Positions 1 to 64,000 of a DNA stretch of 64,000 nucleotides are shown piece after piece. The stretch is from an uncultured Acidimicrobiaceae bacterium (GTDB lineage Bacteria; Actinomycetota; Acidimicrobiia; Spongiisociales; SHLN01). The DNA lies in the NCBI GenBank assembly GCA_947259275.1, contig CAMYMH010000027.1:1-64000 (forward strand). Reading direction: 5' to 3'. Positions within the stretch are counted from its first letter, which is position 1. The number at the start of each line of letters is the position of its first letter. The notes under the pieces were generated by a model that did not search any database, was not told where the DNA came from, and was given only the letters and a program-made list of their open reading frames with translations. The position numbers and the translations under genes are program-made.

Positions 1-1
1 T

Positions 2-109
2 ATCACGACGGCGGTTTCTCCGTTGTCGTTGACGAGTTATTCGTTGACGGTGACTGCGTCGGCGACGGGTGGGTCGGATACGGCTCCGGTGTCGATTTCC
101 ATCACCTAG
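2..109 (+). CDS. C-terminal end of a secreted or surface protein with cadherin/Ig-like repeat (partial)
   Basis: The frame is open from the window edge to a TAG at 107-109. The last ~35 residues alternate Ser/Thr with hydrophobic residues; the stretch YSLTVTASATGGSD followed by APVSISIT looks like the final beta-strands of a cadherin- or Ig-like extracellular repeat. The rest of the gene lies outside the window, so the function cannot be told. Only composition and strand pattern support the call. Confidence 0.45.
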   Translation: MTTAVSPLSLTSYSLTVTASATGGSDTAPVSISIT

Positions 110-208
110 CGGTGAATCAGATGCGCCTGACAGGCCACCCGCAGTGCCGATTTCCATCTTGACTTACACTGCTCAGAGGGGACCCGACCAGCCGAAAGGG
201 CCAATTTC

Positions 209-1471
209 ATGGGTGTGATGCGCAGACTCGCCCGGGCGAGGGGCGACGACGAACTTCGAGTGGCCCTGATTGGTGCCGGCTTCGTCGGCCGGAGCCTCAC
301 CTATCAGATCAACTTCACGCCCGGCATGCGGACCGCCCTCATCGTCAACCGCACGGCTGCCAATGCAATCGACGCCTACCGTCGGGCCGGCTTCGACGTC
401 GACCACATCGTGGTGAGCGACGAGCCGGCAGTGCTGTCGGAGGCAATCCAGGCCGGCAAGCCGGCCGTCACCACGTCAGTCGAGATCATGTGTGAAGTCG
501 ACGAGGTCGAAATCGTGATGGAATGCTCCGGCTCGGCGGGACATGGTGCCTACGCCACCCGAACGGCCCTCGAAGCGGGCCTCGACGTCGTCACCATGAA
601 TGCTGAGGCCGACGCCACGGTCGGCTACCTGCTCGCACGGATCGCCGAAGAAAACGACGTGGTCTACACGCTGGCGGACGGCGACCAGCCCGGCGTGCTG
701 GCCCGCCTCATCGAGTTTGTCGGCAGCTCCGGATTCGAAATCGTCTCCGCCGTCAACTGCAAGGGCTTCATGGACGTCCATGCCACCCCCGAGAGCATCA
801 AGGAGTGGTCGGTCCGGCAGGGCACCAGCCTCCCGATGACCACTTCGTTTACCGACGGCACCAAGATGAACATCGAACAGGCCAACCTGGCCAACGCGTT
901 CGACCTCCATCCCGAAGTACGGGGCATGCACGGGGTCAAGAGCACGCTGGCCACGGTCACCGAGGACATGGTGGCGGCTCTCGAGGGTCGTGGCACCGTC
1001 GAATACACCCTTGGTGGTGACTTTGCGGGCGGGGTGTTCGTGGTCGGTCACGCCGACAGCCCCGACCTCGTGCAGCCGGCCCTCCGGTTTCTCAAGATGG
1101 GGGAGGGCCCCTACTACACGTTTTATCGCCCGTACCATCTGGTCCATATCGAAGCACCGGTCTCGATCGCAGAGGTCCATCTCGACCGGGAGCCGACCAT
1201 CATTGCTGCCGGCCCCTTCGTCACCGACGTGGTTGCCATCGCCAAGCAAGATCTCGAACCGGGCGACATGCTCGACGGCATCGGCGGATGGACCACCTAC
1301 GGCGAAATCGACATGGCCGAAAACGTCGACGGCTTCCTGTGCGTCGGGCTCACCGAGCATGCCCGGATCGTCAAGCCGGTGGCCATGGACGAGCCGATTC
1401 CGCTGGACGCGGTGGAACTAGACGACGAAATCCCCATCATCCGGAGTCGGATCGAGCAAGACGCGCTCTGA
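209..1471 (+). CDS. NAD(P)-binding oxidoreductase with homoserine-dehydrogenase-like fold and C-terminal SAF-like domain
   Basis: The 420-residue protein begins with a Rossmann dinucleotide-binding loop (GAGFVG at about residues 22-27). A catalytic-like middle region contains NCKGFMDVHATPES. From about residue 338 there is a SAF-like segment with AKQDLEPGDMLDGIGG, the layout of the predicted homoserine dehydrogenase-like/SAF proteins. The substrate is unknown. The chosen ATG has AAAGGG upstream (about 196-201). It stands alone on this strand and converges on the permease gene, with GAA-loop hairpins between them. The oxidoreductase assignment is fairly safe; the pathway is not. Confidence 0.8.
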   Translation: MGVMRRLARARGDDELRVALIGAGFVGRSLTYQINFTPGMRTALIVNRTAANAIDAYRRAGFDVDHIVVSDEPAVLSEAIQAGKPAVTTSVEIMCEVDEVEIVMECSGSAGHGAYATRTALEAGLDVVTMNAEADATVGYLLARIAEENDVVYTLADGDQPGVLARLIEFVGSSGFEIVSAVNCKGFMDVHATPESIKEWSVRQGTSLPMTTSFTDGTKMNIEQANLANAFDLHPEVRGMHGVKSTLATVTEDMVAALEGRGTVEYTLGGDFAGGVFVVGHADSPDLVQPALRFLKMGEGPYYTFYRPYHLVHIEAPVSIAEVHLDREPTIIAAGPFVTDVVAIAKQDLEPGDMLDGIGGWTTYGEIDMAENVDGFLCVGLTEHARIVKPVAMDEPIPLDAVELDDEIPIIRSRIEQDAL

Positions 1472-1492
1472 GGTCGGCCGGCCCTTCCCAGA

Positions 1493-1531
1493 GGAGTTGC
1501 GAAGCAACTCCCAAGCCGGGCGAAGCCCGGC
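1493..1531 (+). terminator. Two GAA-triloop hairpins between convergent genes
   Basis: GGAGTTGC-gaa-GCAACTCC (1493-1511) and GCCGGGC-gaa-GCCCGGC (1515-1531) are perfect stems with GAA loops and no T-run. They sit 3' of the oxidoreductase gene and before the end of the opposing permease gene, so they probably act as U-less terminators or 3' stabilisers. The same hairpin type recurs near 38.6 and 48.6 kb. Confidence 0.55.
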
Positions 1532-1537
1532 CGGCCG

Positions 1538-3298
1538 CTACCAGAGCGCCGGCTCGAGCAGCACGGTGGCGACGATCACGATGACCGTCAACGGTGCCCC
1601 CAGCCTGGCGTAGTCGAGGAAGCGATAGCCGCCGGGCCCGTAAACCATGGTGTTGGTTTGATAGCCAATCGGTGACAGGAAGCTGGCCGAGGCCGCCACT
1701 GCGATGGCGATGGCAAAGCCCCGCGGGTCATGCCCAATGCTGGTTGCCGCAGCCACCCCAATGGGGAACATGATGGCCGCGGCCGCGGCATTCGACACCA
1801 GCTCGGTGAGGACGACGGTGGCAATCATGAGTCCCGCCAGCGTCCCATGCGTACCCCAGCCGCTCATGCCGTCTACCAGGCCGCCGGCGATCTCGTCGGC
1901 GAGGCCGGATGCTGAGGCGGCCGCACCGAGGCCGAAGGCGGCTGCGATGAGGAGGACGACATCGAGGTCGACCGCCCGCCGGGCCTCTCCCGGGGAGAGG
2001 ACCCTTCCGACTACCAGCGCGAACGCGCCCAGCAGCGATGCTTCGAGCAGACTCAGCAGCCCGGTGGAGGCCGTGAGGATGATGAAGGCCAGGACGGCAG
2101 CGACTCCCAGGGCCTGGCGGGTTCCGACCGGCGTAGCCGCCTCGAGGGGTGAGACGAGGAGGAAATCGTTTCGGTCATACCAGCGGGATCGGAACCCCGG
2201 ATCGGCCAGCAGCAGGAGCGTGTCACCTACCCGGATGCGCACCTCGCCCAGTTTGCCCTCCACCCGCATTCCCGCTCGATGAATGGCCACCACCGCCGCT
2301 TGATAGCGTCCGCGGAATTCGGCTTCCCGCAGCGTCTTGCCAACCAGCGGCGATGACGCCCCGACCACGACCTCGAAGAAGGCGGCTCGATCCGTGTCGA
2401 AGGTCAAGTGCTCCTGTTCGGCGGATGTCAGACCCCGGGTGGACTGTAGGTCGATGACTTCGTCCGCCCGGCCGACAAACCTCAACCGGTCGCCGCCCCG
2501 CAGGACCAGGGTGGGGCCAACCGGTCCGATCAGGTCTTGACCGCGGCGAACCTGCACCAGGAACACGCCCGCCAGGTGCCGGAGACCACCGGCTTCGACG
2601 GTCACCCCATCAACCGGCCCATCGGCGACCACCTCCATGTCGACCACGAATTCCCGCACGTTGTCTTCGAGGTCACCGCGGGCCGGGGTCCGGGCTCGCA
2701 GCAGACGGGGTGCCAGCAGGATGAGAGCCGACACGCCGACGGCGGCCACCGGCAGTCCGAGCTTGGTGATCTCGAAGACCCCGATCGGCTCCCTGCCTCC
2801 CGCTTCCAACAGGCCGGATACCACCAGGTTGGTCGAGGTTCCGAGGACCGTTATCAGCCCGCCGAGAATGGCGGCGAAGGAGAGCGGCATCAAGAAGGCG
2901 GCCGGCGATCGATCCCGCTTTTCAGCCCACGAGCTCACCTGGGGCACCAGCATGGCGACGATCGGCGTGTTGTTGAGAATTGCCGACGATCCCGCCACCG
3001 GAATCAACAGTCGCGCCAATGCTCCCCGCGCCCGGCCACCGTTCTGGAGCGTCGAAGATAACACCGGTTGAAGCGCGCCGGTCTTCTCGACGGCGCGGGC
3101 GACCACAAACAGCGCCGCCACCGTGATCGGGGCTGGATTGGAAAAGCCGGTGAAAGCTTGCTCAGCGTCGATCACGCCCAGGACGAGCAGCGCCAACACC
3201 GCACCGAGCAGGGTGGCGGCCGGCGCCAGCAGGTCCCGGGTCAGCACTACGACCGCCACCGCGATGGTGGCAAGAGTCAGCCAGGCTTCCCAGGCCAT
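1538..3298 (-). CDS. SLC13/DASS-type anion permease with two TrkA-C (RCK_C) domains, probably a sulfate transporter
   Basis: The 586-residue membrane protein has about five N-terminal transmembrane segments, two cytosolic RCK_C-like domains at roughly residues 215-285 and 305-370, and a second membrane half. NNTPIVAMLVPQ and SFAAILGG in the first half and SNAAAAAIMFPIG and SFLSPIGYQTN in the second are the paired SLC13 hairpin motifs. RCK_C-containing SLC13 permeases include sulfate carriers. The gene starts 12 bases after the sat-cysC fusion on the same strand, which suggests sulfate uptake feeding that enzyme. The substrate is inferred from this context. Confidence 0.85.
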   Translation of the reverse strand: MAWEAWLTLATIAVAVVVLTRDLLAPAATLLGAVLALLVLGVIDAEQAFTGFSNPAPITVAALFVVARAVEKTGALQPVLSSTLQNGGRARGALARLLIPVAGSSAILNNTPIVAMLVPQVSSWAEKRDRSPAAFLMPLSFAAILGGLITVLGTSTNLVVSGLLEAGGREPIGVFEITKLGLPVAAVGVSALILLAPRLLRARTPARGDLEDNVREFVVDMEVVADGPVDGVTVEAGGLRHLAGVFLVQVRRGQDLIGPVGPTLVLRGGDRLRFVGRADEVIDLQSTRGLTSAEQEHLTFDTDRAAFFEVVVGASSPLVGKTLREAEFRGRYQAAVVAIHRAGMRVEGKLGEVRIRVGDTLLLLADPGFRSRWYDRNDFLLVSPLEAATPVGTRQALGVAAVLAFIILTASTGLLSLLEASLLGAFALVVGRVLSPGEARRAVDLDVVLLIAAAFGLGAAASASGLADEIAGGLVDGMSGWGTHGTLAGLMIATVVLTELVSNAAAAAIMFPIGVAAATSIGHDPRGFAIAIAVAASASFLSPIGYQTNTMVYGPGGYRFLDYARLGAPLTVIVIVATVLLEPALW

Positions 3299-3310
3299 AA
3301 TCGACCTCGC

Positions 3311-5038
3311 TCAGTCTTCCTCGGGTCCGATGTAACCCTGCGCCTCGAGGTGCAGGATGATCTGCTGGGCCGCTTCGGATGGGCGCAGATTGGTGGTGTC
3401 GATGACGATCTCGGCGTCGGCCGGTTCCTCGTAGGGATCGGAGATGCCGGTGAATTCCTTGATCTCACCCGCCCTCGCCTTGGCGTAGAGGCCTTTGCGG
3501 TCACGCTGCTCGCACACCTCGAGTGGCGTGGCAACGTGCACGAGGTCGAAACCTCCCACCGGTTCGATCAGGGACCGGACGATCTGGCGGGTGTGGTCGT
3601 AGGGAGCGATGGGCGCACACAGTGCGATTCCGCCGTTCTTGGTGATTTCGGATGCCACCCACCCGATCCGCTGGATGTTGATGTCTCGGTGTTCCTTGGA
3701 AAAGCCGAGTTCCGACGACAGGTGCTTCCGGACCAGGTCGCCGTCCAAAAGCGTCACGGGGCGCCCGCCCATTTCGAGCAGCTTGACCATCAGCGCATTG
3801 GCGATAGTCGATTTGCCCGAACCGGACAGGCCGGTGAAGAAGACGGTGAAGCCCTGCCGGTGGCGGGGCCGGTGGGTCTTACGGAGTTCGTCGACGACGT
3901 CGGGGAACGAGAACCACTCGGGGATCTCACGGCCGTCGGCCAGGCGCTCGCGCAGCTCGGTTCCGGAGATGCTCAATGGCTGCTTGCCTTCCGGAACCTC
4001 GTCCACCGGGAAGTAGGCATCGTCCTCGGGCAGATAGACCATCATCTTGAACGGGACCATGGTGACGCCGATCTCTTCTTCAAAGCTGCGCAGCAGCTCC
4101 TGAGCGTCGTAGGGACCGTAGTAAGGGGTCCCATCGGCGTCGGAACCGGGTCCGGCGTGGTCGCGCCCCACGATGAGATGGGTGACCCCGTAGTTCTTGC
4201 GAATGATTGCGTGCCAGACGGCCTCGCGGGGCCCGCCCATCCGCATGGCAAGGGGCAGCAGCGCCATCTTGGCGGTCGCACTCGGATAGTGGTGGAGGAT
4301 GGCCTGATAGCAGCGCACTCTGGTGTAGTGATCGATGTCACCGGGCTTGGTGAGTCCGACCACCGGGTGGATGAGCAGGTTCGCCTCGACCTCCTTGGCC
4401 GCCCGCATGGTGATCTCCTGGTGGGCCCGGTGCATGGGATTGCGAGTCTGGAATCCGACGATCCTCCGCCAGCCGGCCCGGACGAAGTCGTCGCGCAGCT
4501 GCGAAGGGGTGCGACGCAGCGACCGGAAGTCGTAGTGCACCGGCAATTGCAGGCCTTCGAGCCGTCCCCCGACGTAGTAGGGGTTGGTGGCGCGCATCAG
4601 GTGGGCGACTCCCGGGTGACCCGGGTCGTTGGTGCCGAACACGGCGGCGGCTTCCGCGGGTAGATCTGGCTGCCAGACGTCATCGACCTGCAGCACCGCG
4701 ATGAGGACGCCCTCCGGGTCACGCAGCTCGAGCTCACCGCCAACCGCCAGCGTCGACGCCACCTCCTCGGTCACATCCAGTGTGATCGGCATCGGCCAGA
4801 GAGTTCCGTCCGCCAGCCGCATGTCGGCCTTGACCGCCTCGTAATCGGCACTCGTCATGAATCCGGTCAGCGGTGAGAAGCCCCCGTTGAGCAGCAACTC
4901 GATGTCGTTGAGCTGGCGGGAGGTGAGGCTCCACTCGGGGATTCCCCGGCCGGGGGCGGTGATTTCGTTGGCCCGTTCGGGCGAGACCAGCAGATCCACC
5001 AGGGTTCCCCCGTGCGGTGAGATGAGATTGTCGGGCAT
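3311..5038 (-). CDS. sat-cysC: Bifunctional sulfate adenylyltransferase / adenylylsulfate kinase
   Basis: The 575-residue fusion carries an ATP-sulfurylase half with QTRNPMHRAHQE (about residues 197-208), GRDHAGPGSD and SISGTELR. After about residue 395 follows an APS-kinase half with the P-loop GLSGSGKST and DGDLVRKHLSSELGFS. It would convert sulfate and ATP to APS and then PAPS in the cytosol. It is the first gene of a pair with the SLC13 permease. The start ATG has GGAG about 9 bases upstream. PUA, catalytic and kinase parts all look intact. Confidence 0.95.
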   Translation of the reverse strand: MPDNLISPHGGTLVDLLVSPERANEITAPGRGIPEWSLTSRQLNDIELLLNGGFSPLTGFMTSADYEAVKADMRLADGTLWPMPITLDVTEEVASTLAVGGELELRDPEGVLIAVLQVDDVWQPDLPAEAAAVFGTNDPGHPGVAHLMRATNPYYVGGRLEGLQLPVHYDFRSLRRTPSQLRDDFVRAGWRRIVGFQTRNPMHRAHQEITMRAAKEVEANLLIHPVVGLTKPGDIDHYTRVRCYQAILHHYPSATAKMALLPLAMRMGGPREAVWHAIIRKNYGVTHLIVGRDHAGPGSDADGTPYYGPYDAQELLRSFEEEIGVTMVPFKMMVYLPEDDAYFPVDEVPEGKQPLSISGTELRERLADGREIPEWFSFPDVVDELRKTHRPRHRQGFTVFFTGLSGSGKSTIANALMVKLLEMGGRPVTLLDGDLVRKHLSSELGFSKEHRDINIQRIGWVASEITKNGGIALCAPIAPYDHTRQIVRSLIEPVGGFDLVHVATPLEVCEQRDRKGLYAKARAGEIKEFTGISDPYEEPADAEIVIDTTNLRPSEAAQQIILHLEAQGYIGPEED

Positions 5039-5099
5039 CAGCTAGGTACTCCGTGTCATTGGCGGGTCAGAGGGCCAGGGTAGGCGATAGTCGGCAGGT

Positions 5100-5116
5100 G
5101 CCGGAGCAACTCCGGC
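5100..5116 (-). terminator. 7-bp hairpin at the fxsA stop
   Basis: GCCGGAG-caa-CTCCGGC is a perfect stem ending on the fxsA stop codon. There is no T-run. It is a plausible weak terminator between fxsA and the downstream sat-cysC gene. Confidence 0.35.
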
Positions 5117-5559
5117 TATGAGGCCGGTGGGGGCGGCTCGGGATCGGCGGGTTTCGCATCACGCCATTCGGCGTCGATGGTCGGCGGTCCTGACTGGACC
5201 ACCCAGCGGCTCGAGAATCGACGGATCACGAACCGGCGGGCGGCTTCGCGTACCGGCGGAACCAGCAGCAGAAAACCGAGGGCGTCGGTGAGAAAACCCG
5301 GGGTGACGAGAAAGGCGCCGGCTACGACGATCATCGCCCCATGGGCAAGCTCTTTGCCGGGGAAACGGGCTTCGAAAAAGGCTGCTTGAACCTGCGAAAT
5401 CGCGTCCGCCCCCTGCCGGGCGACCAGCGCCGATCCGATCACGGCGGTGAGCACGATGACCACCAGCGTGGCCAGCAGCCCGATGCGCTCGCCGATGTAG
5501 ATGAAAAGGGCGATTTCGGCGATTGGGATGCCGATGAAGGCCACGAGCAGGATCCCCAT
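5116..5559 (-). CDS. fxsA: FxsA family membrane protein
   Basis: The 147-residue protein starts [19 protein letters not shown] and has three to four transmembrane segments followed by a charged, proline-rich tail (DPEPPPPAS). [11 protein letters not shown]-like residues after the second helix ([12 protein letters not shown]) fit FxsA, a small membrane protein whose overexpression relieves phage F exclusion in E. coli; its normal job is unknown. The frame is open further upstream, but the first conserved residue and a TAGGCT hexamer seven bases upstream favour this ATG. It is divergent from leuB with 49 bases between the starts. Confidence 0.85.
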
Positions 5560-5566
5560 GACGGTG

Positions 5567-5572
5567 AGCCTA
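5567..5572 (-). promoter_or_regulatory. -10 hexamer TAGGCT for a leaderless fxsA transcript
   Basis: TAGGCT lies 7 bases before the fxsA ATG with no Shine-Dalgarno sequence between, so transcription probably begins at or next to the start codon. Confidence 0.45.
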
Positions 5573-5594
5573 TCGGACGGGGCTGCCAACCGGG

Positions 5595-5600
5595 TAGCCT
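5595..5600 (+). promoter_or_regulatory. -10 hexamer TAGCCT for a leaderless leuB transcript
   Basis: TAGCCT lies 8 bases before the leuB ATG. No Shine-Dalgarno sequence is present, as expected for a leaderless mRNA. Confidence 0.45.
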
Positions 5601-5608
5601 GCCACCCC

Positions 5609-6667
5609 ATGTACGCCCACATTGTCACCCTGCCGGGCGACGGCATCGGTCCCGAGGTGACGGCCGCAGCCGTGGAAGTGCTTTCCGCGGTCGGGCGGCG
5701 CTTCGAACACGAGTTCACATTCCAGGATCACCTCATCGGCGGTGCCGCCATCGACGCGGGTGGGCATCCACTCCCACCGGAGACGGTGGCCGCCTGCCGG
5801 CAAGCCGACGCGGTCTTACTGGGGGCGGTGGGCGGTCCTCGCTGGGACGGTGGGGATTCGGAGGTGCGGCCCGAACAGGGATTGCTTGGGATCCGCCGTG
5901 AGCTCGGCCTGTTCGCCAACCTGCGCCCGATCCGGGTGTTGCCCGAGCTGGTGGGTGCCTCGCCGCTTCGTCCCGAGATCGTCGAAGGAGTCGACATTCT
6001 CTTTGTGCGTGAGCTCACCTCCGGGATCTACTTCGGTGAGGCGGGCACGAAGGACGGGACTTCATATCAGGTCATGCAGTACACCGCCCAGGAGGTCGAG
6101 CGAATCGTGCGAGTGGCGGGTGACGCCGCCCGGGCCCGTGGTGGGAAGCTGACGATGGTCGACAAGGCCAACGTGCTCGAACCTTCACGGCTGTGGCGCA
6201 AGGTGGCGGCGGAACTGGTGGCGGTGGAGTACCCAGACCTCGACTACGACGTGGTGCTGGTCGATGCGATGGCGATGTATCTGGTGTCGCGACCGGGCGA
6301 TTTCGATGTCGTGGTCACCTCCAACCTGTTCGGCGACATCTTGACTGACGAGGCATCCATGATTAGCGGCTCGCTCGGCATGCTGCCGTCTGCGTCGCTC
6401 GGCTCAGGAGGCCCCGGCCTCTACGAGCCGGTGCACGGTTCGGCCCCGGACATTGCGGGCGCGGGAGTTGCCAACCCACTAGCCGCGATCCTGGCCGCCG
6501 CCATGGCACTCCGTCACTCCTTGGACCTCGAGGGGGAGGCGGCCGCGGTGGAAGCTGCAGTCGCGGCAGCGATTGCATCCGGCCTTCGCACCCCCGACAT
6601 CGCCGCCGGCGGCGCCTCCGTCGGCACCGGGGAGATGACCGCAACGGTTATCGAAGCCCTCGGGTAG
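5609..6667 (+). CDS. leuB: 3-isopropylmalate dehydrogenase
   Basis: The 352-residue protein carries out the NAD-dependent oxidation and decarboxylation of 3-isopropylmalate in leucine synthesis. It begins with [13 protein letters not shown] and has [11 protein letters not shown] near residue 135. The family signature [20 protein letters not shown] lies at about residues 236-255, followed by [13 protein letters not shown]. The chosen ATG directly precedes the conserved N-terminus; an earlier in-frame ATG would add 36 unconserved residues. It converges on leuA. Confidence 0.96.
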
Positions 6668-6709
6668 TTTCGCGAGGAGCGTTCCCGCCCCCTCCGGTCC
6701 TCCGGGCCA

Positions 6710-6728
6710 CCTCCCCCTCCGGGGGAGG
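6710..6728. terminator. Strong hairpin between convergent leuB and leuA
   Basis: CCTCCCCC-tcc-GGGGGAGG is a perfect 8-bp stem in the 85-base gap where leuB and leuA end tail to tail. It could serve as a bidirectional terminator, although no clear T-run follows on either strand. Confidence 0.5.
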
Positions 6729-6752
6729 AAAGCTGGCAACGGGTCGCGTGCG

Positions 6753-8267
6753 CTAAAACGCGCTCGCTCGCGCCGCCTTGTTGAGTGCGCTGGTGAACGA
6801 GCGAGCCGATGCCTCGACGATGTCGGTCGAAGAGCCGGTGCCGGTGAAGGTCCGCTCGCGCACTTGCACCAGCACGCTCACTTCCGCCATGGCGTCGGCG
6901 CCCCGGCTGACGGGCTCGACCCGGTAATCGAGCAGGCGGGCATCGATGTCGAACGCTCCCCGGAGGGCGGCGAAGATGGAGTGGACCATCCCATCCCCGG
7001 AGGCCGAGTACGACTGCTTCGAGCCGTCGCGTTCCACGGTGACGGTGGCCTCGGCCTCGTTGTCCCGGCCGGTGGCGTGCCAGCCGATGAAGTGCACGGC
7101 ATCGGACAGGTCCACCTGGTCGTGAACGATGGCCAGCAAGCCCTCCTCGCCGATCTCGCCCTTGCGGTCGGCCAGCTCCTTGAAGCGCGCAAAGGCCGAT
7201 TCGAAGTCCTGATCTTCCAGGTTGATGCCGAGCTCTTTGAGGGCATCGCCGAAAGCGGCCCGGCCGGAGTGCTTGCCGAGCACGAGCTTCGAGTCATCCT
7301 GGCCGACCGCGGACGGGTCCATGATCTCGTAGGTGGTGCGTTCCCGCAGCACTCCATGCTGGTGAATGCCAGATTCGTGGGCGAAGGCGTTGCGGCCCAC
7401 CACCGCCTTGTTGTACTGCACCGGATAGCCGGTGAGACGTGAGACGAGCCGGCTGGCCGGATAGAGCTGGGTGGTGTCGATGCCGGTGTCGACCCGGTAG
7501 TGGTCGGAGCGGGTGCTGATGGCCATGACGATCTCTTCCAAGGCCGTGTTCCCGGCCCGCTCGCCGATTCCGTTCACGGCCACCTCTACCTGGCGGGCTC
7601 CGTTCTCGACCGCGGCGAGGGCATTGGCGACCGCCAGTCCGAGGTCGTTGTGGCAATGGGTTGAGATGACGACATCGTCGCGATCGCCCTTCACCTCCTC
7701 GACGACCCGTTTGATGCGGGCTCCGTAGTCGGTAGGGGTCCCGTAGCCGACCGTGTCGGGGATGTTGATGGTGGTGGCGCCGGCCTCGACCGCAGCCCGG
7801 CACACCCGAATCATGAAGTCGATATCCGAGCGGGAACCATCCTCGGGGGAGAACTCGACGTCTTCGCACAGGGCGCGCGCTTGAGCCACGCCGGTGCGGA
7901 CGGCCTCGAGTACCTGCTCCTCGGTCATGCGCAGCTTGTGCTCCATGTGGATGGCCGAGGTGGCCAGGAACACATGGATGCGGGGCCGGTCGGACGGTTT
8001 GACGGCCTCCCAGGCCCGGTCGATGTCCTCGGTGATCCCGCATCGGGCCAGGCCGGCGATGACCGGGCCCTTGACCTCGCGGGCGATGCGCTGAACCGCG
8101 GCGAAATCACCTTCGGAGGCAATCGGGAAGCCGGCCTCGATGACGTCGACGCCGAGCTCCGCCAGCTGGTTGGCGATGGCGACTTTGTCGTCGGAGTCGA
8201 GTGCGATGCCGGGCGACTGCTCGCCGTCTCGCAGCGTTGTGTCGAAGATGAGTACTCGGTCGGACAT
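6753..8267 (-). CDS. leuA: 2-isopropylmalate synthase
   Basis: The 504-residue enzyme joins acetyl-CoA and 2-oxoisovalerate, the first committed step to leucine. It shows [12 protein letters not shown] at residues 9-20, [15 protein letters not shown] near 202-216, NGIGERAGN, and a C-terminal regulatory domain typical of leucine-inhibited enzymes. AGGAGC precedes the ATG, so it has an ordinary leader. It lies 99 bases downstream of ilvN on the same strand, where many actinobacteria have ilvC. Confidence 0.96.
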
Positions 8268-8367
8268 GATGGTGCTCCTGGGGGCGTGAGAGGTTGGCGG
8301 TTTCGGTGGCCGGGTCAGAGAGTGCTGCCCGGCCCTCTAAGCGCCAGTAGGAGAGCGAAGCGCGCCA

Positions 8368-8868
8368 TCATGAGATCGCCCTCAGATTGCGGGTCTTGGA
8401 ATCACGGGCCAGCGCGATCCACCCCGACTTCACGACGTCGATCAGTCCGTAGGGCCGGATCAACTCGAGGAAGTCGTTGACTTTGGATGGGGTGCCGACC
8501 ATCTCGAACGTGACCGAGGTTGCACCGACGTCGACTGCCTTGGCTTTGAACACGGAGGCCGCATCGAGTAGCTCACCCCGCAGGGAGGCGTCGGCCGCCA
8601 CCCGCACCAGCATGACCTCGCGCTCGACGCTCTCGGCCGGATCGAGCTCCGTGATCTTGATGGTGTTGATGAGCTTGCGGAGCTGCTTGACCACCTGCTC
8701 GATCTCGGCGGCATCAACCACCACCGTCATGGTTGAGTTGCCGGGCTCGGCGGAGGGTCCGACCGCCAGCGAGTGGATGTTGAATCCGCGCCGGGCAAAC
8801 ATCGAAGAAACCCGCGCCAGCACGCCCGGCTTGTCCTCGACCAGCACGGAGAGCACGTGGAGGGTCAC
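8368..8868 (-). CDS. ilvN: Acetolactate synthase small (regulatory) subunit
   Basis: The 166-residue protein starts with VTLHVLSVLVEDKPGVLARVSSMFARRGFN split over the start and an ACT domain (residues 2-75), then a second regulatory domain containing GTPSKVNDFLELI. It confers valine feedback control on IlvB. The GTG start overlaps the ilvB stop in the arrangement GTGA, so translation is coupled. Frames open far upstream in this register lie inside ilvB and are not part of the gene. Confidence 0.95.
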   Translation of the reverse strand: MTLHVLSVLVEDKPGVLARVSSMFARRGFNIHSLAVGPSAEPGNSTMTVVVDAAEIEQVVKQLRKLINTIKITELDPAESVEREVMLVRVAADASLRGELLDAASVFKAKAVDVGATSVTFEMVGTPSKVNDFLELIRPYGLIDVVKSGWIALARDSKTRNLRAIS

Positions 8869-10580
8869 TTCAGATCCTCGAGGCTCATTGCCACGTCGTC
8901 GTTCGAGCCACCGGCGGGGACCATCGGGAAGACCATCTCGTCGGGGTCGACTCTGAACTCGGAGATGACCGGCTGGTCGTTGATGGTGAGCGACTTCTCG
9001 ATAACCGGACCCACCTCGGAGGGGTGCTCGGCGCGCAGCCCAACGCACCCCATTGCCTCGGCCAGCTTGACGTAGTCGGGCGTATGGTTGGTGAGCTCGG
9101 TGGCCGAGAATCGCTCGTTGTAGAAGAGGCGTTGCCACTGGCGCACCATGCCGAGGTTGTTGTTGTTGAGCACGGCGATCTTGACCGGCACGCCCTCGGT
9201 GCTGGCGGTGGTCAGCTCCTGCATGGTCATCTGGAAGCAACCGTCACCATCGATGGCGTACACGAGCTCATCTGGCATGCCGACCTTGGCACCAATTGCG
9301 GCCGGGATGGCGTATCCCATCGTGCCCAGGCCACCGGAATTTATCCAGGTGCGCGGCTTGGTGTACTTCCACAGCTGCGAGGCCCACATTTGATGCTGGC
9401 CTACGCCTGCCACCACGATCGCCTGGCCGCCGGTGATGCGGTAGAGCTCTTCGACGACGAACTGCGGCTTGATGGGCCCGGCCGGGTCCTGCTGGTAGTG
9501 GACCACCTTGTCACGCTGCCACTCACGAATCGTCTCAAGCCATCCGGCATGGTCGGGAGCCGGTGCTCCGTCGAGCGTGCGGTCGAGCTTGCCGATCAGC
9601 TGCCCGAGCACGGTGCGGGCGTCGCCCACGATGGGAACGTCGGGGGTGCGAACCTTGCCGATTTCGGAAGGGTCGATGTCGGCGTGAATCACCTTGGCAT
9701 GCGGGGCGAACGCAGCCGGATCGCCGGTCACCCGGTCGTCGAAGCGGGCACCGATGGCGATGAGCAGATCGGACTTCTGAATGGCCGTGATGGCCGCATA
9801 CAGGCCGTGCATGCCCGGCATGCCGAGGCTGAGGGGGTGGTGGTCGGGGAAGGCGCCCCTCGCCATCAGGGTGGTTGTGACCGGGAGGTTGGCCTTTTCC
9901 GCCAGCGCGAGCAGTTCGGCGTGGGCGCCGGCGGCAACGATGCCTCCGCCGGCGTAGAGCACCGGGCGTTCGGCGGCGAGGATCAAGTCGACGGCGGCAC
10001 GAATCTGGAGCGGGTGGCCCTTGGTGTTCGGCTTGTATCCAGGAAGGTCGACCTTTCCGGTCGGCTGGTGCCACTCGATCTCGGTGTTCAAGATGTTCTT
10101 GGGCAGGTCGACGAGGACCGGGCCCGGTCGACCGCTGCCCGCCAGGTGAAACGCCTCATGGATCACGTCGGGGATGTCCGCCGGGTCGGTCACCAGGTAG
10201 TTGTGCTTGGTGGCCGGCATGCTGATGCCCCAGGTGTGGGCCTCTTGAAAGGCGTCGTTGCCGATGGCGTGGGTGGGGACCTGGCCGGTGATGGCGACAA
10301 TCGGCACCGAATCCATGTAGGCGTTGGCGAGGGGTGTTACCAGATTGGTCGCTCCCGGCCCAGAAGTGGCGATGACGACGCCGACCTTGCCGGTGGCCTG
10401 GGCGTAGCCCTCGGCCATGTGGCCGGCACCCTGCTCGTGGCGGGCGAGGATATGCCGGATCGGGCTGTCGTACAGCGGGTCGTATGCTGGCAGGATGGCG
10501 CCGCCGGGATGCCCGAACATGACTTCAACGCCCTCGAATTCGAGAGCCTTGATGAGTGCCTCTGCGACTGTGATCTTCAT
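8865..10580 (-). CDS. ilvB: Acetolactate synthase large (catalytic) subunit
   Basis: The 571-residue ThDP enzyme makes acetolactate or acetohydroxybutyrate for valine, leucine and isoleucine. It has FGHPGGAILPAYD near residue 22, the catalytic glutamate in RHEQGAGHMAEGYA (E49), and the ThDP/Mg motif beginning IDGDGCFQM and ending NNNNLG near residues 437-467. The start is the ATG before KITVAEALIKAL; an upstream in-frame ATG lies in the attenuator region and is not conserved. It is transcribed from an attenuated promoter. Confidence 0.96.
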   Translation of the reverse strand: MKITVAEALIKALEFEGVEVMFGHPGGAILPAYDPLYDSPIRHILARHEQGAGHMAEGYAQATGKVGVVIATSGPGATNLVTPLANAYMDSVPIVAITGQVPTHAIGNDAFQEAHTWGISMPATKHNYLVTDPADIPDVIHEAFHLAGSGRPGPVLVDLPKNILNTEIEWHQPTGKVDLPGYKPNTKGHPLQIRAAVDLILAAERPVLYAGGGIVAAGAHAELLALAEKANLPVTTTLMARGAFPDHHPLSLGMPGMHGLYAAITAIQKSDLLIAIGARFDDRVTGDPAAFAPHAKVIHADIDPSEIGKVRTPDVPIVGDARTVLGQLIGKLDRTLDGAPAPDHAGWLETIREWQRDKVVHYQQDPAGPIKPQFVVEELYRITGGQAIVVAGVGQHQMWASQLWKYTKPRTWINSGGLGTMGYAIPAAIGAKVGMPDELVYAIDGDGCFQMTMQELTTASTEGVPVKIAVLNNNNLGMVRQWQRLFYNERFSATELTNHTPDYVKLAEAMGCVGLRAEHPSEVGPVIEKSLTINDQPVISEFRVDPDEMVFPMVPAGGSNDDVAMSLEDLK

Positions 10581-10603
10581 GGTGGCTTTCTGGTCCTGGT
10601 ACG

Positions 10604-10663
10604 AAAAAACCCTCCGGCCGGAGGCAGCGGAGGGAGCGCACACGCCTGTATGTGGCGGTGCGC
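10604..10663 (-). terminator. Transcription attenuator upstream of ilvB
   Basis: Reading the minus strand, a first hairpin (10663-10636; GCGCAC and CGCC pairing with GGCG and GTGCGC) begins at the leader-peptide stop. It is followed by a GC-rich terminator hairpin (CCTCC-ggcc-GGAGG, 10624-10611; an alternative CCCTCCG/CGGAGGG stem also forms) and then TTTTTT at 10609-10604. This is a textbook intrinsic terminator placed between the leader peptide and ilvB, as in amino-acid attenuation. Confidence 0.85.
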
Positions 10664-10698
10664 TAGCTGAGTACGAGAATTCCGGTGAGTGAGTGCAT
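10663..10698 (-). CDS. ilvB leader peptide MHSLTGILVLS
   Basis: The 11-codon ORF ends in a run of Ile-Leu-Val-Leu, the branched-chain amino acids whose synthesis is controlled. It lies between a consensus promoter and the attenuator terminator. Ribosome stalling on these codons when charged tRNAs are scarce would let transcription proceed into ilvB. It is too short for routine gene prediction. The position, codon content and following hairpins make this a confident call. Confidence 0.85.
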   Translation of the reverse strand: MHSLTGILVLS

Positions 10699-10714
10699 GA
10701 TTGGTTGGTTCGAC

Positions 10715-10743
10715 AGTATGTCGATCGAGCTTGAGCTTGTCAA
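10715..10743 (-). promoter_or_regulatory. ilvB promoter TTGACA-N17-CATACT
   Basis: A perfect -35 TTGACA (10743-10738) and a -10 CATACT (10720-10715) are separated by exactly 17 bases, just upstream of the leader peptide. The -35 box overlaps the start codon of the divergent NYN gene. Confidence 0.85.
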
Positions 10744-11990
10744 TGTCTAGCCCGTTGGGTGATGTTATCCCAGCCGAGCTGTTACAGCCGGCGATCAAGG
10801 CCGGCCGGGCTGCTTTGCGGCGGCTCGACGACGATGACGTGCCCGCCAAGCTGCGGAAGGTGGCGGCCTACCAGGGCGGCCGGCTCCCGGCCCCGCTGCG
10901 AAAAGCCGTCATCGCCGCCCTCGACGAGGACGAATGGCTCCGCCAGAAGGCGATCGAGGAGCTGGCGGCCACCGATCCCGGGGCCGCCGGGTCGGAGGGA
11001 GCGGCTGCCCTGTTCCTGCTTCGTCCCGCCGGGTGGGAATTCGAGCTGGGAAGGCGAGTGGAACGCTTCGCCCAGGGACGAGCCGAGGGCCGGATGGCCG
11101 AACTCGATGGCCGGGTGGCAGCCGCCAAGCGGCGGGAGGTCGAGGCCAAGCGCCGGTGGCAGGAGGCAAAGCGCCGGATCAAGGAGTTGGAGAAGCTCCG
11201 TCGTGACGAGGTCGAGGCGGTGAGGAGCCAGCTCCGGGAGCTTCGAGAAGCCGATCGCATCGAGGATGAACAGCACGCCCGCCTGGTCGCTGAGCTCGAG
11301 GCCGCCCGCTGCAAGGCCGAAACGGCCCATCGGCAGGAGGTCGAGGCCGCCGAAACGCTCAAACAGCGGCTGCGCAAAGCCGAGGAGCAGCGGGCCGATG
11401 TCGAGAAACGAATTCAATCCGGCAGCCAGGTGGCGTGGGGGAGCGGAGATCCGATCGCCCTCGCCCGCCACCTCGACACTCTGGTACGGACGGTTGAGGC
11501 GGACCCGGCGCTGCTCGAGTTCACCAAACCGCCGGCGGAACGCGCGTGGAAGCTTCCACCCGGCGCCCGGCCCGACGATCGGAATTCCATCGACTGGCTA
11601 ATGCGCCAGCCGTTGCCGTTCACCCTTGTCGTCGACGGCTACAACGTGACATTTCGCTTGAGCGGGGGGCCGGATTCCGCCGCCCGGGACCGGCTAAACG
11701 AAGAGCTGTCCCGTTTCAAGCTCCGAACCAAGACCCCAGTCAACGTCGTAGCCGTCTACGACTCGGCCATCAACCCGGAAGTAGAGACCGGCGTCGGCCC
11801 GGGCGGAGTTTGGCTGCGCTTCACTCGGGACGGCCTCACCGCCGACGATGACATCCGCAGTCTCGTCGCCGATTCCGAGGTTCCAGTCGTCGTCGTTTCG
11901 AGCGACCGCGAGGTCCGCGAGGGGTCCGAGCAGTTCGGTGCCATTGCACTGTGGTCCGAGGCCCTCATCGCTTGGATCCAGGGCCGCTGA
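10743..11990 (+). CDS. NYN/PIN-like domain protein with coiled coil (predicted RNA-binding nuclease)
   Basis: The 415-residue protein has an N-terminal helical region, a long Arg/Glu/Ala-rich coiled coil (about residues 105-225) and a C-terminal YacP-type NYN domain beginning LVVDGYNVTF near residue 292. The acidic residues expected of a PIN-like active site are present (VVDGYN, VVAVYDSA, TADDDIRSLV). The family is predicted to cut or bind RNA in translation-related processes. The start at MSSPLGD is chosen because the upstream extension is compositionally poor; it overlaps the ilvB -35 box. Confidence 0.8.
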   Translation: MSSPLGDVIPAELLQPAIKAGRAALRRLDDDDVPAKLRKVAAYQGGRLPAPLRKAVIAALDEDEWLRQKAIEELAATDPGAAGSEGAAALFLLRPAGWEFELGRRVERFAQGRAEGRMAELDGRVAAAKRREVEAKRRWQEAKRRIKELEKLRRDEVEAVRSQLRELREADRIEDEQHARLVAELEAARCKAETAHRQEVEAAETLKQRLRKAEEQRADVEKRIQSGSQVAWGSGDPIALARHLDTLVRTVEADPALLEFTKPPAERAWKLPPGARPDDRNSIDWLMRQPLPFTLVVDGYNVTFRLSGGPDSAARDRLNEELSRFKLRTKTPVNVVAVYDSAINPEVETGVGPGGVWLRFTRDGLTADDDIRSLVADSEVPVVVVSSDREVREGSEQFGAIALWSEALIAWIQGR

Positions 11991-11995
11991 GGTCC

Positions 11996-13018
11996 TCAGG
12001 TGCCGATCGTTTTCTCGACGGAGCGGAGCTCCTGGCAGGTTTGCATCACTCGCTCGGCCATGGCTGCTTCGGCTACCTTGAGGTAGGACCTCGGGTCGTA
12101 GACCTTCTTGTTGCCGACCTCACCGTCGATCTTGAGCACCCCGTCGTAATTCGCCATCATGTGGCCGGCAATCGGCCGGGTGAAGGCGTACTGGTTGTCG
12201 GTGTCGACGTTCATCTTGATGACGCCGTAGTCGACCGCGTCGTGAATCTCCGACATGAGCGAGCCGCTCCCGCCGTGAAACACGTAGAGGAAGCGGGCAC
12301 CGGGATGGTTCCCCTTCAGGGTTTCCTGACATTCCTTGAGGATCTCAGGCCGCAGCTTGACGTTGCCCGGCTTGTATGAGCCGTGCACATTGCCGAAGGT
12401 CGCCGCCAGCAGGTAGGTGCTCTCACCGGGAACACCGAGCGCCTCGACCACCTTCATCACGTCCTCGGGGCTGGTGTAGAGGTTGGCGTTCTCGTCGGCG
12501 GCCACGCCGTCCTCTTCGCCACCGACGACCCCGGCCTCGACCTCGAGCAGCACATCGAGGGGAGTCATCTCCTCGTACAACTGAGCCGAGATCTTCAGGT
12601 TCTCGTCGAGCGGGATGGCCGATCCGTCGAACATATGGCTTTGGAACAGCGGCGGCTTGCCCTGGCTGCGGCGCTCCCTGGCGATTTCGAGCAGCGGGCG
12701 AATGAAGGTATCCACTTTGTCTGCCTGGCAATGATCGGTGTGGAGCGCGAAGTTCACCGGGTAGCGGTCGGCGAGGGTGCCGGCGAACTCGGCCAGCGCG
12801 GCGGCTCCCAGCGCCATGTCCTGGATGTGGGTGCCGCTGGCGAAGCTTCCGCCCCCGGTGCTGATCTGGATGATGCCGTCCGACTCGGATTCGGCCAGCC
12901 CCCGCATGGCCGCATTGATGGTCTCCGACGAGGTGACGTTGATGGCGGGGAAGGCGTACTTTCCCTCCTGGGCGGCGGCGAGCATCGCCTGGTAGGTGTC
13001 GGGTGTTGCGATCGGCAT
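11996..13018 (-). CDS. fba: Class II fructose-bisphosphate aldolase
   Basis: The 340-residue zinc enzyme of glycolysis and gluconeogenesis begins AFPAINVTSSETINAAMRG. It carries the metal-binding ALHTDHCQAD at residues 91-100, the long-type insert with SHMFDGSAIPLDEN, EVEAGVVGGEEDG and FHGGSGS near the C-terminus. ACGGAGGA precedes the ATG. It starts 47 bases from the divergent DUF402 gene and ends 5 bases from the NYN gene. Confidence 0.95.
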   Translation of the reverse strand: MPIATPDTYQAMLAAAQEGKYAFPAINVTSSETINAAMRGLAESESDGIIQISTGGGSFASGTHIQDMALGAAALAEFAGTLADRYPVNFALHTDHCQADKVDTFIRPLLEIARERRSQGKPPLFQSHMFDGSAIPLDENLKISAQLYEEMTPLDVLLEVEAGVVGGEEDGVAADENANLYTSPEDVMKVVEALGVPGESTYLLAATFGNVHGSYKPGNVKLRPEILKECQETLKGNHPGARFLYVFHGGSGSLMSEIHDAVDYGVIKMNVDTDNQYAFTRPIAGHMMANYDGVLKIDGEVGNKKVYDPRSYLKVAEAAMAERVMQTCQELRSVEKTIGT

Positions 13019-13053
13019 GACTGGTCCTCCGTCTCAAGTTCTCGACTGAACCC

Positions 13054-13059
13054 TACAGT
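13054..13059 (+). promoter_or_regulatory. -10 hexamer TACAGT for a leaderless DUF402 transcript
   Basis: TACAGT lies 6 bases before the GTG start at 13066, with no Shine-Dalgarno sequence. Confidence 0.4.
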
Positions 13060-13065
13060 TGCCGC

Positions 13066-13620
13066 GTGCAGCAACAGTCAGACGAAAGGCCCGAAGCCGG
13101 GGGACCGGCCGTTGTCCAGTATTTCAAGTACTCGGGCGACCTTCACTGGCGCCACGACCTGGTGTATCTGGGCGACGACGGGCACGGCACCTGGCTGGGC
13201 GGTCCTGCCGGCACCACCATCCAACGAGGCCACGAACCGCCCAAGCGCTGGCCGAGCCCGTTTGTGCAGCTGGTTGCTCCCGGCCAATGGTGGACTCTGT
13301 TCTTCAACGGCGACCACTCAGACGACTACCGCATCTATGTGGATGTGATCACCCCGGCGACCTGGTCGCAAGGGGGTCGGGTGGAGATGGTCGACCTCGA
13401 TCTCGATGTGGTATTGCACCACGATGGATCGGTCGAGCTCCTCGACGAGGACGAGTTCCTGGAGCACGCCCGGCTGTTCTCCTACCCGGACTGGCTGGTC
13501 GACCGGGCCCGGGTGGCGGCCGCCGAGCTCATGATCGAGGTCGAAGCGAGGGCCGAGCCATTTGGCACTGCCGGCGAGCCCTGGCTGAGGATGGTGGAGG
13601 GGAATCCTTCGGGTTCCTAG
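13066..13620 (+). CDS. DUF402 domain-containing protein
   Basis: The 184-residue protein matches the DUF402 family (nucleoside phosphatase-like beta-barrel proteins such as FomD and Ntdp). Telling stretches are YIYVDVITPATWS-like RIYVDVITPATW, MVDLDLDVVLHHDGSVELLDEDEF and a C-terminal helix of the usual kind. The conserved Asp-rich motif (DLDLDVV) would bind metal. It begins with GTG. The substrate is unknown. Confidence 0.8.
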   Translation: MQQQSDERPEAGGPAVVQYFKYSGDLHWRHDLVYLGDDGHGTWLGGPAGTTIQRGHEPPKRWPSPFVQLVAPGQWWTLFFNGDHSDDYRIYVDVITPATWSQGGRVEMVDLDLDVVLHHDGSVELLDEDEFLEHARLFSYPDWLVDRARVAAAELMIEVEARAEPFGTAGEPWLRMVEGNPSGS

Positions 13621-13714
13621 GCAGACTGCTTTCGCAGCTGCTTCTGTGATCGCATCTCCGGCGCAGCCGGGAGGGGGACGATCCCGAGCGGACCCGGTGA
13701 GCACGAGATGGCGG

Positions 13715-13720
13715 TAGCTT
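13715..13720 (+). promoter_or_regulatory. -10 hexamer TAGCTT before the EamA gene
   Basis: TAGCTT lies 9 bases upstream of the ATG at 13730, and no Shine-Dalgarno sequence is seen. Confidence 0.35.
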
Positions 13721-13729
13721 TGGCCGGCT

Positions 13730-14689
13730 ATGACCAATCCCGTTCCACCTCCGAGTCGTATGGGAGGGTTGGTGGTCACCGGTGAGGGTTCCCGGGTGGA
13801 GGCGTACGGCACCCTGGATTGGAGCCTGCTGGGGTCGATTTCGTTGATCTGGGGTGCCTCGTTCCTGTTCATCGCAGTCGGGCTTCGGAGCCTGGATGCT
13901 GGTGTCCTTGCGTCGGCCCGCGTGTTGCTGGGTGCGGGGTCCTTGGCGATGTTTCCGGCTGCCCGCCGGGGTATCGCCGTCCGCGACCGGGGCCGCGTGA
14001 TCGCCATCGGACTGGTGAGTCAGGCGGCCCCGGCCCTGTTGTTTGCGCTCGCCGAGGAGCGTATCGAGAGTGCCCTGGCCGGCATGCTGGTGAGCGCCAC
14101 GCCGATACTGACCGCCCTCCTCATGGCTGCCATCACCCGGCGACTACCCGGACGTCTGCAGATGGTCGGGTTGACCATCGGCTTCGGAGGGGTGGTGGCT
14201 TTGACCCTCCCGAGCCTGGCCGGGGCCGGGGGCTCCGCCCTCGGTATCTTCTACGTGATCCTGGCGATCTCCGGCTACGCCTTCGCCAACGTGCTCTACC
14301 CACCGCTGCAGCAGACCTACGGAGCATTGCCGGTGATCATGTGGGCGCTGGTGGCTGCCTCGCTGGTCCTCTTGCCGCTTGGCATTCTCGGTCTCCCCGA
14401 CTCGAGTTTCGAGTGGGGCCCGGTGGTGGCGGTGGTCACGCTGGGGGTCGTCGGCACCGGGATCGCGCGGGCGATGCACATGACGCTCATCGGCCGGGTC
14501 GGTCCCAACCGGGGAGCGGTCGCCGGCTATTCGATTCCCGTCATCGCCCTCATCCTGGGAGTGGTCTTTCTCGACGAGACGGTCAAGCTGATCCAGGTGA
14601 TGGGCGTCTTCATCGCGTTGGTCGGCAGCTACCTCGTGACCCGCAGAGAGTCGCGCCTTGTCGCCGACGAGGGGTCCGGCCCGGCGTGA
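13730..14689 (+). CDS. EamA-family (DMT) transporter
   Basis: The 319-residue protein has about ten hydrophobic helices arranged as two EamA halves. SLIWGASFLFIAVGLR opens the first, and GYSIPVIALILGVVFLDE is the conserved end of the second. Such transporters export metabolites or amino acids; the cargo cannot be read from sequence. The C-terminus is a short basic tail. It lies directly upstream of proS, with 45 bases between, and may be transcribed separately. Confidence 0.88.
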   Translation: MTNPVPPPSRMGGLVVTGEGSRVEAYGTLDWSLLGSISLIWGASFLFIAVGLRSLDAGVLASARVLLGAGSLAMFPAARRGIAVRDRGRVIAIGLVSQAAPALLFALAEERIESALAGMLVSATPILTALLMAAITRRLPGRLQMVGLTIGFGGVVALTLPSLAGAGGSALGIFYVILAISGYAFANVLYPPLQQTYGALPVIMWALVAASLVLLPLGILGLPDSSFEWGPVVAVVTLGVVGTGIARAMHMTLIGRVGPNRGAVAGYSIPVIALILGVVFLDETVKLIQVMGVFIALVGSYLVTRRESRLVADEGSGPA

Positions 14690-16198
<1,509 letters not shown>

Positions 16199-16380
16199 AA
16201 GTCCCAGGTCCCAAGTCGCCGGTTCTCAGACCCATAGGCGGCGACGAGCGCGAGCGCCAGCCGAGGTTCCACCCTCTGCACGAGATCAACGAAATCTTGA
16301 TCCGCTTGGACCTTGACCATGCGGCCTCCCACCGCCTCTACTTGATTAGACCATCCAACACCCAGAACGGGTCACACGCG

Positions 16381-16587
16381 ATGTGGCAGCTGGTCGGTGG
16401 GTCTTTCTTGTCACACCCGGCAGATAACACGGGCGCCTGTGATGACTGCGTCGTGACGGTGCTGCTGGCTGGTCAGTCGTTGCGGAGGGTCGAGCTCGAC
16501 AACACCGAGGCCGATGCCATTGACAACCTGGCCGAAGCGGGCCTGGTGCCGAAGCTCCGCCTCCTCAAGCGCGCCGGCAACGAGTAG
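16381..16587 (+). CDS. Small hypothetical ORF, possibly a gene remnant
   Basis: A 68-residue frame runs from ATG to TAG and reads on naturally from upstream without a stop since within proS, so the start is uncertain. The protein has no recognisable motif apart from one CDDC pair. It ends exactly where the first of two ~78-bp direct repeats begins. The whole stretch 16199-16380 upstream has no gene I can recognise. The ORF may be a decayed gene or chance. Confidence 0.25.
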   Translation: MWQLVGGSFLSHPADNTGACDDCVVTVLLAGQSLRRVELDNTEADAIDNLAEAGLVPKLRLLKRAGNE

Positions 16588-16664
16588 TCGATTCCGCTTC
16601 CTGGGAGCGAGCGACCCTCGCCGGCCAATGGCGCTCGATATGGGTGGGGCCTCATGCGACTCGG
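16587..16664 (+). repeat. Direct repeat R1 (78 bp) upstream of the cupin gene
   Basis: This segment matches 17060-17136 at about 80% identity with one single-base gap. The best-conserved part is GGCGCTCGAT followed by GGGCCTCATGCGACTCGG. R1 and R2 flank the cupin gene. Confidence 0.75.
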
Positions 16665-16677
16665 GACGACTTCCCAT

Positions 16678-16683
16678 TAGGGT
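16678..16683 (+). promoter_or_regulatory. -10 hexamer TAGGGT for a leaderless cupin transcript
   Basis: TAGGGT lies 8 bases before the ATG at 16692. No Shine-Dalgarno sequence is present. Confidence 0.4.
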
Positions 16684-16691
16684 TTCGTGTC

Positions 16692-17021
16692 ATGTCCGCA
16701 GAACCTCCAGCATCGGTGTTCCTCGACATCGCCGGAGAGGTAGAGGTACCCGCCGAGGGGACGCTCAGCCGGGTTCTCTACCGAGACGACCAGATTCGTG
16801 TGGTCGTGTTCGCTTTTGACGAGGGGCAGGAGCTCACCGATCACACGGCGTCGAAGCCGGCCATTGTGCAGGTCGTCTCCGGACGGATTCGGCTCGACCT
16901 GGACGGCGACCCCGTTGAGCTTGGACCGGGATCGTGGGTGCGGATTGCCGCCCACCTGACGCACGCGGTATTTGCTCTCGAGCCGACCGTCATGATGCTC
17001 ACGTTGCTGCCTGCTGCCTAA
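16692..17021 (+). CDS. Small cupin-fold protein
   Basis: The 109-residue protein is a single cupin barrel: VFAFDEGQELTDHTASKPA carries the first metal-binding motif, and LGPGSWVRIAAHLTHAVFA the second with its histidine. It is close to small cupins of the DUF861/ethanolamine-like type. No catalytic role can be assigned. It is flanked by the direct repeats R1 and R2, unlike any other gene here. The start is chosen at MSAEPPASVFL because the longer frame overlaps R1. Confidence 0.8.
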   Translation: MSAEPPASVFLDIAGEVEVPAEGTLSRVLYRDDQIRVVVFAFDEGQELTDHTASKPAIVQVVSGRIRLDLDGDPVELGPGSWVRIAAHLTHAVFALEPTVMMLTLLPAA

Positions 17022-17059
17022 TCCGCGCCGGACCCGTCATGGTGGTTCCCTTCACCGAG

Positions 17060-17136
17060 GTCGACTCCGCTTGCTAGCGGCGAGCCAGCCTCGGTGGCGA
17101 GGGGCGCTCGATTTGTGCGGGCCTCATGCGACTCGG
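17060..17136 (+). repeat. Direct repeat R2 (77 bp) downstream of the cupin gene
   Basis: This is the second copy of the R1/R2 pair. It overlaps the last few codons of the minus-strand membrane gene at 17124. Confidence 0.75.
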
Positions 17137-17438
17137 CGAGATGTCTCTTCACCCTTCGGCATCAAGAACGCGAAGACTCCGGCAACAATGAATAGGGCAG
17201 GAATGTCGCCCACGAGGTTGGTGCGTTCTGCGTCATCCACGATGGCCTGCACCAGCATGATGCCGCCGTGGACAATGCTCGACCACACGGTGAACCAGAT
17301 GAGACTCCGGTTGGCGAGGGGGTTCCTGGCCGCCAAGATCAGAAACACGCCCAAGGTGGCATATACACCCATGATCATCTGCTCGTACTCGGACTGCGGC
17401 GGCTCCCATCCAAAGCCGTCATGCCACTGCCACATCAA
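17124..17438 (-). CDS. DUF6632-like small membrane protein, N-terminus probably missing
   Basis: The 104-residue frame has three transmembrane segments and motifs (EYEQMIMGVYATLGVFLI, HGGIMLVQAI, FAFLMPKGEE) that resemble DUF6632 membrane proteins of about 130-150 residues. The frame is open upstream to a TGA at 17480-17478, and this part encodes another hydrophobic stretch (AIGGIFVVGVPLL) with no ATG, GTG or earlier TTG. So the first helix is truncated, or initiation uses TTG at 17438. That TGA is the stop of the DUF4242-like remnant next to it. The family name is from memory and moderately sure. Confidence 0.6.
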   Translation of the reverse strand: MMWQWHDGFGWEPPQSEYEQMIMGVYATLGVFLILAARNPLANRSLIWFTVWSSIVHGGIMLVQAIVDDAERTNLVGDIPALFIVAGVFAFLMPKGEETSRRVA

Positions 17439-17477
17439 GAGGGGAACCCCGACAACGAAGATTCCCCCGATCGCCTC

Positions 17478-17741
17478 TCAGCTACCTTCGTGAACCTCGA
17501 CAATGTCGTCGGCCACCAGACCATGTGCTTTCCGGTGCACGGCCATGGCCACCTCCGCGCTCGGAGCCTCGACCAGGCAATAGACGGCGCCTTCGGCTTC
17601 GTTGTACCAGTACTGCTGGCATTCCACGCCGTACTTTTCTTGGGTGGCTGCCCCAACGACCCTTGTGGGCTAGCCGAAGCTGGGACAAGGACTCCCATCC
17701 CTCCGCAGAAGTTTGGAAACCAAGGCATCGAGGATAAACAT
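17478..17741 (-). pseudogene. Frameshifted DUF4242-like (SCO4226/nickel-binding-type) gene remnant
   Basis: On the minus strand the C-terminal 63 codons read cleanly: QEKYGVECQQYWYNEAEG, then VYCLVEAPSAEVAMAVHR, then KAHGLVADDIVEVHEGS and TGA at 17478. This matches small DUF4242-type proteins (CLVEAP and AHGLVADDI are typical). Upstream in this frame is a TAG at 17672. A plausible start ATG at 17741 (MFILDA) and an intermediate piece (SLSQLRLAHKG) lie in other frames. At least two frame disruptions are therefore needed. No intact reading exists. Confidence 0.6.
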
Positions 17742-17795
17742 GAGCGACCAGCAGATCACAGCGACTGCCAAGTTGGACCCGACAGGAGAGAGACG

Positions 17796-18665
17796 ATGAC
17801 ACAGACCACGGAACCGCTGCCCCCTCACCTCGCCGAACCCTCCAAGATTGGTCAGGAGATAAGTGTCACCGGCAAGTGGATCCCCACCAAGCAGGGTGGA
17901 CGGTTCCGGAAATCTGCCGAATCGAAGGAGATGCTCGATGAGTGGGAGGACATCCACGCCGGAGCCAGAGCCGATGCCGGGGTGTTGTCGACAGAGATCA
18001 ACCATGCGGTTGGCGAAGACGCCGTGCTGGTTCACCATGTCTTCAGGGACCCCGACGCCCTGGTTGACTATTTCTCGACGACGGCTACCCAGCACATGGG
18101 CGCGCTCACCGCGGTCGCCAAACCCCAGCTACACCTGATTCGCGGCGTCGCCATCCCCGCTCCTGTCAGGGACGCGGTCTTAGCGAAGAACGTGCCGGCG
18201 GCGTTCGGGGAATTGCTGTTCGGCTACGTGAAGGAGGACTACCGGCGCCCCGACCCGGAGACGGCGATCATGGTCACCGCCAAATGGACGTGTCACCCGG
18301 GCGTTGAAACTCATCTCGAAGATCTCAAATACTGGTGGCAGCGGGTTGGGACCGACGCCTATTCGATCGAAAAGGGTCTGCTCAGGTTCGAGGCCTACCG
18401 GGTGGTTGGGGAGGATGCCTTGATCATCCACGAGACGTTCGAGAACAGTGACGAATTGAAATTCCATCTGTCGAAGGGCACTGCCGAGAAATACAAGCAG
18501 GACATCGACCAGGTGGCGGCGCCCGAGGCCTATTTCTTCCGCGGCCCGGTCTCGTGGACCATCAGGACCTACTCCAAGTTCTTGCACCTACCTGCTACGT
18601 ACTCCAGCCAGGGAAGCCACTTCACCCAGCCGGGGGGAACTATGAGCGATGGAGCCACGGCCTGA
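17796..18665 (+). CDS. Tandem ABM-like (dimeric alpha/beta barrel) protein of unknown function
   Basis: The 289-residue protein seems to hold two related halves. Each has a beta-strand pair, a helix with D-x-x-x-L, and an ending of the type YFFRG or LHLIRG (HHVFRDPDALVDYF at about 85-98 and IHETFENSDELKFHL near 210-224). This pattern fits antibiotic-biosynthesis-monooxygenase/Dabb-like folds. AGGAGAG lies 9 bases before the ATG. An ORF extending upstream passes antisense through the DUF4242 remnant and is not real. Substrate and partner are unknown. Confidence 0.65.
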   Translation: MTQTTEPLPPHLAEPSKIGQEISVTGKWIPTKQGGRFRKSAESKEMLDEWEDIHAGARADAGVLSTEINHAVGEDAVLVHHVFRDPDALVDYFSTTATQHMGALTAVAKPQLHLIRGVAIPAPVRDAVLAKNVPAAFGELLFGYVKEDYRRPDPETAIMVTAKWTCHPGVETHLEDLKYWWQRVGTDAYSIEKGLLRFEAYRVVGEDALIIHETFENSDELKFHLSKGTAEKYKQDIDQVAAPEAYFFRGPVSWTIRTYSKFLHLPATYSSQGSHFTQPGGTMSDGATA

Positions 18666-19175
18666 CGGAGGCCGGGACGAAACGCAACCGGCGTTGTTAA
18701 ACGAGTTCTGACCGCGCTATGCGTGTCGCCATTCCGGGGTGCCGTTGCCGGGCGACGCCGAACCCCGCGACACAACCGTATTGAGAAGTCACCCTGATCG
18801 TCGGTCCAGTTGACGTTTCCTCCACCGCAGCCGGGAACGTTTGTATGCCCGGACCTTGCGCACAATCGGAACGAGCCCAGTCGCGATCACCAGCAGAACG
18901 ACCAGGGCGAATATGACGAAGGTCGTGACCTCGTTTTCGATCTCCGCACCTCACATGCTTGCCTGCTGTCACCTTATTAGGTTTTCGCGCTTACGGTTCT
19001 ACAGGCATTGAATATGAATCGTGCGGCCAAACCCACACCCCGGCCCGACCCCAGTTCCCTCTCGAGCACCAACCCCGATTAGTGGACCACCTCGGTGTCT
19101 ATTCCGAGCAACGGCTCGGACTAATCGCCGCCGGCCATACCCCACCCTGACGAGACCGCGGACGGACAGCTCGGC
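18666..19175. other. 510-base gap between the ABM-like gene and ilvD
   Basis: Apart from the start-less small membrane frame at 18789-18941 on the minus strand, I see no convincing gene, tRNA or strong terminator here. Several short frames exist on both strands but have unnatural Arg/Pro/Ser composition. The base composition near 18950-19020 is AT-richer than the flanks. Confidence 0.6.
18789..18941 (-). pseudogene. Small single-helix membrane protein frame without a standard start codon
   Basis: A 50-codon frame reads IENEVTTFVIFALVVLLVIA, a membrane helix, then a strongly basic tail (RKVRAYKRSRLRWRKRQLDRR) and TGA. The pattern is that of real small membrane proteins. The codon where initiation is expected, just after GGTGCGGAG, is ATC, and the only upstream ATG in frame is followed at once by TGA. 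It may start at ATC, or the start was lost. It is not in standard gene calls because it lacks a start. Confidence 0.4.
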
Positions 19176-20858
19176 CTACTCGTCGGTCACGCATCCTTCG
19201 GAGGCCGACTTCACCGTCCGGATGTACTTGGCGAGAGTTCCTCTCATGGCCTTCAGCGGTGGCGGCGTCCACGCAGCCCGACGTCGCTCGAGTTCGGCGG
19301 GGTCCAACTCCACCTCGATTGTCCGCGTTGTGGCGTCGATGGTGATGGTGTCGTCGTCCTCGATCAGAGCGATCGGTCCCCCCTCTTGAGCCTCAGGCGT
19401 GACATGCCCGACGATGAAGCCGTGTGATCCTCCAGAAAACCGGCCGTCGGTGATGAGAGCTACCTCGGAACCGAGCCCGGCGCCCATGATCACCGAAGTG
19501 GGCGTGAGCATTTCGGGCATTCCCGGACCGCCCTTCGGCCCCTCGTAGCGGATGACAACCACATCGCCGGGGCCGATTTCACTGGCTTCGGCGGCGGCCA
19601 GCATTTCCTCTTCGCTGTCGAACACCCGCGCCGGTCCGCTGAACCGCACGCCCTCCTTGCCGGTGACCTTGGCCACGGCCCCCTCGGGCGCCAGGCTGCC
19701 GCGCAAGATCTGGATGTGGGCGGTTTCCTTGATGGGTCGTTCCCACGGTTGGATGACATCCTGGCCTTCCGCCAGAGCCGGGAGATCGGCCAGATTCTCG
19801 GCCAGGGTACGCCCGGTCACCGTCAGACAGTCGCCCTCGATAGCGTCGTGCTCGAGCAGCAGCTTGAGCACCGCCGGTGTTCCCCCCACCTGGTGGAGAT
19901 CCTCCATCACATATCGGCCGCTCGGCTTCAAATCGGCAAGGAACGGAACCCGGTCGCTCACGGCCTGGAAGTCATCGATGCTCAGATCAACATCCACCGA
20001 TCGCGCCATCGCGATCAGATGTAGCACCGAGTTAGTGGATCCACCCAGCGCCATCGTGATGGCCATGGCGTTGTCGAAGGCGGCCCGGGTCATGATGTCG
20101 GTGGGGAGGATGTTCTCCTCGAGCAATCTCCGGATGGCGGGTCCCGCTCGTAGGCACTCGTCGAGCTTGGCCGGGTCGGTGGCCGGGGTGGAGGAGCTGT
20201 AGGGCAGGCTCATCCCCAGCGCCTCGATGGCGGATGCCATGGTGTTGGCCGTGTACATGCCACCGCAGGCACCCGCACCCGGGCAGGCGTGACGGACGAT
20301 GTCGAAGCGCTCCTCTTCGCTGATCCGGTTGGCGATGTACTCCCCATAGGACTGAAATGCCGACACGATGTCGAGCGCGTCGCCGCCCGGGGCGAAACCG
20401 GCCCGAATGGTTCCGCCGTACACCATGATCGAGGGACGGTTGACCCGGCCCATCGCCATCACCGAGCCGGGCATGTTCTTGTCGCAGCCGGGGATGGAGA
20501 CGTTGGCGTCGTACCACTGAGCCCTCATCACGGTTTCGATGGAGTCGGCGATGAGGTCGCGGCTCTGCAGGGAGTAGCTCATTCCTTCGGTGCCCATGGC
20601 CATGCCGTCGGAGACGCCGATGGTGTTGAAGCGCATCCCGACCAGCCCGGCTGCCGCCATGCCTTCCTTGACCTTGGCCGCCAGTTGATCGAGGTGCATG
20701 TTGCACGAGTTGCCTTCGTACCACATGCTGGCGATACCCACCTGGGCCTTGTTCATGTCGGCTTCGGTCAACCCGGTGGCAAAGAGCATGGCCTGCGAGC
20801 CCCCCTGTGACGCCGGTTGGGTGATGCGGCGGCTGTGCTTGTTGAGGTGGCGGGCCAT
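19176..20858 (-). CDS. ilvD: Dihydroxy-acid dehydratase
   Basis: The 560-residue iron-sulfur enzyme catalyses the third common step of valine/isoleucine synthesis. Cluster cysteines appear in [11 protein letters not shown] (about residue 52), PGCDKNMPG (about 122) and [17 protein letters not shown] (about 195). The C-terminal domain contains [15 protein letters not shown]. It is separate from the ilvBN locus. The ATG follows a -10-like TAACAT by six bases, pointing to a leaderless mRNA. Confidence 0.96.
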
Positions 20859-20864
20859 TCCGGC

Positions 20865-20870
20865 ATGTTA
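20865..20870 (-). promoter_or_regulatory. -10 hexamer TAACAT for a leaderless ilvD transcript
   Basis: TAACAT lies 6 bases before the ilvD ATG, and there is no Shine-Dalgarno sequence. Confidence 0.45.
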
Positions 20871-20893
20871 GGGGGGAGTCCTGCCTTGGTTCC

Positions 20894-20899
20894 TAGCCT
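20894..20899 (+). promoter_or_regulatory. -10 hexamer TAGCCT for a leaderless queG transcript
   Basis: TAGCCT lies 6 bases before the queG ATG at 20906. It is divergent from the ilvD element 23 bases away. Confidence 0.45.
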
Positions 20900-20905
20900 G
20901 CGGGC

Positions 20906-22021
20906 ATGGATGCACCTCCGCGTGACGGATTGCTCGATCGCTTGCGCCGGGTCGGTGAGGAGGGGGGACTGGTCGGGTTGGGAGTGTGCTCGGTTGAGCC
21001 GTTCGATGAGGTCCGGGTCGAAATGGCACGCCGTATCGACACCGGCCTGGCCGGGAGGCGCCGTTTCACTTACACCGATCCGACGGTCGCCACCGACGTG
21101 TCCCGCTCGTTTCCCTGGGCCCGGCGTCTGGTGGTCGGGAGCTTCACCTACCTCCCGGCTGCCGGCAATCCCGGCCCTCCGGCCGCCGGCACCGGCCGGA
21201 TCGCCCGTTTCGCCACCGTCGACCACTACCGGGGCCTGCGGGCCGCCTTGTCGGAGGTGGCCGCGCATCTGGCTGCGGCCGGGTACCGGGCCGAGGTGCT
21301 GGCCGATGACAACCGCCTGGTCGATCGGGGGGCGGCGGTCCGGGCCGGGGTGGCGTGGTGGGGGAAGAGCACGATGGCGCTCGCTCCCAAGTATGGCCCG
21401 TGGCTGCTGCTCGGCTCGGTGGTCACCGACGCCGAGCTGGCGGAGAGCGAGCCGATGGCACGGGACTGTGGCACCTGTGTGGCCTGCGTAACAGCCTGTC
21501 CGACCGGCGCTCTCAACCAGGAAGGCGTGCTGGATGCCACCCGCTGCATCTCCTACTGGGCCCAAACGCCCGGCTCGATCCCGCTGGACATCCGCCAGGC
21601 CTGGGGGGACCGCCTGTACGGATGTGACGACTGCCTCGATGCGTGTCCCCCCGGCGGTCGGCTGGCCGAAACCTCTGCCGCCAGTGAGGGCCGGGTAGAT
21701 CTGCTCGCATTGCTGGAGCGAACCGACGAGGAGCTGATGGCAGAGTATGCCCACTTCTATGTTCCCCGCCGCGATGCCCGCTTCTTGCGTCGCAACGCCC
21801 TGGTCGCCCTCGGGCACCGCGGGACGGCCGAAGCGGTGCCGGTGCTGACGCAATACCTGGCGTCGGGCCCCGCGATCTTGCGCGGCCATGCCGCCTGGGC
21901 GCTTGGCCGGGTGGGAGGCGCCGATGCCAGCGGCGCGCTTCGCCGCGCCCTGGCCGAGGAGGCCGACCCGGCCGTGGTCGACGAGCTGGAGGCTGCGCGG
22001 CGGGAAGTGGAGAGGCCCTGA
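20906..22021 (+). CDS. queG: Epoxyqueuosine reductase
   Basis: The 371-residue cobalamin-dependent enzyme performs the last step of queuosine synthesis in tRNA. It has an N-terminal cobalamin-binding domain, then two [4Fe-4S] sites: CGTCVACVTACPTGA (about 188-202) and CDDCLDACPPG (about 240-250). The motif DRGAAVRAGVAWWGKST near 142-158 is typical. The C-terminal ~90 residues (RRNALVALGHRG, then GHAAWALGRVGG) form HEAT-like repeats, as in QueG. No other queuosine gene is in the window. Confidence 0.93.
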   Translation: MDAPPRDGLLDRLRRVGEEGGLVGLGVCSVEPFDEVRVEMARRIDTGLAGRRRFTYTDPTVATDVSRSFPWARRLVVGSFTYLPAAGNPGPPAAGTGRIARFATVDHYRGLRAALSEVAAHLAAAGYRAEVLADDNRLVDRGAAVRAGVAWWGKSTMALAPKYGPWLLLGSVVTDAELAESEPMARDCGTCVACVTACPTGALNQEGVLDATRCISYWAQTPGSIPLDIRQAWGDRLYGCDDCLDACPPGGRLAETSAASEGRVDLLALLERTDEELMAEYAHFYVPRRDARFLRRNALVALGHRGTAEAVPVLTQYLASGPAILRGHAAWALGRVGGADASGALRRALAEEADPAVVDELEAARREVERP

Positions 22022-22033
22022 TCTGCCCGCCAG

Positions 22034-22039
22034 TACGCT
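22034..22039 (+). promoter_or_regulatory. -10 hexamer TACGCT before a five-codon upstream ORF
   Basis: TACGCT lies 7 bases before an ATG at 22047 that opens a tiny ORF coupled to the next gene. Confidence 0.4.
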
Positions 22040-22046
22040 GCGGGTT

Positions 22047-22064
22047 ATGAAAGGACGTCGATGA
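22047..22064 (+). CDS. Possible five-codon leader ORF MKGRR
   Basis: ATG AAA GGA CGT CGA TGA begins 7 bases after a TACGCT hexamer, and its stop overlaps the start of the following gene (ATGA). Its AAAGGA doubles as the Shine-Dalgarno sequence of that gene. It may be a translated leader coupling initiation, or simply the 5' end of the mRNA. Confidence 0.3.
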   Translation: MKGRR

Positions 22065-22336
22065 GAGCCGTGTTCGGGTTGGCGCTCGGGTTCGGTTCGG
22101 TGGCCGTGCTCGGGTGGATCATCGCGGTGGCGGTTGCCGAGTCGGTCGAGGGCTGGGAGAAGGTGAGTCCGGACGCCCGCTTCGGACTCACCGGTCGCCG
22201 GGCAGTCGCGGCCGTGTTTGGCTTCGGCATGGCCGGGCTTTCTGCCGCCTACGCCGGCTGGCCGATGGCGGTGGCCACGCTGGCCGCGGCTGCCGGCGCG
22301 GTGGTCGCCGCCGCCATCGCCGGCCTCACCACGTGA
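22061..22336 (+). CDS. Small membrane protein of unknown function
   Basis: The 91-residue protein has three hydrophobic segments: the N-terminal FGLALGFGSVAVLGWIIAVA, a Gly/Ala-rich middle one, and an Ala-rich C-terminal one. Between them is a short charged loop (EGWEKVSPDARFGLTGRR). I do not recognise the family. AAAGGA lies upstream at the right distance. Its stop overlaps the GTG of the metallophosphoesterase gene (GTGA), so the two are translated together. Confidence 0.65.
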   Translation: MRAVFGLALGFGSVAVLGWIIAVAVAESVEGWEKVSPDARFGLTGRRAVAAVFGFGMAGLSAAYAGWPMAVATLAAAAGAVVAAAIAGLTT

Positions 22337-23097
22337 TCCTCATCGCCGACGTCCACGGGGCGACCACCAAACTGCGCCGACTCGTGTCCACGCTCGGCGA
22401 GCCACTGTTGGTGCTCGGCGACTTCATCAACTTCATCGATTACCGAACCTGCGACGGCATCCTCGCCGACGTTGCAGGCCATGATTTCGTCCGCCGGCTC
22501 ATCGAGCTGCGGATGGAAGGCCGTTTCGATGAGGCCCGGGCACTCTGGAGGAGCTCGAATGACGGACGGGAGGAAGAACTGTGGGCCCGATTCGCCGAGT
22601 TGGCCGATGCCGCTTATGCCGACATCACGTCGGCACTAGTGGGTGCGGGCGCCCATGTCACTTACGGCAACATCGACCGAGTCGACCTGCTCACGAAACA
22701 TCTGCCGCCCGGCAACGAGTTCGTCGACCACGGGCGTTTCGAGATCGAAGGGTGGACGGTGGGGATCATGGGCGGGGGCGTCAAGTCCGGCTTGAACGTC
22801 CCCGGTGAGGTGGCCGACGCTGAGATGGAAGCGCGTCTCGAGGGGCTGGGGGCGGTCGACATCCTCTGTACGCATGTGGCGCCGGCGGTGCCGCAGCTGC
22901 AACGCGACGTAGTAGGAGGCATGTCCAAGGGATCGCCGGCGGTGCTTCGCTACCTCGAGCGGTATCAGCCGTCATATCACTATTTCGGCGACATCCACCA
23001 GCCGCAGGCAACCCAATGGCGGGTGGGGGAGACGCGGTGCCGCAATGCCGGCTACTTTCGGGCTACCGGCCGGGGGCTGCATCACCCCGCCGCCTGA
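22333..23097 (+). CDS. Calcineurin-like metallophosphoesterase
   Basis: The 254-residue protein shows the metal-ligand order of the family: ADVHG (residues 5-9), LGDFINF (about 30-36), VTYGNIDR, CTHVAPAVP and YHYFGDIHQPQ near the C-terminus. Such enzymes cleave phosphomono- or diesters; the substrate is unknown. The GTG start overlaps the preceding stop. A longer frame upstream in this register is antisense-like and rejected. It precedes the SRPBCC/ArsA genes on the same strand. Confidence 0.85.
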   Translation: MILIADVHGATTKLRRLVSTLGEPLLVLGDFINFIDYRTCDGILADVAGHDFVRRLIELRMEGRFDEARALWRSSNDGREEELWARFAELADAAYADITSALVGAGAHVTYGNIDRVDLLTKHLPPGNEFVDHGRFEIEGWTVGIMGGGVKSGLNVPGEVADAEMEARLEGLGAVDILCTHVAPAVPQLQRDVVGGMSKGSPAVLRYLERYQPSYHYFGDIHQPQATQWRVGETRCRNAGYFRATGRGLHHPAA

Positions 23098-23144
23098 TTC
23101 GGGCACCTGGCTACCCTTCGGTGCGCATTGGCAAGAGGAGCGCG

Positions 23145-23597
23145 ATGGCTGAGGGCACGGTACAAACGATCCAGGTAGATGCACCCGCCGAGGTGGTATT
23201 CGACGTCGCCGCCCACGTCGAGAACTTCCCCGAATGGGCCACCGGCGTGCGTGAGACCGAAGTCCTGAAGACCAATGAAGATGGAACCCCCGCCCGGGCC
23301 CGCCTGGTGGTCGACGGCATGATTCGCACCATCACCTACGTGCTCACCTACACCTACGAAGGGATCGCCCGGATCGAATGGACCGCCGAACCGGGAGATG
23401 ACATCGCCGAAATGGAGGGTCGCTACGAGTTCTACGACCTGGAGGACGGTGGCACCGAAGTCGTGTATGCCCTCAAGGTCGAGCCGAACTTCAAGGTGCC
23501 CGGCCTGCTGCGGCGCCAGGCCGAGAAGCAGATCGTCGGCACTGCCCTGCGCGGCCTGCGGGATCGTGCTGAGGAGCTGGCCTCGGCCGCCGACTGA
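23145..23597 (+). CDS. SRPBCC/polyketide-cyclase-type START-fold protein
   Basis: The 150-residue protein has the SRPBCC layout: an opening strand with IQVDAPAEVVFDVAAHVENFPEWATGV split by the first helix, strands around YTYEGIARIEWTAEPGDD, and a C-terminal helix from about residue 118. It would bind a hydrophobic ligand. AAGAGGAG precedes the ATG. Its stop overlaps the start of the ArsA gene by one base (TGATG), a link also common in other actinobacteria. Confidence 0.85.
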   Translation: MAEGTVQTIQVDAPAEVVFDVAAHVENFPEWATGVRETEVLKTNEDGTPARARLVVDGMIRTITYVLTYTYEGIARIEWTAEPGDDIAEMEGRYEFYDLEDGGTEVVYALKVEPNFKVPGLLRRQAEKQIVGTALRGLRDRAEELASAAD

Positions 23598-24766
23598 TGC
23601 GGGTCCTGCTCGTTACCGGCAAGGGAGGGGTCGGCAAGACCACGGTCGCCGCCGCCACCGCCCTCAAAGCCGCCGATCTGGGATATCGCACCCTGGTCAT
23701 GTCAACGGATCCGGCCCACAGCCTGGCGGACGCATTCGACAACTCGCTCGGCGACGAGCCATACGCGGTCGCCGACAACCTGGTGGCCCAGCAGATCGAT
23801 TCTCAACACCGGCTCGAGCAGTACTGGGGGGAGGTGCGCGAATACCTCACCGACCTTTTCGATTGGAGCGGTCTGCGCGGCATCGAGGCAGAAGAGTTGT
23901 CGGTGTTCCCGGGGATGGATGAGCTGTTCGCGCTCGCCGACGTGAAAGACCATGCGGTGTCCGGTGCCTACGACCTGCTGGTGGTCGATTGTGCCCCGAC
24001 GGCTGAGACGCTGCGGCTCCTCTCCTTGCCGGAGATCCTCGGGTGGTACATGGACAAGATCTTTCCGGTCGAGCGGAAAGTCGTGAAGGCGATGCGTCCC
24101 GTCCTCAGCCGGGTGGTCTCCATCCCGATTGCCGGCGAGGAGGTGTTCGACGCCGCCGAAGGATTCTATGGCCGCATCCAGGGGGTACGCGACATCCTCA
24201 CCAACCCGTTCGTTACCAGCGCCCGCCTGGTGCTTAATCCCGAGAAGATGGTCATCAGCGAGGCCCGCCGCACCTACACCTACCTCGGCCTGTTCGGCTA
24301 CGCGGTCGACGGGGTGGTGGTCAACCGGGTGCTGCCGGATGCCATCACCGACCCGTATTTCAAACGCTGGCAAGAAGTACAGGCAGACCATCTGGTCGAC
24401 ATCGAGTCGGGGTTCGCCGACGTGGACATTCGACGGCTCCGGCTGTTCGACGAGGAAATGGTCGGGGTCGACAAGCTCCGCCTGCTCGCCGATGAGCTGT
24501 ACGAGGATCTCGACCCGACCGAGCGTCTCTCCGATGGCGAACCGTTCCAGGTGATCGACGACGGTGATGACGTGATCCTTGCCATGTCGGTGCCGTTTGC
24601 CGAAAAGGGCGATGTAGACGTGGTGCGATACGCCGAGGAGCTGATCGTTACGGTAGGTGCATACCGCCGGGCTTTCGTCCTCCCGGATTCGCTCCGGCGC
24701 CGTGAGGTGCGGCGAGCCCAGCTGGAGGACGGAATTCTACGAGTCACGTTTGGAGCACCGGGATGA
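23597..24766 (+). CDS. ArsA/GET3-family ATPase
   Basis: The 389-residue protein has the deviant Walker A GKGGVGKTT at residues 8-16, switch I-like STDPAHSLADAF (36-47), and DLLVVDCAPTAETLRLL near 130-146. A C-terminal beta-domain (VLPDSLRRREV and LEDGILRVTFGAP) resembles the alpha-crystallin-like tail of actinobacterial ArsA homologues. There is no arsB or arsR nearby, and the gene is coupled to a START-fold gene. So protein or ligand handling is more likely than arsenite export; this is inference. Confidence 0.88.
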   Translation: MRVLLVTGKGGVGKTTVAAATALKAADLGYRTLVMSTDPAHSLADAFDNSLGDEPYAVADNLVAQQIDSQHRLEQYWGEVREYLTDLFDWSGLRGIEAEELSVFPGMDELFALADVKDHAVSGAYDLLVVDCAPTAETLRLLSLPEILGWYMDKIFPVERKVVKAMRPVLSRVVSIPIAGEEVFDAAEGFYGRIQGVRDILTNPFVTSARLVLNPEKMVISEARRTYTYLGLFGYAVDGVVVNRVLPDAITDPYFKRWQEVQADHLVDIESGFADVDIRRLRLFDEEMVGVDKLRLLADELYEDLDPTERLSDGEPFQVIDDGDDVILAMSVPFAEKGDVDVVRYAEELIVTVGAYRRAFVLPDSLRRREVRRAQLEDGILRVTFGAPG

Positions 24767-24939
24767 GCCCTGAAGAAGAAGAGGAAGAGCGTATCAAGCG
24801 AGCCGCCCAGCGGGCCGGTTACCACCTGGTCAAAGCGATGTCGGAGGTCCTGGCCGCCATCAGCGCCGCCCTCGAGGAGCTGCGCGGCCCTACCGACGAC
24901 GACTCCGATTCCGGCATCGTCCACATCGATATCGAGTAG
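24763..24939 (+). CDS. Small acidic protein coupled to the ArsA gene
   Basis: A 58-residue ORF (MSPEEEEEERIKRAAQRAG at its start, DSDSGIVHIDIE at its end) overlaps the ArsA stop as ATGA and ends two bases before the next gene. A charged helix fills the N-terminal half. It lies exactly in the operon rhythm, so it is probably real. The family is not recognised. It may be a partner of the ATPase. Confidence 0.7.
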   Translation: MSPEEEEEERIKRAAQRAGYHLVKAMSEVLAAISAALEELRGPTDDDSDSGIVHIDIE

Positions 24940-24941
24940 TC

Positions 24942-25154
24942 ATGGCTGAGGACATCGTCGAGATCGCTCGCTTTTTCAACATCATGGAAGGGGAGGTGGC
25001 CTGTGCTCAGCTGCGGGCTCAGGACATCAAGGCCTACCTCAAGACCGACAACGCCGGCGGCATCCACCCCGAGCTCAACTTCACCCGCGGAGTCCGCCTG
25101 ATGGTGCTGGCCGGCGACGAAGACCGGGCCAGGGCGCTCATCGGGGCGGAGTGA
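24942..25154 (+). CDS. DUF2007-type putative signal-transducing protein
   Basis: The 70-residue protein is the DUF2007 ferredoxin-like fold: EIARFFNIMEGEVACAQL in the first helix, then DIKAYLKTDN, and a final LMVLAGDEDRARALI. Function is unknown; small DUF2007 proteins often occur beside regulators. It starts two bases after the acidic gene and shares the operon. Confidence 0.8.
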   Translation: MAEDIVEIARFFNIMEGEVACAQLRAQDIKAYLKTDNAGGIHPELNFTRGVRLMVLAGDEDRARALIGAE

Positions 25155-25161
25155 CGGACAC

Positions 25162-25167
25162 TAAGGT
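25162..25167 (+). promoter_or_regulatory. -10 hexamer TAAGGT before the YkvA-family gene
   Basis: TAAGGT lies 9 bases upstream of the ATG at 25177 and no Shine-Dalgarno sequence is seen. Confidence 0.3.
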
Positions 25168-25176
25168 GCCAGGTTC

Positions 25177-25569
25177 ATGACCGACCTATCCGCCCGCGTC
25201 TCCCACCCGGCCGTCCAGAAAGCCATCGCCGCGGTGCCCAACCTGGTCAAGCTCGGGTACCGGCTGCTGAAGGACCCGCGGGTACCTGTGAAGCAGCGGG
25301 CATTCGTGGGCGCCGCCCTCGCCTATATGGTGGCTCCGGTCGACGTGATCCCGGACTTCATCCCGTTCCTGGGCCGGGCCGACGATCTCCTCATCCTGGC
25401 CTTCGCGCTTAATTCGATGTTCGAGGCCGCCGGCGAGGCGATCGTTCACGAACACTGGGATGGCACCGGCGATGTCCTCGAGATCGTTTCCGGTGTGATC
25501 GAATGGGGAGCGTCGCTGGTTCCCTGGCCGGTGCGGCGGGCGGTGAAGCGGTTCCTGCGGGGATTTTGA
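25177..25569 (+). CDS. YkvA family (DUF1232) membrane protein
   Basis: The 130-residue protein contains the DUF1232 signature AYMVAPVDVIPDFIPFLGRA followed by DDLLILAFAL (about residues 48-77). A basic N-terminal segment and a C-terminal amphipathic region surround it. It is a small membrane-associated family without known activity. It ends 23 bases from the convergent acyl-CoA synthetase. Confidence 0.85.
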   Translation: MTDLSARVSHPAVQKAIAAVPNLVKLGYRLLKDPRVPVKQRAFVGAALAYMVAPVDVIPDFIPFLGRADDLLILAFALNSMFEAAGEAIVHEHWDGTGDVLEIVSGVIEWGASLVPWPVRRAVKRFLRGF

Positions 25570-25592
25570 GAGAGCGCTCGGCGGGCCGAGGC

Positions 25593-27179
25593 TCACAGGT
25601 TTCGTAGCTCCCGACGGAGAAGCTTGCCGGTGGTGGTGCGGGGCAGGTCATCGAGATAGAAGATTCGTTGCGGCACCTCGTGAGCCGCCAGCCGGGTGCG
25701 GACGTGATGCTGGAGTTCGGCAGTCAGTTCATCATCCGGCTCGAAGCCGGGCCGAAGCACGAGGTAGGCGACCGGCACCTGTCCTCGGCTTTCGTCCGCA
25801 GCCCCCACCACCGCCGCCATGGCGACGGCCGCATGTCCGAGCAACGATTCCTCGATCTCGCCCGGCCCGATGCGGTAACCCCGCGACGAGATCACATCGT
25901 CTTTTCGGGACGAAAACCACAGGTAGCCGTCCTCGTCTTCGAGGCCGAGGTCACCGGTCAGCAGCCATTCGTCGCGATACTTGCCGGCGGTGGCGTCGGG
26001 ACGATTCCAGTATTCGAGCATGATCACGGGGTCGGGACTGCGGACGCAGATCTCGCCGATCTCGCCGACCAGGCGTCGCCCCTCATCATCCAGCACCGCC
26101 ACCTGATGGCCGGGCAGCGGTCTTCCCATCGATCCCGGCTTGATCGGCCACACCGACGAGCAGTTGCCGACCACGAGGTTGGCTTCGGTCTGGCCATAAC
26201 CCTCGTTGATCCGACAGCCGAGATTGGCCTCGGCCCACGAGAGCAGCTCGGCGCCGAGCGGTTCGCCGCCGGTGAAAACCGCTCGCAGGACCAGCTCCTC
26301 ACTCCCGGCGTCCTGTGATCGCATCAGCTTGAGGGCGGTCGGCGGCAGGAAGGCGAGCGTGACCCGGTGCTCGACCATGAGATCAACAGCGTGGTGCGGG
26401 TCGAAATCCGATTCGGTGCTCACGACCGTCATGCCGAAGTACCAGGCCGGGACCAGAACATCCATCAGGCCCCCGATCCAGGCCCAGTCGGCCGGAGTCC
26501 AGATCACGTCGCCCGGGCGGGGTGCGAACTCGTAAAACGACTCGAATCCCGGCAGGTGTCCATAGAGTGATCGATGGGGCAGCAGCGCTCCCTTGGGAGG
26601 ACCGGTCGTGCCCGAGGTGTAGATGAGGTAGGCGGGCTCGTCGGCTTGGGTGTCGGCCGCGGATGGCATCGGCTCGCCGGAGCAGAACCCATCGAAGTCT
26701 CCTTCCGGCCCGCTCACGACCAACGGCAGGTTGGGAGCCGCCTCCGCCAGTTTGGCCACGTTGTCGGGACTGGCGACGCCCAGCTTTGCGCCGGAGTCGG
26801 CCAACCGGTACGCCAGCGCATCGATCCCGAACAGCGATGCCAGCGGCAGCGAGACCGCTCCGGCCTTCCACGTCCCGAGATGGGCGACTCCGGTTTCGAT
26901 CGACTGGGGCGCCACCACCGCCACCCGGTCGCCCCGCTTGATACCGCGACGAATCAGTTCTCCCGCCAAACGATCGGATCGGTCCGCGATTGAGCCAAAC
27001 GAGTGATCGGTGGCGTGGCCGGCGCCATCCACGACCCGCAATGCCGTCTTCCCGGGCTCATCGAGCGGACAACACGCAACCCCCATGTTGAATCGAGCGG
27101 GGATCGGCCATTCGAAGCGCCGGCACAGTGATTCATAGGTCATGCCGTCGTGGGGGTGAAGCAGCCGTTGGCCGGGCAT
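25593..27179 (-). CDS. AMP-forming acyl-CoA synthetase
   Basis: The 528-residue enzyme has the P-loop [19 protein letters not shown] near residue 185, [10 protein letters not shown] (about 325), [23 protein letters not shown] split near 420, and the catalytic lysine in [10 protein letters not shown] at the C-terminus. It activates a carboxylic acid as acyl-AMP and then the CoA thioester, like acetyl/medium-chain ligases. The start MPGQRLLHP is supported by a TACACT hexamer six bases upstream; a longer frame is open but unconserved. Confidence 0.88.
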
Positions 27180-27185
27180 GCGTCG

Positions 27186-27191
27186 AGTGTA
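27186..27191 (-). promoter_or_regulatory. -10 hexamer TACACT for a leaderless acyl-CoA synthetase transcript
   Basis: TACACT lies 6 bases before the ATG at 27179 and supports that start over the longer frame. Confidence 0.45.
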
Positions 27192-27250
27192 AGGATCGAG
27201 AGCTGCCGGCGCGGTCCACCGAGCTACCACGCGTTGGTGGGCGTTCCCGC

Positions 27251-27256
27251 TACCTT
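27251..27256 (+). promoter_or_regulatory. -10 hexamer TACCTT for a leaderless aminotransferase transcript
   Basis: TACCTT lies 6 bases before the ATG at 27263, without a Shine-Dalgarno sequence. Confidence 0.4.
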
Positions 27257-27262
27257 GGCGGC

Positions 27263-28435
27263 ATGGAATTCCGTCGTATCTCCAACCTCCCGCCCTATGT
27301 GTTCGCCGAGGTCAATCAGCTGAAGCAGGAGGCCCGCCGGGCCGGGGAGGACATTGTCGATCTGGGCTTCGGCAACCCGGACATCCCCTCGCCACCGGCG
27401 GTGGTGGAGAAGCTGGTCGAGGCCGCCCGCCAGGAGAAGAACCATCGCTACTCGGCCTCGCGGGGCATCCCCAACCTCCGCAAGGCGATTGCCGACCGCT
27501 ATCAGCGCCGCTTCGGCGTGACCCTGGACCCGGACACCGAGGCCATCACCACCATCGGGGCCAAGGAGGGCCTGGCCCACCTGATGTGGGCGCTGGTGCA
27601 GCCGGGCGACGTGGCCCTGGTGCCGGAACCTTCCTATCCCATCCACATCTACGCCCCGGTGCTGGCCGGGGCCGAGGTGCGCACCGTGCATCTCAGCCTG
27701 GACGCCGACTTCTTCCAGCGGCTGCGTGAAGAGTTCGCCCAAACCTGGCCCCGCCCCCGGGTCATCCTCACCTCGTTCCCGCACAATCCGACCACTGCGG
27801 TGGTCGGCCTCGATTTCTTCGAACGGCTCGTCGCCTTCGCCCGCCAGAACGATGTCTTCCTGGTCAACGACTTCGCCTACGCCGATGTCCACTACGACGG
27901 CTACATTCCCCCGTCCCTGCTCGAGGTACCGGGGGCTCGAGAGGTTGGGGTTGAGCTGTACACGCTCACCAAGGGTCACTCGATGGCCGGCTGGCGAGTC
28001 GGATTTGTCGTCGGCAACGCCGCCGCGGTCGCCGCCCTCGCCAAGCTCAAGTCGTACCTCGACTACGGCACGTTTCAGCCGATCCAGATCGCCTCCATCA
28101 TCGCCCTCAACGAGCAGGATGAATATCCGGCAACCGTGTCCGCCATCTACAAGAAGCGCCGCGATGTGCTGGTCGACGGGCTCAACCGGGCGGGCTGGAA
28201 GGTCGAGAAACCGGCTGCCACCATGTTCGTGTGGGCGGAAATCCCCGGCCCCTACGCCGATACCGGCTCACTGGAGTTCGCCAAGTACCTGCTGCGAGAG
28301 GCCAAGGTGGCCGTGAGCCCGGGGATCGGCTTTGGTCCCTCGGGTGAGGGCTACGTTCGCTTCGCGCTGGTCGAAAACCAGCACCGGATCGCCCAGGCGG
28401 TGAAGGGGATTCGCCGCGCTCTCAACAAGCTCTAG
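27263..28435 (+). CDS. PLP-dependent class I/II aminotransferase (AlaC/LL-DAP-aminotransferase-like)
   Basis: The 390-residue enzyme has [13 protein letters not shown] near residue 33, [10 protein letters not shown] near 172, [12 protein letters not shown] near 207, and the PLP lysine in [14 protein letters not shown] (about 238). The Arg of the [12 protein letters not shown] stretch binds the substrate carboxylate. The closest family habit is the alanine/glutamate-pyruvate AlaC group; an aspartate-family role is possible. The acceptor cannot be decided from sequence. Confidence 0.88.
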
Positions 28436-28446
28436 CTCCGATAGTC

Positions 28447-29775
28447 CTAGCTCACCAGCTCGACCGATACCGGCGGAAGTGCTCCACCCGACGGGTTGAG
28501 TCGGGAGGCGAGCAGTGGCGTATTGGGAAGCAGGAAGGAGGTGGATTGGATGATTGGGGAGCTGACCAGGACCGGCCCGGCGGCGCCTGGATAGTACAGG
28601 TCGTTGTCGAAGGCGAGCAGGTCGAGGAAGACGGCTCGGAAGTGATCGAACCTGATATCGCTTCCCCCCGAGACGACCGAATCCGGGGTCAGTTGAGGGA
28701 TGATCATGAACCGGGGGGACGTGAAGATGTCGGGCGAGAACAACTCGCCGCCCATCCAGTTGGACATGCAGATGTGGGTTCGGTTGCTGGCTTGCTGGGG
28801 CGTCAGGCCGATGAAGCCGGCCCGATCACACCCGACGGTGGTGTTGGGAACCAGGTAATCCCACAGCGGGCGGTTGTCGGCCGGATAGTCGATTCCGGAC
28901 TGGTTGACGATGACCTTGGGGTTGGGGCCTTGCTGCAACAGCGGCGTTTCGCCTGGGCCCAGATACGGTCCCCCTTCCAGCACTCCCTCGGTGAACGGAT
29001 TGGGGAAGTTCCCGGTGTCGGTCCGCGTTTCGTTCGGATCGGCGATGCCACACGGCACACCGTCGTGCACGATCGGGTCTCCGACCTCCCAGGTACCGAG
29101 CCGGTGGTCGATCCCGAGAGCAAGGTTGCGGACGAGCAGGTAGTTTTTGTTCGGCGGGCAGGCCTCCGAATAGCGTTGAAATTCGAGGGATCCGAAGTTG
29201 CCCTCGTTGGGTCCGCTGCAGGGTACGAGGGCGTGGCCTCCCGGAGGCTCCTGCAGACAGTAAGTACCGCTCGGCACACCCGCCGGCACTCCGAACGGCC
29301 GGAGCGCCAGGACCTGGTAGCCGGCGATGGCGTCGGCCTTGGTTGAGATGGTGTCGAAGCCGATCACTCCCGCGAAGAAGGTGTCGTAGGCCTGGTCGGG
29401 GATTCGCACCCGTACTTGACCGATTGCGGTGTTGATGCTCACACAGTCGTTCCCGGGCGTGGGGGCGAAGCCGGCCGGCCGGTCGGCGTCGGCACATGAG
29501 GCCCACATGGCGGCCCACTCGGGGTTCGAGTAGCTGAGGTCCAGGTTGCGGCGGGCAAAGTCCATCGCGGTGTCGCGAACCGCCGCCGGTCCATTCGAAA
29601 CCTCCCAGGTGGCAGCCAGCACGGCGGCGTCGGCCGCGTTCTGGGTCTGGCGGCGGGCGTTGTAGATGTGGCCGAAGTCGAGCACGAAGGCGGCGAATCC
29701 GAAAATGGCAACGATCACCAAGGCGGTGAAGGGCAGCACCGCTCCCTCGTCGCCCCGGCCACGTGTTAGGGACAC
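28447..29775 (-). CDS. TadG-like Flp pilus-assembly protein
   Basis: The 442-residue protein opens with RGDEGAVLPFTALVIVAIFG, a TadG-type N-terminal helix (about residues 8-35) with the conserved RRQTQNAADAAVLAAT just after it (42-57). The long extracellular part is rich in Pro, Gly and Asn and has several cysteines. The GTG start overlaps the tadE stop by ten bases. Nothing else of the Tad secretion system is near it. Confidence 0.82.
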   Translation of the reverse strand: MSLTRGRGDEGAVLPFTALVIVAIFGFAAFVLDFGHIYNARRQTQNAADAAVLAATWEVSNGPAAVRDTAMDFARRNLDLSYSNPEWAAMWASCADADRPAGFAPTPGNDCVSINTAIGQVRVRIPDQAYDTFFAGVIGFDTISTKADAIAGYQVLALRPFGVPAGVPSGTYCLQEPPGGHALVPCSGPNEGNFGSLEFQRYSEACPPNKNYLLVRNLALGIDHRLGTWEVGDPIVHDGVPCGIADPNETRTDTGNFPNPFTEGVLEGGPYLGPGETPLLQQGPNPKVIVNQSGIDYPADNRPLWDYLVPNTTVGCDRAGFIGLTPQQASNRTHICMSNWMGGELFSPDIFTSPRFMIIPQLTPDSVVSGGSDIRFDHFRAVFLDLLAFDNDLYYPGAAGPVLVSSPIIQSTSFLLPNTPLLASRLNPSGGALPPVSVELVS

Positions 29776-30200
29776 GGTCTGACTCCGTCGGCCCAGTCTG
29801 GGGGTTGCTCGATTCTCATCTCGACCGCCTCGGTCAGGGTTGCCCCGCCCAGCACCAGCCCGGTGATGCCGGTGATGCTGTCGACGGGAGCAACCACCTC
29901 GACCCGGACGGAATCTCCGACGGCCGGTCCGCTCTTGAGCAGCGAAACGGTGGCGCCACTGGTGGCGAGGTCCATCTGGGCGCAGGTGGCATTGGCGATG
30001 TCATCGAGGGTGCCCTGGTTGACCGCGGCCATCCGCGCTCCCTCCCGGGCTCCGTGCCGGACCTCGAGCTGCTGGCTGAACGCCCACCCGGCCTCCACGA
30101 TGCCGAACAGCAGCAAGAAGAGGACCGGAGCGATGATGGCGAATTCGATCATGGCGGATCCGCGATCTCTTGGATCGCGGTCGCGTCGGCATGATTTCAT
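29766..30200 (-). CDS. TadE-like pseudopilin-related protein
   Basis: The 144-residue protein has the TadE signature RGSAMIEFAIIAPVLFLLLF at about residues 13-32 with the characteristic glutamate, followed by GWAFSQQLEVRHGAREGARMA in two steps. It is membrane-anchored with an extracytoplasmic tail. The ATG at 30200 has GGAAGAGGG directly before it. A longer open frame upstream lacks conservation. It is coupled to the TadG-like gene. Confidence 0.85.
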   Translation of the reverse strand: MKSCRRDRDPRDRGSAMIEFAIIAPVLFLLLFGIVEAGWAFSQQLEVRHGAREGARMAAVNQGTLDDIANATCAQMDLATSGATVSLLKSGPAVGDSVRVEVVAPVDSITGITGLVLGGATLTEAVEMRIEQPPDWADGVRPCP

Positions 30201-30294
30201 CCCTCTTCCATCGACCCGTTCGCCGTAGGGCTGAAGCGGAGAGACGGCGGAGAATGACAATCTCCTGCCAACTTAAGGCGATCGCCGGATGCCG

Positions 30295-32418
30295 TCAGGC
30301 TTCTTCGGCCGTACTGGCCAGTGGGAAGTAAGCCTGGTTGGCGTAGTCCATCAGCATGCGATGGGTGGAGAACTGGAACACCGAGCTGACGATGGCCTCT
30401 TTCATCATCCGCACCCATGCCTTGGGGACCCCGTCGCCGTCCCGGTCGTAGAACAACGGCACCACCTGGTTTTCGAGCAGGTCGTAGAGCTCGGCGGCGT
30501 CCACGTCGTCGCTGTGGGAATCCAGCCCTTGGGGGCCGAACGTCCACCCGTTCTGACCATGCACCGCCCCCTCGGTCCACCAACCGTCGGGGACGCTCAG
30601 GTTGAGCCCACCGTTGAGGGCCGACTTCATCCCGGAGGTGCCGCTGGCTTCCTTGGGGGGAACCGGGTTGTTGAGCCACACATCACAGCCACCGGTCAGC
30701 AGGCGGCCGACCGCCATGTCGTAGTCCTCCACGAAGAACAGGTGGCCCCGGAACTCGGGCCGCTGGGACAGCTCGACCACCCGCCTGATCAGGTCCTGGC
30801 CCCCGGCATCGGCCGGGTGAGCCTTGCCGGCGAAGATGAACTGGACCGGCTTCTCGGGGTGGGTCATGATCGCCTGCAGGCGGGGAAGGTCCTGGAGCAG
30901 CAGCGTGGCCCGCTTGTAGGTGGCGAAACGGCGGGCGAACCCGATGGTGAGCCGGTCGGGAGGCAGCATGCTGCGAACCTCGCGTAGTACGTCGGGGCCG
31001 GCGCCGTGCCGGCTGAACTCCGCCCGCAGCCGGCGCCGCACCTGGCGGGTCATGGCGTTCTTCTGGGCGAGGTGAGCGTGCCACAACTCGTCGTCGGGAA
31101 CGTCGCGGATAGCCTCCCACGGCTCGGCACTGGTGAGCTTCGATGGCCAATCGGTGCCGAGGGCCTCGCTGAACACGCGGCCGATGGAGTGGCCCACCCA
31201 GGTTGGCACATGGACGCCATTGGTGACGCCGACCGCCGGGCCGCCCACTAGGTGGCTCCACTGCTGGGTGGCGACCTCACCGTGACGCTGGCTGACTCCG
31301 TTGACGAAGGCTGCGAACCGGATGGCGAGGGCCCCCATGTCGAAGGCTCCTTCGTCGTGCTCGTTGGTCCTGCCCAGCTTTGCGATGGTAGCGGCGTCGA
31401 CCTCCGGGAACAGGTAGTCGGTATAGCGCTGGACCTCCGCTAGATCGAATCGCTCATTGCCGGCCGGTACCGGCGTGTGCAGCGTGAACAGGGTCTTGGC
31501 CTTCACTTGCCTTTGCGCCTCATCGAAGGAGGCGCCTTCCCGCATTCGCCGGGTGGTTCGTTCCAGGACACTGAAGGCGGCATGCCCTTCGTTGACATGC
31601 CACGCCCCGGGGTTGATCCCGAGCTTGCGAAGTACCTTGACGGCGCCGACTCCCAGCACAAACTCCTGGGCGAGGCGCATGTCGCGGCCTCGCACGTACA
31701 AATGGTGAGTGATGGTCCGGTCGGCCGGGTCGTTCTCAGGCACGTCGGTGTCCAGCATGATGAGGGGTACCCGGCCGACCTGCACTTTCCAGGCAGCGGC
31801 CATCACGCTGCGCCCGGGGAAATCTAGTTCCACCTGCAGCTGCGATCCACCCCGTCCTTGCAGCGGGTGGATGGGACGTCGCGACAGGTCGAGCGCCGGA
31901 TAGTAGTGCTGTTGGCCTCCGCCGGGATCGACCGCCTGGCGGAAGTAGCCCCGCCGAAACAGCAGCCCGACGGCAACCATGGGAATTCCCAGGTCGGAAG
32001 CGGTCTTGAGGTGATCGCCGGCGAGTACGCCGAGCCCGCCTGAATAGAACGGAAGCTTGGTTTGGAGGCCGTACTCGGTACACAGGTAGACGACCGGGCC
32101 GGTCATACCCTTTCCCGCCTTGGCCGCCCAGGTGTCATCGGACGCCATGTAGCCGTCGAAACGGCGAACCACGTTGGTGTAGGAGTCGACGAAGCGAGCA
32201 TCGGCGCTCAGCGATTCCCAGGTGGCAGGCTCCACACCCTGCAAGAAGGAAATCGGGTTCTGCACATCGTGCCAGCGCTGGGCGTCGATGCGAGACCACA
32301 GTTCGCTTGCCTCATCGTCCCACGCCCACCAGATATTGTTGGCGATGTCGTAGAGCCGATCGAACTCCTCGGGGAGCGCGATCTTGGGGCCGGGAATTTC
32401 AGGGATTTCGACCAACAT
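30295..32418 (-). CDS. glgP: Alpha-glucan phosphorylase (actinobacterial/thermophile GlgP type)
   Basis: The 707-residue enzyme degrades glycogen or maltodextrin with phosphate to glucose 1-phosphate. It begins with PEEFDRLYDIANNIWWAWD (residues about 16-34). It has EYGLQTKLPFYSGGLGVLAGDHLK near 113-136 and the PLP-binding KEASGTSGMKSALNGGLN near 590-608. The short form (about 700 residues rather than 800) is that of the Thermus/Mycobacterium GlgP group. The chosen ATG follows GAGG; the frame is open 46 residues further without conservation. Confidence 0.92.
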   Translation of the reverse strand: MLVEIPEIPGPKIALPEEFDRLYDIANNIWWAWDDEASELWSRIDAQRWHDVQNPISFLQGVEPATWESLSADARFVDSYTNVVRRFDGYMASDDTWAAKAGKGMTGPVVYLCTEYGLQTKLPFYSGGLGVLAGDHLKTASDLGIPMVAVGLLFRRGYFRQAVDPGGGQQHYYPALDLSRRPIHPLQGRGGSQLQVELDFPGRSVMAAAWKVQVGRVPLIMLDTDVPENDPADRTITHHLYVRGRDMRLAQEFVLGVGAVKVLRKLGINPGAWHVNEGHAAFSVLERTTRRMREGASFDEAQRQVKAKTLFTLHTPVPAGNERFDLAEVQRYTDYLFPEVDAATIAKLGRTNEHDEGAFDMGALAIRFAAFVNGVSQRHGEVATQQWSHLVGGPAVGVTNGVHVPTWVGHSIGRVFSEALGTDWPSKLTSAEPWEAIRDVPDDELWHAHLAQKNAMTRQVRRRLRAEFSRHGAGPDVLREVRSMLPPDRLTIGFARRFATYKRATLLLQDLPRLQAIMTHPEKPVQFIFAGKAHPADAGGQDLIRRVVELSQRPEFRGHLFFVEDYDMAVGRLLTGGCDVWLNNPVPPKEASGTSGMKSALNGGLNLSVPDGWWTEGAVHGQNGWTFGPQGLDSHSDDVDAAELYDLLENQVVPLFYDRDGDGVPKAWVRMMKEAIVSSVFQFSTHRMLMDYANQAYFPLASTAEEA

Positions 32419-32486
32419 CGAGTGAACCTCGGTAGCAGCAACCTGCGACTTTAGGCCGGGACGCGGTTGGAGACGAGTTTCATCTC

Positions 32487-32492
32487 TACAAT
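32487..32492 (+). promoter_or_regulatory. Possible -10 (TACAAT) of the fab operon
   Basis: TACAAT matches the -10 consensus in five of six positions, 35 bases before the fabD start in the 109-base gap shared with the divergent glgP. No good -35 box is spaced correctly, so this is tentative. Confidence 0.35.
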
Positions 32493-32527
32493 CTTCCCGA
32501 ATCGCCTCGTAACCTGGCGCCCCTGGA

Positions 32528-33475
32528 GTGAGTCTGAAGCCCGTGACGTACGCCATTCTTTTCCCCGGTCAGGGAATCCAACATGTCGGCATGGGTGCCG
32601 ACCTGTTTGAGAAGCGACCCGACCTGCTCGGGTCAACCGCCGACGACATTCTCGGATGGTCCTTGCGTGACGTCTGCCTGAACGGTCCCGAAGCAGACCT
32701 CCTGCGGACCGATCATCTGCAGCCTGCCTTGTACGCGCTCTCCTATGTGCTATGGGATGAGCTGGCCCCGCGGGTGGCCAAGCCTCCCCTCGGTGCCGCC
32801 GGCCACTCGCTCGGTGAGTACACGGCCCTCGCTGCGGCCGGGTTGTTCGACTTCTCCACCGGACTGCGGCTGGTGGCGGCTCGGGGGCGGGCCATGGCCG
32901 AGGCGGCCGCCCGCCGGCCGGGCGGAATGATCGCGGTGCTCGGCATCGAAGACGATGCCGCCGAGCAAGCGGCCCGCTCCCGGCGTGCGGATGGCGGCAG
33001 CTTGTGGGTAGCCAACTTCAACGGACCCGGCCAGGTGGTGCTGGCGGGCGGAGCTCAGGACCTCGAATGGCTCACCGCCAACGTCGCCGATTTTGGTGGT
33101 CGCCGGGTGATCCCTCTGAAGGTGGCGGGGGCATTTCACACTCCCCTGATGGACGGCGCCATCGCTCCGCTGTCCACGGCGCTCGACCATGTCGAGCTCG
33201 CCGACTCCGCCTTCCCGGTCTGGACCAACCTCACCGCCGGCCCGGTTGACGATTACCGGACGGCCCTGCTCCGGCAAGTGGTCGCACCCGTCCGGTTCAC
33301 CCAGACCCTGGCCGGCCTCGGTGAGGCGGGTGCCCGCATGTTTCTCCACATCGGGCCGGGAAACGTCACCGCCACGATGGCGAAGCGAACCGTGCCGGAC
33401 AGCGAAGTCCACCATTTCAGTCACGTCGCAGACGTGGAAGAAGCGGCCGACCGAATCAGTTCCCTCATACAATGA
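32528..33475 (+). CDS. fabD: Malonyl-CoA:ACP transacylase
   Basis: The 315-residue enzyme moves malonate to ACP. It starts with ILFPGQGIQHVGMG and has the nucleophile in GHSLGEYTALAAAG (about residue 93) and the catalytic histidine in GAFHTPLMDGA (about 203). It is the first gene of fabD-fabH-fabG-acpP-fabF. The GTG at 32528 is used here, but the GTG at 32543 is equally possible; neither has a clear Shine-Dalgarno sequence. Confidence 0.93.
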   Translation: MSLKPVTYAILFPGQGIQHVGMGADLFEKRPDLLGSTADDILGWSLRDVCLNGPEADLLRTDHLQPALYALSYVLWDELAPRVAKPPLGAAGHSLGEYTALAAAGLFDFSTGLRLVAARGRAMAEAAARRPGGMIAVLGIEDDAAEQAARSRRADGGSLWVANFNGPGQVVLAGGAQDLEWLTANVADFGGRRVIPLKVAGAFHTPLMDGAIAPLSTALDHVELADSAFPVWTNLTAGPVDDYRTALLRQVVAPVRFTQTLAGLGEAGARMFLHIGPGNVTATMAKRTVPDSEVHHFSHVADVEEAADRISSLIQ

Positions 33476-33491
33476 TGGCGGGGAGGATGTC

Positions 33492-34580
33492 GTGACCAAT
33501 TCGTCAATCACCGGTTGGGGCAAGTGTCTGCCTCCGACGGTGCTCACCAACCATGACCTCGAGGCGCTGGTCGACACCAATGACGACTGGATCACGTCGC
33601 GCACCGGGATCAAGGAACGTCGCATCAGTCATGTCGGAACTTCCGAGCTGGCGACGCTGGCCGGCAAGCGGGCCCTGGCGGCGGCCGGCATCTCTGCCGC
33701 CGACGTCGACCTAGTCAATGTGGCCACCTGCACTCCCGATACGCTCATCCCATCCGCGGCCTCGCTGGTCCAGAACAACCTGGGCGCCAGCAACGCCGGG
33801 GCGGTCGACCAGAACGCCGCCTGCTCAGGGTTTCTATACAGCCTGATCATGGCGTGTGGGATGGTGGAGGCGGGCGTCATCGAGACTGCGCTCGTTATCG
33901 GAGCCGAGCGGCTCACCTACTTCATCGACTTCACCGATCGTGGCACCGCGGTGCTGTTTGGCGACGGTGCTGGGGCGGTCGTGGTTCAAGCCACCGACGA
34001 GCCCGGAGGTCTGAAGGGCTCGGAAATGGGATCGGACGGGTCGGTAGCCGACATACTCTGGTCGCCGGGAAGCGGCACCGCCACCAATCGAGTCGAGCTG
34101 GAAAGCGATCACAAGCGCATGGCCGTCTCGATGAATGGACCCGAGGTCTTCAAGCGGGCGGTCAAAGCCATGGGAGACGCTTCGACCAGGGTGGTGGATC
34201 AGGCCGGGTGGGCCCTCGACGAAGTCGACATTCTCATTCCTCATCAGGCCAACACTCGCATCATCGATGCCACCGCCCGGCGCCTGCAGCTGGATTCATC
34301 CAAAGTCTTCGTGAACATTGCCTCGTATGGCAACACGTCGGCCGCCACCATCCCCATCGCCCTCACCGAGGCGCTCGAAGCCGGCCGGATCGAGCCGGGC
34401 GCCAAGATTGTGTTCGCCGCCTTCGGGGGCGGTCTGAGCTGGGCGGCCGCTGCCTACGAGTTCGGAAGCCGGGTCGAGCCCCTCGGTGAAACCGACGAGG
34501 AGTTGCCGCCGACCGAGGGTGATGTCATGTCTCTTCTGGCCGAGAACTTCGCCTACTTCGGAGGCGGTCCCAACCAATGA
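33492..34580 (+). CDS. fabH: 3-oxoacyl-ACP synthase III
   Basis: The 362-residue enzyme starts fatty-acid chains from acyl-CoA and malonyl-ACP. It shows the catalytic cysteine in NAACSGFLYSL (about 112), histidine in IPHQANTRI (about 249) and asparagine in SYGNTSAATIP (about 281). The C-terminus is about 30 residues longer than E. coli FabH (acidic GETDEELPPTEGD tail). The GTG with GGGGAGG upstream is chosen; the frame extends back through fabD but is not conserved there. Confidence 0.94.
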   Translation: MTNSSITGWGKCLPPTVLTNHDLEALVDTNDDWITSRTGIKERRISHVGTSELATLAGKRALAAAGISAADVDLVNVATCTPDTLIPSAASLVQNNLGASNAGAVDQNAACSGFLYSLIMACGMVEAGVIETALVIGAERLTYFIDFTDRGTAVLFGDGAGAVVVQATDEPGGLKGSEMGSDGSVADILWSPGSGTATNRVELESDHKRMAVSMNGPEVFKRAVKAMGDASTRVVDQAGWALDEVDILIPHQANTRIIDATARRLQLDSSKVFVNIASYGNTSAATIPIALTEALEAGRIEPGAKIVFAAFGGGLSWAAAAYEFGSRVEPLGETDEELPPTEGDVMSLLAENFAYFGGGPNQ

Positions 34581-35314
34581 GCTCGCGGGTTGCCCTCGTT
34601 ACCGGCGCCTCCCGCGGCATCGGCCGGGCCGCCGCGCTGCACCTGGCCGACGACGGTCATCGGGTGGCCGTCAACTTCGTACGAGCCAAGGATGAGGCCG
34701 AGTCTGTGGTCGATGCCATTCAGGCCTCCGGGGGAGAGGCGGTCGCCATCGGCGCCGACGTTGGGACCGAAGCCGGCGTTGCCGAGCTGTTCGGCGGGGT
34801 CGAGGAGTCGCTTGGCCCGGTGGAGATCCTGGTCAACAACGCCGGGGTGGTGCGCGACAACCTGCTTTTGCGGATGACCACCGAGGATTGGGACGACGTG
34901 CTCGCCGTCAACCTTCGATCGGTCTTCCTCTGCACCAAGATCGCCCTCCGGGCCATGATCAGGGCCCGATGGGGACGAGTGATTTCGATCACCTCGGTTT
35001 CGGGACTATCGGGCAATCCCGGTCAGGCCAACTACGCGGCCGCCAAAGCCGGCATCGTTGGCTTCACCAAATCCGTCTCCAAGGAAGTTGGGTCCCGCGG
35101 CATCACGGTCAACGCCGTCGCTCCCGGCTTTGTCGAAACCGACATGACGGACGACATCGATGAGGCCGGCCGCGAGCTGGCCAAGAGCCGGATAACCCTG
35201 GGGCGCTTTGGCACTCCAGAGGAGATTTCCGCTGCGGTTGGCTATCTTGCCTCCGAGCAGGCGGCGTACGTAACCGGACAAGTACTGGTCGTCGACGGCG
35301 GCCTGGGCATTTAG
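34577..35314 (+). CDS. fabG: 3-oxoacyl-ACP reductase
   Basis: The 245-residue SDR enzyme reduces 3-oxoacyl-ACP with NADPH. It has TGASRGIGRAAALHLAD at residues 8-24, NNAGVVRDNL near 90, the catalytic serine in SITSVSGL and the YAAAK pair near 152-156. The C-terminal ITGQVLVVDGG-like YVTGQVLVVDGGLGI is typical of FabG. Its ATG overlaps the fabH stop (ATGA). Confidence 0.94.
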   Translation: MSSRVALVTGASRGIGRAAALHLADDGHRVAVNFVRAKDEAESVVDAIQASGGEAVAIGADVGTEAGVAELFGGVEESLGPVEILVNNAGVVRDNLLLRMTTEDWDDVLAVNLRSVFLCTKIALRAMIRARWGRVISITSVSGLSGNPGQANYAAAKAGIVGFTKSVSKEVGSRGITVNAVAPGFVETDMTDDIDEAGRELAKSRITLGRFGTPEEISAAVGYLASEQAAYVTGQVLVVDGGLGI

Positions 35315-35326
35315 GAGGAGAAACCA

Positions 35327-35572
35327 GTGGAGCGTGAAGAAGTAGAGAAGAGATTGACCGGCCTCTTGGTCGAGGAGCTCGGCGTTGAGGCGGATCGCAT
35401 CACCATGGAGGCCACCTTCGAGGAAGACCTCGAGATCGACTCCCTCGGAGTGGTTGAGTTACTCATGGCCCTCGAGGACAATTTCGATGTGAAGATTCCC
35501 GACGAAGAGGCTGAGAAGATTGGCAACGTCGGGGAGGCCGTCGACCTGGTGATTTCCAAGCTCGCAGGCTGA
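35327..35572 (+). CDS. acpP: Acyl carrier protein
   Basis: The 81-residue acidic protein carries the phosphopantetheine serine in EIDSLGVVELLMALED (Ser39), with the usual four-helix pattern and a C-terminal VDLVISKLAG. It is the acyl shuttle for the surrounding Fab enzymes. GGAGGAG precedes the GTG start by six bases. The next gene, fabF, starts one base after its stop. Confidence 0.96.
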   Translation: MEREEVEKRLTGLLVEELGVEADRITMEATFEEDLEIDSLGVVELLMALEDNFDVKIPDEEAEKIGNVGEAVDLVISKLAG

Positions 35573-35573
35573 T

Positions 35574-36824
35574 ATGGAACCTCGGCGGGTAGTCGTCACC
35601 GGGCTCGGAACCGTCAATCCGATCGGCGGTGACGTGGACAGCTTCTGGAAGAATGCCCAGAGCGGTGTGAGCGGGGTCGGCAAGATCAGCGCGTTTGACG
35701 CATCCCAACTCAAGGTGTCGATCGCAGCCGAAGTACCCGACTTCGACGCCGAGGACTATCTCGAACGCAAAGATGCCCGCCGTATGGACCGCTACTCGCA
35801 GTTCTTCTGGGCCGCCACCTCCCAGGCAATGGCCGACAGCGGGCTCGATCTGACCGATGACGACGAGACCGCCTCCCGGGCCGGGGTGGCGGTGGGCTCC
35901 GGCATCGGGGGCGTGATCTCGTTCCAGGAGCAGCTCGACGTGATGCGGCAACGAGGTGCCGATCGCATCAGCCCGTTTGCCATCCCGATGATCATCTCGA
36001 ACATGGCTGCCGGCCTGGCCTCCATCTCCTTCAACCTGCTCGGTCCCAACACCGCGGCCGTCACCGCCTGCGCCGCCTCGGCCAACGCCCTCGGCGATGC
36101 CGCCGCCGTCATTCGCCGGGGCGATGCCGACATCATGGTGGCCGGCGGCTCTGAAGCACCCATCTGCGAATTCGCAGTTGGGGGCTTCGCTAACACCCGG
36201 GCGCTCAGCCTCCGTAACGGCGACCCGGCCGGGGCGTCCCGCCCGTTCGATGCGGGCCGGGACGGGTTCGTAATGGCCGAAGGAGCAGCCGTTCTCGTGC
36301 TGGAGGAACGGGAACGGGCTATTGCCAGGGGGGCCAGCATCTACGGCGAGCTCACCGGCTACGGGATGTCGGCCGACGCCTATCACATGACCCTGCCCCG
36401 TCCCGGTGGGATGGGCGCGGCCCGCGCCATGCAGGCTGCCCTCGACGACGCCGGGATCGATGCGCCGGGAATCGACTACATCAACGCCCACGGCACGTCG
36501 ACCCCGGCCAACGATGCCACCGAAACTGCAGCCATCAAGCTGGTGTTCGGTGAGGAAGAGGCCAGGCGAGTCCCGATCTCGTCGACCAAATCAATGACCG
36601 GGCATTTGCTGGGCGGGGCCGGAGCGCTCGAATCGGTCGTCTGTCTGCTGGCGATTCGAGACGGAGTGTTGCCGCCCACCATCAACTACCAGGATCCCGA
36701 CCCCGAGTGTGACCTCGACTACATCCCGAACCAGGCTCGCCGAGTGGCCATCGATACGGCGATGACCAATTCGTTCGGCTTTGGTGGACACAACGTGGCA
36801 CTCGTCTTCGCCCGCCACCAGTAA
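35574..36824 (+). CDS. fabF: 3-oxoacyl-ACP synthase II
   Basis: The 416-residue elongating ketosynthase shows the Cys-His-His triad: TACAASANALGDA (Cys about 165), NAHGTSTPAND (His about 306) and MTGHLLGGAGALES (His about 343). It starts RRVVVTGLGTVNPIGGD. It ends the fab cluster, after which the histidine phosphatase gene follows at 18 bases. Confidence 0.95.
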   Translation: MEPRRVVVTGLGTVNPIGGDVDSFWKNAQSGVSGVGKISAFDASQLKVSIAAEVPDFDAEDYLERKDARRMDRYSQFFWAATSQAMADSGLDLTDDDETASRAGVAVGSGIGGVISFQEQLDVMRQRGADRISPFAIPMIISNMAAGLASISFNLLGPNTAAVTACAASANALGDAAAVIRRGDADIMVAGGSEAPICEFAVGGFANTRALSLRNGDPAGASRPFDAGRDGFVMAEGAAVLVLEERERAIARGASIYGELTGYGMSADAYHMTLPRPGGMGAARAMQAALDDAGIDAPGIDYINAHGTSTPANDATETAAIKLVFGEEEARRVPISSTKSMTGHLLGGAGALESVVCLLAIRDGVLPPTINYQDPDPECDLDYIPNQARRVAIDTAMTNSFGFGGHNVALVFARHQ

Positions 36825-36841
36825 GGAGCCGGCGGCCTGCA

Positions 36842-37480
36842 ATGACAGTGTTCATGGTTCGTCACGGCGAGGTCGACAATCCGCAGCGCCTGGTATACGC
36901 CGACCTGCCCGGGTTCGGTCTCAGCGACCGCGGCCTTTCGGAGGCCGAGGCGGCCGCGGCATTCTTGGCCCCGCGGGAAGTCGCCGCCATCTACGCCTCA
37001 CCCCTCCAGCGAGCTCAGGAGACCGCGGCGATGATTTCTGCCGCCTGCGGGGTGGAGGTTGTCACCCGGGAGGATCTCACCGAGTGGCACGTAGCCAGGC
37101 GCTGGAAGGGCGTGGCTTGGGAGGATCTACCGACCCGGTTCCCCGGCGAGCTGGAGGCCTATCTGGAGCATCCGACCGACCTCCCGTTTGCCGAGGAATC
37201 CATTGCCCAGCTGGGGGATCGAGTCGCAAATGCGGTCAGCGCGCTGGCAGCGAGCCATCCCGAGGAGCGGTTCGCAGTGGTGAGCCATCAGGACCCCATC
37301 CAGGCGGGACGCCTGACGTTGCGGGGCCTCCCGCTCCAACAGCTCCATTTGAACCGGCCCGGTCACTGCGACGTCCTCACCCTCGAACCAGGGGACCCGT
37401 GGCAGGAGATCGGCCATTGGGTTCCCCACCTCGACGGGCCGGCGCCGCCCGATTGGCCGCCGGTGAGCACGCCGCGCTAG
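36842..37480 (+). CDS. Histidine phosphatase family protein
   Basis: The 212-residue protein has the phosphohistidine motif FMVRHGEVDNPQ at residues 4-15, IYASPLQRAQETAAM near 56-70, EWHVARRWKGV, and VVSHQDPIQAG near 149 with the second catalytic histidine. It could be a phosphoglycerate-mutase-like phosphatase for a small metabolite. It directly follows fabF and may share its transcript. The substrate is unknown. Confidence 0.85.
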   Translation: MTVFMVRHGEVDNPQRLVYADLPGFGLSDRGLSEAEAAAAFLAPREVAAIYASPLQRAQETAAMISAACGVEVVTREDLTEWHVARRWKGVAWEDLPTRFPGELEAYLEHPTDLPFAEESIAQLGDRVANAVSALAASHPEERFAVVSHQDPIQAGRLTLRGLPLQQLHLNRPGHCDVLTLEPGDPWQEIGHWVPHLDGPAPPDWPPVSTPR

Positions 37481-37509
37481 CGGACCAAGCGCCTGTCCGA
37501 TCGCTGCAC

Positions 37510-37515
37510 CATAAT
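37510..37515 (+). promoter_or_regulatory. -10 hexamer CATAAT for a leaderless membrane-protein transcript
   Basis: CATAAT lies 7 bases before the ATG at 37523 and matches TATAAT in five positions. Confidence 0.4.
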
Positions 37516-37522
37516 TCTCGCC

Positions 37523-38272
37523 ATGGGATTCATCGCTGCTTCCTCGGTGCTGCTGGCAGGCAGCCTCTGGGGCCTGCGGCTCATCGCCGCATCCGAGCCG
37601 TTCGCCGACGGTTCCGGAGCCCTGCTTGCCGTCTCGATGGTGATCACCTCGGCCGTTGCCAGCCTCGGGCTCGTGCTGGCCCGCGGACGGTGGGCGCGGC
37701 GGCTGGCGCTGGCCATCCTCGCCACCCAGGTCGGGTTGGCGATGGTGATGGACCTGGACGCCTGGGGTGCTATCACTCTGGCCGTCACCGCGCTGTCGAT
37801 CGGGCTGGTGGCCGGGCCGTGGCTCGACGACTTTCTTCGCCGGCTTCCACCCGCCGAGCCTCTTCCGGCCGGAGCCATGGCGCTGGCTCTTGGCCTGGTG
37901 GTCGGCCCCGGCCTGCTGGCATTGTCGTCGCCGGGCGGCGTTGAGGTCATGCATTGGGCGGCCGGCCTGGCCTCCCTCGTAACCGCCTGGGCATTCACCC
38001 GGGCTCTGCGCTTGGGCCTGTGGAGCGCACGGGTGGCGGTACCCGTCCTGCTGGTTGGTGCGGCCCTGGTCTCGACGCTCCCCGGCATGTTGGTGGCGTT
38101 GGCGATGGCGGTGACCAGCGCGGCCCTGGCCTGGTCCTCGCCGGTGAACCTGGCCGTCACGCCGCTGCTGACCAGGGCGCAAGGCGTCGCCGTCCCACCC
38201 GAGCTGGTGCCGCCCGACTTGCTGGCCGGGGCTGGATACGACGAGCGGGGCAGGCCGGTCGAGCGGCGATAA
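37523..38272 (+). CDS. Polytopic membrane protein of unknown function
   Basis: The 249-residue protein has about seven hydrophobic helices rich in Leu, Ala and Val with short basic loops (ARGRWARRLALA; RALRLGLWSARVA). A charged C-terminal tail (DERGRPVERR) follows. No family signature is recognised. It lies between the histidine phosphatase and a second small membrane protein, which starts 13 bases after its stop. Confidence 0.7.
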   Translation: MGFIAASSVLLAGSLWGLRLIAASEPFADGSGALLAVSMVITSAVASLGLVLARGRWARRLALAILATQVGLAMVMDLDAWGAITLAVTALSIGLVAGPWLDDFLRRLPPAEPLPAGAMALALGLVVGPGLLALSSPGGVEVMHWAAGLASLVTAWAFTRALRLGLWSARVAVPVLLVGAALVSTLPGMLVALAMAVTSAALAWSSPVNLAVTPLLTRAQGVAVPPELVPPDLLAGAGYDERGRPVERR

Positions 38273-38275
38273 CCT
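38270..38275 (+). promoter_or_regulatory. -10 hexamer TAACCT before the small membrane gene at 38286
   Basis: TAACCT lies 10 bases before the ATG at 38286, overlapping the preceding stop codon. It is the weakest of the series. Confidence 0.25.
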
Positions 38276-38285
38276 CAGGCAGCCC

Positions 38286-38576
38286 ATGACAACACCACCG
38301 CCCAATCGTCTCGTACCCAATCCCTGGGTGGCCGTTCCGGTCCTGGTGGCGGCCGCGGTCGGATGGTTCGTGGGGAGTAGCGTTGCCCGGGTGTCATGCC
38401 GGCCCGACAACTGCACCGGTGACGAAGTCCTATGGGGGACGGTGGGAGCCCTGGTGGGGTTTGTCGGAGTTCTGATCGTGTCGGTGCTCGTTGTCCGGTC
38501 GCTCGCCGAATGGGCCGCCCTCTCCAAGGAACAGAAGCAGACGCGCCAAGAAAAGAACCAACCGCCCACCTGTTGA
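38286..38576 (+). CDS. Small two-helix membrane protein of unknown function
   Basis: The 96-residue protein has helices at about residues 15-33 and 50-72. The loop between them holds two cysteines (VSCRPDNCTGDEV) that could pair outside the membrane. The tail is charged (LSKEQKQTRQEKNQPPTC). No family is recognised. The tandem repeat array begins 21 bases after its stop. Confidence 0.6.
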   Translation: MTTPPPNRLVPNPWVAVPVLVAAAVGWFVGSSVARVSCRPDNCTGDEVLWGTVGALVGFVGVLIVSVLVVRSLAEWAALSKEQKQTRQEKNQPPTC

Positions 38577-38596
38577 GGACGCGAACCTTCCCAGGT

Positions 38597-38757
38597 CGAG
38601 TTACGAAGTAACTCGCAAGGAACGCGAAGCGTTCCCGAGGTCGCAAGGAACGCGAAGCGTTCCCGAGGTCGCAAGGAACGCCAAGCGTTCCCGAGGTCGC
38701 AAGGAACGCGAAGCGTTCCCGAGGTCGCAAGGAACGCCAAGCGTTCCCGCGTTCCCG
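38597..38757 (+). repeat. 28-bp tandem repeat array with internal hairpins
   Basis: A leading hairpin CGAGTTAC-gaa-GTAACTCG (38597-38615) is followed by four full 28-bp units (38617-38728) and a fifth, diverging unit to about 38757. Each unit contains GGAACGC-(g/c)aa-GCGTTCC, a perfect 7-bp stem with a 3-base loop, then CGAGGTCGC. Units differ only at one loop base, G or C. Long open frames crossing it are artefacts of the repeat length. Confidence 0.9.
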
Positions 38758-38759
38758 AG

Positions 38760-38765
38760 TACGGT
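38760..38765 (+). promoter_or_regulatory. -10 hexamer TACGGT for a leaderless dinB transcript
   Basis: TACGGT lies 6 bases before the dinB ATG and directly abuts the 28-bp repeat array. No LexA/SOS operator is evident. Confidence 0.4.
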
Positions 38766-38771
38766 GGAGCC

Positions 38772-39956
38772 ATGGCGGAATCCCAGCCCTTTGCTGAGCC
38801 GATCCTTCATGTTGACATGGATGCGTTTTTCGTCGAGGTGGAGCGGCTGGACGATCCCGAGCTGGTCGGTCTTCCCGTGGTGGTGGGTGGAATCGGCACC
38901 CGGGGTGTGGTGGCTGCCGCCAGCTATGAGGTTCGCCGGTACGGTGTTCACTCGGCGATGCCGGTTTCGCAGGCTCGCCGTCTCTGCCCGCATGCCCGGT
39001 TCGTTCCGCCCAATCACCGGCGCTACCGGGAAGTGTCCGAGGCGGTGTTCGGTGTCTTCCGCTCGTTCACCCCACTGGTGGAGGGTCTCTCTGTCGATGA
39101 GGCGTTCCTCGATGTGAGCGGGCTCCGCCTCCACTACCCCAGCTCGTCGCACGTCGGCGAAGACATCCGCAGCACCCTTCGGAGCGAACTGTCCCTGCCT
39201 GCTTCGGTGGGCGTGGCCACCAACAAGTTGCTGGCCAAGTTGGCGTCGGAGCAAGCCAAGCCCAATGGTCTCATCTGCGTCCCCCGCGGGGAGGAGCTGG
39301 CTTTTCTTCATCCGCTCGGGGTCCGGCGCCTGTGGGGGGTGGGTGAGGCTACCTACGCGGCCCTGGAAGCGATCGGCGTTGCCACTATCGGGGAGCTGGC
39401 CGCGATACCCATCGCGACCCTCGAGGGTCGCCTCGGCACTTCACTGGGCCGGCATCTGCACCAGCTGTCCAACGGCCGGGATGATCGGGCGGTCAGCCCG
39501 GACGGTGAAACCAAATCGATCTCGGTCGAGCAGACCTACGAACGCGATCTCAGCTCCCCAGACGTCATCGAATCCGAGATTCTCCGCCAATGCGAGCGGG
39601 TCGGCTCTCGGCTCCGACGCGCCGGACTGGCCGGCCGTACCGTGACCCTCAAGGTCCGGTACCCGGACTTCACGACTGTTACCCGCAGCCATTCATTCGA
39701 CTCGGCGGTCGACGTCTCACACCACCTCTTCCAGGCAGCTCGCGACCTGATGGGGCGCGTCGACCTGGCCCGGCCGGTCCGCTTGCTTGGCGTCGGGGTG
39801 AGTTCGCTCGAGCCGGCCGGAGCCCCGCGCCAACTGGGGCTGGACCGTCCCGCCGCCTGGGACGACGTGACGTCGGCGGTCGACCAGATCCGTTCCCGTT
39901 ATGGAGAGCGTGCGGTGTGGCCGGCCCGGCTGGTTCGGCCCCCCGGGGACAGGTGA
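38772..39956 (+). CDS. dinB: DNA polymerase IV (Y-family translesion polymerase)
   Basis: The 394-residue polymerase has LHVDMDAFFVEVERLDDP at about residues 12-29, AASYEVRRYGVHSAMPVSQA near 50-69, and the catalytic LSVDEAFLDVSG near 107-118. It has a thumb with helix-hairpin-helix (WGVGEATYAALEAIGVAT) and a little-finger domain. It copies past damaged bases. The C-terminus shows no clear beta-clamp-binding peptide of the usual QLxLF kind (RQLGLDRP near 355 is the closest). Confidence 0.93.
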   Translation: MAESQPFAEPILHVDMDAFFVEVERLDDPELVGLPVVVGGIGTRGVVAAASYEVRRYGVHSAMPVSQARRLCPHARFVPPNHRRYREVSEAVFGVFRSFTPLVEGLSVDEAFLDVSGLRLHYPSSSHVGEDIRSTLRSELSLPASVGVATNKLLAKLASEQAKPNGLICVPRGEELAFLHPLGVRRLWGVGEATYAALEAIGVATIGELAAIPIATLEGRLGTSLGRHLHQLSNGRDDRAVSPDGETKSISVEQTYERDLSSPDVIESEILRQCERVGSRLRRAGLAGRTVTLKVRYPDFTTVTRSHSFDSAVDVSHHLFQAARDLMGRVDLARPVRLLGVGVSSLEPAGAPRQLGLDRPAAWDDVTSAVDQIRSRYGERAVWPARLVRPPGDR

Positions 39957-40007
39957 TACTCCAGGAATGTACGAAACACGCCGAGGGTTTCTAGAACCGT
40001 GTACCGG

Positions 40008-40013
40008 TATACT
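40008..40013 (+). promoter_or_regulatory. -10 hexamer TATACT for the DUF3040 gene
   Basis: TATACT matches the -10 consensus in five positions, 38 bases before the GTG at 40052, which has its own GGGGA Shine-Dalgarno sequence. The -35 region is poor. Confidence 0.45.
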
Positions 40014-40051
40014 GCAGCCACCAGCCTGAGTTGGCTCACAGGGGAGTAGTC

Positions 40052-40390
40052 GTGCCGCTCAACGACAAAGAACAGAAGATCCTCGACGAGATCGAGCGCC
40101 AGTTTCTGCAGGACGACCCCAAGCTCGCCAAGGCGGTTCGGACCGCGTCGGCCTCAGATTTGCTGCGCCGTTCTTCCCGGCTGACCATCGGTGGCTTCAT
40201 CATCGGTCTCGCGCTCATGCTGCTCTTCTTCACCAGCAACACGATCGTGGCGATGATCGGGTTTGTCGTGATGGTGGCCTCGGCCTCCGTTTTCGTGGTG
40301 ACCCTCCGGCGCCGGACCATGGGTCCGGGCTCGGCCGGACTCGGACCCGACTCTTGGGTCGAGCGCTTCATCTCCAAGTGGCGGCGCTAG
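40052..40390 (+). CDS. DUF3040 domain membrane protein
   Basis: The 112-residue protein starts with PLNDKEQKILDEIERQFL and DDPKLAKAV, the DUF3040 signature found in actinobacteria near dinB and the division cluster. Two transmembrane helices follow (about 46-64 and 68-86). The role is unknown. The GTG start is chosen over the in-frame TTG at 40031 because AGGGGAG lies just upstream of the GTG. Confidence 0.85.
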   Translation: MPLNDKEQKILDEIERQFLQDDPKLAKAVRTASASDLLRRSSRLTIGGFIIGLALMLLFFTSNTIVAMIGFVVMVASASVFVVTLRRRTMGPGSAGLGPDSWVERFISKWRR

Positions 40391-40489
40391 GTCGCGCGTA
40401 GCTAGAGTGAGGCTCTCGTTTCGGCGAGGCTAAGAGCGAGCGGGCATCGGTCTCTCGCAAGGATTTTCGGGCACACGCGGAGGGTTGGG

Positions 40490-40975
40490 TTGGAAGGATT
40501 CACGGCGCAGCAAGCCATCAAGTTGACCGGCTGTACCGCCCACCAACTCAGGTATTGGGACCGGGTCAATCTGGTGGTCCCTTCGCTGCAGACCACCGGC
40601 GGTCGCCCCGGCAAGCGGAGGCTGTATTCGTTCCGGGACGTGGTGGCGCTCCGAGTGGTCAAGAGCCTGTTAGACAACGGGATGTCGCTCCAGCGAGTCA
40701 GGCGGGCCTGGAACTACCTTCGGCGTACCGCCAACATGGACAAACACCTGTCGGAGGTGACCCTCGTCACCGATGGCGCCACCATCTACTCGGTCGACGA
40801 TGAGTCCCTGCTCGATGCCCTGCGCGAGGGTCAGATGGCGTTCTTCGGAGCGATCGACAAGATCGCCCGCTCGGTCGCCGAGGACGTAACTCGCTTCGAG
40901 CTAGACCGCGAGAAGTTCCTCGAGACGCTGCGCGAGGTCGAGGACGACATCATGCAGGAAGCCAGCGGAAACTAG
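40490..40975 (+). CDS. MerR-family transcriptional regulator
   Basis: The 161-residue protein has a winged-helix MerR head (FTAQQAIKLTGCTAHQLRYW, then GGRPGKRRLYSFRDVVALR) and a recognition wing, and the NGMSLQRVRRAWNYLRR segment of the first linking helix. A C-terminal region of about 80 residues follows, longer than a simple MerR dimer helix, with no cysteines for metal sensing. It starts with TTG after GGAGGG. Its targets are unknown. Confidence 0.88.
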   Translation: MEGFTAQQAIKLTGCTAHQLRYWDRVNLVVPSLQTTGGRPGKRRLYSFRDVVALRVVKSLLDNGMSLQRVRRAWNYLRRTANMDKHLSEVTLVTDGATIYSVDDESLLDALREGQMAFFGAIDKIARSVAEDVTRFELDREKFLETLREVEDDIMQEASGN

Positions 40976-41096
40976 CGGGCCCACCGCGAGCCGCCCACCG
41001 ACAACCGTACGTGGCCGCAAGCTCTGAAGCAGGTTGGAGACATCTGCGATAGAGCCATTTCGTATGTTTCCTACCCGCAGCACGGAAGGATGCGTG

Positions 41097-41294
41097 ATGG
41101 AGAACTCGCAACCGACGACCCCTTTCCGCGGATTGGCCGCCCAAAACGCACCGGCCACCTCACCGAATGTTCCGAAAGCCGCGGCCATGTGGGGTCTCAT
41201 GCCCGGCCAGGTATGGCCCGCCCAGGAGCCCGGTCGGAGAGCCCCGAAGCGCCGGAGGTCCCGCGTTGGTCGTGCCCTGCGTAAGGAGCGATAG
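41097..41294 (+). CDS. Small hypothetical protein with basic tail
   Basis: A 65-residue frame (start MENSQPTTPFRGLAAQ, end RRSRVGRALRKER) has GGAAGGA six bases before its ATG. It lies in an otherwise gene-free 350-base gap (40976-41328). The C-terminal third is strongly Arg-rich; no family is recognised. It could be chance, since antisense frames overlap it. Confidence 0.3.
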   Translation: MENSQPTTPFRGLAAQNAPATSPNVPKAAAMWGLMPGQVWPAQEPGRRAPKRRRSRVGRALRKER

Positions 41295-41328
41295 CGATTC
41301 TGGCCGGTGGACGGTTGGCGATGGGCGG

Positions 41329-43722
41329 TCAGGCCCGCCGGCTTCGCTTGATCCAATCGGGCAGGAGCGATCGCAGTCGATAGGTTCGACGGAGCCTTTG
41401 CCATAGTGATTCGCGCGACCGCAACCTTCGCTCGGTGTCGGCGAGACTGGTGGTAGCCATCTGGCGAGACTCGGCACGCAGCTGGCGACTCGGCCCATAG
41501 ATCGACTCACTGTATACGTTGGCGAGGGGGTAGAGCGCGGCATCGTTGGCGGCCGCCACCTCGTTAGGAGTGTCGGCGCGGTTGAGGCCGATGCCCGAGT
41601 CGATCAGGCGGTCGACGATTTCCGCCCATGCCGCCGCCACGTCACCGTCCTCGAGCCGCCGCAAGCGGCGTCGACGTCTTCGACGCTTGATGGCCGGCAC
41701 GATCCCCAGCCCCAGGACGGCGATCACGCCCCACACGGCTGCTCCCGTAGCCCAGCTCGGGAGCGAGAAGCCGCCGCCGTCGGTCGGATCCGAGGTACCG
41801 GTGCCGGCGAAGGGGCTGAGGTCATCGAGGTTGGGATTGACCACCGGGGGGCCACCGGTTCCACTCCCACCGGCGGCGGCGCGGGCGGCCGCCTCGATTT
41901 GGTCGAAGTAGCGGCCCAGGTCGCGCGACGTCAGGCCGGTCCGCTCGAAGGTGGTCGGATTGACCCCGTCACCCCTCGGGGTGGGGTCAAACCGAACCCA
42001 TCCCTGGGCCGGCAGCCAGACCTCAACCCAGGCATGGGCATTGCGGTCTCGAACCAGGATCGAGCCGTCGGGCTGAGTGGTCCCGGGCGTGAAACCGAGC
42101 ACGGTGCGGGTCGGGATGTTGAGGATGCGTGCCAGCACGCCCATCGAGGCCGAGAACTGCTCGCAGTAGCCAATGTGGTAGCCGGGCACGGTGTCATCGA
42201 GCAGCCAGGTGGCGAGGTCACTGTCTCGCTCGTTGGGAGCCACGTTGATCGAATAGCGGAACTGCTGCGGGTCCCGAAAATAGTGCTCGAGGGCGAGCGC
42301 CTTCTCGTAGTCGGTCTCGAGGCCGAAGGTGAGGTCGAGGGCGAGGCGCCGCAGCCCACCGGTTGGATCGATCCCGCCCGGCAGCTGGAGATACCGCTCC
42401 AGGTCGGGAGGCGTGTCGCCCGGATCCGCCGGCGTCGGTAACGGCGGGAATCGACCCTCGTCGGCAGCCGCCGCGAACAGGGGAGAGAGTGCCGTCCCGG
42501 TGGCGTCGGCCGCCAGGACGCCGGCGTCCACCACTGGAATGAGGGATTGGACGCGATAAGTCATGCCGAGACTGGTGAGGCCGTCGATGTGGAGCGACCC
42601 GTCGACCGGATCGACCCGGGTGGTCTTGGCCACCAGCCGCTTCTCTGAGAACAACTCGATGGGTGAATAGGCGGCAGGCAAAACGTCCTCAGCCAGCCGC
42701 TGGATGACAATGTCCTGGGTCACGGCGACCGTCTCACCCCGGTAGGCGAAGCCGTCGTCCTCCCAGCCCGTCTCGTCCAGGTCCTCGCGATCGCCACGCG
42801 ACGCATACCAATTCGTGCCGTTGAACGAGTCCATCGTCAGCAAGCGCCAGTAGATCTGATTGCTGGGGAGATCTCCGGTCAATCTGGCCGAAAACACCGG
42901 CACGTCCGAGTTGTTGACCAGACGGCGCTGAACGTCGATAAACGGGTTGTACGACACGCTGCCGACCCCCCCGCCGATGCCCGACCGGTTGGTCCAATCG
43001 AGCACTCCGGTTGCGGGGACCGCTTCCGCGTTGACGGCCTGGCGGGTGGCGAACACCGAAACCGCGGTAACGGAGACGACGGCCAGCACCGGGACGGCAA
43101 AGGCTTTCACCCGGGCAGCCTGGCGTCCATGTCCGGCGTGACCACCGCCCGCCCGCTGATCGCCGGCGACGCTGGCCAGCCCACCCCCGACCAGCAGCAG
43201 CAGCACCGTAGTCCACACCATGCTGGTGCTCTGCCGGTCGATGACCGCCAGCTGCAGGTAAAACACGACCGGTGGAACGACGCCCAGGTAGGGCGCGTTG
43301 TTCATCAGGCCCCAGGCGGCGAGAGCCGACAGCGCCCAGACCATCAGCGCCGCCAGGGCCACGATCCCCGCCAGAGGGGTCACCGGTGGGGAAGAGAACC
43401 GGAAGACGGTCAGGGCGTCTGAGATTTCGGTGACGATGTCGCCGGCAATCCCGATGGGAGGCACCGCCCGGTCGGACAGCTCGCCACCGACATACAGGAA
43501 CGCGAACAGGCCGAACAGGAGCAGGTGCGCCGCCAGCAAGGTCACCGTCCCGAAGCGTGCCTTGAGCCCCGCCCAGGTGATAACCGCCCCCAACGCGGCC
43601 GCCGCCAGGACGACCAATTGCCACGGGAGTGCTCCGTCGGTCGGCAGGAACAGCCGGGTGAGCCTGAGGATGACCAGCCCGAGCAGCGCCGCGCTGGCTA
43701 CCCAGGTGAGGCGGAAGACCAT
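41329..43722 (-). CDS. TgpA-like transglutaminase-domain membrane protein
   Basis: The 797-residue protein has about six N-terminal helices (DUF3488 part), an extracytoplasmic region, and a transglutaminase core with the triad in GYCEQFSASMGVLARILN (Cys about 520), NAHAWVEVWLP (His about 564) and RFDPTPRG (Asp about 577). One more helix near residue 675 and a cytosolic DUF4129-like tail follow. It forms a cluster with DUF58 and MoxR genes on the same strand, the order found widely in actinobacteria. The substrate is unknown. Confidence 0.9.
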   Translation of the reverse strand: MVFRLTWVASAALLGLVILRLTRLFLPTDGALPWQLVVLAAAALGAVITWAGLKARFGTVTLLAAHLLLFGLFAFLYVGGELSDRAVPPIGIAGDIVTEISDALTVFRFSSPPVTPLAGIVALAALMVWALSALAAWGLMNNAPYLGVVPPVVFYLQLAVIDRQSTSMVWTTVLLLLVGGGLASVAGDQRAGGGHAGHGRQAARVKAFAVPVLAVVSVTAVSVFATRQAVNAEAVPATGVLDWTNRSGIGGGVGSVSYNPFIDVQRRLVNNSDVPVFSARLTGDLPSNQIYWRLLTMDSFNGTNWYASRGDREDLDETGWEDDGFAYRGETVAVTQDIVIQRLAEDVLPAAYSPIELFSEKRLVAKTTRVDPVDGSLHIDGLTSLGMTYRVQSLIPVVDAGVLAADATGTALSPLFAAAADEGRFPPLPTPADPGDTPPDLERYLQLPGGIDPTGGLRRLALDLTFGLETDYEKALALEHYFRDPQQFRYSINVAPNERDSDLATWLLDDTVPGYHIGYCEQFSASMGVLARILNIPTRTVLGFTPGTTQPDGSILVRDRNAHAWVEVWLPAQGWVRFDPTPRGDGVNPTTFERTGLTSRDLGRYFDQIEAAARAAAGGSGTGGPPVVNPNLDDLSPFAGTGTSDPTDGGGFSLPSWATGAAVWGVIAVLGLGIVPAIKRRRRRRRLRRLEDGDVAAAWAEIVDRLIDSGIGLNRADTPNEVAAANDAALYPLANVYSESIYGPSRQLRAESRQMATTSLADTERRLRSRESLWQRLRRTYRLRSLLPDWIKRSRRA

Positions 43723-44876
43723 CGTCCTGCTCCAATCGCTTCGCTCCAGGCACCCGCCCAGCTGTCGTTCAGGCCGACCACCGATGCGGCGGCACCACCG
43801 AGCTTGAACGGGACCAGGAAGTCGGGTTCCTCGTCTGCCACCACCATAAGCACGGTCTTGCTGTAATCGCGCCCGAGTGTCTCGAATACGGCCAAGTTCT
43901 CATCATCAAGCCGGCCGGTTATCAAGACGAGGGCGCCGCCGGCGTGACCGTGCCGGCGCATCCGGAGAGCCGCATGACGAAGGTCGAGCGCTTCGATCGG
44001 CTGGACGGCAGCCAGTTTCTCCATGGCCAGCTCGTAGGGGGCAGGCCCGGGCGGCCGAACGGTGTCGCCCACCCAGAGCTGGGGCAAGTAGCCGCCGCCG
44101 TAGAAGTGATGCAGCACCGAGGCGGTGCCCTTGACGGCATGTTCGAAGCTCTCCGGCGTGTGGGTGGCGGACCTGGAATCGAGCAGGACCAGGGCCCGCG
44201 ACTGCCAGGGGATCTCGAGCTGACGGATCATGAGCTCGTCCCGCTTGGCCGATGACGGCCAGTGCACTCGCCGGAGGTCGTCGCCCTGGCGGTACTCGCG
44301 GAGGGTGAAGAAGTCGTCCCCCCCGCTGGGCGCGTACGACGGGTGCGCCGACTGTACAGACGGGTCGTGGCCCCGGGTGGTGGGAAACCCGCTGAGAACT
44401 TCAATGGCGGGGTACACCACCAGCCGGTCGACGCCGCCGGTGGTGGTCCTGACGGCCGCCAGGTCGAGTGGATCCGAGATGATGAGGTCGGCAGGGCCGA
44501 TCTGATAGACGCCGCGCGGACGACACACGATCTCATAGTGGGCCGAGACGGTGGTGTTGCGACCGGCCCGCGAGGTGGCAAACCGGGCTCGCCCCAGTTT
44601 GGACACTTCATCCTCGATGATCAGCGGCCGCAGAGGACGGCGAGCGAATATGCGGATCTCGACCCGAGCGCGATCGCCCTCGTGCAGGTGGCGGGGCGTG
44701 ATATGGCGGGTGAGTTTGGCGTCGGGACGCGACCGCCGGACGATCAACGCGCCGGCGATGACCGACCCGAGCAGAAAGATCCCGCCCGCAAACAGCTCGG
44801 CCTCACCGAAGCCGACGAAGAGCAACACGAGCGCGGCGGCGGCGCCGAGAGCCGCCCACCCGCGGGTCGTGATCAT
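43698..44876 (-). CDS. DUF58 domain protein
   Basis: The 392-residue protein has two N-terminal membrane helices and a DUF58 domain whose signature FFTLREYRQGDDLRRVHWPSSAKRDELMIRQ spans about residues 192-222. A von Willebrand A-like C-terminal region (VLLDSRSATH, LVLITGRLDDEN) follows. Such proteins work with MoxR ATPases in assembling or activating envelope complexes. It overlaps the MoxR gene and the TgpA gene, so all three are translated in coupled fashion. Confidence 0.88.
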   Translation of the reverse strand: MITTRGWAALGAAAALVLLFVGFGEAELFAGGIFLLGSVIAGALIVRRSRPDAKLTRHITPRHLHEGDRARVEIRIFARRPLRPLIIEDEVSKLGRARFATSRAGRNTTVSAHYEIVCRPRGVYQIGPADLIISDPLDLAAVRTTTGGVDRLVVYPAIEVLSGFPTTRGHDPSVQSAHPSYAPSGGDDFFTLREYRQGDDLRRVHWPSSAKRDELMIRQLEIPWQSRALVLLDSRSATHTPESFEHAVKGTASVLHHFYGGGYLPQLWVGDTVRPPGPAPYELAMEKLAAVQPIEALDLRHAALRMRRHGHAGGALVLITGRLDDENLAVFETLGRDYSKTVLMVVADEEPDFLVPFKLGGAAASVVGLNDSWAGAWSEAIGAGRWSSASPG

Positions 44877-45850
44877 CGAACGTCTGTCGTCCCAGGGACA
44901 GGGATGGTCGAGGTGATGCGGTCGAGCACTTCGATCACAGAGGCGGCCCGCATCTGCGCCTCGGGACGCAAGATGACCCGGTGGCTCAAGGTGGGGACCA
45001 TGAGCGCCTTCACGTCGTCCGGGGTCACGTAGGCCCGGCCGGTGGCCGCGGCACGGACCCGAGCGGACCGCTGGAGATAGAGCGTGGCGCGGGGTGAGGC
45101 GCCGAGCAGCAAGTCGGGGTCGGAGCGGGTGGCCTCGGCCAGATCTACCAGATAACCCTTGAGCTCGGGCGCCACGTGAACCGCCGAGGCCTGGCGCATC
45201 ATCTCGACCACTTCTTTGGCCTCGAGCACCGGCTCGATGTCCTCGAACACCGAATGATCTCCGTGAGCATCGAGCATCTCGAGCTCCTTGCCGCGGGCGG
45301 GGTAACCGAGCGTCACCCGGGTCATGAACCGATCCAGCTGCGCCTCCGGCAGCGGATAGGTGCCCTCGTGCTCGATCGGATTCTGGGTGGCGATCACCAT
45401 GAAAGGAGGTTCGAGCGGCCGGGTAATCCCGTCGACGGTGACCTGGCGTTCCTCCATCGCTTCCAGTAGTGCCGCCTGGGTCTTGGGACTGGCACGATTG
45501 ATCTCATCACCCAGCACGATGTTGGAAAACACCGGCCCGCGCCGGAACACGAACTTGCCTCGCTCCCGATCCCATACCGAGACACCCGTGAGGTCGGAAG
45601 GCAGCAGGTCGGGAGTGAATTGAATCCTGTGAAAAGAGCAGTCGATGGAACGAGCCAGCGACTTCGCCAGCAATGTCTTGCCCACTCCGGGGACGTCCTC
45701 GACCAGGCAGTGCCCGCCGGCAACCAGCGTCTGGACCACCAGCCGGATCTCATCGTGTTTGCCTTGAATGACCCGTTCGATGTTGGCCACGACCGCGTCG
45801 AACCGCTCTACGAACCAATCCGTGCCGGACTCCACTGGCTCCGCTGTCAA
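44873..45850 (-). CDS. MoxR-family AAA ATPase
   Basis: The 325-residue AAA+ protein has Walker A in EDVPGVGKTLLAKSLA (about 51-66), Walker B NIVLGDEINRASPKTQ near 109-124, sensor FMVIATQNPIEHEGTYPLPEAQ in two parts near 148-170, and the Arg-finger helix region. MoxR ATPases act as chaperones on DUF58/vWA partners. The TTG start has AGGAGA six bases upstream; a GTG at codon six is an alternative. It opens the three-gene cluster. Confidence 0.9.
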   Translation of the reverse strand: MTAEPVESGTDWFVERFDAVVANIERVIQGKHDEIRLVVQTLVAGGHCLVEDVPGVGKTLLAKSLARSIDCSFHRIQFTPDLLPSDLTGVSVWDRERGKFVFRRGPVFSNIVLGDEINRASPKTQAALLEAMEERQVTVDGITRPLEPPFMVIATQNPIEHEGTYPLPEAQLDRFMTRVTLGYPARGKELEMLDAHGDHSVFEDIEPVLEAKEVVEMMRQASAVHVAPELKGYLVDLAEATRSDPDLLLGASPRATLYLQRSARVRAAATGRAYVTPDDVKALMVPTLSHRVILRPEAQMRAASVIEVLDRITSTIPVPGTTDVR

Positions 45851-45918
45851 GGAGGTCTCCTCAGGGATGATGGGATAAACAGCCTATCAGGGGTTCCAAC
45901 ATTAGAGTCAGGTACCCG

Positions 45919-46155
45919 ATGTTCGCGTCCTCGATTCTGCGGGTGGTTATCCGTCGTCCCTCACTGTGGCCCGAAGCCGTGCGTGCCCTCATCGCCTTCA
46001 CCCCCGGGGGTTGGTGGAAGCGGGCCCCGTTTGTCCCGGTGCCGCGGCGAGCTTATCTGCGGTGGCGCATGCAAACCGCCTACGGTTCCGCCGACGCCGC
46101 TCCGATGGCAGAGGACCTCATCCGCTTCCTCGAGTGGCGGAGGAACCAGCGATGA
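45919..46155 (+). CDS. Conserved small basic protein of unknown function
   Basis: The 78-residue Arg/Trp-rich protein begins MFASSILRVVIRRPSLWPEA and ends in AEDLIRFLEWRRNQR. Codons and composition look natural and the stop overlaps the next start (ATGA), so the two belong together. It is divergent from the MoxR gene by 68 bases. I do not recognise a named family. A TAGAGT hexamer lies ten bases upstream. Confidence 0.65.
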   Translation: MFASSILRVVIRRPSLWPEAVRALIAFTPGGWWKRAPFVPVPRRAYLRWRMQTAYGSADAAPMAEDLIRFLEWRRNQR

Positions 46156-46913
46156 ACCGTGCGGCCGATGACCTGACCGCGGCCTTACGCGATCTGCCGG
46201 GGGTGGCCGATGCCGAGCTGGCCGCCGACTCCGCCGAAGGGGTTCGCGTCCGTCTATCCGCCGATGCCGACCCCACCGATGTCGCCGCGGCCGTGCGCGA
46301 CGTGCTCGCCGAGCACGGGCTCAAGGGCAAGATGGCCCCGCCACAGGCCCGGATCGAGCCATCGGGCCCTCCGCCTCCACCGCCGTCGGCCACCATTCTC
46401 CCGGGACCGGGCCTGGTTCAGACCACACTCATACCCGGAGACCAGCTCGAGCAGCCAGTCGATGAGATGGAGACGTTCATGCGGTCTCCCCAGCCAGTTG
46501 CTCGTCCCGAGGAGCAATCCGAGCCCGAGCCCGAACCAACCCATCCGCCGGAACCGGCCGGTGAGCCCGCGGGTGGCCGCGGTCTTCTGTCACGAGTGCG
46601 GGTTCAGGAGGATCGCGACGGGGTCGCCGTGACGGTGGATACCGATGACGGTCGTACGGTCACCCGGCGAGGTCGTCCCAGCGACGCCGGCGTCCGGGAA
46701 GCGGTGGTGGCGGCCGTGGGTGAGCTGTCCGGCGACCAACCGCCTCCCGTCCTGCTCGCCGTCGAGGAGCACGAGCTGGGAGACCACCGCATGATCACCG
46801 TGCTGCTGCAACGACATGATGGGAGCTTCCATGTCGGCTCGGCCCTGGTCGGAGCGGAAAAGGCCTTTGCCCTCGCCCGCGCCGCCTGGGCGGCTATGAG
46901 CCAAGCGCGTTGA
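46152..46913 (+). CDS. Two-domain protein with proline/glutamate-rich linker, function unknown
   Basis: The 253-residue protein has a small N-terminal alpha/beta domain (GVADAELAADSAEGVRVRL, about 1-68), a long flexible Pro/Glu linker (PPPPPPSATIL to EPEPEPTHPPEP, about 75-140), and a C-terminal domain (about 145-253) with VAVTVDTDDGRTVTRRG and ALVGAEKAFALARAAWAAM. It follows the 78-residue gene with ATGA overlap. No family or active-site motif is recognised. Confidence 0.65.
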   Translation: MNRAADDLTAALRDLPGVADAELAADSAEGVRVRLSADADPTDVAAAVRDVLAEHGLKGKMAPPQARIEPSGPPPPPPSATILPGPGLVQTTLIPGDQLEQPVDEMETFMRSPQPVARPEEQSEPEPEPTHPPEPAGEPAGGRGLLSRVRVQEDRDGVAVTVDTDDGRTVTRRGRPSDAGVREAVVAAVGELSGDQPPPVLLAVEEHELGDHRMITVLLQRHDGSFHVGSALVGAEKAFALARAAWAAMSQAR

Positions 46914-46922
46914 TGATTTTCG

Positions 46923-47036
46923 TTTTCTTCGCCTCGTCATGTCACCTTTGGATCAAGGGCGAAGAAAATCGAGTGCTGCCGCCGAACCTGACCTGATCGA
47001 CGGCCGGCGCCGCCGGCGCCAGGCCCAGAGAAACCA
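46923..47036 (+). repeat. Structured repeat element, copy 1
   Basis: Hairpin TTTTCTTCGCC (46923-46933) pairs perfectly with GGCGAAGAAAA (46958-46968) across a 24-base loop. It is followed after six bases by the conserved core (46975-47036), which contains GCTGCCGCCGAACCTG, then ACGGCCGGCGCCGCCGGC, then GCCAGGCCCAGAGAAACC. Confidence 0.8.
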
Positions 47037-47049
47037 TGTTTGCCTTTCG

Positions 47050-47164
47050 ATTTCTCCGCCGCGTTCTCAGCCCCTTTGCGTCAATGGCGAAGAAATACGA
47101 GGGCTGCCGCCGAACCTGAGCTGGGGGACGGCCGGCGCCGCCGGCGCCAGGCCCAGAGAAACCA
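47050..47164 (+). repeat. Structured repeat element, copy 2
   Basis: Hairpin ATTTCTCCGCC (47050-47060) against GGCGAAGAAAT (47086-47096) has one mismatch and a 25-base loop. The core occupies 47103-47164. Confidence 0.8.
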
Positions 47165-47190
47165 TGCTTGCCTTTCGATTTCTCCGCCCC

Positions 47191-47246
47191 GCCGAACCTG
47201 AGCTGGGGGACGGCCGGCGCCGCCGGCGCCAGGCCGAGAGAAACCA
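47191..47246 (+). repeat. Structured repeat element, copy 3 (core only)
   Basis: The core follows directly after a lone left arm (ATTTCTCCGCC ending at about 47187); the right arm of the hairpin and its spacer are deleted. Confidence 0.75.
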
Positions 47247-47259
47247 TGCTTGCCTTTCG

Positions 47260-47374
47260 ATTTCTCCGCCGCGTTCTCAGCCCCTTTGCGTCAATGGCGG
47301 AGAATTACGAGGGCTGCCGCTGAACCTGAGCTGGGGGACGGCCGGCGCCGCCGGCGCCAGGCCCAGCGAAACCC
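47260..47374 (+). repeat. Structured repeat element, copy 4
   Basis: TTCTCCGCC pairs with GGCGGAGAA across a 25-base loop (arms at 47260-47270 and 47296-47306), and the core occupies 47313-47374. Compared with copy 1, one stem pair has changed from T-A to C-G. Confidence 0.8.
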
Positions 47375-47400
47375 CAATGACGCGCGACACTCCGGGGGTC

Positions 47401-47435
47401 TTGGGTCTTGGGTCTTGGGTCTTGGGTCTTGGGTC
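47401..47435 (+). repeat. Heptamer tandem repeat (TTGGGTC)5
   Basis: There are five perfect copies of TTGGGTC, with a degenerate copy before them (GGGGGTC). The array ends at the stop codon of the resolvase-like gene on the opposite strand. Confidence 0.95.
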
Positions 47436-47929
47436 TACGCGTCGCTGGCGGGAATCAGCTCGACGACCACCTCATCGCCGCCATCTTCGTCGTCTTCGGC
47501 TTCCTCTTCCGGCACCGCCGGATAGGCCCACTCGTGGTATTCCTCGAGCCGGGCGAGCACGTCGCGCATGAGCAGGCGTTCTTTGGTCGGGGTCATCAGG
47601 AGGGCATGGTCGGCCTCATTGATCGACATGACCGTGACTCCCCGGCGGCGCAGATCCCAAATGATGATCTCCTGGGTCATCAGGTCGGGGGAGAGGGCGG
47701 TTAGGCCGGGGACCACCACCCCGTCGGCTCCTTTTCCGGCGATGATGCCGAGCAGGGCCTGGTATCCCTCGCGTGCCAGGCCGTGGCCTTCCTGGCGAAC
47801 GTCCTGACACACGGAGACGAGGTTATGTCCGCTCTTGCGAACCCAGGCGCGTATCTCCTCGCCCTGTACAAAGGCAGGATCGGCGTCCTGGGGCGCAAAT
47901 AGTTCTCGAACGTATCCAACGACGCGCAT
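47435..47929 (-). CDS. Resolvase-like (serine recombinase N-terminal domain) protein, probably not catalytic
   Basis: The 164-residue protein has the resolvase fold pattern: VVGYVRE at residues 2-8, QGEEIRAWVRKSGHNLV near 23-39, ADGVVVPGLTALSPD, and a strand/helix with GVTVMSINE. The usual catalytic serine after GYxR (GYARVS) is missing; here the sequence is GYVRELFAPQDAD. There is no DNA-binding C-terminal domain, only an acidic tail (EEEAEDDEDGGDE). It may bind DNA or a partner without cutting. It lies next to an HNH nuclease gene and a repeat cluster. Confidence 0.75.
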   Translation of the reverse strand: MRVVGYVRELFAPQDADPAFVQGEEIRAWVRKSGHNLVSVCQDVRQEGHGLAREGYQALLGIIAGKGADGVVVPGLTALSPDLMTQEIIIWDLRRRGVTVMSINEADHALLMTPTKERLLMRDVLARLEEYHEWAYPAVPEEEAEDDEDGGDEVVVELIPASDA

Positions 47930-48027
47930 CAATCCTCGTAGTGCCAGCGCCACGTAGCGTATCAGAGCAATGACCCTGAGTGGTCTATTGATCGAAGCTG
48001 GGTGGGCGGTGGGCGGTAGGCGGTGCT

Positions 48028-48525
48028 CTAGAACGCCCCCGCCAGATACGGGTGCCAGCTCGGGTGGGGAGGGGCTCCCAGGTTCACCAGGACCCAGCCG
48101 TGGCGGCGGGGAGCGGTGGGCTCGGAGCGAAGTGGCATTCCCGCCTCAACCGGAGTCCGATCGCCCTTCCTCAGGTTGCATCTCCGGCAGGCGGCGACCA
48201 CGTTCTCCCAGGCATGGGGGCCGCCTCGCGACCGGGGGAGGACATGATCGATGTTCTCGGCGCCGGTTCCGCAGTACTGGCATGAGTGGTCGTCACGGGC
48301 GAATACGGCTCGTCGGTTGAGTGCCACCCGCCGGGCATAGGGAACCTTGACGTAGTTCTTGAGGCGAATGACCGACGGGAGCTGGAAGCTCGAACGCTCC
48401 GACCGCCACACCGTTCCGCTCTCCTCGAGCACCACCGCCTTCTGCCGCAGCACCAGGACGATGGCCCGCCGCGCAGACACGATCGACAAAGGCTCGTACG
48501 TCGCGTTCAGGATCAATGCCCGCAT
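48028..48525 (-). CDS. HNH endonuclease
   Basis: The 165-residue protein has an N-terminal beta-rich part (ALILNATYEPLSIVSARRA) and an HNH core from about residue 83. CQYCG and CRRCN hold a zinc ion around the catalytic ENIDHVLPRSRGG, followed by AWENVVAACRRCNLRKGDRTP. This is the widespread stand-alone HNH type in actinobacteria. A TAATCT hexamer lies six bases before the ATG. Its target is unknown. Confidence 0.88.
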   Translation of the reverse strand: MRALILNATYEPLSIVSARRAIVLVLRQKAVVLEESGTVWRSERSSFQLPSVIRLKNYVKVPYARRVALNRRAVFARDDHSCQYCGTGAENIDHVLPRSRGGPHAWENVVAACRRCNLRKGDRTPVEAGMPLRSEPTAPRRHGWVLVNLGAPPHPSWHPYLAGAF

Positions 48526-48531
48526 GGAGCG

Positions 48532-48537
48532 AGATTA
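48532..48537 (-). promoter_or_regulatory. -10 hexamer TAATCT for a leaderless HNH transcript
   Basis: TAATCT lies 6 bases before the HNH ATG at 48525, without a Shine-Dalgarno sequence. Confidence 0.45.
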
Positions 48538-48544
48538 GTGGCCG

Positions 48545-48607
48545 GGAACGCCTTCGGGGTTCCGGGAACGCCTTCGGCGTTCCTAAGGAGTTTGCTTCGC
48601 AAACTCC
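48545..48607 (-). terminator. Three GAA-triloop hairpins downstream of the universal stress gene
   Basis: On the minus strand, stems of 8-9 bp with GAA loops follow the usp stop: GGAGTTTGC/GCAAACTCC (48607-48587), GGAACGCC/GGCGTTCC (48583-48565) and a third with one mismatch (48563-48545). None has a T-run. The stem sequences match those of the dinB-upstream repeat and the 1.5-kb site. Confidence 0.6.
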
Positions 48608-48628
48608 AGGGGGTTCGAGGGCATCGGA

Positions 48629-49141
48629 TCAGATCCGGATCAGTAGGACCGAGCAGGGGGCGTGGCGAGCTACTTTGGAGCCGGTCGAACCGAGCATGCC
48701 TTCGAACAGGCCGCGTCCGGTTGTTCCCATGACGACCAGGTCTGCCTGCTTGGCTCGTAGGTAGTCGAGGATGAGTTTGGCTCCGTTCTCGCCTTCTAGG
48801 ATTTCAACCTCGACTTCAATGCCGGCGGCCTTGAGGGCGGCCACCATAGGGCCGGTTCGCTCCTCCAACTGATTCTTGAGGTAGAGGTCGATGATTGTGT
48901 CGTCGCCGGGGAAGTCGAAGTCGACGCTCGGCTGCGCGGGACTGATGCCGACGTATTCGGCATCGCTGTCGACCACCGGCCCTTTCTGCTCGCCATAGAC
49001 CGAGCGGAGATCTGCCAGCAGGCGCCGCGGGATCTCCACCGCGGTCAGGACGGTCACGGCGCTTCCGTCGGCGTGCGGCGACACAAAACCCGCAGTCATG
49101 TCTGGATCGAGTGATCCGTCGGTGGCGACAACGATATGCAA
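48629..49141 (-). CDS. Universal stress protein (UspA family)
   Basis: The 170-residue protein starts with HIVVATDGSLD and ends with the ATP-binding motif MGTTGRGLFEGMLGSTGSKV, followed by APCSVLLIRI. These are the key features of ATP-binding Usp proteins. The start is TTG, with AAAGGGGA five bases upstream and no competing ATG. It likely responds to stress or growth arrest. Confidence 0.9.
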   Translation of the reverse strand: MHIVVATDGSLDPDMTAGFVSPHADGSAVTVLTAVEIPRRLLADLRSVYGEQKGPVVDSDAEYVGISPAQPSVDFDFPGDDTIIDLYLKNQLEERTGPMVAALKAAGIEVEVEILEGENGAKLILDYLRAKQADLVVMGTTGRGLFEGMLGSTGSKVARHAPCSVLLIRI

Positions 49142-49162
49142 GGCAATCCCCTTTCGGCCGGT

Positions 49163-49897
49163 TCAGCCTACTGTCTGTCCATTGCCCTCTGCCACCGTCC
49201 AGGGGTCTGCTCCGATGAAATCCCGTGCGTCGAACTTCTCACCCGACTCCGCCGTGGGATGAGCGCGCGCCAGGCGAAGGAAGATGGGCATGATGTCTGA
49301 GGGAGCCGGGAGGGTGGCCGGGTCTTCGTCCGGCATCGCTTCGGCCCGCATCGGGGTTGCGGTGCCGCCCGGGTTCACCGAGTACACCGGCCCCTCCCAC
49401 TCGTCGGCCAGGACCTCGAGCCACCCTTCGAGAGCGGATTTCGAGACCGCATACATGCCCCATTCGCCGCGGCCCCTGCGGCCGACCGAGCTCGAGACGC
49501 CGATGATGGTGGCCGTCGGTGACAGCAAGGGGGTCAATAGCTGGTGAAGCAGATGAACGGCCGTCACGTTGATGTGGAAGACCTCATGCCAGGCCGCCTC
49601 CGGATAGTCGGCGAGCGGAACCTTTGGACCGAGTGCTCCTGCCGCGTGCACTACCACATCGATGGGCGAGATCCGCATGGCTTCGGTGGCGACGATCTCC
49701 CGGCCGGTGCGGCTGCCGATGTCGGCCGGCACCGTGATCACCCGCTCGAGATCGAGACCTTGGATGGTCTCCAGTAGGCCAGATTCCCGTCTGGCCGTGG
49801 TCAAGACCCGCGCGCCCTGGGCCGCGTATTGGCGAACCAGCTCGCGCCCGATGCCGGACGAACCACCGGTGACGAGGATCGATCGATCAGAAAGCAT
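49163..49897 (-). CDS. Short-chain dehydrogenase/reductase
   Basis: The 244-residue SDR protein has TGGSSGIGRELVRQYAA (about 10-26), the active serine in GVSSSVGRRG, and YAVSK near 150-154, followed by YSVNPGGTATPMR. It is close to the classical SDRs that use NAD(P)H on unknown alcohols or ketones. A TATGCT hexamer six bases upstream supports the chosen ATG; the longer open frame runs into the methyltransferase gene. Confidence 0.87.
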   Translation of the reverse strand: MLSDRSILVTGGSSGIGRELVRQYAAQGARVLTTARRESGLLETIQGLDLERVITVPADIGSRTGREIVATEAMRISPIDVVVHAAGALGPKVPLADYPEAAWHEVFHINVTAVHLLHQLLTPLLSPTATIIGVSSSVGRRGRGEWGMYAVSKSALEGWLEVLADEWEGPVYSVNPGGTATPMRAEAMPDEDPATLPAPSDIMPIFLRLARAHPTAESGEKFDARDFIGADPWTVAEGNGQTVG

Positions 49898-49903
49898 CCG
49901 GGG

Positions 49904-49909
49904 AGCATA
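49904..49909 (-). promoter_or_regulatory. -10 hexamer TATGCT for a leaderless SDR transcript
   Basis: TATGCT lies 6 bases before the ATG at 49897, without a Shine-Dalgarno sequence. Confidence 0.45.
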
Positions 49910-49928
49910 CGCTCGACCGGCGGCCAGG

Positions 49929-50678
49929 TCAGCTTTGCGACCGGGCGAGTATGAAGAGGCGATTGAAGGGAAACACCGTTTCGCCTCGACTGTTCGGTGG
50001 ATAAGCAGCGGTGATTCGCCGAGCGCACTCCTCCAGATAGGCCGCATGGTGCCTCTCAGGGAGGCGATCGAGAAAGCGCTTCACTCCGGTGGCCGAGACC
50101 CATCGGAAGACCGGGTTCTCGCCGCGCAGGACGTGATAGTAGGTCGTAACCCACACCTCGGTTCGCCCGGCACGCTCGGTCAAGATCTCGTTGTAGTCGT
50201 TGGGTGCCAGCGTCGGAGGTGATGCGATCTCGATGTCGTATTCGGTTCCCACGTCGCGCAGGGTCCGATGCGATGGCTGGTCCCAAGAAAGCGGCATCTG
50301 CACCGCCAGCACGCCGTCGGGAGCGAGCGTCTCCACCAGGCGCGGGAACAGCGCCGGGTGATCGGGAATCCAATGCAGGCTGGAGTTGGCGTAGATCAAT
50401 CTGACCGGAGTCGCCGGGCTCCAGCTCTCGATGTCCGCCAGCTCGTAGGTGACGCCGGTCCGAGGAGCCACCGCGATCATCTCCGGCGAGCGATCGATGC
50501 CGATCACCGATGCGTCCGGCCAGCGGATGGCCAGCTCGGCGGTGAGCCGGCCGGTTCCGCACCCGAGGTCGACGATAAGCCCCGATCCCGAAATCTCGAT
50601 CCGGGCCATGAGATCGTGGGCGGGCTGGATGCGCTCGCCGAAGAACTCCTCGTAGCGGTCGGGGTCCCATTTCGTCAT
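49929..50678 (-). CDS. Class I SAM methyltransferase, trans-aconitate methyltransferase-like
   Basis: The 249-residue enzyme starts WDPDRYEEFFGERIQPAHDL, like Tam. It has the SAM motif IVDLGCGTGRLTAEL (about 33-47), GIDRSPEMI, and LIYANSSLHWIPDHPALFPRLV as in trans-aconitate 2-methyltransferase. The C-terminus contains FRWVSATGVKRFLDRL. The substrate could be trans-aconitate, but distant family members act on other acids. Confidence 0.85.
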   Translation of the reverse strand: MTKWDPDRYEEFFGERIQPAHDLMARIEISGSGLIVDLGCGTGRLTAELAIRWPDASVIGIDRSPEMIAVAPRTGVTYELADIESWSPATPVRLIYANSSLHWIPDHPALFPRLVETLAPDGVLAVQMPLSWDQPSHRTLRDVGTEYDIEIASPPTLAPNDYNEILTERAGRTEVWVTTYYHVLRGENPVFRWVSATGVKRFLDRLPERHHAAYLEECARRITAAYPPNSRGETVFPFNRLFILARSQS

Positions 50679-50732
50679 CGCAGTATCCAACCTCATTAGT
50701 AGGAGGATCTCCAACTCGGACGTCGAAGGCAA

Positions 50733-50738
50733 TACAGT
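50733..50738 (+). promoter_or_regulatory. -10 hexamer TACAGT for a leaderless transcript at 50747
   Basis: TACAGT lies 8 bases before the ATG at 50747, without a Shine-Dalgarno sequence. Confidence 0.35.
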
Positions 50739-50746
50739 GGTCGGCT

Positions 50747-51175
50747 ATGGAAGCTGTCGTGACCGTTGCCGTCGACGTGCCGCTGCTCGGCGATGACCGC
50801 CGCAAGAACTGGGCCAAGGTGGTCGACTACGTCGATACCGACAAGTCGACCGGGTGGGCCTATCACGGCGAGTTCGTGGCCACCGGTGGCATTCAGGACA
50901 TCGGGGCTCCCTGCGTCTTGCTGGTGTACGGCGAGCGGGGCTCGAAGGCCAACCCGCAGCTGGAGGCCCGCGCCTACGTCGTCAACACCGACGGCACCCT
51001 CAGCCTGCACGCCACCGCCACCGGACGAGCATGGGCTCGAACCCTGCGCGACCCGGTGGTCGAGCTGCTAGAGAGCGACGCGCCTCTCTCGGTCCCGTCT
51101 CGGGAGTGGGGTCCCGAGCTCATGCAGTACTCCGATGACGCCTTGCGCACCGAGTTGAAGCGGCGCGGGACGTAG
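50747..51175 (+). CDS. Hypothetical cytosolic protein
   Basis: The 142-residue protein has a beta-rich N-terminal half (VVDYVDTDKSTGWAYHGEF, CVLLVYGERGSKANPQLE, LEARAYVVNTDGTLSLHA) and a short C-terminal tail. There is no signal peptide or membrane helix. I recognise no family. It stands alone, divergent from the methyltransferase gene. Composition and codon use look natural. Confidence 0.65.
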   Translation: MEAVVTVAVDVPLLGDDRRKNWAKVVDYVDTDKSTGWAYHGEFVATGGIQDIGAPCVLLVYGERGSKANPQLEARAYVVNTDGTLSLHATATGRAWARTLRDPVVELLESDAPLSVPSREWGPELMQYSDDALRTELKRRGT

Positions 51176-51221
51176 CCCACCGCCCACCGCCGACCGCCGA
51201 CCGACCACCGATCGTTCCCGG

Positions 51222-51644
51222 TCAGGAACAGAAACTCTTCTGCCAGTCAAAGACGAGGAACGGATTGCCTCGACCGGACCAGCACTTCCAGCGATCACCG
51301 GCCCACTCGATTGCCCACCCCTCGCGACTTCGAAGGAACACCACGCGGGTCTGTTCGGCTCGCGCTGAATCGTCGCGTAGGTCGTGATCGGTGATCGTCG
51401 CAACGCAGCTGTCCCTGTCGCAGCTGAGGTGGACCTCATCGGGTTGTATTCCGTCGACGTTGGGGTTCCCGGCGAGCCGCATCGCCTCGGTGAGGAGTTC
51501 CCCCCTGGTTAACAGTTCTTCCGGGACCGTCCCTCGTTCGTGGAACTCCCGGCGAAACGTCGTTGTGACATCGAACACGATTGCGACGATCAGGATCAGG
51601 AAGAGTGAGAGAACGACTCGACGAACCGCGATCTTCTCCCGCAC
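51222..51644 (-). CDS. Membrane-anchored hypothetical protein
   Basis: The 140-residue protein has an N-terminal signal anchor (VVLSLFLILIVAIVFDV, about residues 9-26) and an extracytoplasmic domain. Two cysteine pairs (LSCDRDSCVA and WKCWS with a final FCS) may form disulfides. AAGGAGG lies five bases before the GTG start, clearly better than starts further upstream, which run into the repeat element. No family is recognised. Confidence 0.65.
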   Translation of the reverse strand: MREKIAVRRVVLSLFLILIVAIVFDVTTTFRREFHERGTVPEELLTRGELLTEAMRLAGNPNVDGIQPDEVHLSCDRDSCVATITDHDLRDDSARAEQTRVVFLRSREGWAIEWAGDRWKCWSGRGNPFLVFDWQKSFCS

Positions 51645-51702
51645 CGCTGCCTCCTTGCTGCGTAATTGTGACGCCACGGCCCCTTGGTCGGTTCCTGTGT
51701 TG

Positions 51703-51818
51703 TGGTTTCTCTGGGCCTGGCGCCGGCGGAGCCGGCCGTCCCACATGGCAGGTTCGGCGGCAGCAGACCTTTTCTCGGCCGTCGATTCGACGGTGCCATG
51801 ACGCGGCCGAGAAAAGGT
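51703..51818 (-). repeat. Structured repeat element, copy 5 (reverse orientation)
   Basis: On the minus strand, hairpin ACCTTTTCTCGGCC (51818-51805) pairs perfectly over 14 bp with GGCCGAGAAAAGGT (51780-51767) across a 24-base loop. Then after two bases comes the conserved core (51764-51703). The order, loop length and core match copies 1, 2 and 4 near 47 kb. Confidence 0.8.
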
Positions 51819-51830
51819 GGAGGGGAATAG

Positions 51831-51859
51831 TTGACAAGTGGGAGAAAAGGGACCATAGT
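51831..51859 (+). promoter_or_regulatory. Promoter of the dcw operon, TTGACA-N17-CATAGT
   Basis: A perfect -35 TTGACA (51831-51836) is followed after 17 bases by CATAGT (51854-51859). The layout matches the ilvB promoter. The MraZ operator overlaps the spacer and -10. Confidence 0.75.
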
Positions 51860-51871
51860 GGCGCGAAGTGG
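51837..51871 (+). promoter_or_regulatory. MraZ operator: four direct repeats at 10-bp spacing
   Basis: AGTGG (51837), AAGGG (51847), AGTGG (51857) and AGTGG (51867) recur every ten bases, the geometry of MraZ-binding sites (TGGGN5-type repeats). The position on the promoter implies autorepression of mraZ and the dcw genes. Confidence 0.8.
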
Positions 51872-51927
51872 AGGACCAAGCCACGAGCCTCTGAGGCTCA
51901 CCGAGGACGGGCAGACAGGATGGAATC

Positions 51928-52359
51928 GTGTTTCTGGGAGAGCACCAACACACCATCGACCCGAAGGGTCGCGTCGTGCTCCCTAGCCGTTTTCGCGACG
52001 ATCTCGCCAAGGGGTGCTACATCACCAAGGGCCAGGATCGCTGCCTCTTTGTCTTCACTCCCAAACAATGGGAACAAGAAGTCGAGCGAATTCGCTCACT
52101 TCCCCGCACGGATCGCCGGCTTCGCAACTATTCTCGGGTCTTCTTCGCTGGAGCCAGCGACCAGAAACTGGATAAGCAGGGAAGGATTCAGATTCCTGCC
52201 AGCCTGCGCGAATACGCCGGCCTCGAAAAAGAGGTCTGCGTGGTTGGCGTGGGTGAGCGGGTCGAGATTTGGAACGCCGGCACGTGGCAGGATGTCACCA
52301 CCAACGCCGACGCCGAGTACAGCGACATCGAAGAAGCCCTCAGCGAGCAGGGCATTTGA
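51928..52359 (+). CDS. mraZ: Transcriptional regulator MraZ
   Basis: The 143-residue protein has two AbrB/SpoVT-like swapped-hairpin repeats with the paired DxxGR motifs: IDPKGRVVLPSRFRD (about 10-24) and LDKQGRIQIPASLREYA (about 82-98). It forms ring-shaped oligomers that bind the repeats upstream. The GTG start has AGGATGG upstream. It is the first gene of the division and cell wall cluster and ends 22 bases before the anomalous rsmH 5' end. Confidence 0.93.
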   Translation: MFLGEHQHTIDPKGRVVLPSRFRDDLAKGCYITKGQDRCLFVFTPKQWEQEVERIRSLPRTDRRLRNYSRVFFAGASDQKLDKQGRIQIPASLREYAGLEKEVCVVGVGERVEIWNAGTWQDVTTNADAEYSDIEEALSEQGI

Positions 52360-52400
52360 AGCTCAGGAGGACCAAGCAACTGAAAACGTAGGGCAGGGTT

Positions 52401-52488
52401 CATTGCCAGCCCCCCGGATGCCATATGGAAGGCCCCTTACTCCGCCCGCTTCCATTTTGGCGCCAGCGCTCCGGGGGGCTGGCAATGC
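52401..52488. repeat. 18-bp perfect inverted repeat around the expected rsmH start
   Basis: CATTGCCAGCCCCCCGGA (52401-52418) and its exact reverse complement (52470-52487) enclose 51 bases. The right arm ends just where RsmH similarity begins. See the rsmH entry. Confidence 0.9.
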
Positions 52489-53391
52489 CTGGTCGAGCAG
52501 GTAGCCGATCTCTTCCGACCGATCGAAGCCGGTGTCATCATCGACGCCACCTTCGGCGGGGGCGGGCACACCCGGCGACTCCTGGAGGTGCTCGGCCCGG
52601 ACGTCCGGTTCCTAGCTCTCGACCGGGACCCGGCGGCGGAGGACCGCGCCGCCACGCTCGGCCCCAGGGTTCGCTTCGTGGCCTCCGATTTCCGACACCT
52701 CACCGAAGTCACTGAGGAGGCGGATATCGATGCGATCACGGGCGTCTTCTTTGATCTTGGACTTTCCTCTCTACAGCTGGACGACGGCGCGCGAGGTTTT
52801 GGCTTTCGCCGAAGCGGCCCTCTTGATATGCGGATGGGTGCTGGTGAACTCACCGCCGGTGAAATCGTCAACCAGTGGAGCGAAGCGGACCTCCGCCGGG
52901 TCATCGCCCGCTATGGAGAGGAACGCTTCGCCGGCCGGGTCGCCCGCGCCATTGTCGGGGCCCGTCCGATTGAGGACACCGTATCGCTGGCTGAGATCGT
53001 CAAACTGGCGATACCGGCCGCGACCCGTCGCACCGGTGGTCACCCGGCCCGGCGGACCTTTCAGGCCCTCCGCATCGTCGTCAACGACGAGCTGGCCGCG
53101 CTGGAAGCGGGCCTCGACGCCGCCCTCGAGCTCCTCGAGCCCGGAGGTCGCGTCGTGGTGATCTCTTATCACTCCCTCGAAGATCGCATAGTCAAGCGGC
53201 GGCTGGTGTCAGCCTCCTCCTCACCGGATGACACTTCCCTCCCGGTTGTGACACCAGTCGCCGCTCCCGAATACCGCTTGCTGTTCCGCAAGCCGATGAC
53301 TCCCACTGAAGAGGAGATCGCCGACAACCCACGGGCGCGCAGCGCCAAGCTCCGCGCCGCCGAACGAGCTACCCGAGGGAGTGGTGTCTGA
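52489..53391 (+). CDS. rsmH: 16S rRNA (cytosine1402-N4)-methyltransferase, start unresolved
   Basis: From codon 52489 the protein reads LVEQVADLFRPIEAG and then ATFGGGGHTRRLLEVLG, which matches RsmH. The rest is intact (FFDLGLSSLQLDDGARGFGF, HPARRTFQALRIVVNDEL, ISYHSLEDRIVKR). The expected N-terminal HxPVL is replaced: the frame is open back to a TGA at 52381 with no ATG, GTG or TTG before a GTG at 52588, which would remove the SAM-binding GGGGH. The region 52401-52487 is an 18-bp inverted repeat. The first ~10 residues are therefore lost or altered, or initiation uses a rare codon (ATT at 52402 or CTG at 52489). Confidence 0.8.
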   Translation: MVEQVADLFRPIEAGVIIDATFGGGGHTRRLLEVLGPDVRFLALDRDPAAEDRAATLGPRVRFVASDFRHLTEVTEEADIDAITGVFFDLGLSSLQLDDGARGFGFRRSGPLDMRMGAGELTAGEIVNQWSEADLRRVIARYGEERFAGRVARAIVGARPIEDTVSLAEIVKLAIPAATRRTGGHPARRTFQALRIVVNDELAALEAGLDAALELLEPGGRVVVISYHSLEDRIVKRRLVSASSSPDDTSLPVVTPVAAPEYRLLFRKPMTPTEEEIADNPRARSAKLRAAERATRGSGV

Positions 53392-53804
53392 TGGCCGCCC
53401 GCACCGCCCCGCTCGGGATCCCTCGCTCCCGCCTCCGGGTCATACCCGGCAAGTCACGCAATCCGGCGCGCATCGGAGTACGCCAGCTCGGATGGCTGGT
53501 GGTGGCCATCGCCATGTTCTTCGCCCTCATCTACTCGCGCATCTTTCTCGATCGGGCGGCCTTCCAAATCACCAACCTCGAGGGGCTGATTTCTGAACAG
53601 GAGACCCGGTTCGACGAACTGCGGCTCCAAGTCGCCCAGTTGGAGTCGCCACAGCGGATCTACGCCGAGGCGCAGCGCATGGGGATGGTGCTGCCGGAAG
53701 AAGCGCGAACGGTTTCGGCACCGATGCCGGTCCCGGCAGATGAGATTGGTGAGTTGGCGTCGGCGGGAAAGTCGCCACTCATAGCCACAGTGGGGTCGCG
53801 ATGA
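53391..53804 (+). CDS. ftsL: Cell division protein FtsL-like
   Basis: The 137-residue protein has a basic N-terminus, one transmembrane helix (WLVVAIAMFFALIYSRIFLD, about 34-53) and a leucine-zipper-like coiled coil (EGLISEQETRFDELRLQVAQLE). This is the FtsL/septum-formation-initiator layout between rsmH and ftsI. Its ATG shares one base with the rsmH stop. It likely recruits FtsI and FtsW to the septum. Confidence 0.85.
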   Translation: MAARTAPLGIPRSRLRVIPGKSRNPARIGVRQLGWLVVAIAMFFALIYSRIFLDRAAFQITNLEGLISEQETRFDELRLQVAQLESPQRIYAEAQRMGMVLPEEARTVSAPMPVPADEIGELASAGKSPLIATVGSR

Positions 53805-53860
53805 CCGGGCTGATCGCTGCACCTGGTTGCGGTGACTCGGGCCGGTCGGAGCACTAGCGC

Positions 53861-55579
53861 ATGGGGCGCAAGCGATGGCGCCCCCAGCATCTGCGACTCT
53901 TCTTCGTCGGCGCCTTCTTCATTGCGGCCTGGGGCGTCATCGCGGTCAAGCTCGTATTCGTGCAGGGTGTCCAGGCACAGACTCTGGAGGACCAGGCCCT
54001 CGATCAGCGGCTTCGAACCATCACCCTGGAAGCGGATCGCGGGACCATCTACGATCGGGACGGTCGGGAGTTGGCGCTCACTATCGAGGCAACCACCGTC
54101 TACGCCAACCCGCATGAAATCACCGAACCCGGCCTGACGGCGGCAGCTCTGTCTGGACTGCTCGGCCGCCCGGTCGGTGAAATCCAGGCGGAGTTGGAGG
54201 GCGACACGAGTTTCGTCTATGTCGCTCGCAAGCTGCTACGTCACGAGGCCGACCCGATTCGTGAGCTTGACCTCGACGGCATCCATTTCGTGGCCGAGCC
54301 GAAGCGGGTGTATCCCTCGGGCAACCTGGCCGCCCAGGTGCTCGGCTTCGTCGGCACCGATAACGGCGGGCTCGAGGGCATCGAGCACTTCTATGAGGAC
54401 GTACTGGCGGGCCGGCCGGGTCAGCTCATATTTGAGCGGTCGGGACGCGGTCGGGTCATTCCCCAGGGGGAGTACGAGGTACGGGAGGCGGTGCGGGGCC
54501 AGGACCTGGCACTCACCATCGACGGTGAGCTGCAGTTCTTCGCTCAACAAGAGGCCATGACCGCGCGCGAGGAAACGGGAGCCAAAGCGGTACACATCGT
54601 CGTCCTAGACGTGACCACCTTCGAGGTTCTGGCGATGGCAAGTGCTCCTACCTTCGATCCAAACCATATCGGCCGCGACTCGGATCTGTTCCGGAATCGG
54701 GTGGTCACCGACACCTTCGAGCCCGGTTCCACCCAAAAACTGATCACGGTGGCCGCTGCCATCGAGGAAGGCATCGTCACCCCCGAACGGATCTTCGAGG
54801 TGCCCGACAACATTCAGGTATTCGATCGCGAGTACTTTGACTTCTCGGAGCACGAGACCCAAGACATGGCGGTCGCCGACATAGTCGCGCAGTCGTCCAA
54901 CGTCGGGACCATCCTCATCTGGCAGGAGCTCGGGGACGAGCTCCTCTATCGGTATCTGCAGGGCTTCGGCCTCGGCACCTACTCCGGAATCGACTTCCCG
55001 GGCGAGGTGCCCGGGGTGCTGCAGCCGGAGGAGAAGTGGTGTGATTCCTGTGGTGCGTCCACCTCCATCGGCTACCGGGTGGCCGTCACCCCGCTGCAGA
55101 TGACATCTGTCTTCGCCACGGTCGGCAACGACGGCGTTTGGATGCAGCCGCGGGTGGTCGATGCCATCATCGAGCCAGGCGGCGAGTCGGCCAGCTTGAA
55201 TCAGCAGACCCATCAGGTCTTGTCTGCCGAGACTGCCGGGATCATGCGCCAGTTGCTCACCGGCGTGGTGGAGAGCGGGACCGGCCAGCTCGCCCAGGTT
55301 CCCGGCTATTCGGTCGGTGGCAAAACCGGCACCACCGAGAAGTTCGAGCCCGATCTCCTGTGCCCGGGAGCGACGGTGCCCGGATGCTATGGCGACGATG
55401 TGGTCGCCAGTTTCATCGGCATCGGACCAAGTGACAGCCCTCGACTCGCCATCGGGGTTTTTGTCGATTCACCGAGCGTCGACAAGAAGCGGACCGGTGG
55501 GGTGACGGCGGCGCCGGTGTTCTCACGGGTGATGCGTTTCGCCCTTCATCAGCTGGGGGTCCCGCCCGATGCCCGCTGA
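53861..55579 (+). CDS. ftsI: Septal peptidoglycan transpeptidase (class B PBP3/FtsI)
   Basis: The 572-residue protein has a membrane anchor (LFFVGAFFIAAWGVIAVKLV), the pedestal RGTIYDRDGRELA (about 60-72), and the transpeptidase motifs PGSTQK with Ser near 288, SSN near 344 and KTGTT near 487. It cross-links septal peptidoglycan. It starts 56 bases after ftsL, the largest gap in the operon after mraZ, and overlaps murE by 11 bases. Confidence 0.94.
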   Translation: MGRKRWRPQHLRLFFVGAFFIAAWGVIAVKLVFVQGVQAQTLEDQALDQRLRTITLEADRGTIYDRDGRELALTIEATTVYANPHEITEPGLTAAALSGLLGRPVGEIQAELEGDTSFVYVARKLLRHEADPIRELDLDGIHFVAEPKRVYPSGNLAAQVLGFVGTDNGGLEGIEHFYEDVLAGRPGQLIFERSGRGRVIPQGEYEVREAVRGQDLALTIDGELQFFAQQEAMTAREETGAKAVHIVVLDVTTFEVLAMASAPTFDPNHIGRDSDLFRNRVVTDTFEPGSTQKLITVAAAIEEGIVTPERIFEVPDNIQVFDREYFDFSEHETQDMAVADIVAQSSNVGTILIWQELGDELLYRYLQGFGLGTYSGIDFPGEVPGVLQPEEKWCDSCGASTSIGYRVAVTPLQMTSVFATVGNDGVWMQPRVVDAIIEPGGESASLNQQTHQVLSAETAGIMRQLLTGVVESGTGQLAQVPGYSVGGKTGTTEKFEPDLLCPGATVPGCYGDDVVASFIGIGPSDSPRLAIGVFVDSPSVDKKRTGGVTAAPVFSRVMRFALHQLGVPPDAR

Positions 55580-57002
55580 TCCGGTCACACTCGAGCAACT
55601 CGCCGAGGTCGGGGAAGGGAGGGTCATCGGCGATCCGGGGACCGCCATCGGCGACGTCACCCATGACAGCCGGGCGGCCGGTCCGGGAGACCTCTTTGTC
55701 GCGATTCGGGGTGCCAACTGGGACGGGCACGACTTCGTCGCCACCTCCGCCGCAGCCGCCGCCTGCGTCGAGACTGCTTCGGAGGCCTCGATACCTCTGT
55801 TGGTTGTCGCCGATACCCGGTCGGCACTTCCGGTTCTGGCGGCCGAGGTCCACGGTCATCCGTCCCGGCACCTCGAGGTGGTTGGCATCACCGGGACCAA
55901 TGGCAAGACGACGGTGGCCCACCTGCTGGCAGCCATCATTGAAACTGCCGGGGGATTGCCGGGTGTTATCGGCACCGTCGGCGCCCGGATCGGCGACCAA
56001 CACCTGGATTTGGAGCGAACCTCACCGGAAGCCTCCGATTTCCAGCGGCTGCTTCGCAGGATGGTCGATGCCGGAGTCGGGGTCGCCGCCGTCGAGGTTT
56101 CTTCGCATGCGCTCGTGTTCGGGCGTACGGCCGCAACTGACTTCGCGGTGACCGCCTTTACCAACCTCAGCCAGGATCATCTCGATTTGCACGGCGACAT
56201 GGAGGCCTATTTCCTGGCGAAGGCCTCCCTGTTTCTCGAGTCGACGGGCACTCCGGTCGTCAATCTCGACGATCCCTGGGGTAAGCGGCTGGCCTCCATG
56301 ATCGATCGTCCGATCGTCTCGGTCGGAGGGGGAGGCGATTTCCGCGCCGAAGCCGTCACCCCCGGCCTCGCCAGCAGCGGCTTCCGGCTCATCACGCCTG
56401 CCGGTGGCGCCGATGTCCTGCTGCCGCTGGGTGGCGGTTTCAACATCGAGAACGCGGTCGTATCCGGGGCGTGTGCCTACAGCCTCGGTTATGACCTGGA
56501 TGCGATTCGCTCCGGTCTCGAGTCGGCTGAGCCAATCCCCGGCCGCATGGAGCCCGTGCTCGCCGGACAGGAGGCCGCCATCGTCGTCGACTATGCCCAT
56601 ACACCCGAGGGCATCGACCAGGTGCTGGCATCGGTAAGGCCGCTGGTGGCGGGAAAGATCATCGTGGTGGTCGGGGCCGGCGGTGATCGCGACACGGCCA
56701 AGCGGCCCGACATGGGCCGGGCGGCCTCCCAGGCAGACGTTTTGTACATCACCTCGGACAACCCGCGGTCAGAAGATCCGTCCGCCATCATCGCGGCAGT
56801 CGCGGCCGGTGTGGACGGCCCCGCCGCGGTCGTGATCGAGCCAGATCGGCGTCGTGCGATCGAGCAGGCCGTCACTTCGGCCGATCGGAATGACGCGGTT
56901 CTCGTGCTCGGCAAGGGCCACGAGACCGGGCAGGAGATAGCGGGACGGGTGCTTCCCTTCGATGACCGCCAGGTAGCCGGCCGGGCGGTGATAAGCCAAT
57001 GA
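55569..57002 (+). CDS. murE: UDP-MurNAc-tripeptide synthetase
   Basis: The 477-residue Mur ligase has the P-loop GITGTNGKTTVAHLL (about 107-121), the carbamylated-lysine region with LDLHGDMEAYFLAKA, and the specificity motif SDNPRSEDP near 396-404. DNPR indicates meso-diaminopimelate as the added amino acid. It starts inside the end of ftsI and is followed by murF with a four-base overlap. Confidence 0.95.
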   Translation: MPADPVTLEQLAEVGEGRVIGDPGTAIGDVTHDSRAAGPGDLFVAIRGANWDGHDFVATSAAAAACVETASEASIPLLVVADTRSALPVLAAEVHGHPSRHLEVVGITGTNGKTTVAHLLAAIIETAGGLPGVIGTVGARIGDQHLDLERTSPEASDFQRLLRRMVDAGVGVAAVEVSSHALVFGRTAATDFAVTAFTNLSQDHLDLHGDMEAYFLAKASLFLESTGTPVVNLDDPWGKRLASMIDRPIVSVGGGGDFRAEAVTPGLASSGFRLITPAGGADVLLPLGGGFNIENAVVSGACAYSLGYDLDAIRSGLESAEPIPGRMEPVLAGQEAAIVVDYAHTPEGIDQVLASVRPLVAGKIIVVVGAGGDRDTAKRPDMGRAASQADVLYITSDNPRSEDPSAIIAAVAAGVDGPAAVVIEPDRRRAIEQAVTSADRNDAVLVLGKGHETGQEIAGRVLPFDDRQVAGRAVISQ

Positions 57003-58312
57003 AGTGGTCGATGGAGGAGATCGCCAAAATCACCGGCGGCCTCGAGGTCGGCGCGGCCGAAATCGTCCACGTTACGACCGACACGCGGGAACTCGTTCCG
57101 GGCGATCTGTTCGTTGCCCTCCGCGGCGAGCACTTCGATGGCCACGACTTCGCGGCCGCCGCCATCGCTGCCGGAGCGGCCGCGGTCTTGGTGGATGCGC
57201 CGACTGAGGTCGAGCCGCGAATCGAGGTCGCCGATACGTTGCTGGCGCTTCGTCAGCTGGCCGCCGACCGGCGCCGTTCACTCGAGCCGGTTGATGCCAT
57301 CGGGATCACCGGCAGCACCGGCAAGACCTCGTGCAAGGACCTGCTGGCGAGCGGCCTGGGGGTCGGCACCTGGGCATCACCCCGATCGTTCAATAATGAA
57401 GTGGGCGTGCCGCTCACCGTCCTGTCGGCTCCCGACAGCACAGAGGTCCTGGTCCTCGAAGTCGGCAGTCGCGGTCTGGGCCACATTCACGACCTGATCG
57501 ACGTCATCCGTCCCGACATTGCAGTCATCACCAGCGTCGGGGCCAGCCATCTGGCCACCCTCGGTGACGTCGCCACCGTGCGTCTCGCCAAGTGGGAGTT
57601 GGTCGAGGGACTCGACTCGGGGGGTATCGCGGTCCTGCCGGCCGGCGAAACGACGCTGGCGGAATGGGCTAAACGAGACGGCGTATCGGTCACCAGCTTT
57701 GGCGAGCAAGGAGACGTACGGGTCGAGCAACTCACGCTCGATGAGCTGGCGCGACCGTCTTTCACACTCGAGGCCGGTGGCGAACGCGTCGAGCTCAGGT
57801 TGTCGATGGCGGGCGCCCACCAGGCGCAGAACGCGGCCGCGGCCGCCGCCGCCGCTCTGGCGCTCGGGCGGGCGCTTCCCGACGTAGCCGCCGGCTTGGC
57901 CGTGGCCAAGGCCTCGGCGTGGCGGATGGAGATCACTCCCGGGCGCTATACGGTGATCAACGACGCCTACAACGCCAACCCGGTATCCATGGCCGCCGCC
58001 CTGGCGGCCGTGGCGGCCATCCCGGGACGGCATTTGGCGGTGCTCGGCTTGATGGCCGAGCTGGGCGATGCCGCCCCGGCTGCCCACCGCCAGGTCGGAC
58101 GGCTGGTGAGGGAACTCGGCTTTGCGCAGCTGATCGTGGTCGGCGAAGACCCTGGAATCGCCGAGGGTGCCGGCAACATCGCCCACCCGGTGCCCGACGC
58201 CGCCGCCGCTCGCGAGTTGGTCTCCAGAATGCTCGCCGACGACGACATCATTCTGATCAAGGCTTCGCGTTCAGTCGGCCTCGAAACGCTCGCCGGGGAG
58301 CTGGCACCATGA
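56999..58312 (+). CDS. murF: UDP-MurNAc-tripeptide--D-alanyl-D-alanine ligase
   Basis: The 437-residue Mur ligase adds D-Ala-D-Ala. It has GITGSTGKTSCKDLLASGL (about 101-119), RSFNNEVGVPLTVL, VLEVGSRGLGHIHDLI and NDAYNANPVSMAAAL, all MurF features. ATGA overlaps join it to murE and mraY. Confidence 0.95.
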   Translation: MKWSMEEIAKITGGLEVGAAEIVHVTTDTRELVPGDLFVALRGEHFDGHDFAAAAIAAGAAAVLVDAPTEVEPRIEVADTLLALRQLAADRRRSLEPVDAIGITGSTGKTSCKDLLASGLGVGTWASPRSFNNEVGVPLTVLSAPDSTEVLVLEVGSRGLGHIHDLIDVIRPDIAVITSVGASHLATLGDVATVRLAKWELVEGLDSGGIAVLPAGETTLAEWAKRDGVSVTSFGEQGDVRVEQLTLDELARPSFTLEAGGERVELRLSMAGAHQAQNAAAAAAAALALGRALPDVAAGLAVAKASAWRMEITPGRYTVINDAYNANPVSMAAALAAVAAIPGRHLAVLGLMAELGDAAPAAHRQVGRLVRELGFAQLIVVGEDPGIAEGAGNIAHPVPDAAAARELVSRMLADDDIILIKASRSVGLETLAGELAP

Positions 58313-59361
58313 TCGCGCTCCTGATTGCGGTCACCTCGTCATTCGGTCTTGCATTCGTGACCACGCCCGTGGTTATCAAGGCCCTGCGCAGGCACAACGT
58401 TGGCCAGTTCATCCAGGAGGACGTCGCCGAGCATTCCCACAAGCGAGGTACGCCGACCATGGGCGGCGCCGTGATCATCGTGGCAACCCTCCTCGGCTAT
58501 CTGATCGCCCACCTGCGCATCTGGTCACCCGAGGCCGGCTTCGGGCTGGACCCGCGGCCGTTCAGCCCCGAGGCCGGCCTGGCCGTTCTGGCCCTGGTCG
58601 GAATGGGGATCATCGGCTTCATCGACGACTATCAGAAGTACGCCCGCAAGCAGAACCTCGGGCTCAGCAAGCGATGGAAGCTCGGCGGTCAGCTGCTGGT
58701 TGCCGGGGTCTTCGCCTGGGGAGCGGTGGCCGCCGAGGTGTCAACCGAGATCTCGTTCACCCGTGAGCTTGGTTTCGATCTCGGATGGGCCTACCCACTC
58801 TGGGTGCTGTTTCTGCTGACGGCAGTGGCTAATGCCGTCAATCTCACCGATGGTCTCGATGGATTGGCCGCCGGGTCCAGTGCTCTCGTGTTCGGGGCCT
58901 TCGTCATCGTTGGCTTCTGGCAGTTCCGTAATCCATCGGTTTACGCCGTCGACGGGGCACTCGACATCGGAATTCTGGCCTCCGCTCTCCTCGGCGCGGT
59001 CATGGCCTTTCTCTGGTACAACGCGGCGCCGGCCGAGTTGTTCATGGGCGACGTCGGCTCGCAGGCGCTCGGCGGGGCGATGGCGGCGCTCGCCTTGCTG
59101 ACCAACACCCATCTGCTGCTGGCGGTTCTGGGAGGCCTGTACGTCCTGGAGGCGATGTCGGTGATCCTGCAGGTTGCCTCCTTCCGGCTATTCGGGAAGC
59201 GGATTTTTCGTATGGCCCCCATTCACCATCACTTCGAGTTGGGAGGCTGGCCGGAAACCACCGTCATCATTCGCTTCTGGATCATCGCCGGGATCTCGGT
59301 GGCGCTCGGACTCGGCATCTTCTACGGCGACTTCATCTCGATGGAGGGCGGCCTGTCATGA
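58309..59361 (+). CDS. mraY: Phospho-N-acetylmuramoyl-pentapeptide transferase
   Basis: The 350-residue polytopic enzyme makes lipid I from undecaprenyl phosphate. It has GTPTMGGAVII near 44-54, the catalytic IGFIDDYQKYARK near 101-113, NLTDGLDGLAAGSS near 178-191, and MAPIHHHFELGGWPE near 302-316. About ten helices are evident. The chosen ATG overlaps the murF stop; the longer frame upstream is inside murF. Confidence 0.95.
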   Translation: MIALLIAVTSSFGLAFVTTPVVIKALRRHNVGQFIQEDVAEHSHKRGTPTMGGAVIIVATLLGYLIAHLRIWSPEAGFGLDPRPFSPEAGLAVLALVGMGIIGFIDDYQKYARKQNLGLSKRWKLGGQLLVAGVFAWGAVAAEVSTEISFTRELGFDLGWAYPLWVLFLLTAVANAVNLTDGLDGLAAGSSALVFGAFVIVGFWQFRNPSVYAVDGALDIGILASALLGAVMAFLWYNAAPAELFMGDVGSQALGGAMAALALLTNTHLLLAVLGGLYVLEAMSVILQVASFRLFGKRIFRMAPIHHHFELGGWPETTVIIRFWIIAGISVALGLGIFYGDFISMEGGLS

Positions 59362-60662
59362 GGACGCTGGTCATCGGGGCCGGTGTTAGCGGGCGGGCCG
59401 CCGCCCATCTCGCCAGGGCCATCGGCGACGAAGTGACGGTGTTCGACCGCGCCCCGGCGGCGGTTGCCGACCTGGCCGGTCTTTACCCGACGGCCTCCGG
59501 TGACTGGTCGGCCGAGCTGCTGGAGAGGGCCGATCGGCTGGTGGTCAGTCCGGGAGTTCCCGAACGGGCCCCCGAGATCAGAGATGCGCTGGCGGTGGGC
59601 ATCGGCGTCATATCCGAAGTGGAGCTGGCTGCTTCCGTGGTTGAGGCACCGGTGGTGGCCGTCACCGGTACCAACGGCAAGACGACGGTCACGGCGCTCA
59701 TCGCAGACATGTTCACCACCTCCGGACTCAAGGCGGTTGCCACCGGCAACATCGGAACCGCCTTCGCCGACGTGGCCACCGGGTCGTGGGATGTGGTGGT
59801 TGTAGAGGTATCCAGTTTCCAACTTCGATTCGTGAAGGACTTTCATCCTCGCGTCGCCGTGCTGCTCAACATTGCCGAAGACCATCTCGACTGGCATGGG
59901 ACACTGGAGGCGTATGCAGCCGCCAAGGCAAACATCTTCCGCAACCAGGATTCCGGCGATCTACTCATCTATGACGTTGACGACCCCGGTGCGGCCGCGG
60001 CGGTGGCGACAGCCCCGTCCCGGCTCATGGCGGTATCTGGAACCCGCCTTCCCGTCGGTGGCGCCGGTCCGAGCCAAGGGCGGCTCGAGCTGCCGGCCGG
60101 CTCGGTACCGCTCGGCCAGATACGTGATGCGTCGTTCATCGTGGATCTGGCGGCGGCCGCCGCATCCGCCCTCGAGTTGGGGGTCGATCTCAAATCGGTT
60201 GCTGCGATCGTGTCCGGGTTCCAGCCCGGCCCGCATCGGAGGACGCTGGTGGGAGAATGGGGGGGCGTGAGCTGGGTCGACGATTCCAAGGCGACCAACC
60301 CTCATGCTGCCCGCGCGGCGACGGCGGCCTATCCGTCGGTGGTCCTCATCGCCGGCGGACGCAACAAAGGACTCGACCTGGCGCCGATGGTCCGGGCAGA
60401 TACCGTCAAGCATGTCGTGGCCATCGGTGAGGCCCGGGACGAGCTGGTGGCGGCCGCGGCCGATCCCAACCGGGTGACCCCGGCCGACTCGCTGGCCGAT
60501 GCCATCGCGACCGCTGCCAGAGTGGCCGGCGATGGGGACACTGTGCTGCTGGCCCCCGGGTGTGCCAGCTTTGACATGTTTTCGTCCTATGCCGCCCGGG
60601 GCGACGCTTTTGCCCAAGCCGTCAGGAGCCTTCACGAATCCCGCCCGGAGCGGCAGCAATGA
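59358..60662 (+). CDS. murD: UDP-MurNAc-L-alanine--D-glutamate ligase
   Basis: The 434-residue Mur ligase has a Rossmann-like start (VIGAGVSGRAAAHLARA), the P-loop VTGTNGKTTVTALI near 102-115, and the core EVSSFQLRFVKDF, NIAEDHLDWHG and DDSKATNPHAA. It adds D-Glu. Four-base overlaps connect it to mraY and ftsW. Confidence 0.94.
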   Translation: MRTLVIGAGVSGRAAAHLARAIGDEVTVFDRAPAAVADLAGLYPTASGDWSAELLERADRLVVSPGVPERAPEIRDALAVGIGVISEVELAASVVEAPVVAVTGTNGKTTVTALIADMFTTSGLKAVATGNIGTAFADVATGSWDVVVVEVSSFQLRFVKDFHPRVAVLLNIAEDHLDWHGTLEAYAAAKANIFRNQDSGDLLIYDVDDPGAAAAVATAPSRLMAVSGTRLPVGGAGPSQGRLELPAGSVPLGQIRDASFIVDLAAAAASALELGVDLKSVAAIVSGFQPGPHRRTLVGEWGGVSWVDDSKATNPHAARAATAAYPSVVLIAGGRNKGLDLAPMVRADTVKHVVAIGEARDELVAAAADPNRVTPADSLADAIATAARVAGDGDTVLLAPGCASFDMFSSYAARGDAFAQAVRSLHESRPERQQ

Positions 60663-61828
60663 CGGCAAAGGTCACATCGATTGTCGGCACCCGCAGCCGG
60701 GCCAGACGACGCGACACCGAGGTTGTGACCACCAGGCGCATCGTAACGCTGCTGGTGGTCCCGATGGTGGTGTTGCTGGTCGTCGGCCTGGGAGCAATCC
60801 TGTCGGCCAGCTCGGTGCGGGCCCTGGCAGAGGATCATGACTCGCTCTACTACTTCGGTCGCCAGCTGGTCTGGGCCATGGTCGGCTCGGTCGCCCTGGT
60901 CATCGCCGCGCGGGTTCCCTATGACCTGTACCGGCGGACGGCCCCGGGCATCCTGGGAATCTCAGCGCTGTCCCTGGTGGCGGTGCTGCTGTACGGCGTC
61001 GAGCGGGGCGGGAGTCGTTCCTGGCTCGAGGTCGGCCCCATCACCATTCAGCCCTCCGAGTTCGCCAAATTCGCGGTGGTGGTGTTCCTCTCCATGGTGA
61101 TGGCTCGCAAACGCGAGCTGTTGATGGATTTCGCCCACTTCTTCTGGCCGGTCGCTGCCAGCCTCGGGCTGATCGGGGGCCTAACCATCCTCCAGCCGGA
61201 TCTCGGCACCACCATCATCATCGGTGCAGGCGCCCTGGCCGTTCTCGTCGCCTCTGAGGCCCCCTTCCGTTTCGTGGCCGGCTCGGCCGCCGGCGGCGGG
61301 CTGGCCGCCCTCCTGCTGGCGATGGCCGCCGATTATCGCTGGGACAGAGTCACCGGCTTTCTCGATCCCTTCAGTGACCCGCTTGGAACCGGGTTCCAGG
61401 GAGTGCAATCGCTGTTCGCCCTCGGCACCGGCGGGTTCTTCGGAGTCGGCCTCGGTGCCAGCCGGGCTCGGTGGGAGTTCCTTCCCAACGCCCACACCGA
61501 CTTCATATACGCCATCATCGGCGAAGAGACCGGGCTCATCGGAGCTGGAGCCGTCCTCCTGCTGCTGGCGGTATTCACCATGGCAGGAGTGGCGGTTGCG
61601 ATTCGGGCTCGAGATGACTTTGGACGCATGCTCGCCACCGGCATCGTTGCCTGGCTCGCCATCCAATCGATCGTGAACCTCGGTGGCGTCACCGCCATCC
61701 TGCCAATCACCGGGCTACCGCTTCCCTTTGTCTCGTTTGGTGGGAGTGCACTCGTCGTCGAGATGGCCGCGGTCGGGGTGCTGATCAACATCGCCCGGCG
61801 CAGGCAGCCTCGCCGATCCCGGCTATGA
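60659..61828 (+). CDS. ftsW: Septal peptidoglycan glycosyltransferase FtsW
   Basis: The 389-residue SEDS protein has ten hydrophobic helices. Key stretches are SRSWLEVGPITIQPSEFAK near 120-138, LQPDLGTTIIIG near 179-190, NAHTDFIYAIIGEETGLIG near 277-295, and the C-terminal ITGLPLPFVSFGGSALV. It partners the FtsI encoded upstream. It overlaps murD and murG by four bases each. Confidence 0.94.
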   Translation: MTAKVTSIVGTRSRARRRDTEVVTTRRIVTLLVVPMVVLLVVGLGAILSASSVRALAEDHDSLYYFGRQLVWAMVGSVALVIAARVPYDLYRRTAPGILGISALSLVAVLLYGVERGGSRSWLEVGPITIQPSEFAKFAVVVFLSMVMARKRELLMDFAHFFWPVAASLGLIGGLTILQPDLGTTIIIGAGALAVLVASEAPFRFVAGSAAGGGLAALLLAMAADYRWDRVTGFLDPFSDPLGTGFQGVQSLFALGTGGFFGVGLGASRARWEFLPNAHTDFIYAIIGEETGLIGAGAVLLLLAVFTMAGVAVAIRARDDFGRMLATGIVAWLAIQSIVNLGGVTAILPITGLPLPFVSFGGSALVVEMAAVGVLINIARRRQPRRSRL

Positions 61829-62892
61829 AGATCGCCATCGCCGCAGCCGGTACCGGCGGCCATGTTTTCCCGGCCCTGGCGGTTGCCGAGGCACTCGAGA
61901 AGCTGGGCACGCCCCGCCAGGACATCGTCTTCTTCGGTGGTGACCGCATCGAGGCAACCGCGGTGCCGGAGGCCGGCTACCAGTTCGTGCAGCTCGACGT
62001 GGGAGGGCTGCTGCCCGCCGTCAGCCTGGAGAACGTGCGGGTGATCGGGAGGACTCTGGCCGCGGCCAGAGTAATTCGCCGCGAGGTAGCTAACCGGAAG
62101 GTGGCCGCCATGCTGGCGATGGGTGGCTACGTGACCGGGGCAGCCGCCGTCGCCGCTCGCCGCGCCCGGGTGCCTCTGTTTCTCCACGAACAGAATGCCC
62201 TCCCCGGCCTGGCCAATCGGCTGGCGGCCCGCCTGGCCCACCGGGTCTTCGTGGCCTTTCCGGCCACCGCCGCCCGGCTGCCGCGCACCGAGGTGGTCGG
62301 AAACCCGCTCCGGTCGACCCTGTTAGCCGATCCGCCTTCTCCGGCTGCAGCCAGATCTCGCTACGGACTCGATCCGTCCCAGCCGGTGGTGGGAATCCTC
62401 GGTGGCAGCCAGGGCGCCGATGCCCTCAACCAGGCAGCCCACCACCTGGTTGGGACCGGCCCGCCCTATCAGGTGCTTCATTTGGCGGGTAGCCAACAGC
62501 ACCAGCCTTGGAGCGAACTGGCGGCCGATGTGCCCGGGTGGGTTGTGGTCCCCTTCGAATCCCAAATGCGCTTTTTCTACGCCGCAGCCGATGCGGTGGT
62601 AGCCCGGGCGGGAGCGCTCACCGTGAGCGAACTGGCAGCCACCGGCACACCTTCCATCCTGGTGCCTTACCCGGGCGCTTCCGGTCATCAAGAGGCGAAC
62701 GCGGCCTATCTGGCCGAGGCCGGAGCAGCCAGTGTTCTCCCGCAACACGATCTGGCCATGCTCGGGCAGGATTTGGCCCGTGCCCTCGAATCCGGTGAGC
62801 ACTCGCGTCGGGCGGCTGCCGCCCTCGCGCTCGGGCGACCCGACGCCGCCGGGCGGGTGGCTGCTGAGGTTCGGGACGCGGCCTGTGACTGA
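61825..62892 (+). CDS. murG: UDP-GlcNAc--undecaprenyl-PP-MurNAc-pentapeptide GlcNAc transferase
   Basis: The 355-residue GT28 enzyme makes lipid II. It has AAGTGGHVFPALAVAEAL near 7-24, MGGYVTGAAAVAA, HEQNALPGLANRL near 117-129, GGSQGADALN near 191-200, and the acceptor region ARAGALTVSELAATG. It overlaps murC by eight bases. Confidence 0.94.
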   Translation: MKIAIAAAGTGGHVFPALAVAEALEKLGTPRQDIVFFGGDRIEATAVPEAGYQFVQLDVGGLLPAVSLENVRVIGRTLAAARVIRREVANRKVAAMLAMGGYVTGAAAVAARRARVPLFLHEQNALPGLANRLAARLAHRVFVAFPATAARLPRTEVVGNPLRSTLLADPPSPAAARSRYGLDPSQPVVGILGGSQGADALNQAAHHLVGTGPPYQVLHLAGSQQHQPWSELAADVPGWVVVPFESQMRFFYAAADAVVARAGALTVSELAATGTPSILVPYPGASGHQEANAAYLAEAGAASVLPQHDLAMLGQDLARALESGEHSRRAAAALALGRPDAAGRVAAEVRDAACD

Positions 62893-64000
62893 GCTGCCCC
62901 ACCACATTCATTTGGTCGGGGTGGGTGGCTCGGGCATGAGCGGTCTCGCCAAGCTCCTCGCCCAGTCGGGTCGTACCGTCAGCGGCTCGGACCTGCGCCC
63001 CAATCCGAGCTTCGCCGAGCTGCGCGACCTCGGCGTCGATGTCTGGGACGGCCACCGCCCGGATGCCATCGGTCGCGCCCAGCTGCTGGTCGCATCCTCA
63101 GCCATCCCCGACAACGACCCGGAGGTGGCCGCCGCCCGCTCGCGGGCAGTCCCGGTGTGGCGACGCCCCGACTTGCTCGATGCCTTGACCAGGGACATGC
63201 CGGCCATCGGCCTGGCCGGAACCCACGGCAAGACGACCAGCACCGGTCTGGCCGTAACCGGGCTCCGGGCCGCCGGTCGGGACCCGAGCTTCCTGGTGGG
63301 GGGGCACATGCTTGGGCTCGGTACCAGTGCCCATCTCGGTGAGCCAGATCTATTTGTGCTTGAAGCCGATGAGGCCTTCGGGACGTTTCAGCGGCTCCAC
63401 CTCCGGGCCCTCCTGGTTACCAACATTGAGGCCGATCACCTCGATCACTACAGCTCATTCGACCGTCTGGTGGAGGCGTTTCACTCGGTCGCCCGGTCGA
63501 CTCGCGGCCCGGTGGTCGCATGTGCCGACGACCAGGGGGCGAAGCAATTGGCGGCCGCGGTCGGTGCGGTCACCTACGGAACGTCGCCAGGCGCTGATTG
63601 GCAGGTTCATGATCTCCAGACGAGCGGGAGCAGGGGGTACTTCACCCTGCGAGGGCACGGGGCCGATGTCGCGGTGGAAGTTCCCCAGCCGGGTAATCAT
63701 GTCGCCCTCAACGCCGCCGGGGTGGTGGCGCTGCTCGGCGAACTCGGTTTCGCCTCCGATGAGATAGCTGCCGGGCTGTCGGGTTTCGCTGGGATCCGGC
63801 GGCGCTTCGAGTCGCGCGGCCGCATCGGCGGCGTGACCGTGATCGACGACTACGCCCATCATCCCACCGAGGTGGCCGCTACCGTGGCGGCGGCACGCGC
63901 CCAGCACGAGGGCCGGGTAGTCGCCGCCTTTCAACCCCACCGGTACAGCCGAACCGAGGAGCTCTGGGAGGCCTTCGGCCCCGCCCTGGCGGGTGCCGAC
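62885..64000 (+). CDS. murC: UDP-MurNAc--L-alanine ligase (partial, runs off the window)
   Basis: The first 372 residues are in the window. They include HLVGVGGSGMSGLAKLL (about 9-25), the P-loop LAGTHGKTTSTGL near 110-122, EADHLDHYSSFDRL and DDYAHHPTEVAAT near 320-332, all typical of MurC. The GTG start sits in the murG stop region. The dcw cluster continues beyond the window. Confidence 0.94.
   Translation, partial: MTELPHHIHLVGVGGSGMSGLAKLLAQSGRTVSGSDLRPNPSFAELRDLGVDVWDGHRPDAIGRAQLLVASSAIPDNDPEVAAARSRAVPVWRRPDLLDALTRDMPAIGLAGTHGKTTSTGLAVTGLRAAGRDPSFLVGGHMLGLGTSAHLGEPDLFVLEADEAFGTFQRLHLRALLVTNIEADHLDHYSSFDRLVEAFHSVARSTRGPVVACADDQGAKQLAAAVGAVTYGTSPGADWQVHDLQTSGSRGYFTLRGHGADVAVEVPQPGNHVALNAAGVVALLGELGFASDEIAAGLSGFAGIRRRFESRGRIGGVTVIDDYAHHPTEVAATVAAARAQHEGRVVAAFQPHRYSRTEELWEAFGPALAGAD

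Follow-up and report, generated by a model that had tools for sequence, protein, structure and literature searches.

A folded intergenic repeat, present in five copies in the window (the whole 64,000-nucleotide stretch of DNA that was analysed), belongs to a new family within a well-known class of genomic repeats and appears to spread slowly. Repeat copies beyond chance expectation were confirmed, the covariation of their stems is real, and the copies look both mobile and old. Taken together, we consider it probable, with moderate rather than high confidence, that the element is a non-autonomous intergenic REPIN/MITE-like repeat that folds as a single strand and is moved in trans.

The element is approximately 120-130 bp long and contains two hairpins, H1 and H2. 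H1 has a stem of 11-14 bp and a loop of 24-25 nt whose sequence is free to vary, H2 is a GC-rich stem interrupted by a bulged base, and a conserved box, G-Y-TGCC-R-C, sits between them. The GC-rich core itself forms the hairpin GGCC-GGCGCC-GCC-GGCGCC-A-GGCC, which is the second covarying stem. The five copies lie at the positions and in the orientations given in the original prediction, four of them as full elements and one as core only. Copy 1 (46913..47041, plus strand; covariance model, 135.4 bits) has an H1 made of the left arm TTTTCTTCGCC (46923-46933), a 24-nt loop (46934-46957) and the right arm GGCGAAGAAAA (46958-46968), in agreement with the arms and loop lengths that had been claimed, and its H2, assigned from the sequence, spans 47002-47025 on the plus strand. 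The same model places copy 2 at 47040..47169 (plus strand, 137.6 bits), copy 4 at 47250..47379 (plus strand, 135.9 bits) and copy 5 at 51698..51825 (minus strand, 118.4 bits). The claim that the arms stay paired holds for the full copies, including copy 5 with its perfect 15-bp inverted repeat, except that copy 2 (ATTTCTCCGCC/GGCGAAGAAAT) carries a single C.A mismatch and copy 4 a single T.T mismatch. Copy 3 (approximately 47189..47247, plus strand; nhmmer match to profile positions 64-122, blastn 99%) had been read as a core-only deletion; its loop and right arm are indeed gone, but the H1 left arm is still there in the sequence just upstream of the core. A tail beginning ATGACGCGCGACACTC follows copy 4 (47376..47395, plus strand), and comparison by eye of the sequences downstream of 34 sites found similar tails after many other copies.

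Copies elsewhere, whose absence would have counted against the original prediction, are numerous both in this genome and in its relatives, and their intergenic placement supports a dispersed REP/MITE-like element. In G000, a 3.85-Mb Acidimicrobiia MAG, the covariance model found 47 matches at E<=1 and 43 at E<=1e-3, compared with none at E<=1 across 400 kb taken from other parts of that genome. Some sites hold the element in tandem. Across the order, 7 of 138 genomes contain it, as do 7 of 395 across the class, and every one belongs to one small family of uncultured bacteria; the remaining 131 genomes of the order gave no match at E<=1e-3 with filters that lose some weak matches. Decayed copies would be missed as well, since model searches recover only copies that keep the fold. 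Carriage by phages or plasmids was considered and rejected, as blastn returned no match in either and viral contigs did not match one exact pattern. Among the literature matches listed, none concerned such repeats in Acidimicrobiia by title.

The site record is what gives the copies their double character. Both G000 sites examined for private insertion (C11 and C23) are filled in G000 and empty in four congeners (G001-G004), and seven other G000 loops match the C11 loop at 84-96% identity, as expected from copying. At two further sites, A and B, several relatives lack the element and the flanking genes still align; the flank tree places G000 versus G002 with a support of 0.74, so the order of gain and loss at these sites is not fixed. 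Of the 42 loci fetched from relatives, 13 share a G000 site, all 13 in the G000 orientation. Four sites are common only to relatives, and in two of them the element points in opposite directions (once between G001 and G002, once between G001 and G004), so hot spots could account for the shared sites. At the empty sites A, B, C11 and C23 the flanks are too diverged to place the junction base, and no target-site duplication was recognised. By eye, only TTTCTC/GAGAAA recurs near the element ends, with no terminal inverted repeat seen beyond approximately 6 bp, and no autonomous version of the element was seen.

Nearly all site clusters (34/35) are clear of predicted genes, and 12 of 32 element sites lie in convergent gaps; in a baseline sample, 46 of 284 gaps were convergent. 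A rather unlikely alternative is that a host-maintained DNA or RNA structure serves the cell at each site, as a transcript end, as insulation between convergent genes or as a nucleoid or topoisomerase site, with a host factor recognising it. Consistent with this, arm identity in 19 same-site pairs is 0.84 and loop identity is 0.49, near random; 7 of 12 G002 copies share an identical arm pair despite differing loops; and where the upstream gene is sense, the element starts within 31 nt of that gene's stop codon at 15 of 21 sites. The last of these is also expected from the tiny gaps that precede insertion: at site A, the gap in G001, G003 and G004 measures 0-25 nt. The element has no consistent orientation to genes (of 32 sites, the upstream gene is sense at 20 and antisense at 12), and this reading must further contend with the insertions private to G000 at C11 and C23 and with the several relatives that lack the element at A and B between aligned flanks. 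G003 has one arm pair only (3/3 copies), and the pattern in G002 and G003 hints at arms turning over strictly in parallel within each genome; we make no strong claim for it because arm identity is similar in every class of pair, at 0.84 for same-site pairs, 0.83 for unrelated pairs drawn from different genomes and 0.85-0.91 inside the four genomes that have at least nine copies. H2 identity in the same comparison was read at set offsets and is approximate.

That the hairpin is a folded nucleic acid under selection (RNA or single-stranded DNA), with compensatory changes, was proposed in the original prediction, and it is supported by covariation that exceeds both shuffled and slid controls. Of 89 copies, 17 fall outside the H1 parse (truncated or with the hairpin replaced), leaving 72, and removal of three mis-registered rows left 69 for the arm and wobble statistics. 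In these 69, arms of the same copy pair at 10.70 of 11 positions, a figure that falls to 9.26 if arms are exchanged among copies, and in a permutation test of arm matching the observed level was reached by none of 5000 permutations for G000, G001 and G002 and by 6 of 5000 for G004. The lower stem of H2 in 51 copies reads GGCC/GGCC in 36, GACT/AGTC in four, GAAC/GTTC in two and GGCT/AGCC in two, and a pair in the box reads C..G in 60 of 69 copies, T..A in six and C..A in one, with two unparsed. G.T wobbles favour the bottom strand over the top (14 versus 3, p=0.013), a small count from related copies; within H2 they number six to one (from the 51 copies whose upper stem is intact), and within H1, with the three mis-registered rows still in, 11 to four. 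The H1 loop also seemed able to pair with the 3' tail, an idea that was promising by eye but was discarded when 2912 of 3000 permutations reached it, no better than chance. Some reading frame is open for at least 38 codons in 77 of 79 copies, which, with high GC uncontrolled, is uninformative on coding.

These data also speak to the idea, to which we assign a low probability, that each H1 arm is one half of a duplex DNA site read by a protein dimer, the two arms changing together without any hairpin. Inverted arms whose spacing hardly varies (24-25 nt in 57 of 69 copies), together with the predominant arm pair in G002 and the sole pair in G003, are what such a protein might leave behind; however, differing arm types coexist within single genomes with each copy matched to itself, covariation extends to H2 and the box pair, and the mismatches favour G.T on one strand. 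Two conserved, covarying hairpins would also suit a small RNA family or riboswitch-like leaders, which we hold to be highly improbable: a search of 44000-54000 returned four weak Rfam matches far below cut-off and none over the gathering score, copy 5 precedes the -35-like site of mraZ and is outside the mraZ leader (the H1-side model end of the copy, 51825, is 5 nt from TTGACA at 51831-51836), and the mixed orientation to genes speaks against a general role as leader or 3'-UTR RNA. Integron attC sites have variable hairpins that fold from the bottom strand, a general resemblance to what is proposed here, but we give an attC-like identity almost no credence, as no integron integrase exceeded the curated cut-off in six genomes (matches fell only below it, likewise in all 14 control genomes) and the tandem copies inspected enclose no cassettes.

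Returning to the REPIN/MITE-like reading, the element would fold as a single-stranded hairpin, probably from the bottom strand, and would be copied or moved in trans by some enzyme. New copies may then settle wherever an intergenic gap tolerates them, often where two genes converge, and would be inherited vertically with their fold under selection. The original prediction looked to a linked RAYT or transposase, and a Y1 enzyme (PF01797) of that kind was not supported: none was detected in eight family genomes (0/1 and 0/7) that are 72-95% complete, seven of them 72-89%, in a search whose control was positive in 5 of 14 genomes. A special tie to the resolvase-like gene beside copies 1-4 (47435-47953, Pfam Resolvase) was similarly rejected, as G001, G003, G004 and G006 carry the gene at the same place without repeats.

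Tandem arrays of 7-bp units occur on the core side of 31 of 89 copies and on the other side of none, and this one-sidedness was unexpected. In the window, a perfect GGGTCTT array (47396..47436, plus strand) lies on the core side and extends to the stop codon of the convergent gene. The arrays are mostly G-rich and strand-oriented, with a unit that varies from site to site. Because arrays also exist without the element, their membership in it is not proven: 12 were found in 464 kb, one of them beside a copy, and G002 has one at its empty C23 site. A simple MITE model leaves one-sided, strand-oriented arrays unexplained. We tentatively put forward, as an unlikely extension, that this is a REPIN-like population of single-stranded hairpins in Actinomycetota served by a non-Y1 enzyme, whose activity, or a break on the core side, seeds or orients the arrays; if so, the composite of hairpin, core and array would be the product of one copying process.

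Among known repeats, G-rich heptamer repeats of Xanthomonas and Nostoc are intergenic 7-bp tandem arrays with one G-rich strand (PMC4692102), whereas the arrays here differ in unit by site and flank one side of a hairpin element. ERIC/IRU, BOX, RUP and SPRITE are small intergenic repeats, of which BOX, RUP and SPRITE are enriched between convergent genes and BOX is modular (PMC2229807, PMC3049150). Some copies here are modular like BOX, but unlike all four groups the element is GC-rich with no clear TIR or TSD, and a blastn search of copy 2 against an E. coli collection found no match and hence no ERIC similarity. As for MITEs, the element is dispersed and short, with private insertions at C11 and C23. 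CIR of Caulobacter and Brucella is intergenic and partly MITE-like, with two arms joined by a linker and GANTC in the loop (PMC2229807); H1 and H2 repeat the plan of two arms and a linker, and our element likewise is intergenic and resembles a MITE only in part, but GANTC occurs in H1 of just 7 of 72 copies.

The palindromic repeats compared here are either tied to Y1 transposases or, in the CGTC class, without a known enzyme (PMC3116915, PMC3733652). CGTC-tagged REPs are described as palindromic with no dedicated transposase known, with a TGTC tag variant, an 8-9 bp stem and a 4-5 nt loop (PMC3733652). TGTC precedes 17 of 72 arms here, but TTCG precedes most (39/72), and the stem is at least 11 bp with the far longer loop given above. 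REPINs and REPs with RAYTs are intergenic, with conserved arms, compensatory changes and a spacer limited in length and foldability (PMC3116915), and REPIN populations are reported to persist for long periods (PMC8049555). Our element differs in lacking a detected Y1/RAYT in the eight family genomes, in having GTAG at the hairpin foot in 0 of 72 copies and in its second, asymmetric GC-rich hairpin and 24-25 nt loop; it is alike in its intergenic placement, compensated stem changes and free spacer of fixed length. By analogy it may work like a REPIN, which is not evidence that it is one. A structurally clear Actinomycetota family with no Y1 enzyme detected offers a defined set of copies, at sites that are occupied, vacant or shared in several genomes, in which to seek the mover of RAYT-less palindromes.

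The five repeat copies originally predicted in the window, at 46923, 47050, 47191, 47260 and 51703, were confirmed when we re-read its sequence. The window is part of contig 27 in an Acidimicrobiia MAG (G000) that totals 3.85 Mb over 97 contigs. From 5' to 3', a full copy consists of a pyrimidine-rich lead, a long-loop hairpin (H1; stem 11-14 bp, loop 24-25 nt), a box of consensus GTGCTGCCGCCGG, a variable linker, a GC-rich core hairpin (H2; GGCC-GGCGCC-GCC-GGCGCC-A-GGCC) and an end resembling GRGAAACC; in many cases a tail resembling ATGACGCGCGACACTC comes next. In composite copies (L249:3655-3769, L251:3586-3693, L257:3435-3529, L262:3481-3579 and others), small hairpins, among them GCAGTTGCGAAGCAACTGC and GCTGCCCGGAGGGCAGC, take the place of H1 or are joined to it, and the core end is unchanged. 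By eye, an extra small hairpin also appears at the H2 tip in copies from the congeners G002 (C12, C173, C154, C99) and G004 (C115, C76) and from another relative, G005 (C350).

The further copies anticipated in this genome and its relatives were found with a covariance model trained on 44 copies from six genomes. In G000 the model gave 47 matches at E<=1 and 43 at E<=1e-3 (150 of 6673 first-look candidates scored; core-only copy 3 is not among the matches), although 46 is the better count because C32:46434 and C44:45 are probably a single copy split by a contig break. Run over 400 kb taken from other parts of G000, the same model found no match at E<=1, and copy 2 as a blastn query hit 54 places in the genome at E<=10. 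Under stricter filters, which lose weak matches, the element was detected in 7 of 138 genomes of the order, all from one family with eight genomes in the list, and in 7 of 395 genomes of the class. Copy 2 had no match in phages, plasmids or E. coli genomes, nor did one exact pattern of the element in viral contigs. No Rfam family scored over its gathering score around the copies, and no integron integrase exceeded the cut-off in six genomes.

The compensatory hairpin changes first proposed from the window copies hold across the larger set. Within copies, pairing covers 10.70 of 11 positions of the H1 arms, compared to 9.26 when arms are swapped between copies (69 copies, 49 with perfect arms), and within-genome permutations of the arms reached the observed pairing in 0 of 5000 trials in each of G000, G001 and G002 and in 6 of 5000 in G004. 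In a MAFFT alignment of the 44 copies, 94.2% of paired cells are complementary against 89.7% after shuffling, both sides vary in 11 of 24 pairs (mean 4.8 on shuffling; 1-6 for slid versions), and the covariation score was reached by none of 500 shuffles, these scores not being independent of the copies from which the structure model was itself drawn. The lower stem of H2 shows concerted changes of several kinds, and an extra pair closing the box TGCC, also proposed by RNAalifold, is C..G in 60 copies, T..A in 6, C..A in 1 and T..G in none (2 unparsed). Single departures from pairing are C.A/A.C in 14 cases and T.G/G.T in 3 (p=0.013) after three mis-registered rows are dropped, and 17 and 5 before. 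Because C.A/A.C departures correspond to G.T wobbles on the complementary strand, the bottom strand would be the likelier to fold, as judged from this small number of departures among related copies.

Using gene calls from a codon-usage script, we found 34 of 35 G000 site clusters outside predicted genes and one overlapping. The 32 sites with two neighbours comprise 12 convergent, 8 divergent and 12 co-directional arrangements, against 46 convergent gaps among 284 in a baseline sample, and the orientation of the element relative to genes is not fixed. Where the upstream gene is sense, 15 of 21 sites have the element beginning no more than 31 nt from the stop codon of that gene, a nearness that may be geometry, given that G001, G003 and G004 have a gap of only 0-25 nt at site A (copies 1-4). 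A link to the resolvase-like gene beside site A (47435-47953) was not upheld, as relatives in which site A is empty carry the gene without the repeats. In the relative G006 this gene is inverted with respect to its neighbours relative to the window (G006:C11:858-1402). A predicted gene at 51222-51644 adjoins copy 5 and has a hydrophobic N-terminus by eye and no Pfam match; G003 and G004 have no room for a counterpart at the same place. The nearest named records for MraZ, encoded downstream of copy 5 (site B), are the MAG contigs JAUXJL010000012.1, JAUXLW010000035.1 and SHLN01000074.1. Tandem small palindromes at 48542-48613 (GGGAACGCCTTCGGCGTTCC, GAGTTTGCTTCGCAAACTC) match many places in relatives and form another dispersed hairpin family, possibly of terminators.

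Site occupancy differs among relatives. Site A is filled in G002 and empty in G001, G003, G004 and G006. At site B, G006 carries the element, with a stem that differs yet pairs, and G002, G003 and G004 have none. Two further G000 sites, C11 and C23, correspond in G001-G004 to gaps of 53-156 nt without a copy; G006 has a 116-nt gap at C23 (contents unread) and is too divergent for judgement at C11. Seven other G000 loops share 84-96% identity with the loop at C11, a sequence likeness such as recent copying would give. Among 42 fetched loci from relatives, 13 coincide with an element site of G000, each with the orientation seen there (one, G003:C187, judged by a single flank, 355 versus 118 nt), where chance predicts fewer than one, given 35 sites among some 2,400 gaps per genome as scaled up from 284 in 464 kb. 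Across 19 same-site pairs, some between relatives, loop identity is 0.49, close to unrelated copies of different genomes (0.50) and random 24-mers (0.44), and arm identity is 0.84; the fold has therefore persisted through the replacement of free sequence, within a set limited to fold-keeping copies by the covariance model. Two of four sites common only to relatives hold the element in opposite orientations in the same gap (G001:C71/G002:C80 and G001:C111/G004:C90), so re-use occurs at some sites.

A perfect tandem array lies within 150 nt on the core side of 31 of 89 copies and on the H1 side of none, compared to 3 of 1000 random windows of the 64-kb stretch, coding DNA included. All core-side arrays have period 7 though periods 5-10 were allowed, their units differ from site to site, and the G-rich strand is the top strand of the element in 22 of 30 distinct arrays (C-rich in 4, tied in 4). 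In 464 kb of G000 there are 15 perfect intergenic arrays with periods of 4-15, of which 12 have period 7 and two have period 14; these 12 are all the 7-bp arrays in that DNA, and one lies beside a copy. Their lengths go up to 90 nt (e.g. L305:14826-14915, L310:3168-3256). The 7-bp arrays are a general trait of these gaps, with position and direction set relative to the element. G-rich heptamers are described from Xanthomonas and Nostoc (PMC4692102).

The predicted REP/MITE-like nature of the element stands as to general kind and falls as to REP membership. Unlike REPs, it lacks the GTAG tag, and no Y1/RAYT transposase was found in the eight family genomes. CIRs are described as a pair of arms connected by a linker (PMC2229807), but their GANTC feature is not shared, occurring in H1 of only 7 of 72 copies. 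We therefore file it as a new family of this general kind, outside REP and CIR. CGTC REPs are themselves described as without a dedicated transposase (PMC3733652), and BOX, RUP and SPRITE elements are reported to prefer convergent gaps (PMC3049150). The element behaves like a REPIN or MITE, as a short palindromic repeat that is non-autonomous, slow to spread and persistent. Compensatory changes and spacers of constrained length, as occur here, are described for REPINs (PMC3116915), and persistence is stated for REPIN populations (PMC8049555).

Follow-up and report, generated by a model that had tools for sequence, protein, structure and literature searches.

In autogenous leaders of ribosomal-protein genes a conserved part mimics the site that the encoded protein has on rRNA, and such leaders can mask the ribosome-binding site (e.g. 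PMC7247131). A leader RNA of rsmH (mraW) has also been described, the mraW RNA motif of Actinomycetales (Rfam RF01746). RsmH is the enzyme that N4-methylates C1402 of 16S rRNA; in Escherichia coli its substrate is the 30S subunit and not protein-free 16S rRNA (PMC5053481). A 2026 preprint on Bacillus subtilis tied translation to MraW-modified ribosomes through stem–loops lying over the region of the ribosome-binding site and start codon (PMC13317604). Against this background we analyzed the rsmH locus of an uncultured Acidimicrobiaceae bacterium within the window, by which we mean the whole stretch of 64,000 nucleotides under study. Two separate things are present at this locus: a class-wide leader RNA, and a small deletion in one genome. 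On balance we lean towards a joint reading in which the leader would be under feedback from RsmH and the deletion is a separate event.

The window carries the genes in the order mraZ, rsmH/mraW, an FtsL/DivIC-like gene, a penicillin-binding protein and Mur genes (the last named from their translations), as at the head of an ordinary division and cell-wall gene cluster. Between 52384 and 53391 the RsmH frame stays open and, as a sequence-only reading of this DNA had stated, it has no normal start, the first ATG, GTG or TTG being the GTG at 52588, beyond the GGGGH motif. That reading was also right that the HxPV segment is absent, with the Pfam family Methyltransf_5 aligning only from profile position 8, and that a perfect inverted repeat lies directly upstream, the two arms of 18 nt each being 100% complementary at a spacing of 51 nt (Table 1). 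A complete RsmH domain (PF01795), with HxPV and GGGGH behind a start codon, was not found in the assembly, and neither was a second copy of rsmH in the genome. In searches of the genus and family, residues 1–36 (the inverted repeat) and RsmH proper matched as two separate pieces.

Table 1. Positions of the leader elements and neighboring genes in the window.
Feature	Position	Strand	Remarks
mraZ, GTG start	51928..52359	+	Pfam MraZ, E 4e-37; upstream of leader
P1 5′ strand, CUGG in most relatives	52395..52398	+	Alignment columns 9–12 with 111–114; four pairs, changes on both sides
P2 5′ strand (left arm of inverted repeat)	52401..52418	+	
P3 5′ strand, GCCA	52420..52423	+	Pairs with 52458–52461; first pair A-U 31, G-C 31
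P4 5′ strand, GGAAG	52427..52431	+	Pairs with 52449–52453
Apical loop, GCCCCUUACUCCGCCCG	52432..52448	+	Unpaired part of the element with the highest conservation
CCGCCCG in loop	52442..52448	+	Identical to 16S rRNA 1399–1405; 52445 corresponds to C1402
P4 3′ strand, CUUCC	52449..52453	+	
P3 3′ strand, UGGC	52458..52461	+	
Conserved 3′ bulge, GCCAGCGC	52462..52469	+	Extra hairpin near here in other orders
P2 3′ strand (right arm), with ribosome-binding site and start codon	52470..52487	+	
Shine–Dalgarno-like run, GGGGGG	52473..52478	+	Relatives: GGAGGG, GAGGAG, GGGAGG
rsmH start codon in relatives	52485..52487	+	Last three bases of right arm; out of RsmH frame here
26-bp deletion site	52487..52488	+	One-base ambiguity; segment present in all aligned relatives of the genus
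rsmH (mraW) coding remainder, without HxPV	52489..53391	+	Pfam Methyltransf_5, E 2e-94

The inverted repeat is part of an ancestral, conserved cis-acting leader RNA of rsmH in Acidimicrobiia, spanning ∼52395–52487 in the window. To describe its structure we used an order alignment of 67 representatives, in which the element is 80–91 nt long and folds as one long irregular hairpin, with 20 pairs in P1/P2, 4 pairs in P3 and 5 pairs in P4. In this alignment 21 of the 29 pairs change on both sides and 94% of the cells pair; none of 500 shuffles reached any of the observed measures, and registers slid against one another were only 31–53% paired. Covariation is clearest at columns 20–103 (C-G 37, U-A 28) and columns 37–81 (A-U 31, G-C 31). 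The partner of P1 in the relatives is CCAG at codon 3, P1 is weak in the genus of the window, and the genome of the window does not have the normal P1 partner. Two other explanations of the element were tried and rejected: a transcription terminator, as the stem is not followed by a T run, and a coding extension from the ATG at 52425, in frame with the old start, as the lengths do not vary in threes and 19 of the 67 sequences have in-frame stops. Separately, three genomes have contigs that break off in or close to the hairpin, as though the palindrome were difficult to assemble.

The element was found in 124 of the 138 genomes of the order by DNA search, and for the class Acidimicrobiia a covariance model matched 277 of the 395 genomes sampled. 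Across the phylum, 397 sampled genomes gave 16 matches, every one of them inside Acidimicrobiia. An exact pattern scan returned names that are mostly those of Acidimicrobiia metagenome bins, with a few labelled otherwise. No family of Rfam 15 matches it. In a class set of 30 loci from other families, the element lies directly 5′ of rsmH on the same strand at every locus, and 27 of its 29 pairs change on both sides (0 of 500 shuffles) in an alignment that was fitted to the covariance model. The upstream neighborhood is also constant in the order, with mraZ within ∼700 bp upstream at all 67 aligned loci. The element thereby combines what marks a structured cis-regulatory leader, compensatory changes and a fixed same-strand position 5′ of one gene. 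At six loci representing some families of the class, rsmH is present with no CCGCCC in the ∼400 bases upstream, and in these families the leader is lost or diverged. In many other class families the leader is ∼25–30 nt longer (four loci serve as examples), and these longer leaders hold an extra conserved hairpin, approximately CGGGGAGA(C/A)AUCCCG, placed after the CCGCCCG loop and before the right arm.

The long stem buries both the ribosome-binding site and the rsmH start codon. The start codon within the stem is ATG in 56, GTG in 10 and ATA in 1 of the 67 order sequences, so that 66 of 67 carry ATG or GTG at this place. Codon 3 is CAG in 44 of the 67; this codon base-pairs with a CUG lying 5′ to the left arm, so that folding of the RNA shapes the residues with which RsmH begins. 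Of 30 loci from elsewhere in the class, 15 have an in-frame start candidate at the 3′ end of the hairpin, while a number of others have ATG or GTG at the conserved place out of frame, with rsmH similarity beginning ∼60–170 nt further on. Masking of the rsmH start is therefore the rule within the order, whereas for the class it gives only part of the picture. At nine loci the ATG or GTG at the stem end is kept though it is out of the rsmH frame, and the leader in families of this kind may include a short upstream ORF. At two further loci, from two genomes, a short ORF appears to start at the out-of-frame ATG in the stem and to end at a stop codon that overlaps a GTG of the RsmH frame (GTGA), an arrangement that would suggest translational coupling.

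Comparison with relatives separates the repeat from the missing start. In a DNA alignment, six relatives have the same ∼87-bp element nearly letter for letter; in them the ATG closing the right arm is the rsmH start, and the nearest begin with M-H-Q-A-P-x-H-x-P-V. An HxPV-type segment is kept in all 66 relatives examined. The genome of the window is without 26 bp directly behind the start codon of the relatives, and it is the only one among those compared with this gap, which removes the HxPV codons and shifts the frame, leaving the old ATG to open an unrelated frame of 76 codons. RsmH similarity sets in immediately after the right arm, as the sequence-only reading had seen, because the 26 bp are missing exactly there. 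Its proposal that the repeat had replaced the N-terminus does not hold, since the relatives carry both the same repeat and a normal start with HxPV, and a rare start codon, its other suggestion, would be of no help with the HxPV codons gone. The comparison with sister genomes that it had called for revealed a normal ATG start followed by HxPV, but with the inverted repeat also present, so the repeat is neither a lesion nor an assembly artefact. What survives of the suspected small rearrangement or assembly error is the loss of start and HxPV through the 26-bp deletion; the inverted repeat falls outside it.

These data leave different weights on the possible origins of the locus. That the repeat is a mobile or repetitive element inserted into rsmH, which is how a rearrangement might have been pictured, is suggested by its adjoining the point where RsmH similarity starts; however, it is a single-copy element in the genome, no further copies of its arms occur in the window with up to 3 mismatches allowed, it sits in the same place in 124 genomes, fixed at rsmH and not specific to the genome of the window, and the relatives that have it together with an intact rsmH start refute an insertion, to which we give practically no credence. 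For the deletion, the remainder of rsmH is informative: its dN/dS is 0.20–0.27 against four relatives, compared with 0.19–0.28 among those relatives, and there is no further break across the 295 codons compared. An old pseudogene was rejected on the ground that dN/dS is in the same range as in the sisters, and the two observations together indicate that the deletion would be either recent or an assembly error. Whether the gap arose as an assembly or amplification error at the palindrome, in a genome that truly has a normal rsmH, is in our judgment an even call. The gap is confined to this genome, the remaining gene is under normal constraint, and a few assemblies end at or near the palindrome, although the latter is not a statistical test; on the other side, a clean internal deletion of 26 bp is unusual for short-read assembly, and real loss is made possible by the viability of E. 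coli rsmH knockouts, whose growth is reduced (PMC5053481). Should the deletion prove real, this population probably has no active RsmH.

The invariant apical loop, (A)CUCCGCCCG, contains positions 1399–1405 of 16S rRNA, the RsmH target around C1402. CCGCCCG occurs in 66 of the 67 order sequences and 28 of the 30 class sequences, mostly as ACUCCGCCCG, and five of its columns are identical at 67/67 and two at 66/67 in the order alignment. The 16S reference is that of E. coli because the assembly of the window genome has no 16S of its own; in it CCGCCC is found once, at 1399, so that the fourth base is C1402, and compared with the 16S segment ACACCGCCCG the loop agrees at 9 of 10 positions. The chance of a 9/10 match spanning C1402 within a 17-nt loop is 0.4% (window sequence) to 2% (shuffled loop), and that of a 7-mer spanning C1402 is 1.4–4.7%, both to be read knowing that mimicry of 16S was hypothesized after the loop had been seen. 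As a sign of substrate mimicry, this sequence likeness is suggestive, not proof.

Judging from this anatomy, the stem would hold rsmH translation low and the loop would be a putative sensing site. Because the loop copies 16S rRNA 1399–1405, with the substrate around C1402, RsmH itself would be the likeliest signal: surplus RsmH would bind its own leader and keep the stem closed, resulting in autogenous repression and thus in the feedback control of RsmH synthesis that we infer for this leader. Autogenous control through substrate mimicry is the reading we favor, though tentatively and with clearly less than even confidence in the specific claim that the CCGCCCG loop of the leader is a decoding-site decoy to which Acidimicrobiia RsmH binds and which it perhaps N4-methylates. 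The main counter-evidence is the requirement of E. coli RsmH for the 30S subunit (PMC5053481). In addition, the likeness to 16S is short, the start is often outside the stem or out of frame in other orders, and in some families of the class rsmH lacks the motif. Among open-licence papers, we found no precedent for RsmH autoregulation or for methyltransferase mimicry.

Two other kinds of control have to be set against this mimicry. The leader might answer to another protein, a small RNA, a metabolite or opening of the stem by cold or heat, the resemblance to 16S being coincidental. This would fit a likeness that is short and C-rich, and the conserved loop of the Rfam mraW RNA, at the same location, is a different one, ACUUCCCC; yet the loop of the rsmH leader is the most invariant part of the element and an exact match to the site that RsmH modifies, and we consider such a signal rather unlikely. 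Less likely still is methylation-dependent translation, in which the leader would sense the state of the ribosome instead of free RsmH and the loop would have another role: with the start codon in a stem, only 30S subunits methylated at C1402 would initiate well, providing feedback on RsmH synthesis. Both this and mimicry by the loop would give feedback. The stem–loops of B. subtilis cmpA and isp, which lie over the region from the ribosome-binding site to the start and make translation need MraW-modified ribosomes (PMC13317604), are a precedent, and the rsmH start is within the stem here. Sensing of the ribosome state nevertheless leaves the invariant loop unexplained, and part of the class has an rsmH start that is not in the stem. 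Moreover, the stem of the rsmH leader is far stronger than those tested in B. subtilis, where strengthening the stem abolished translation entirely (PMC13317604).

The leader is an RNA family absent from Rfam 15 that is conserved across many families of Acidimicrobiia and hides the start of an rRNA methyltransferase gene that is nearly universal, and it explains the odd rsmH starts in these genomes. The copy of the enzyme's target in its loop points to a specific, readily testable feedback linking control of the mRNA to modification of the ribosome; if the favored reading is true, an rRNA methyltransferase would regulate its own production by means of a mimic of the site it modifies.

Among known systems, the leader resembles the mraW RNA motif, with which it shares a long hairpin in the rsmH/mraW leader downstream of mraZ and a conserved C-rich apical loop. 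It differs from RF01746 in sequence and structure, including that loop, and the start codon is not overlapped in the RF01746 examples read; at its gathering score, the RF01746 covariance model hits neither the window nor any of 59 relatives. At seven RF01746 loci the loop distantly resembles ACUCCGCCC, and the two leaders may be related, or a similar partner may be recognized. Like the autogenous leaders of ribosomal-protein genes, the rsmH leader may have a part that mimics the rRNA site of the gene's product, with the difference that here the product is an rRNA methyltransferase and its binding to the leader is only putative. With the cmpA and isp stem–loops (PMC13317604) it has in common a position over the ribosome-binding site and start and a link to RsmH/MraW activity. 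Those, however, are short stems on other genes, whereas the stem on rsmH itself is long, covaries and bears an invariant loop.
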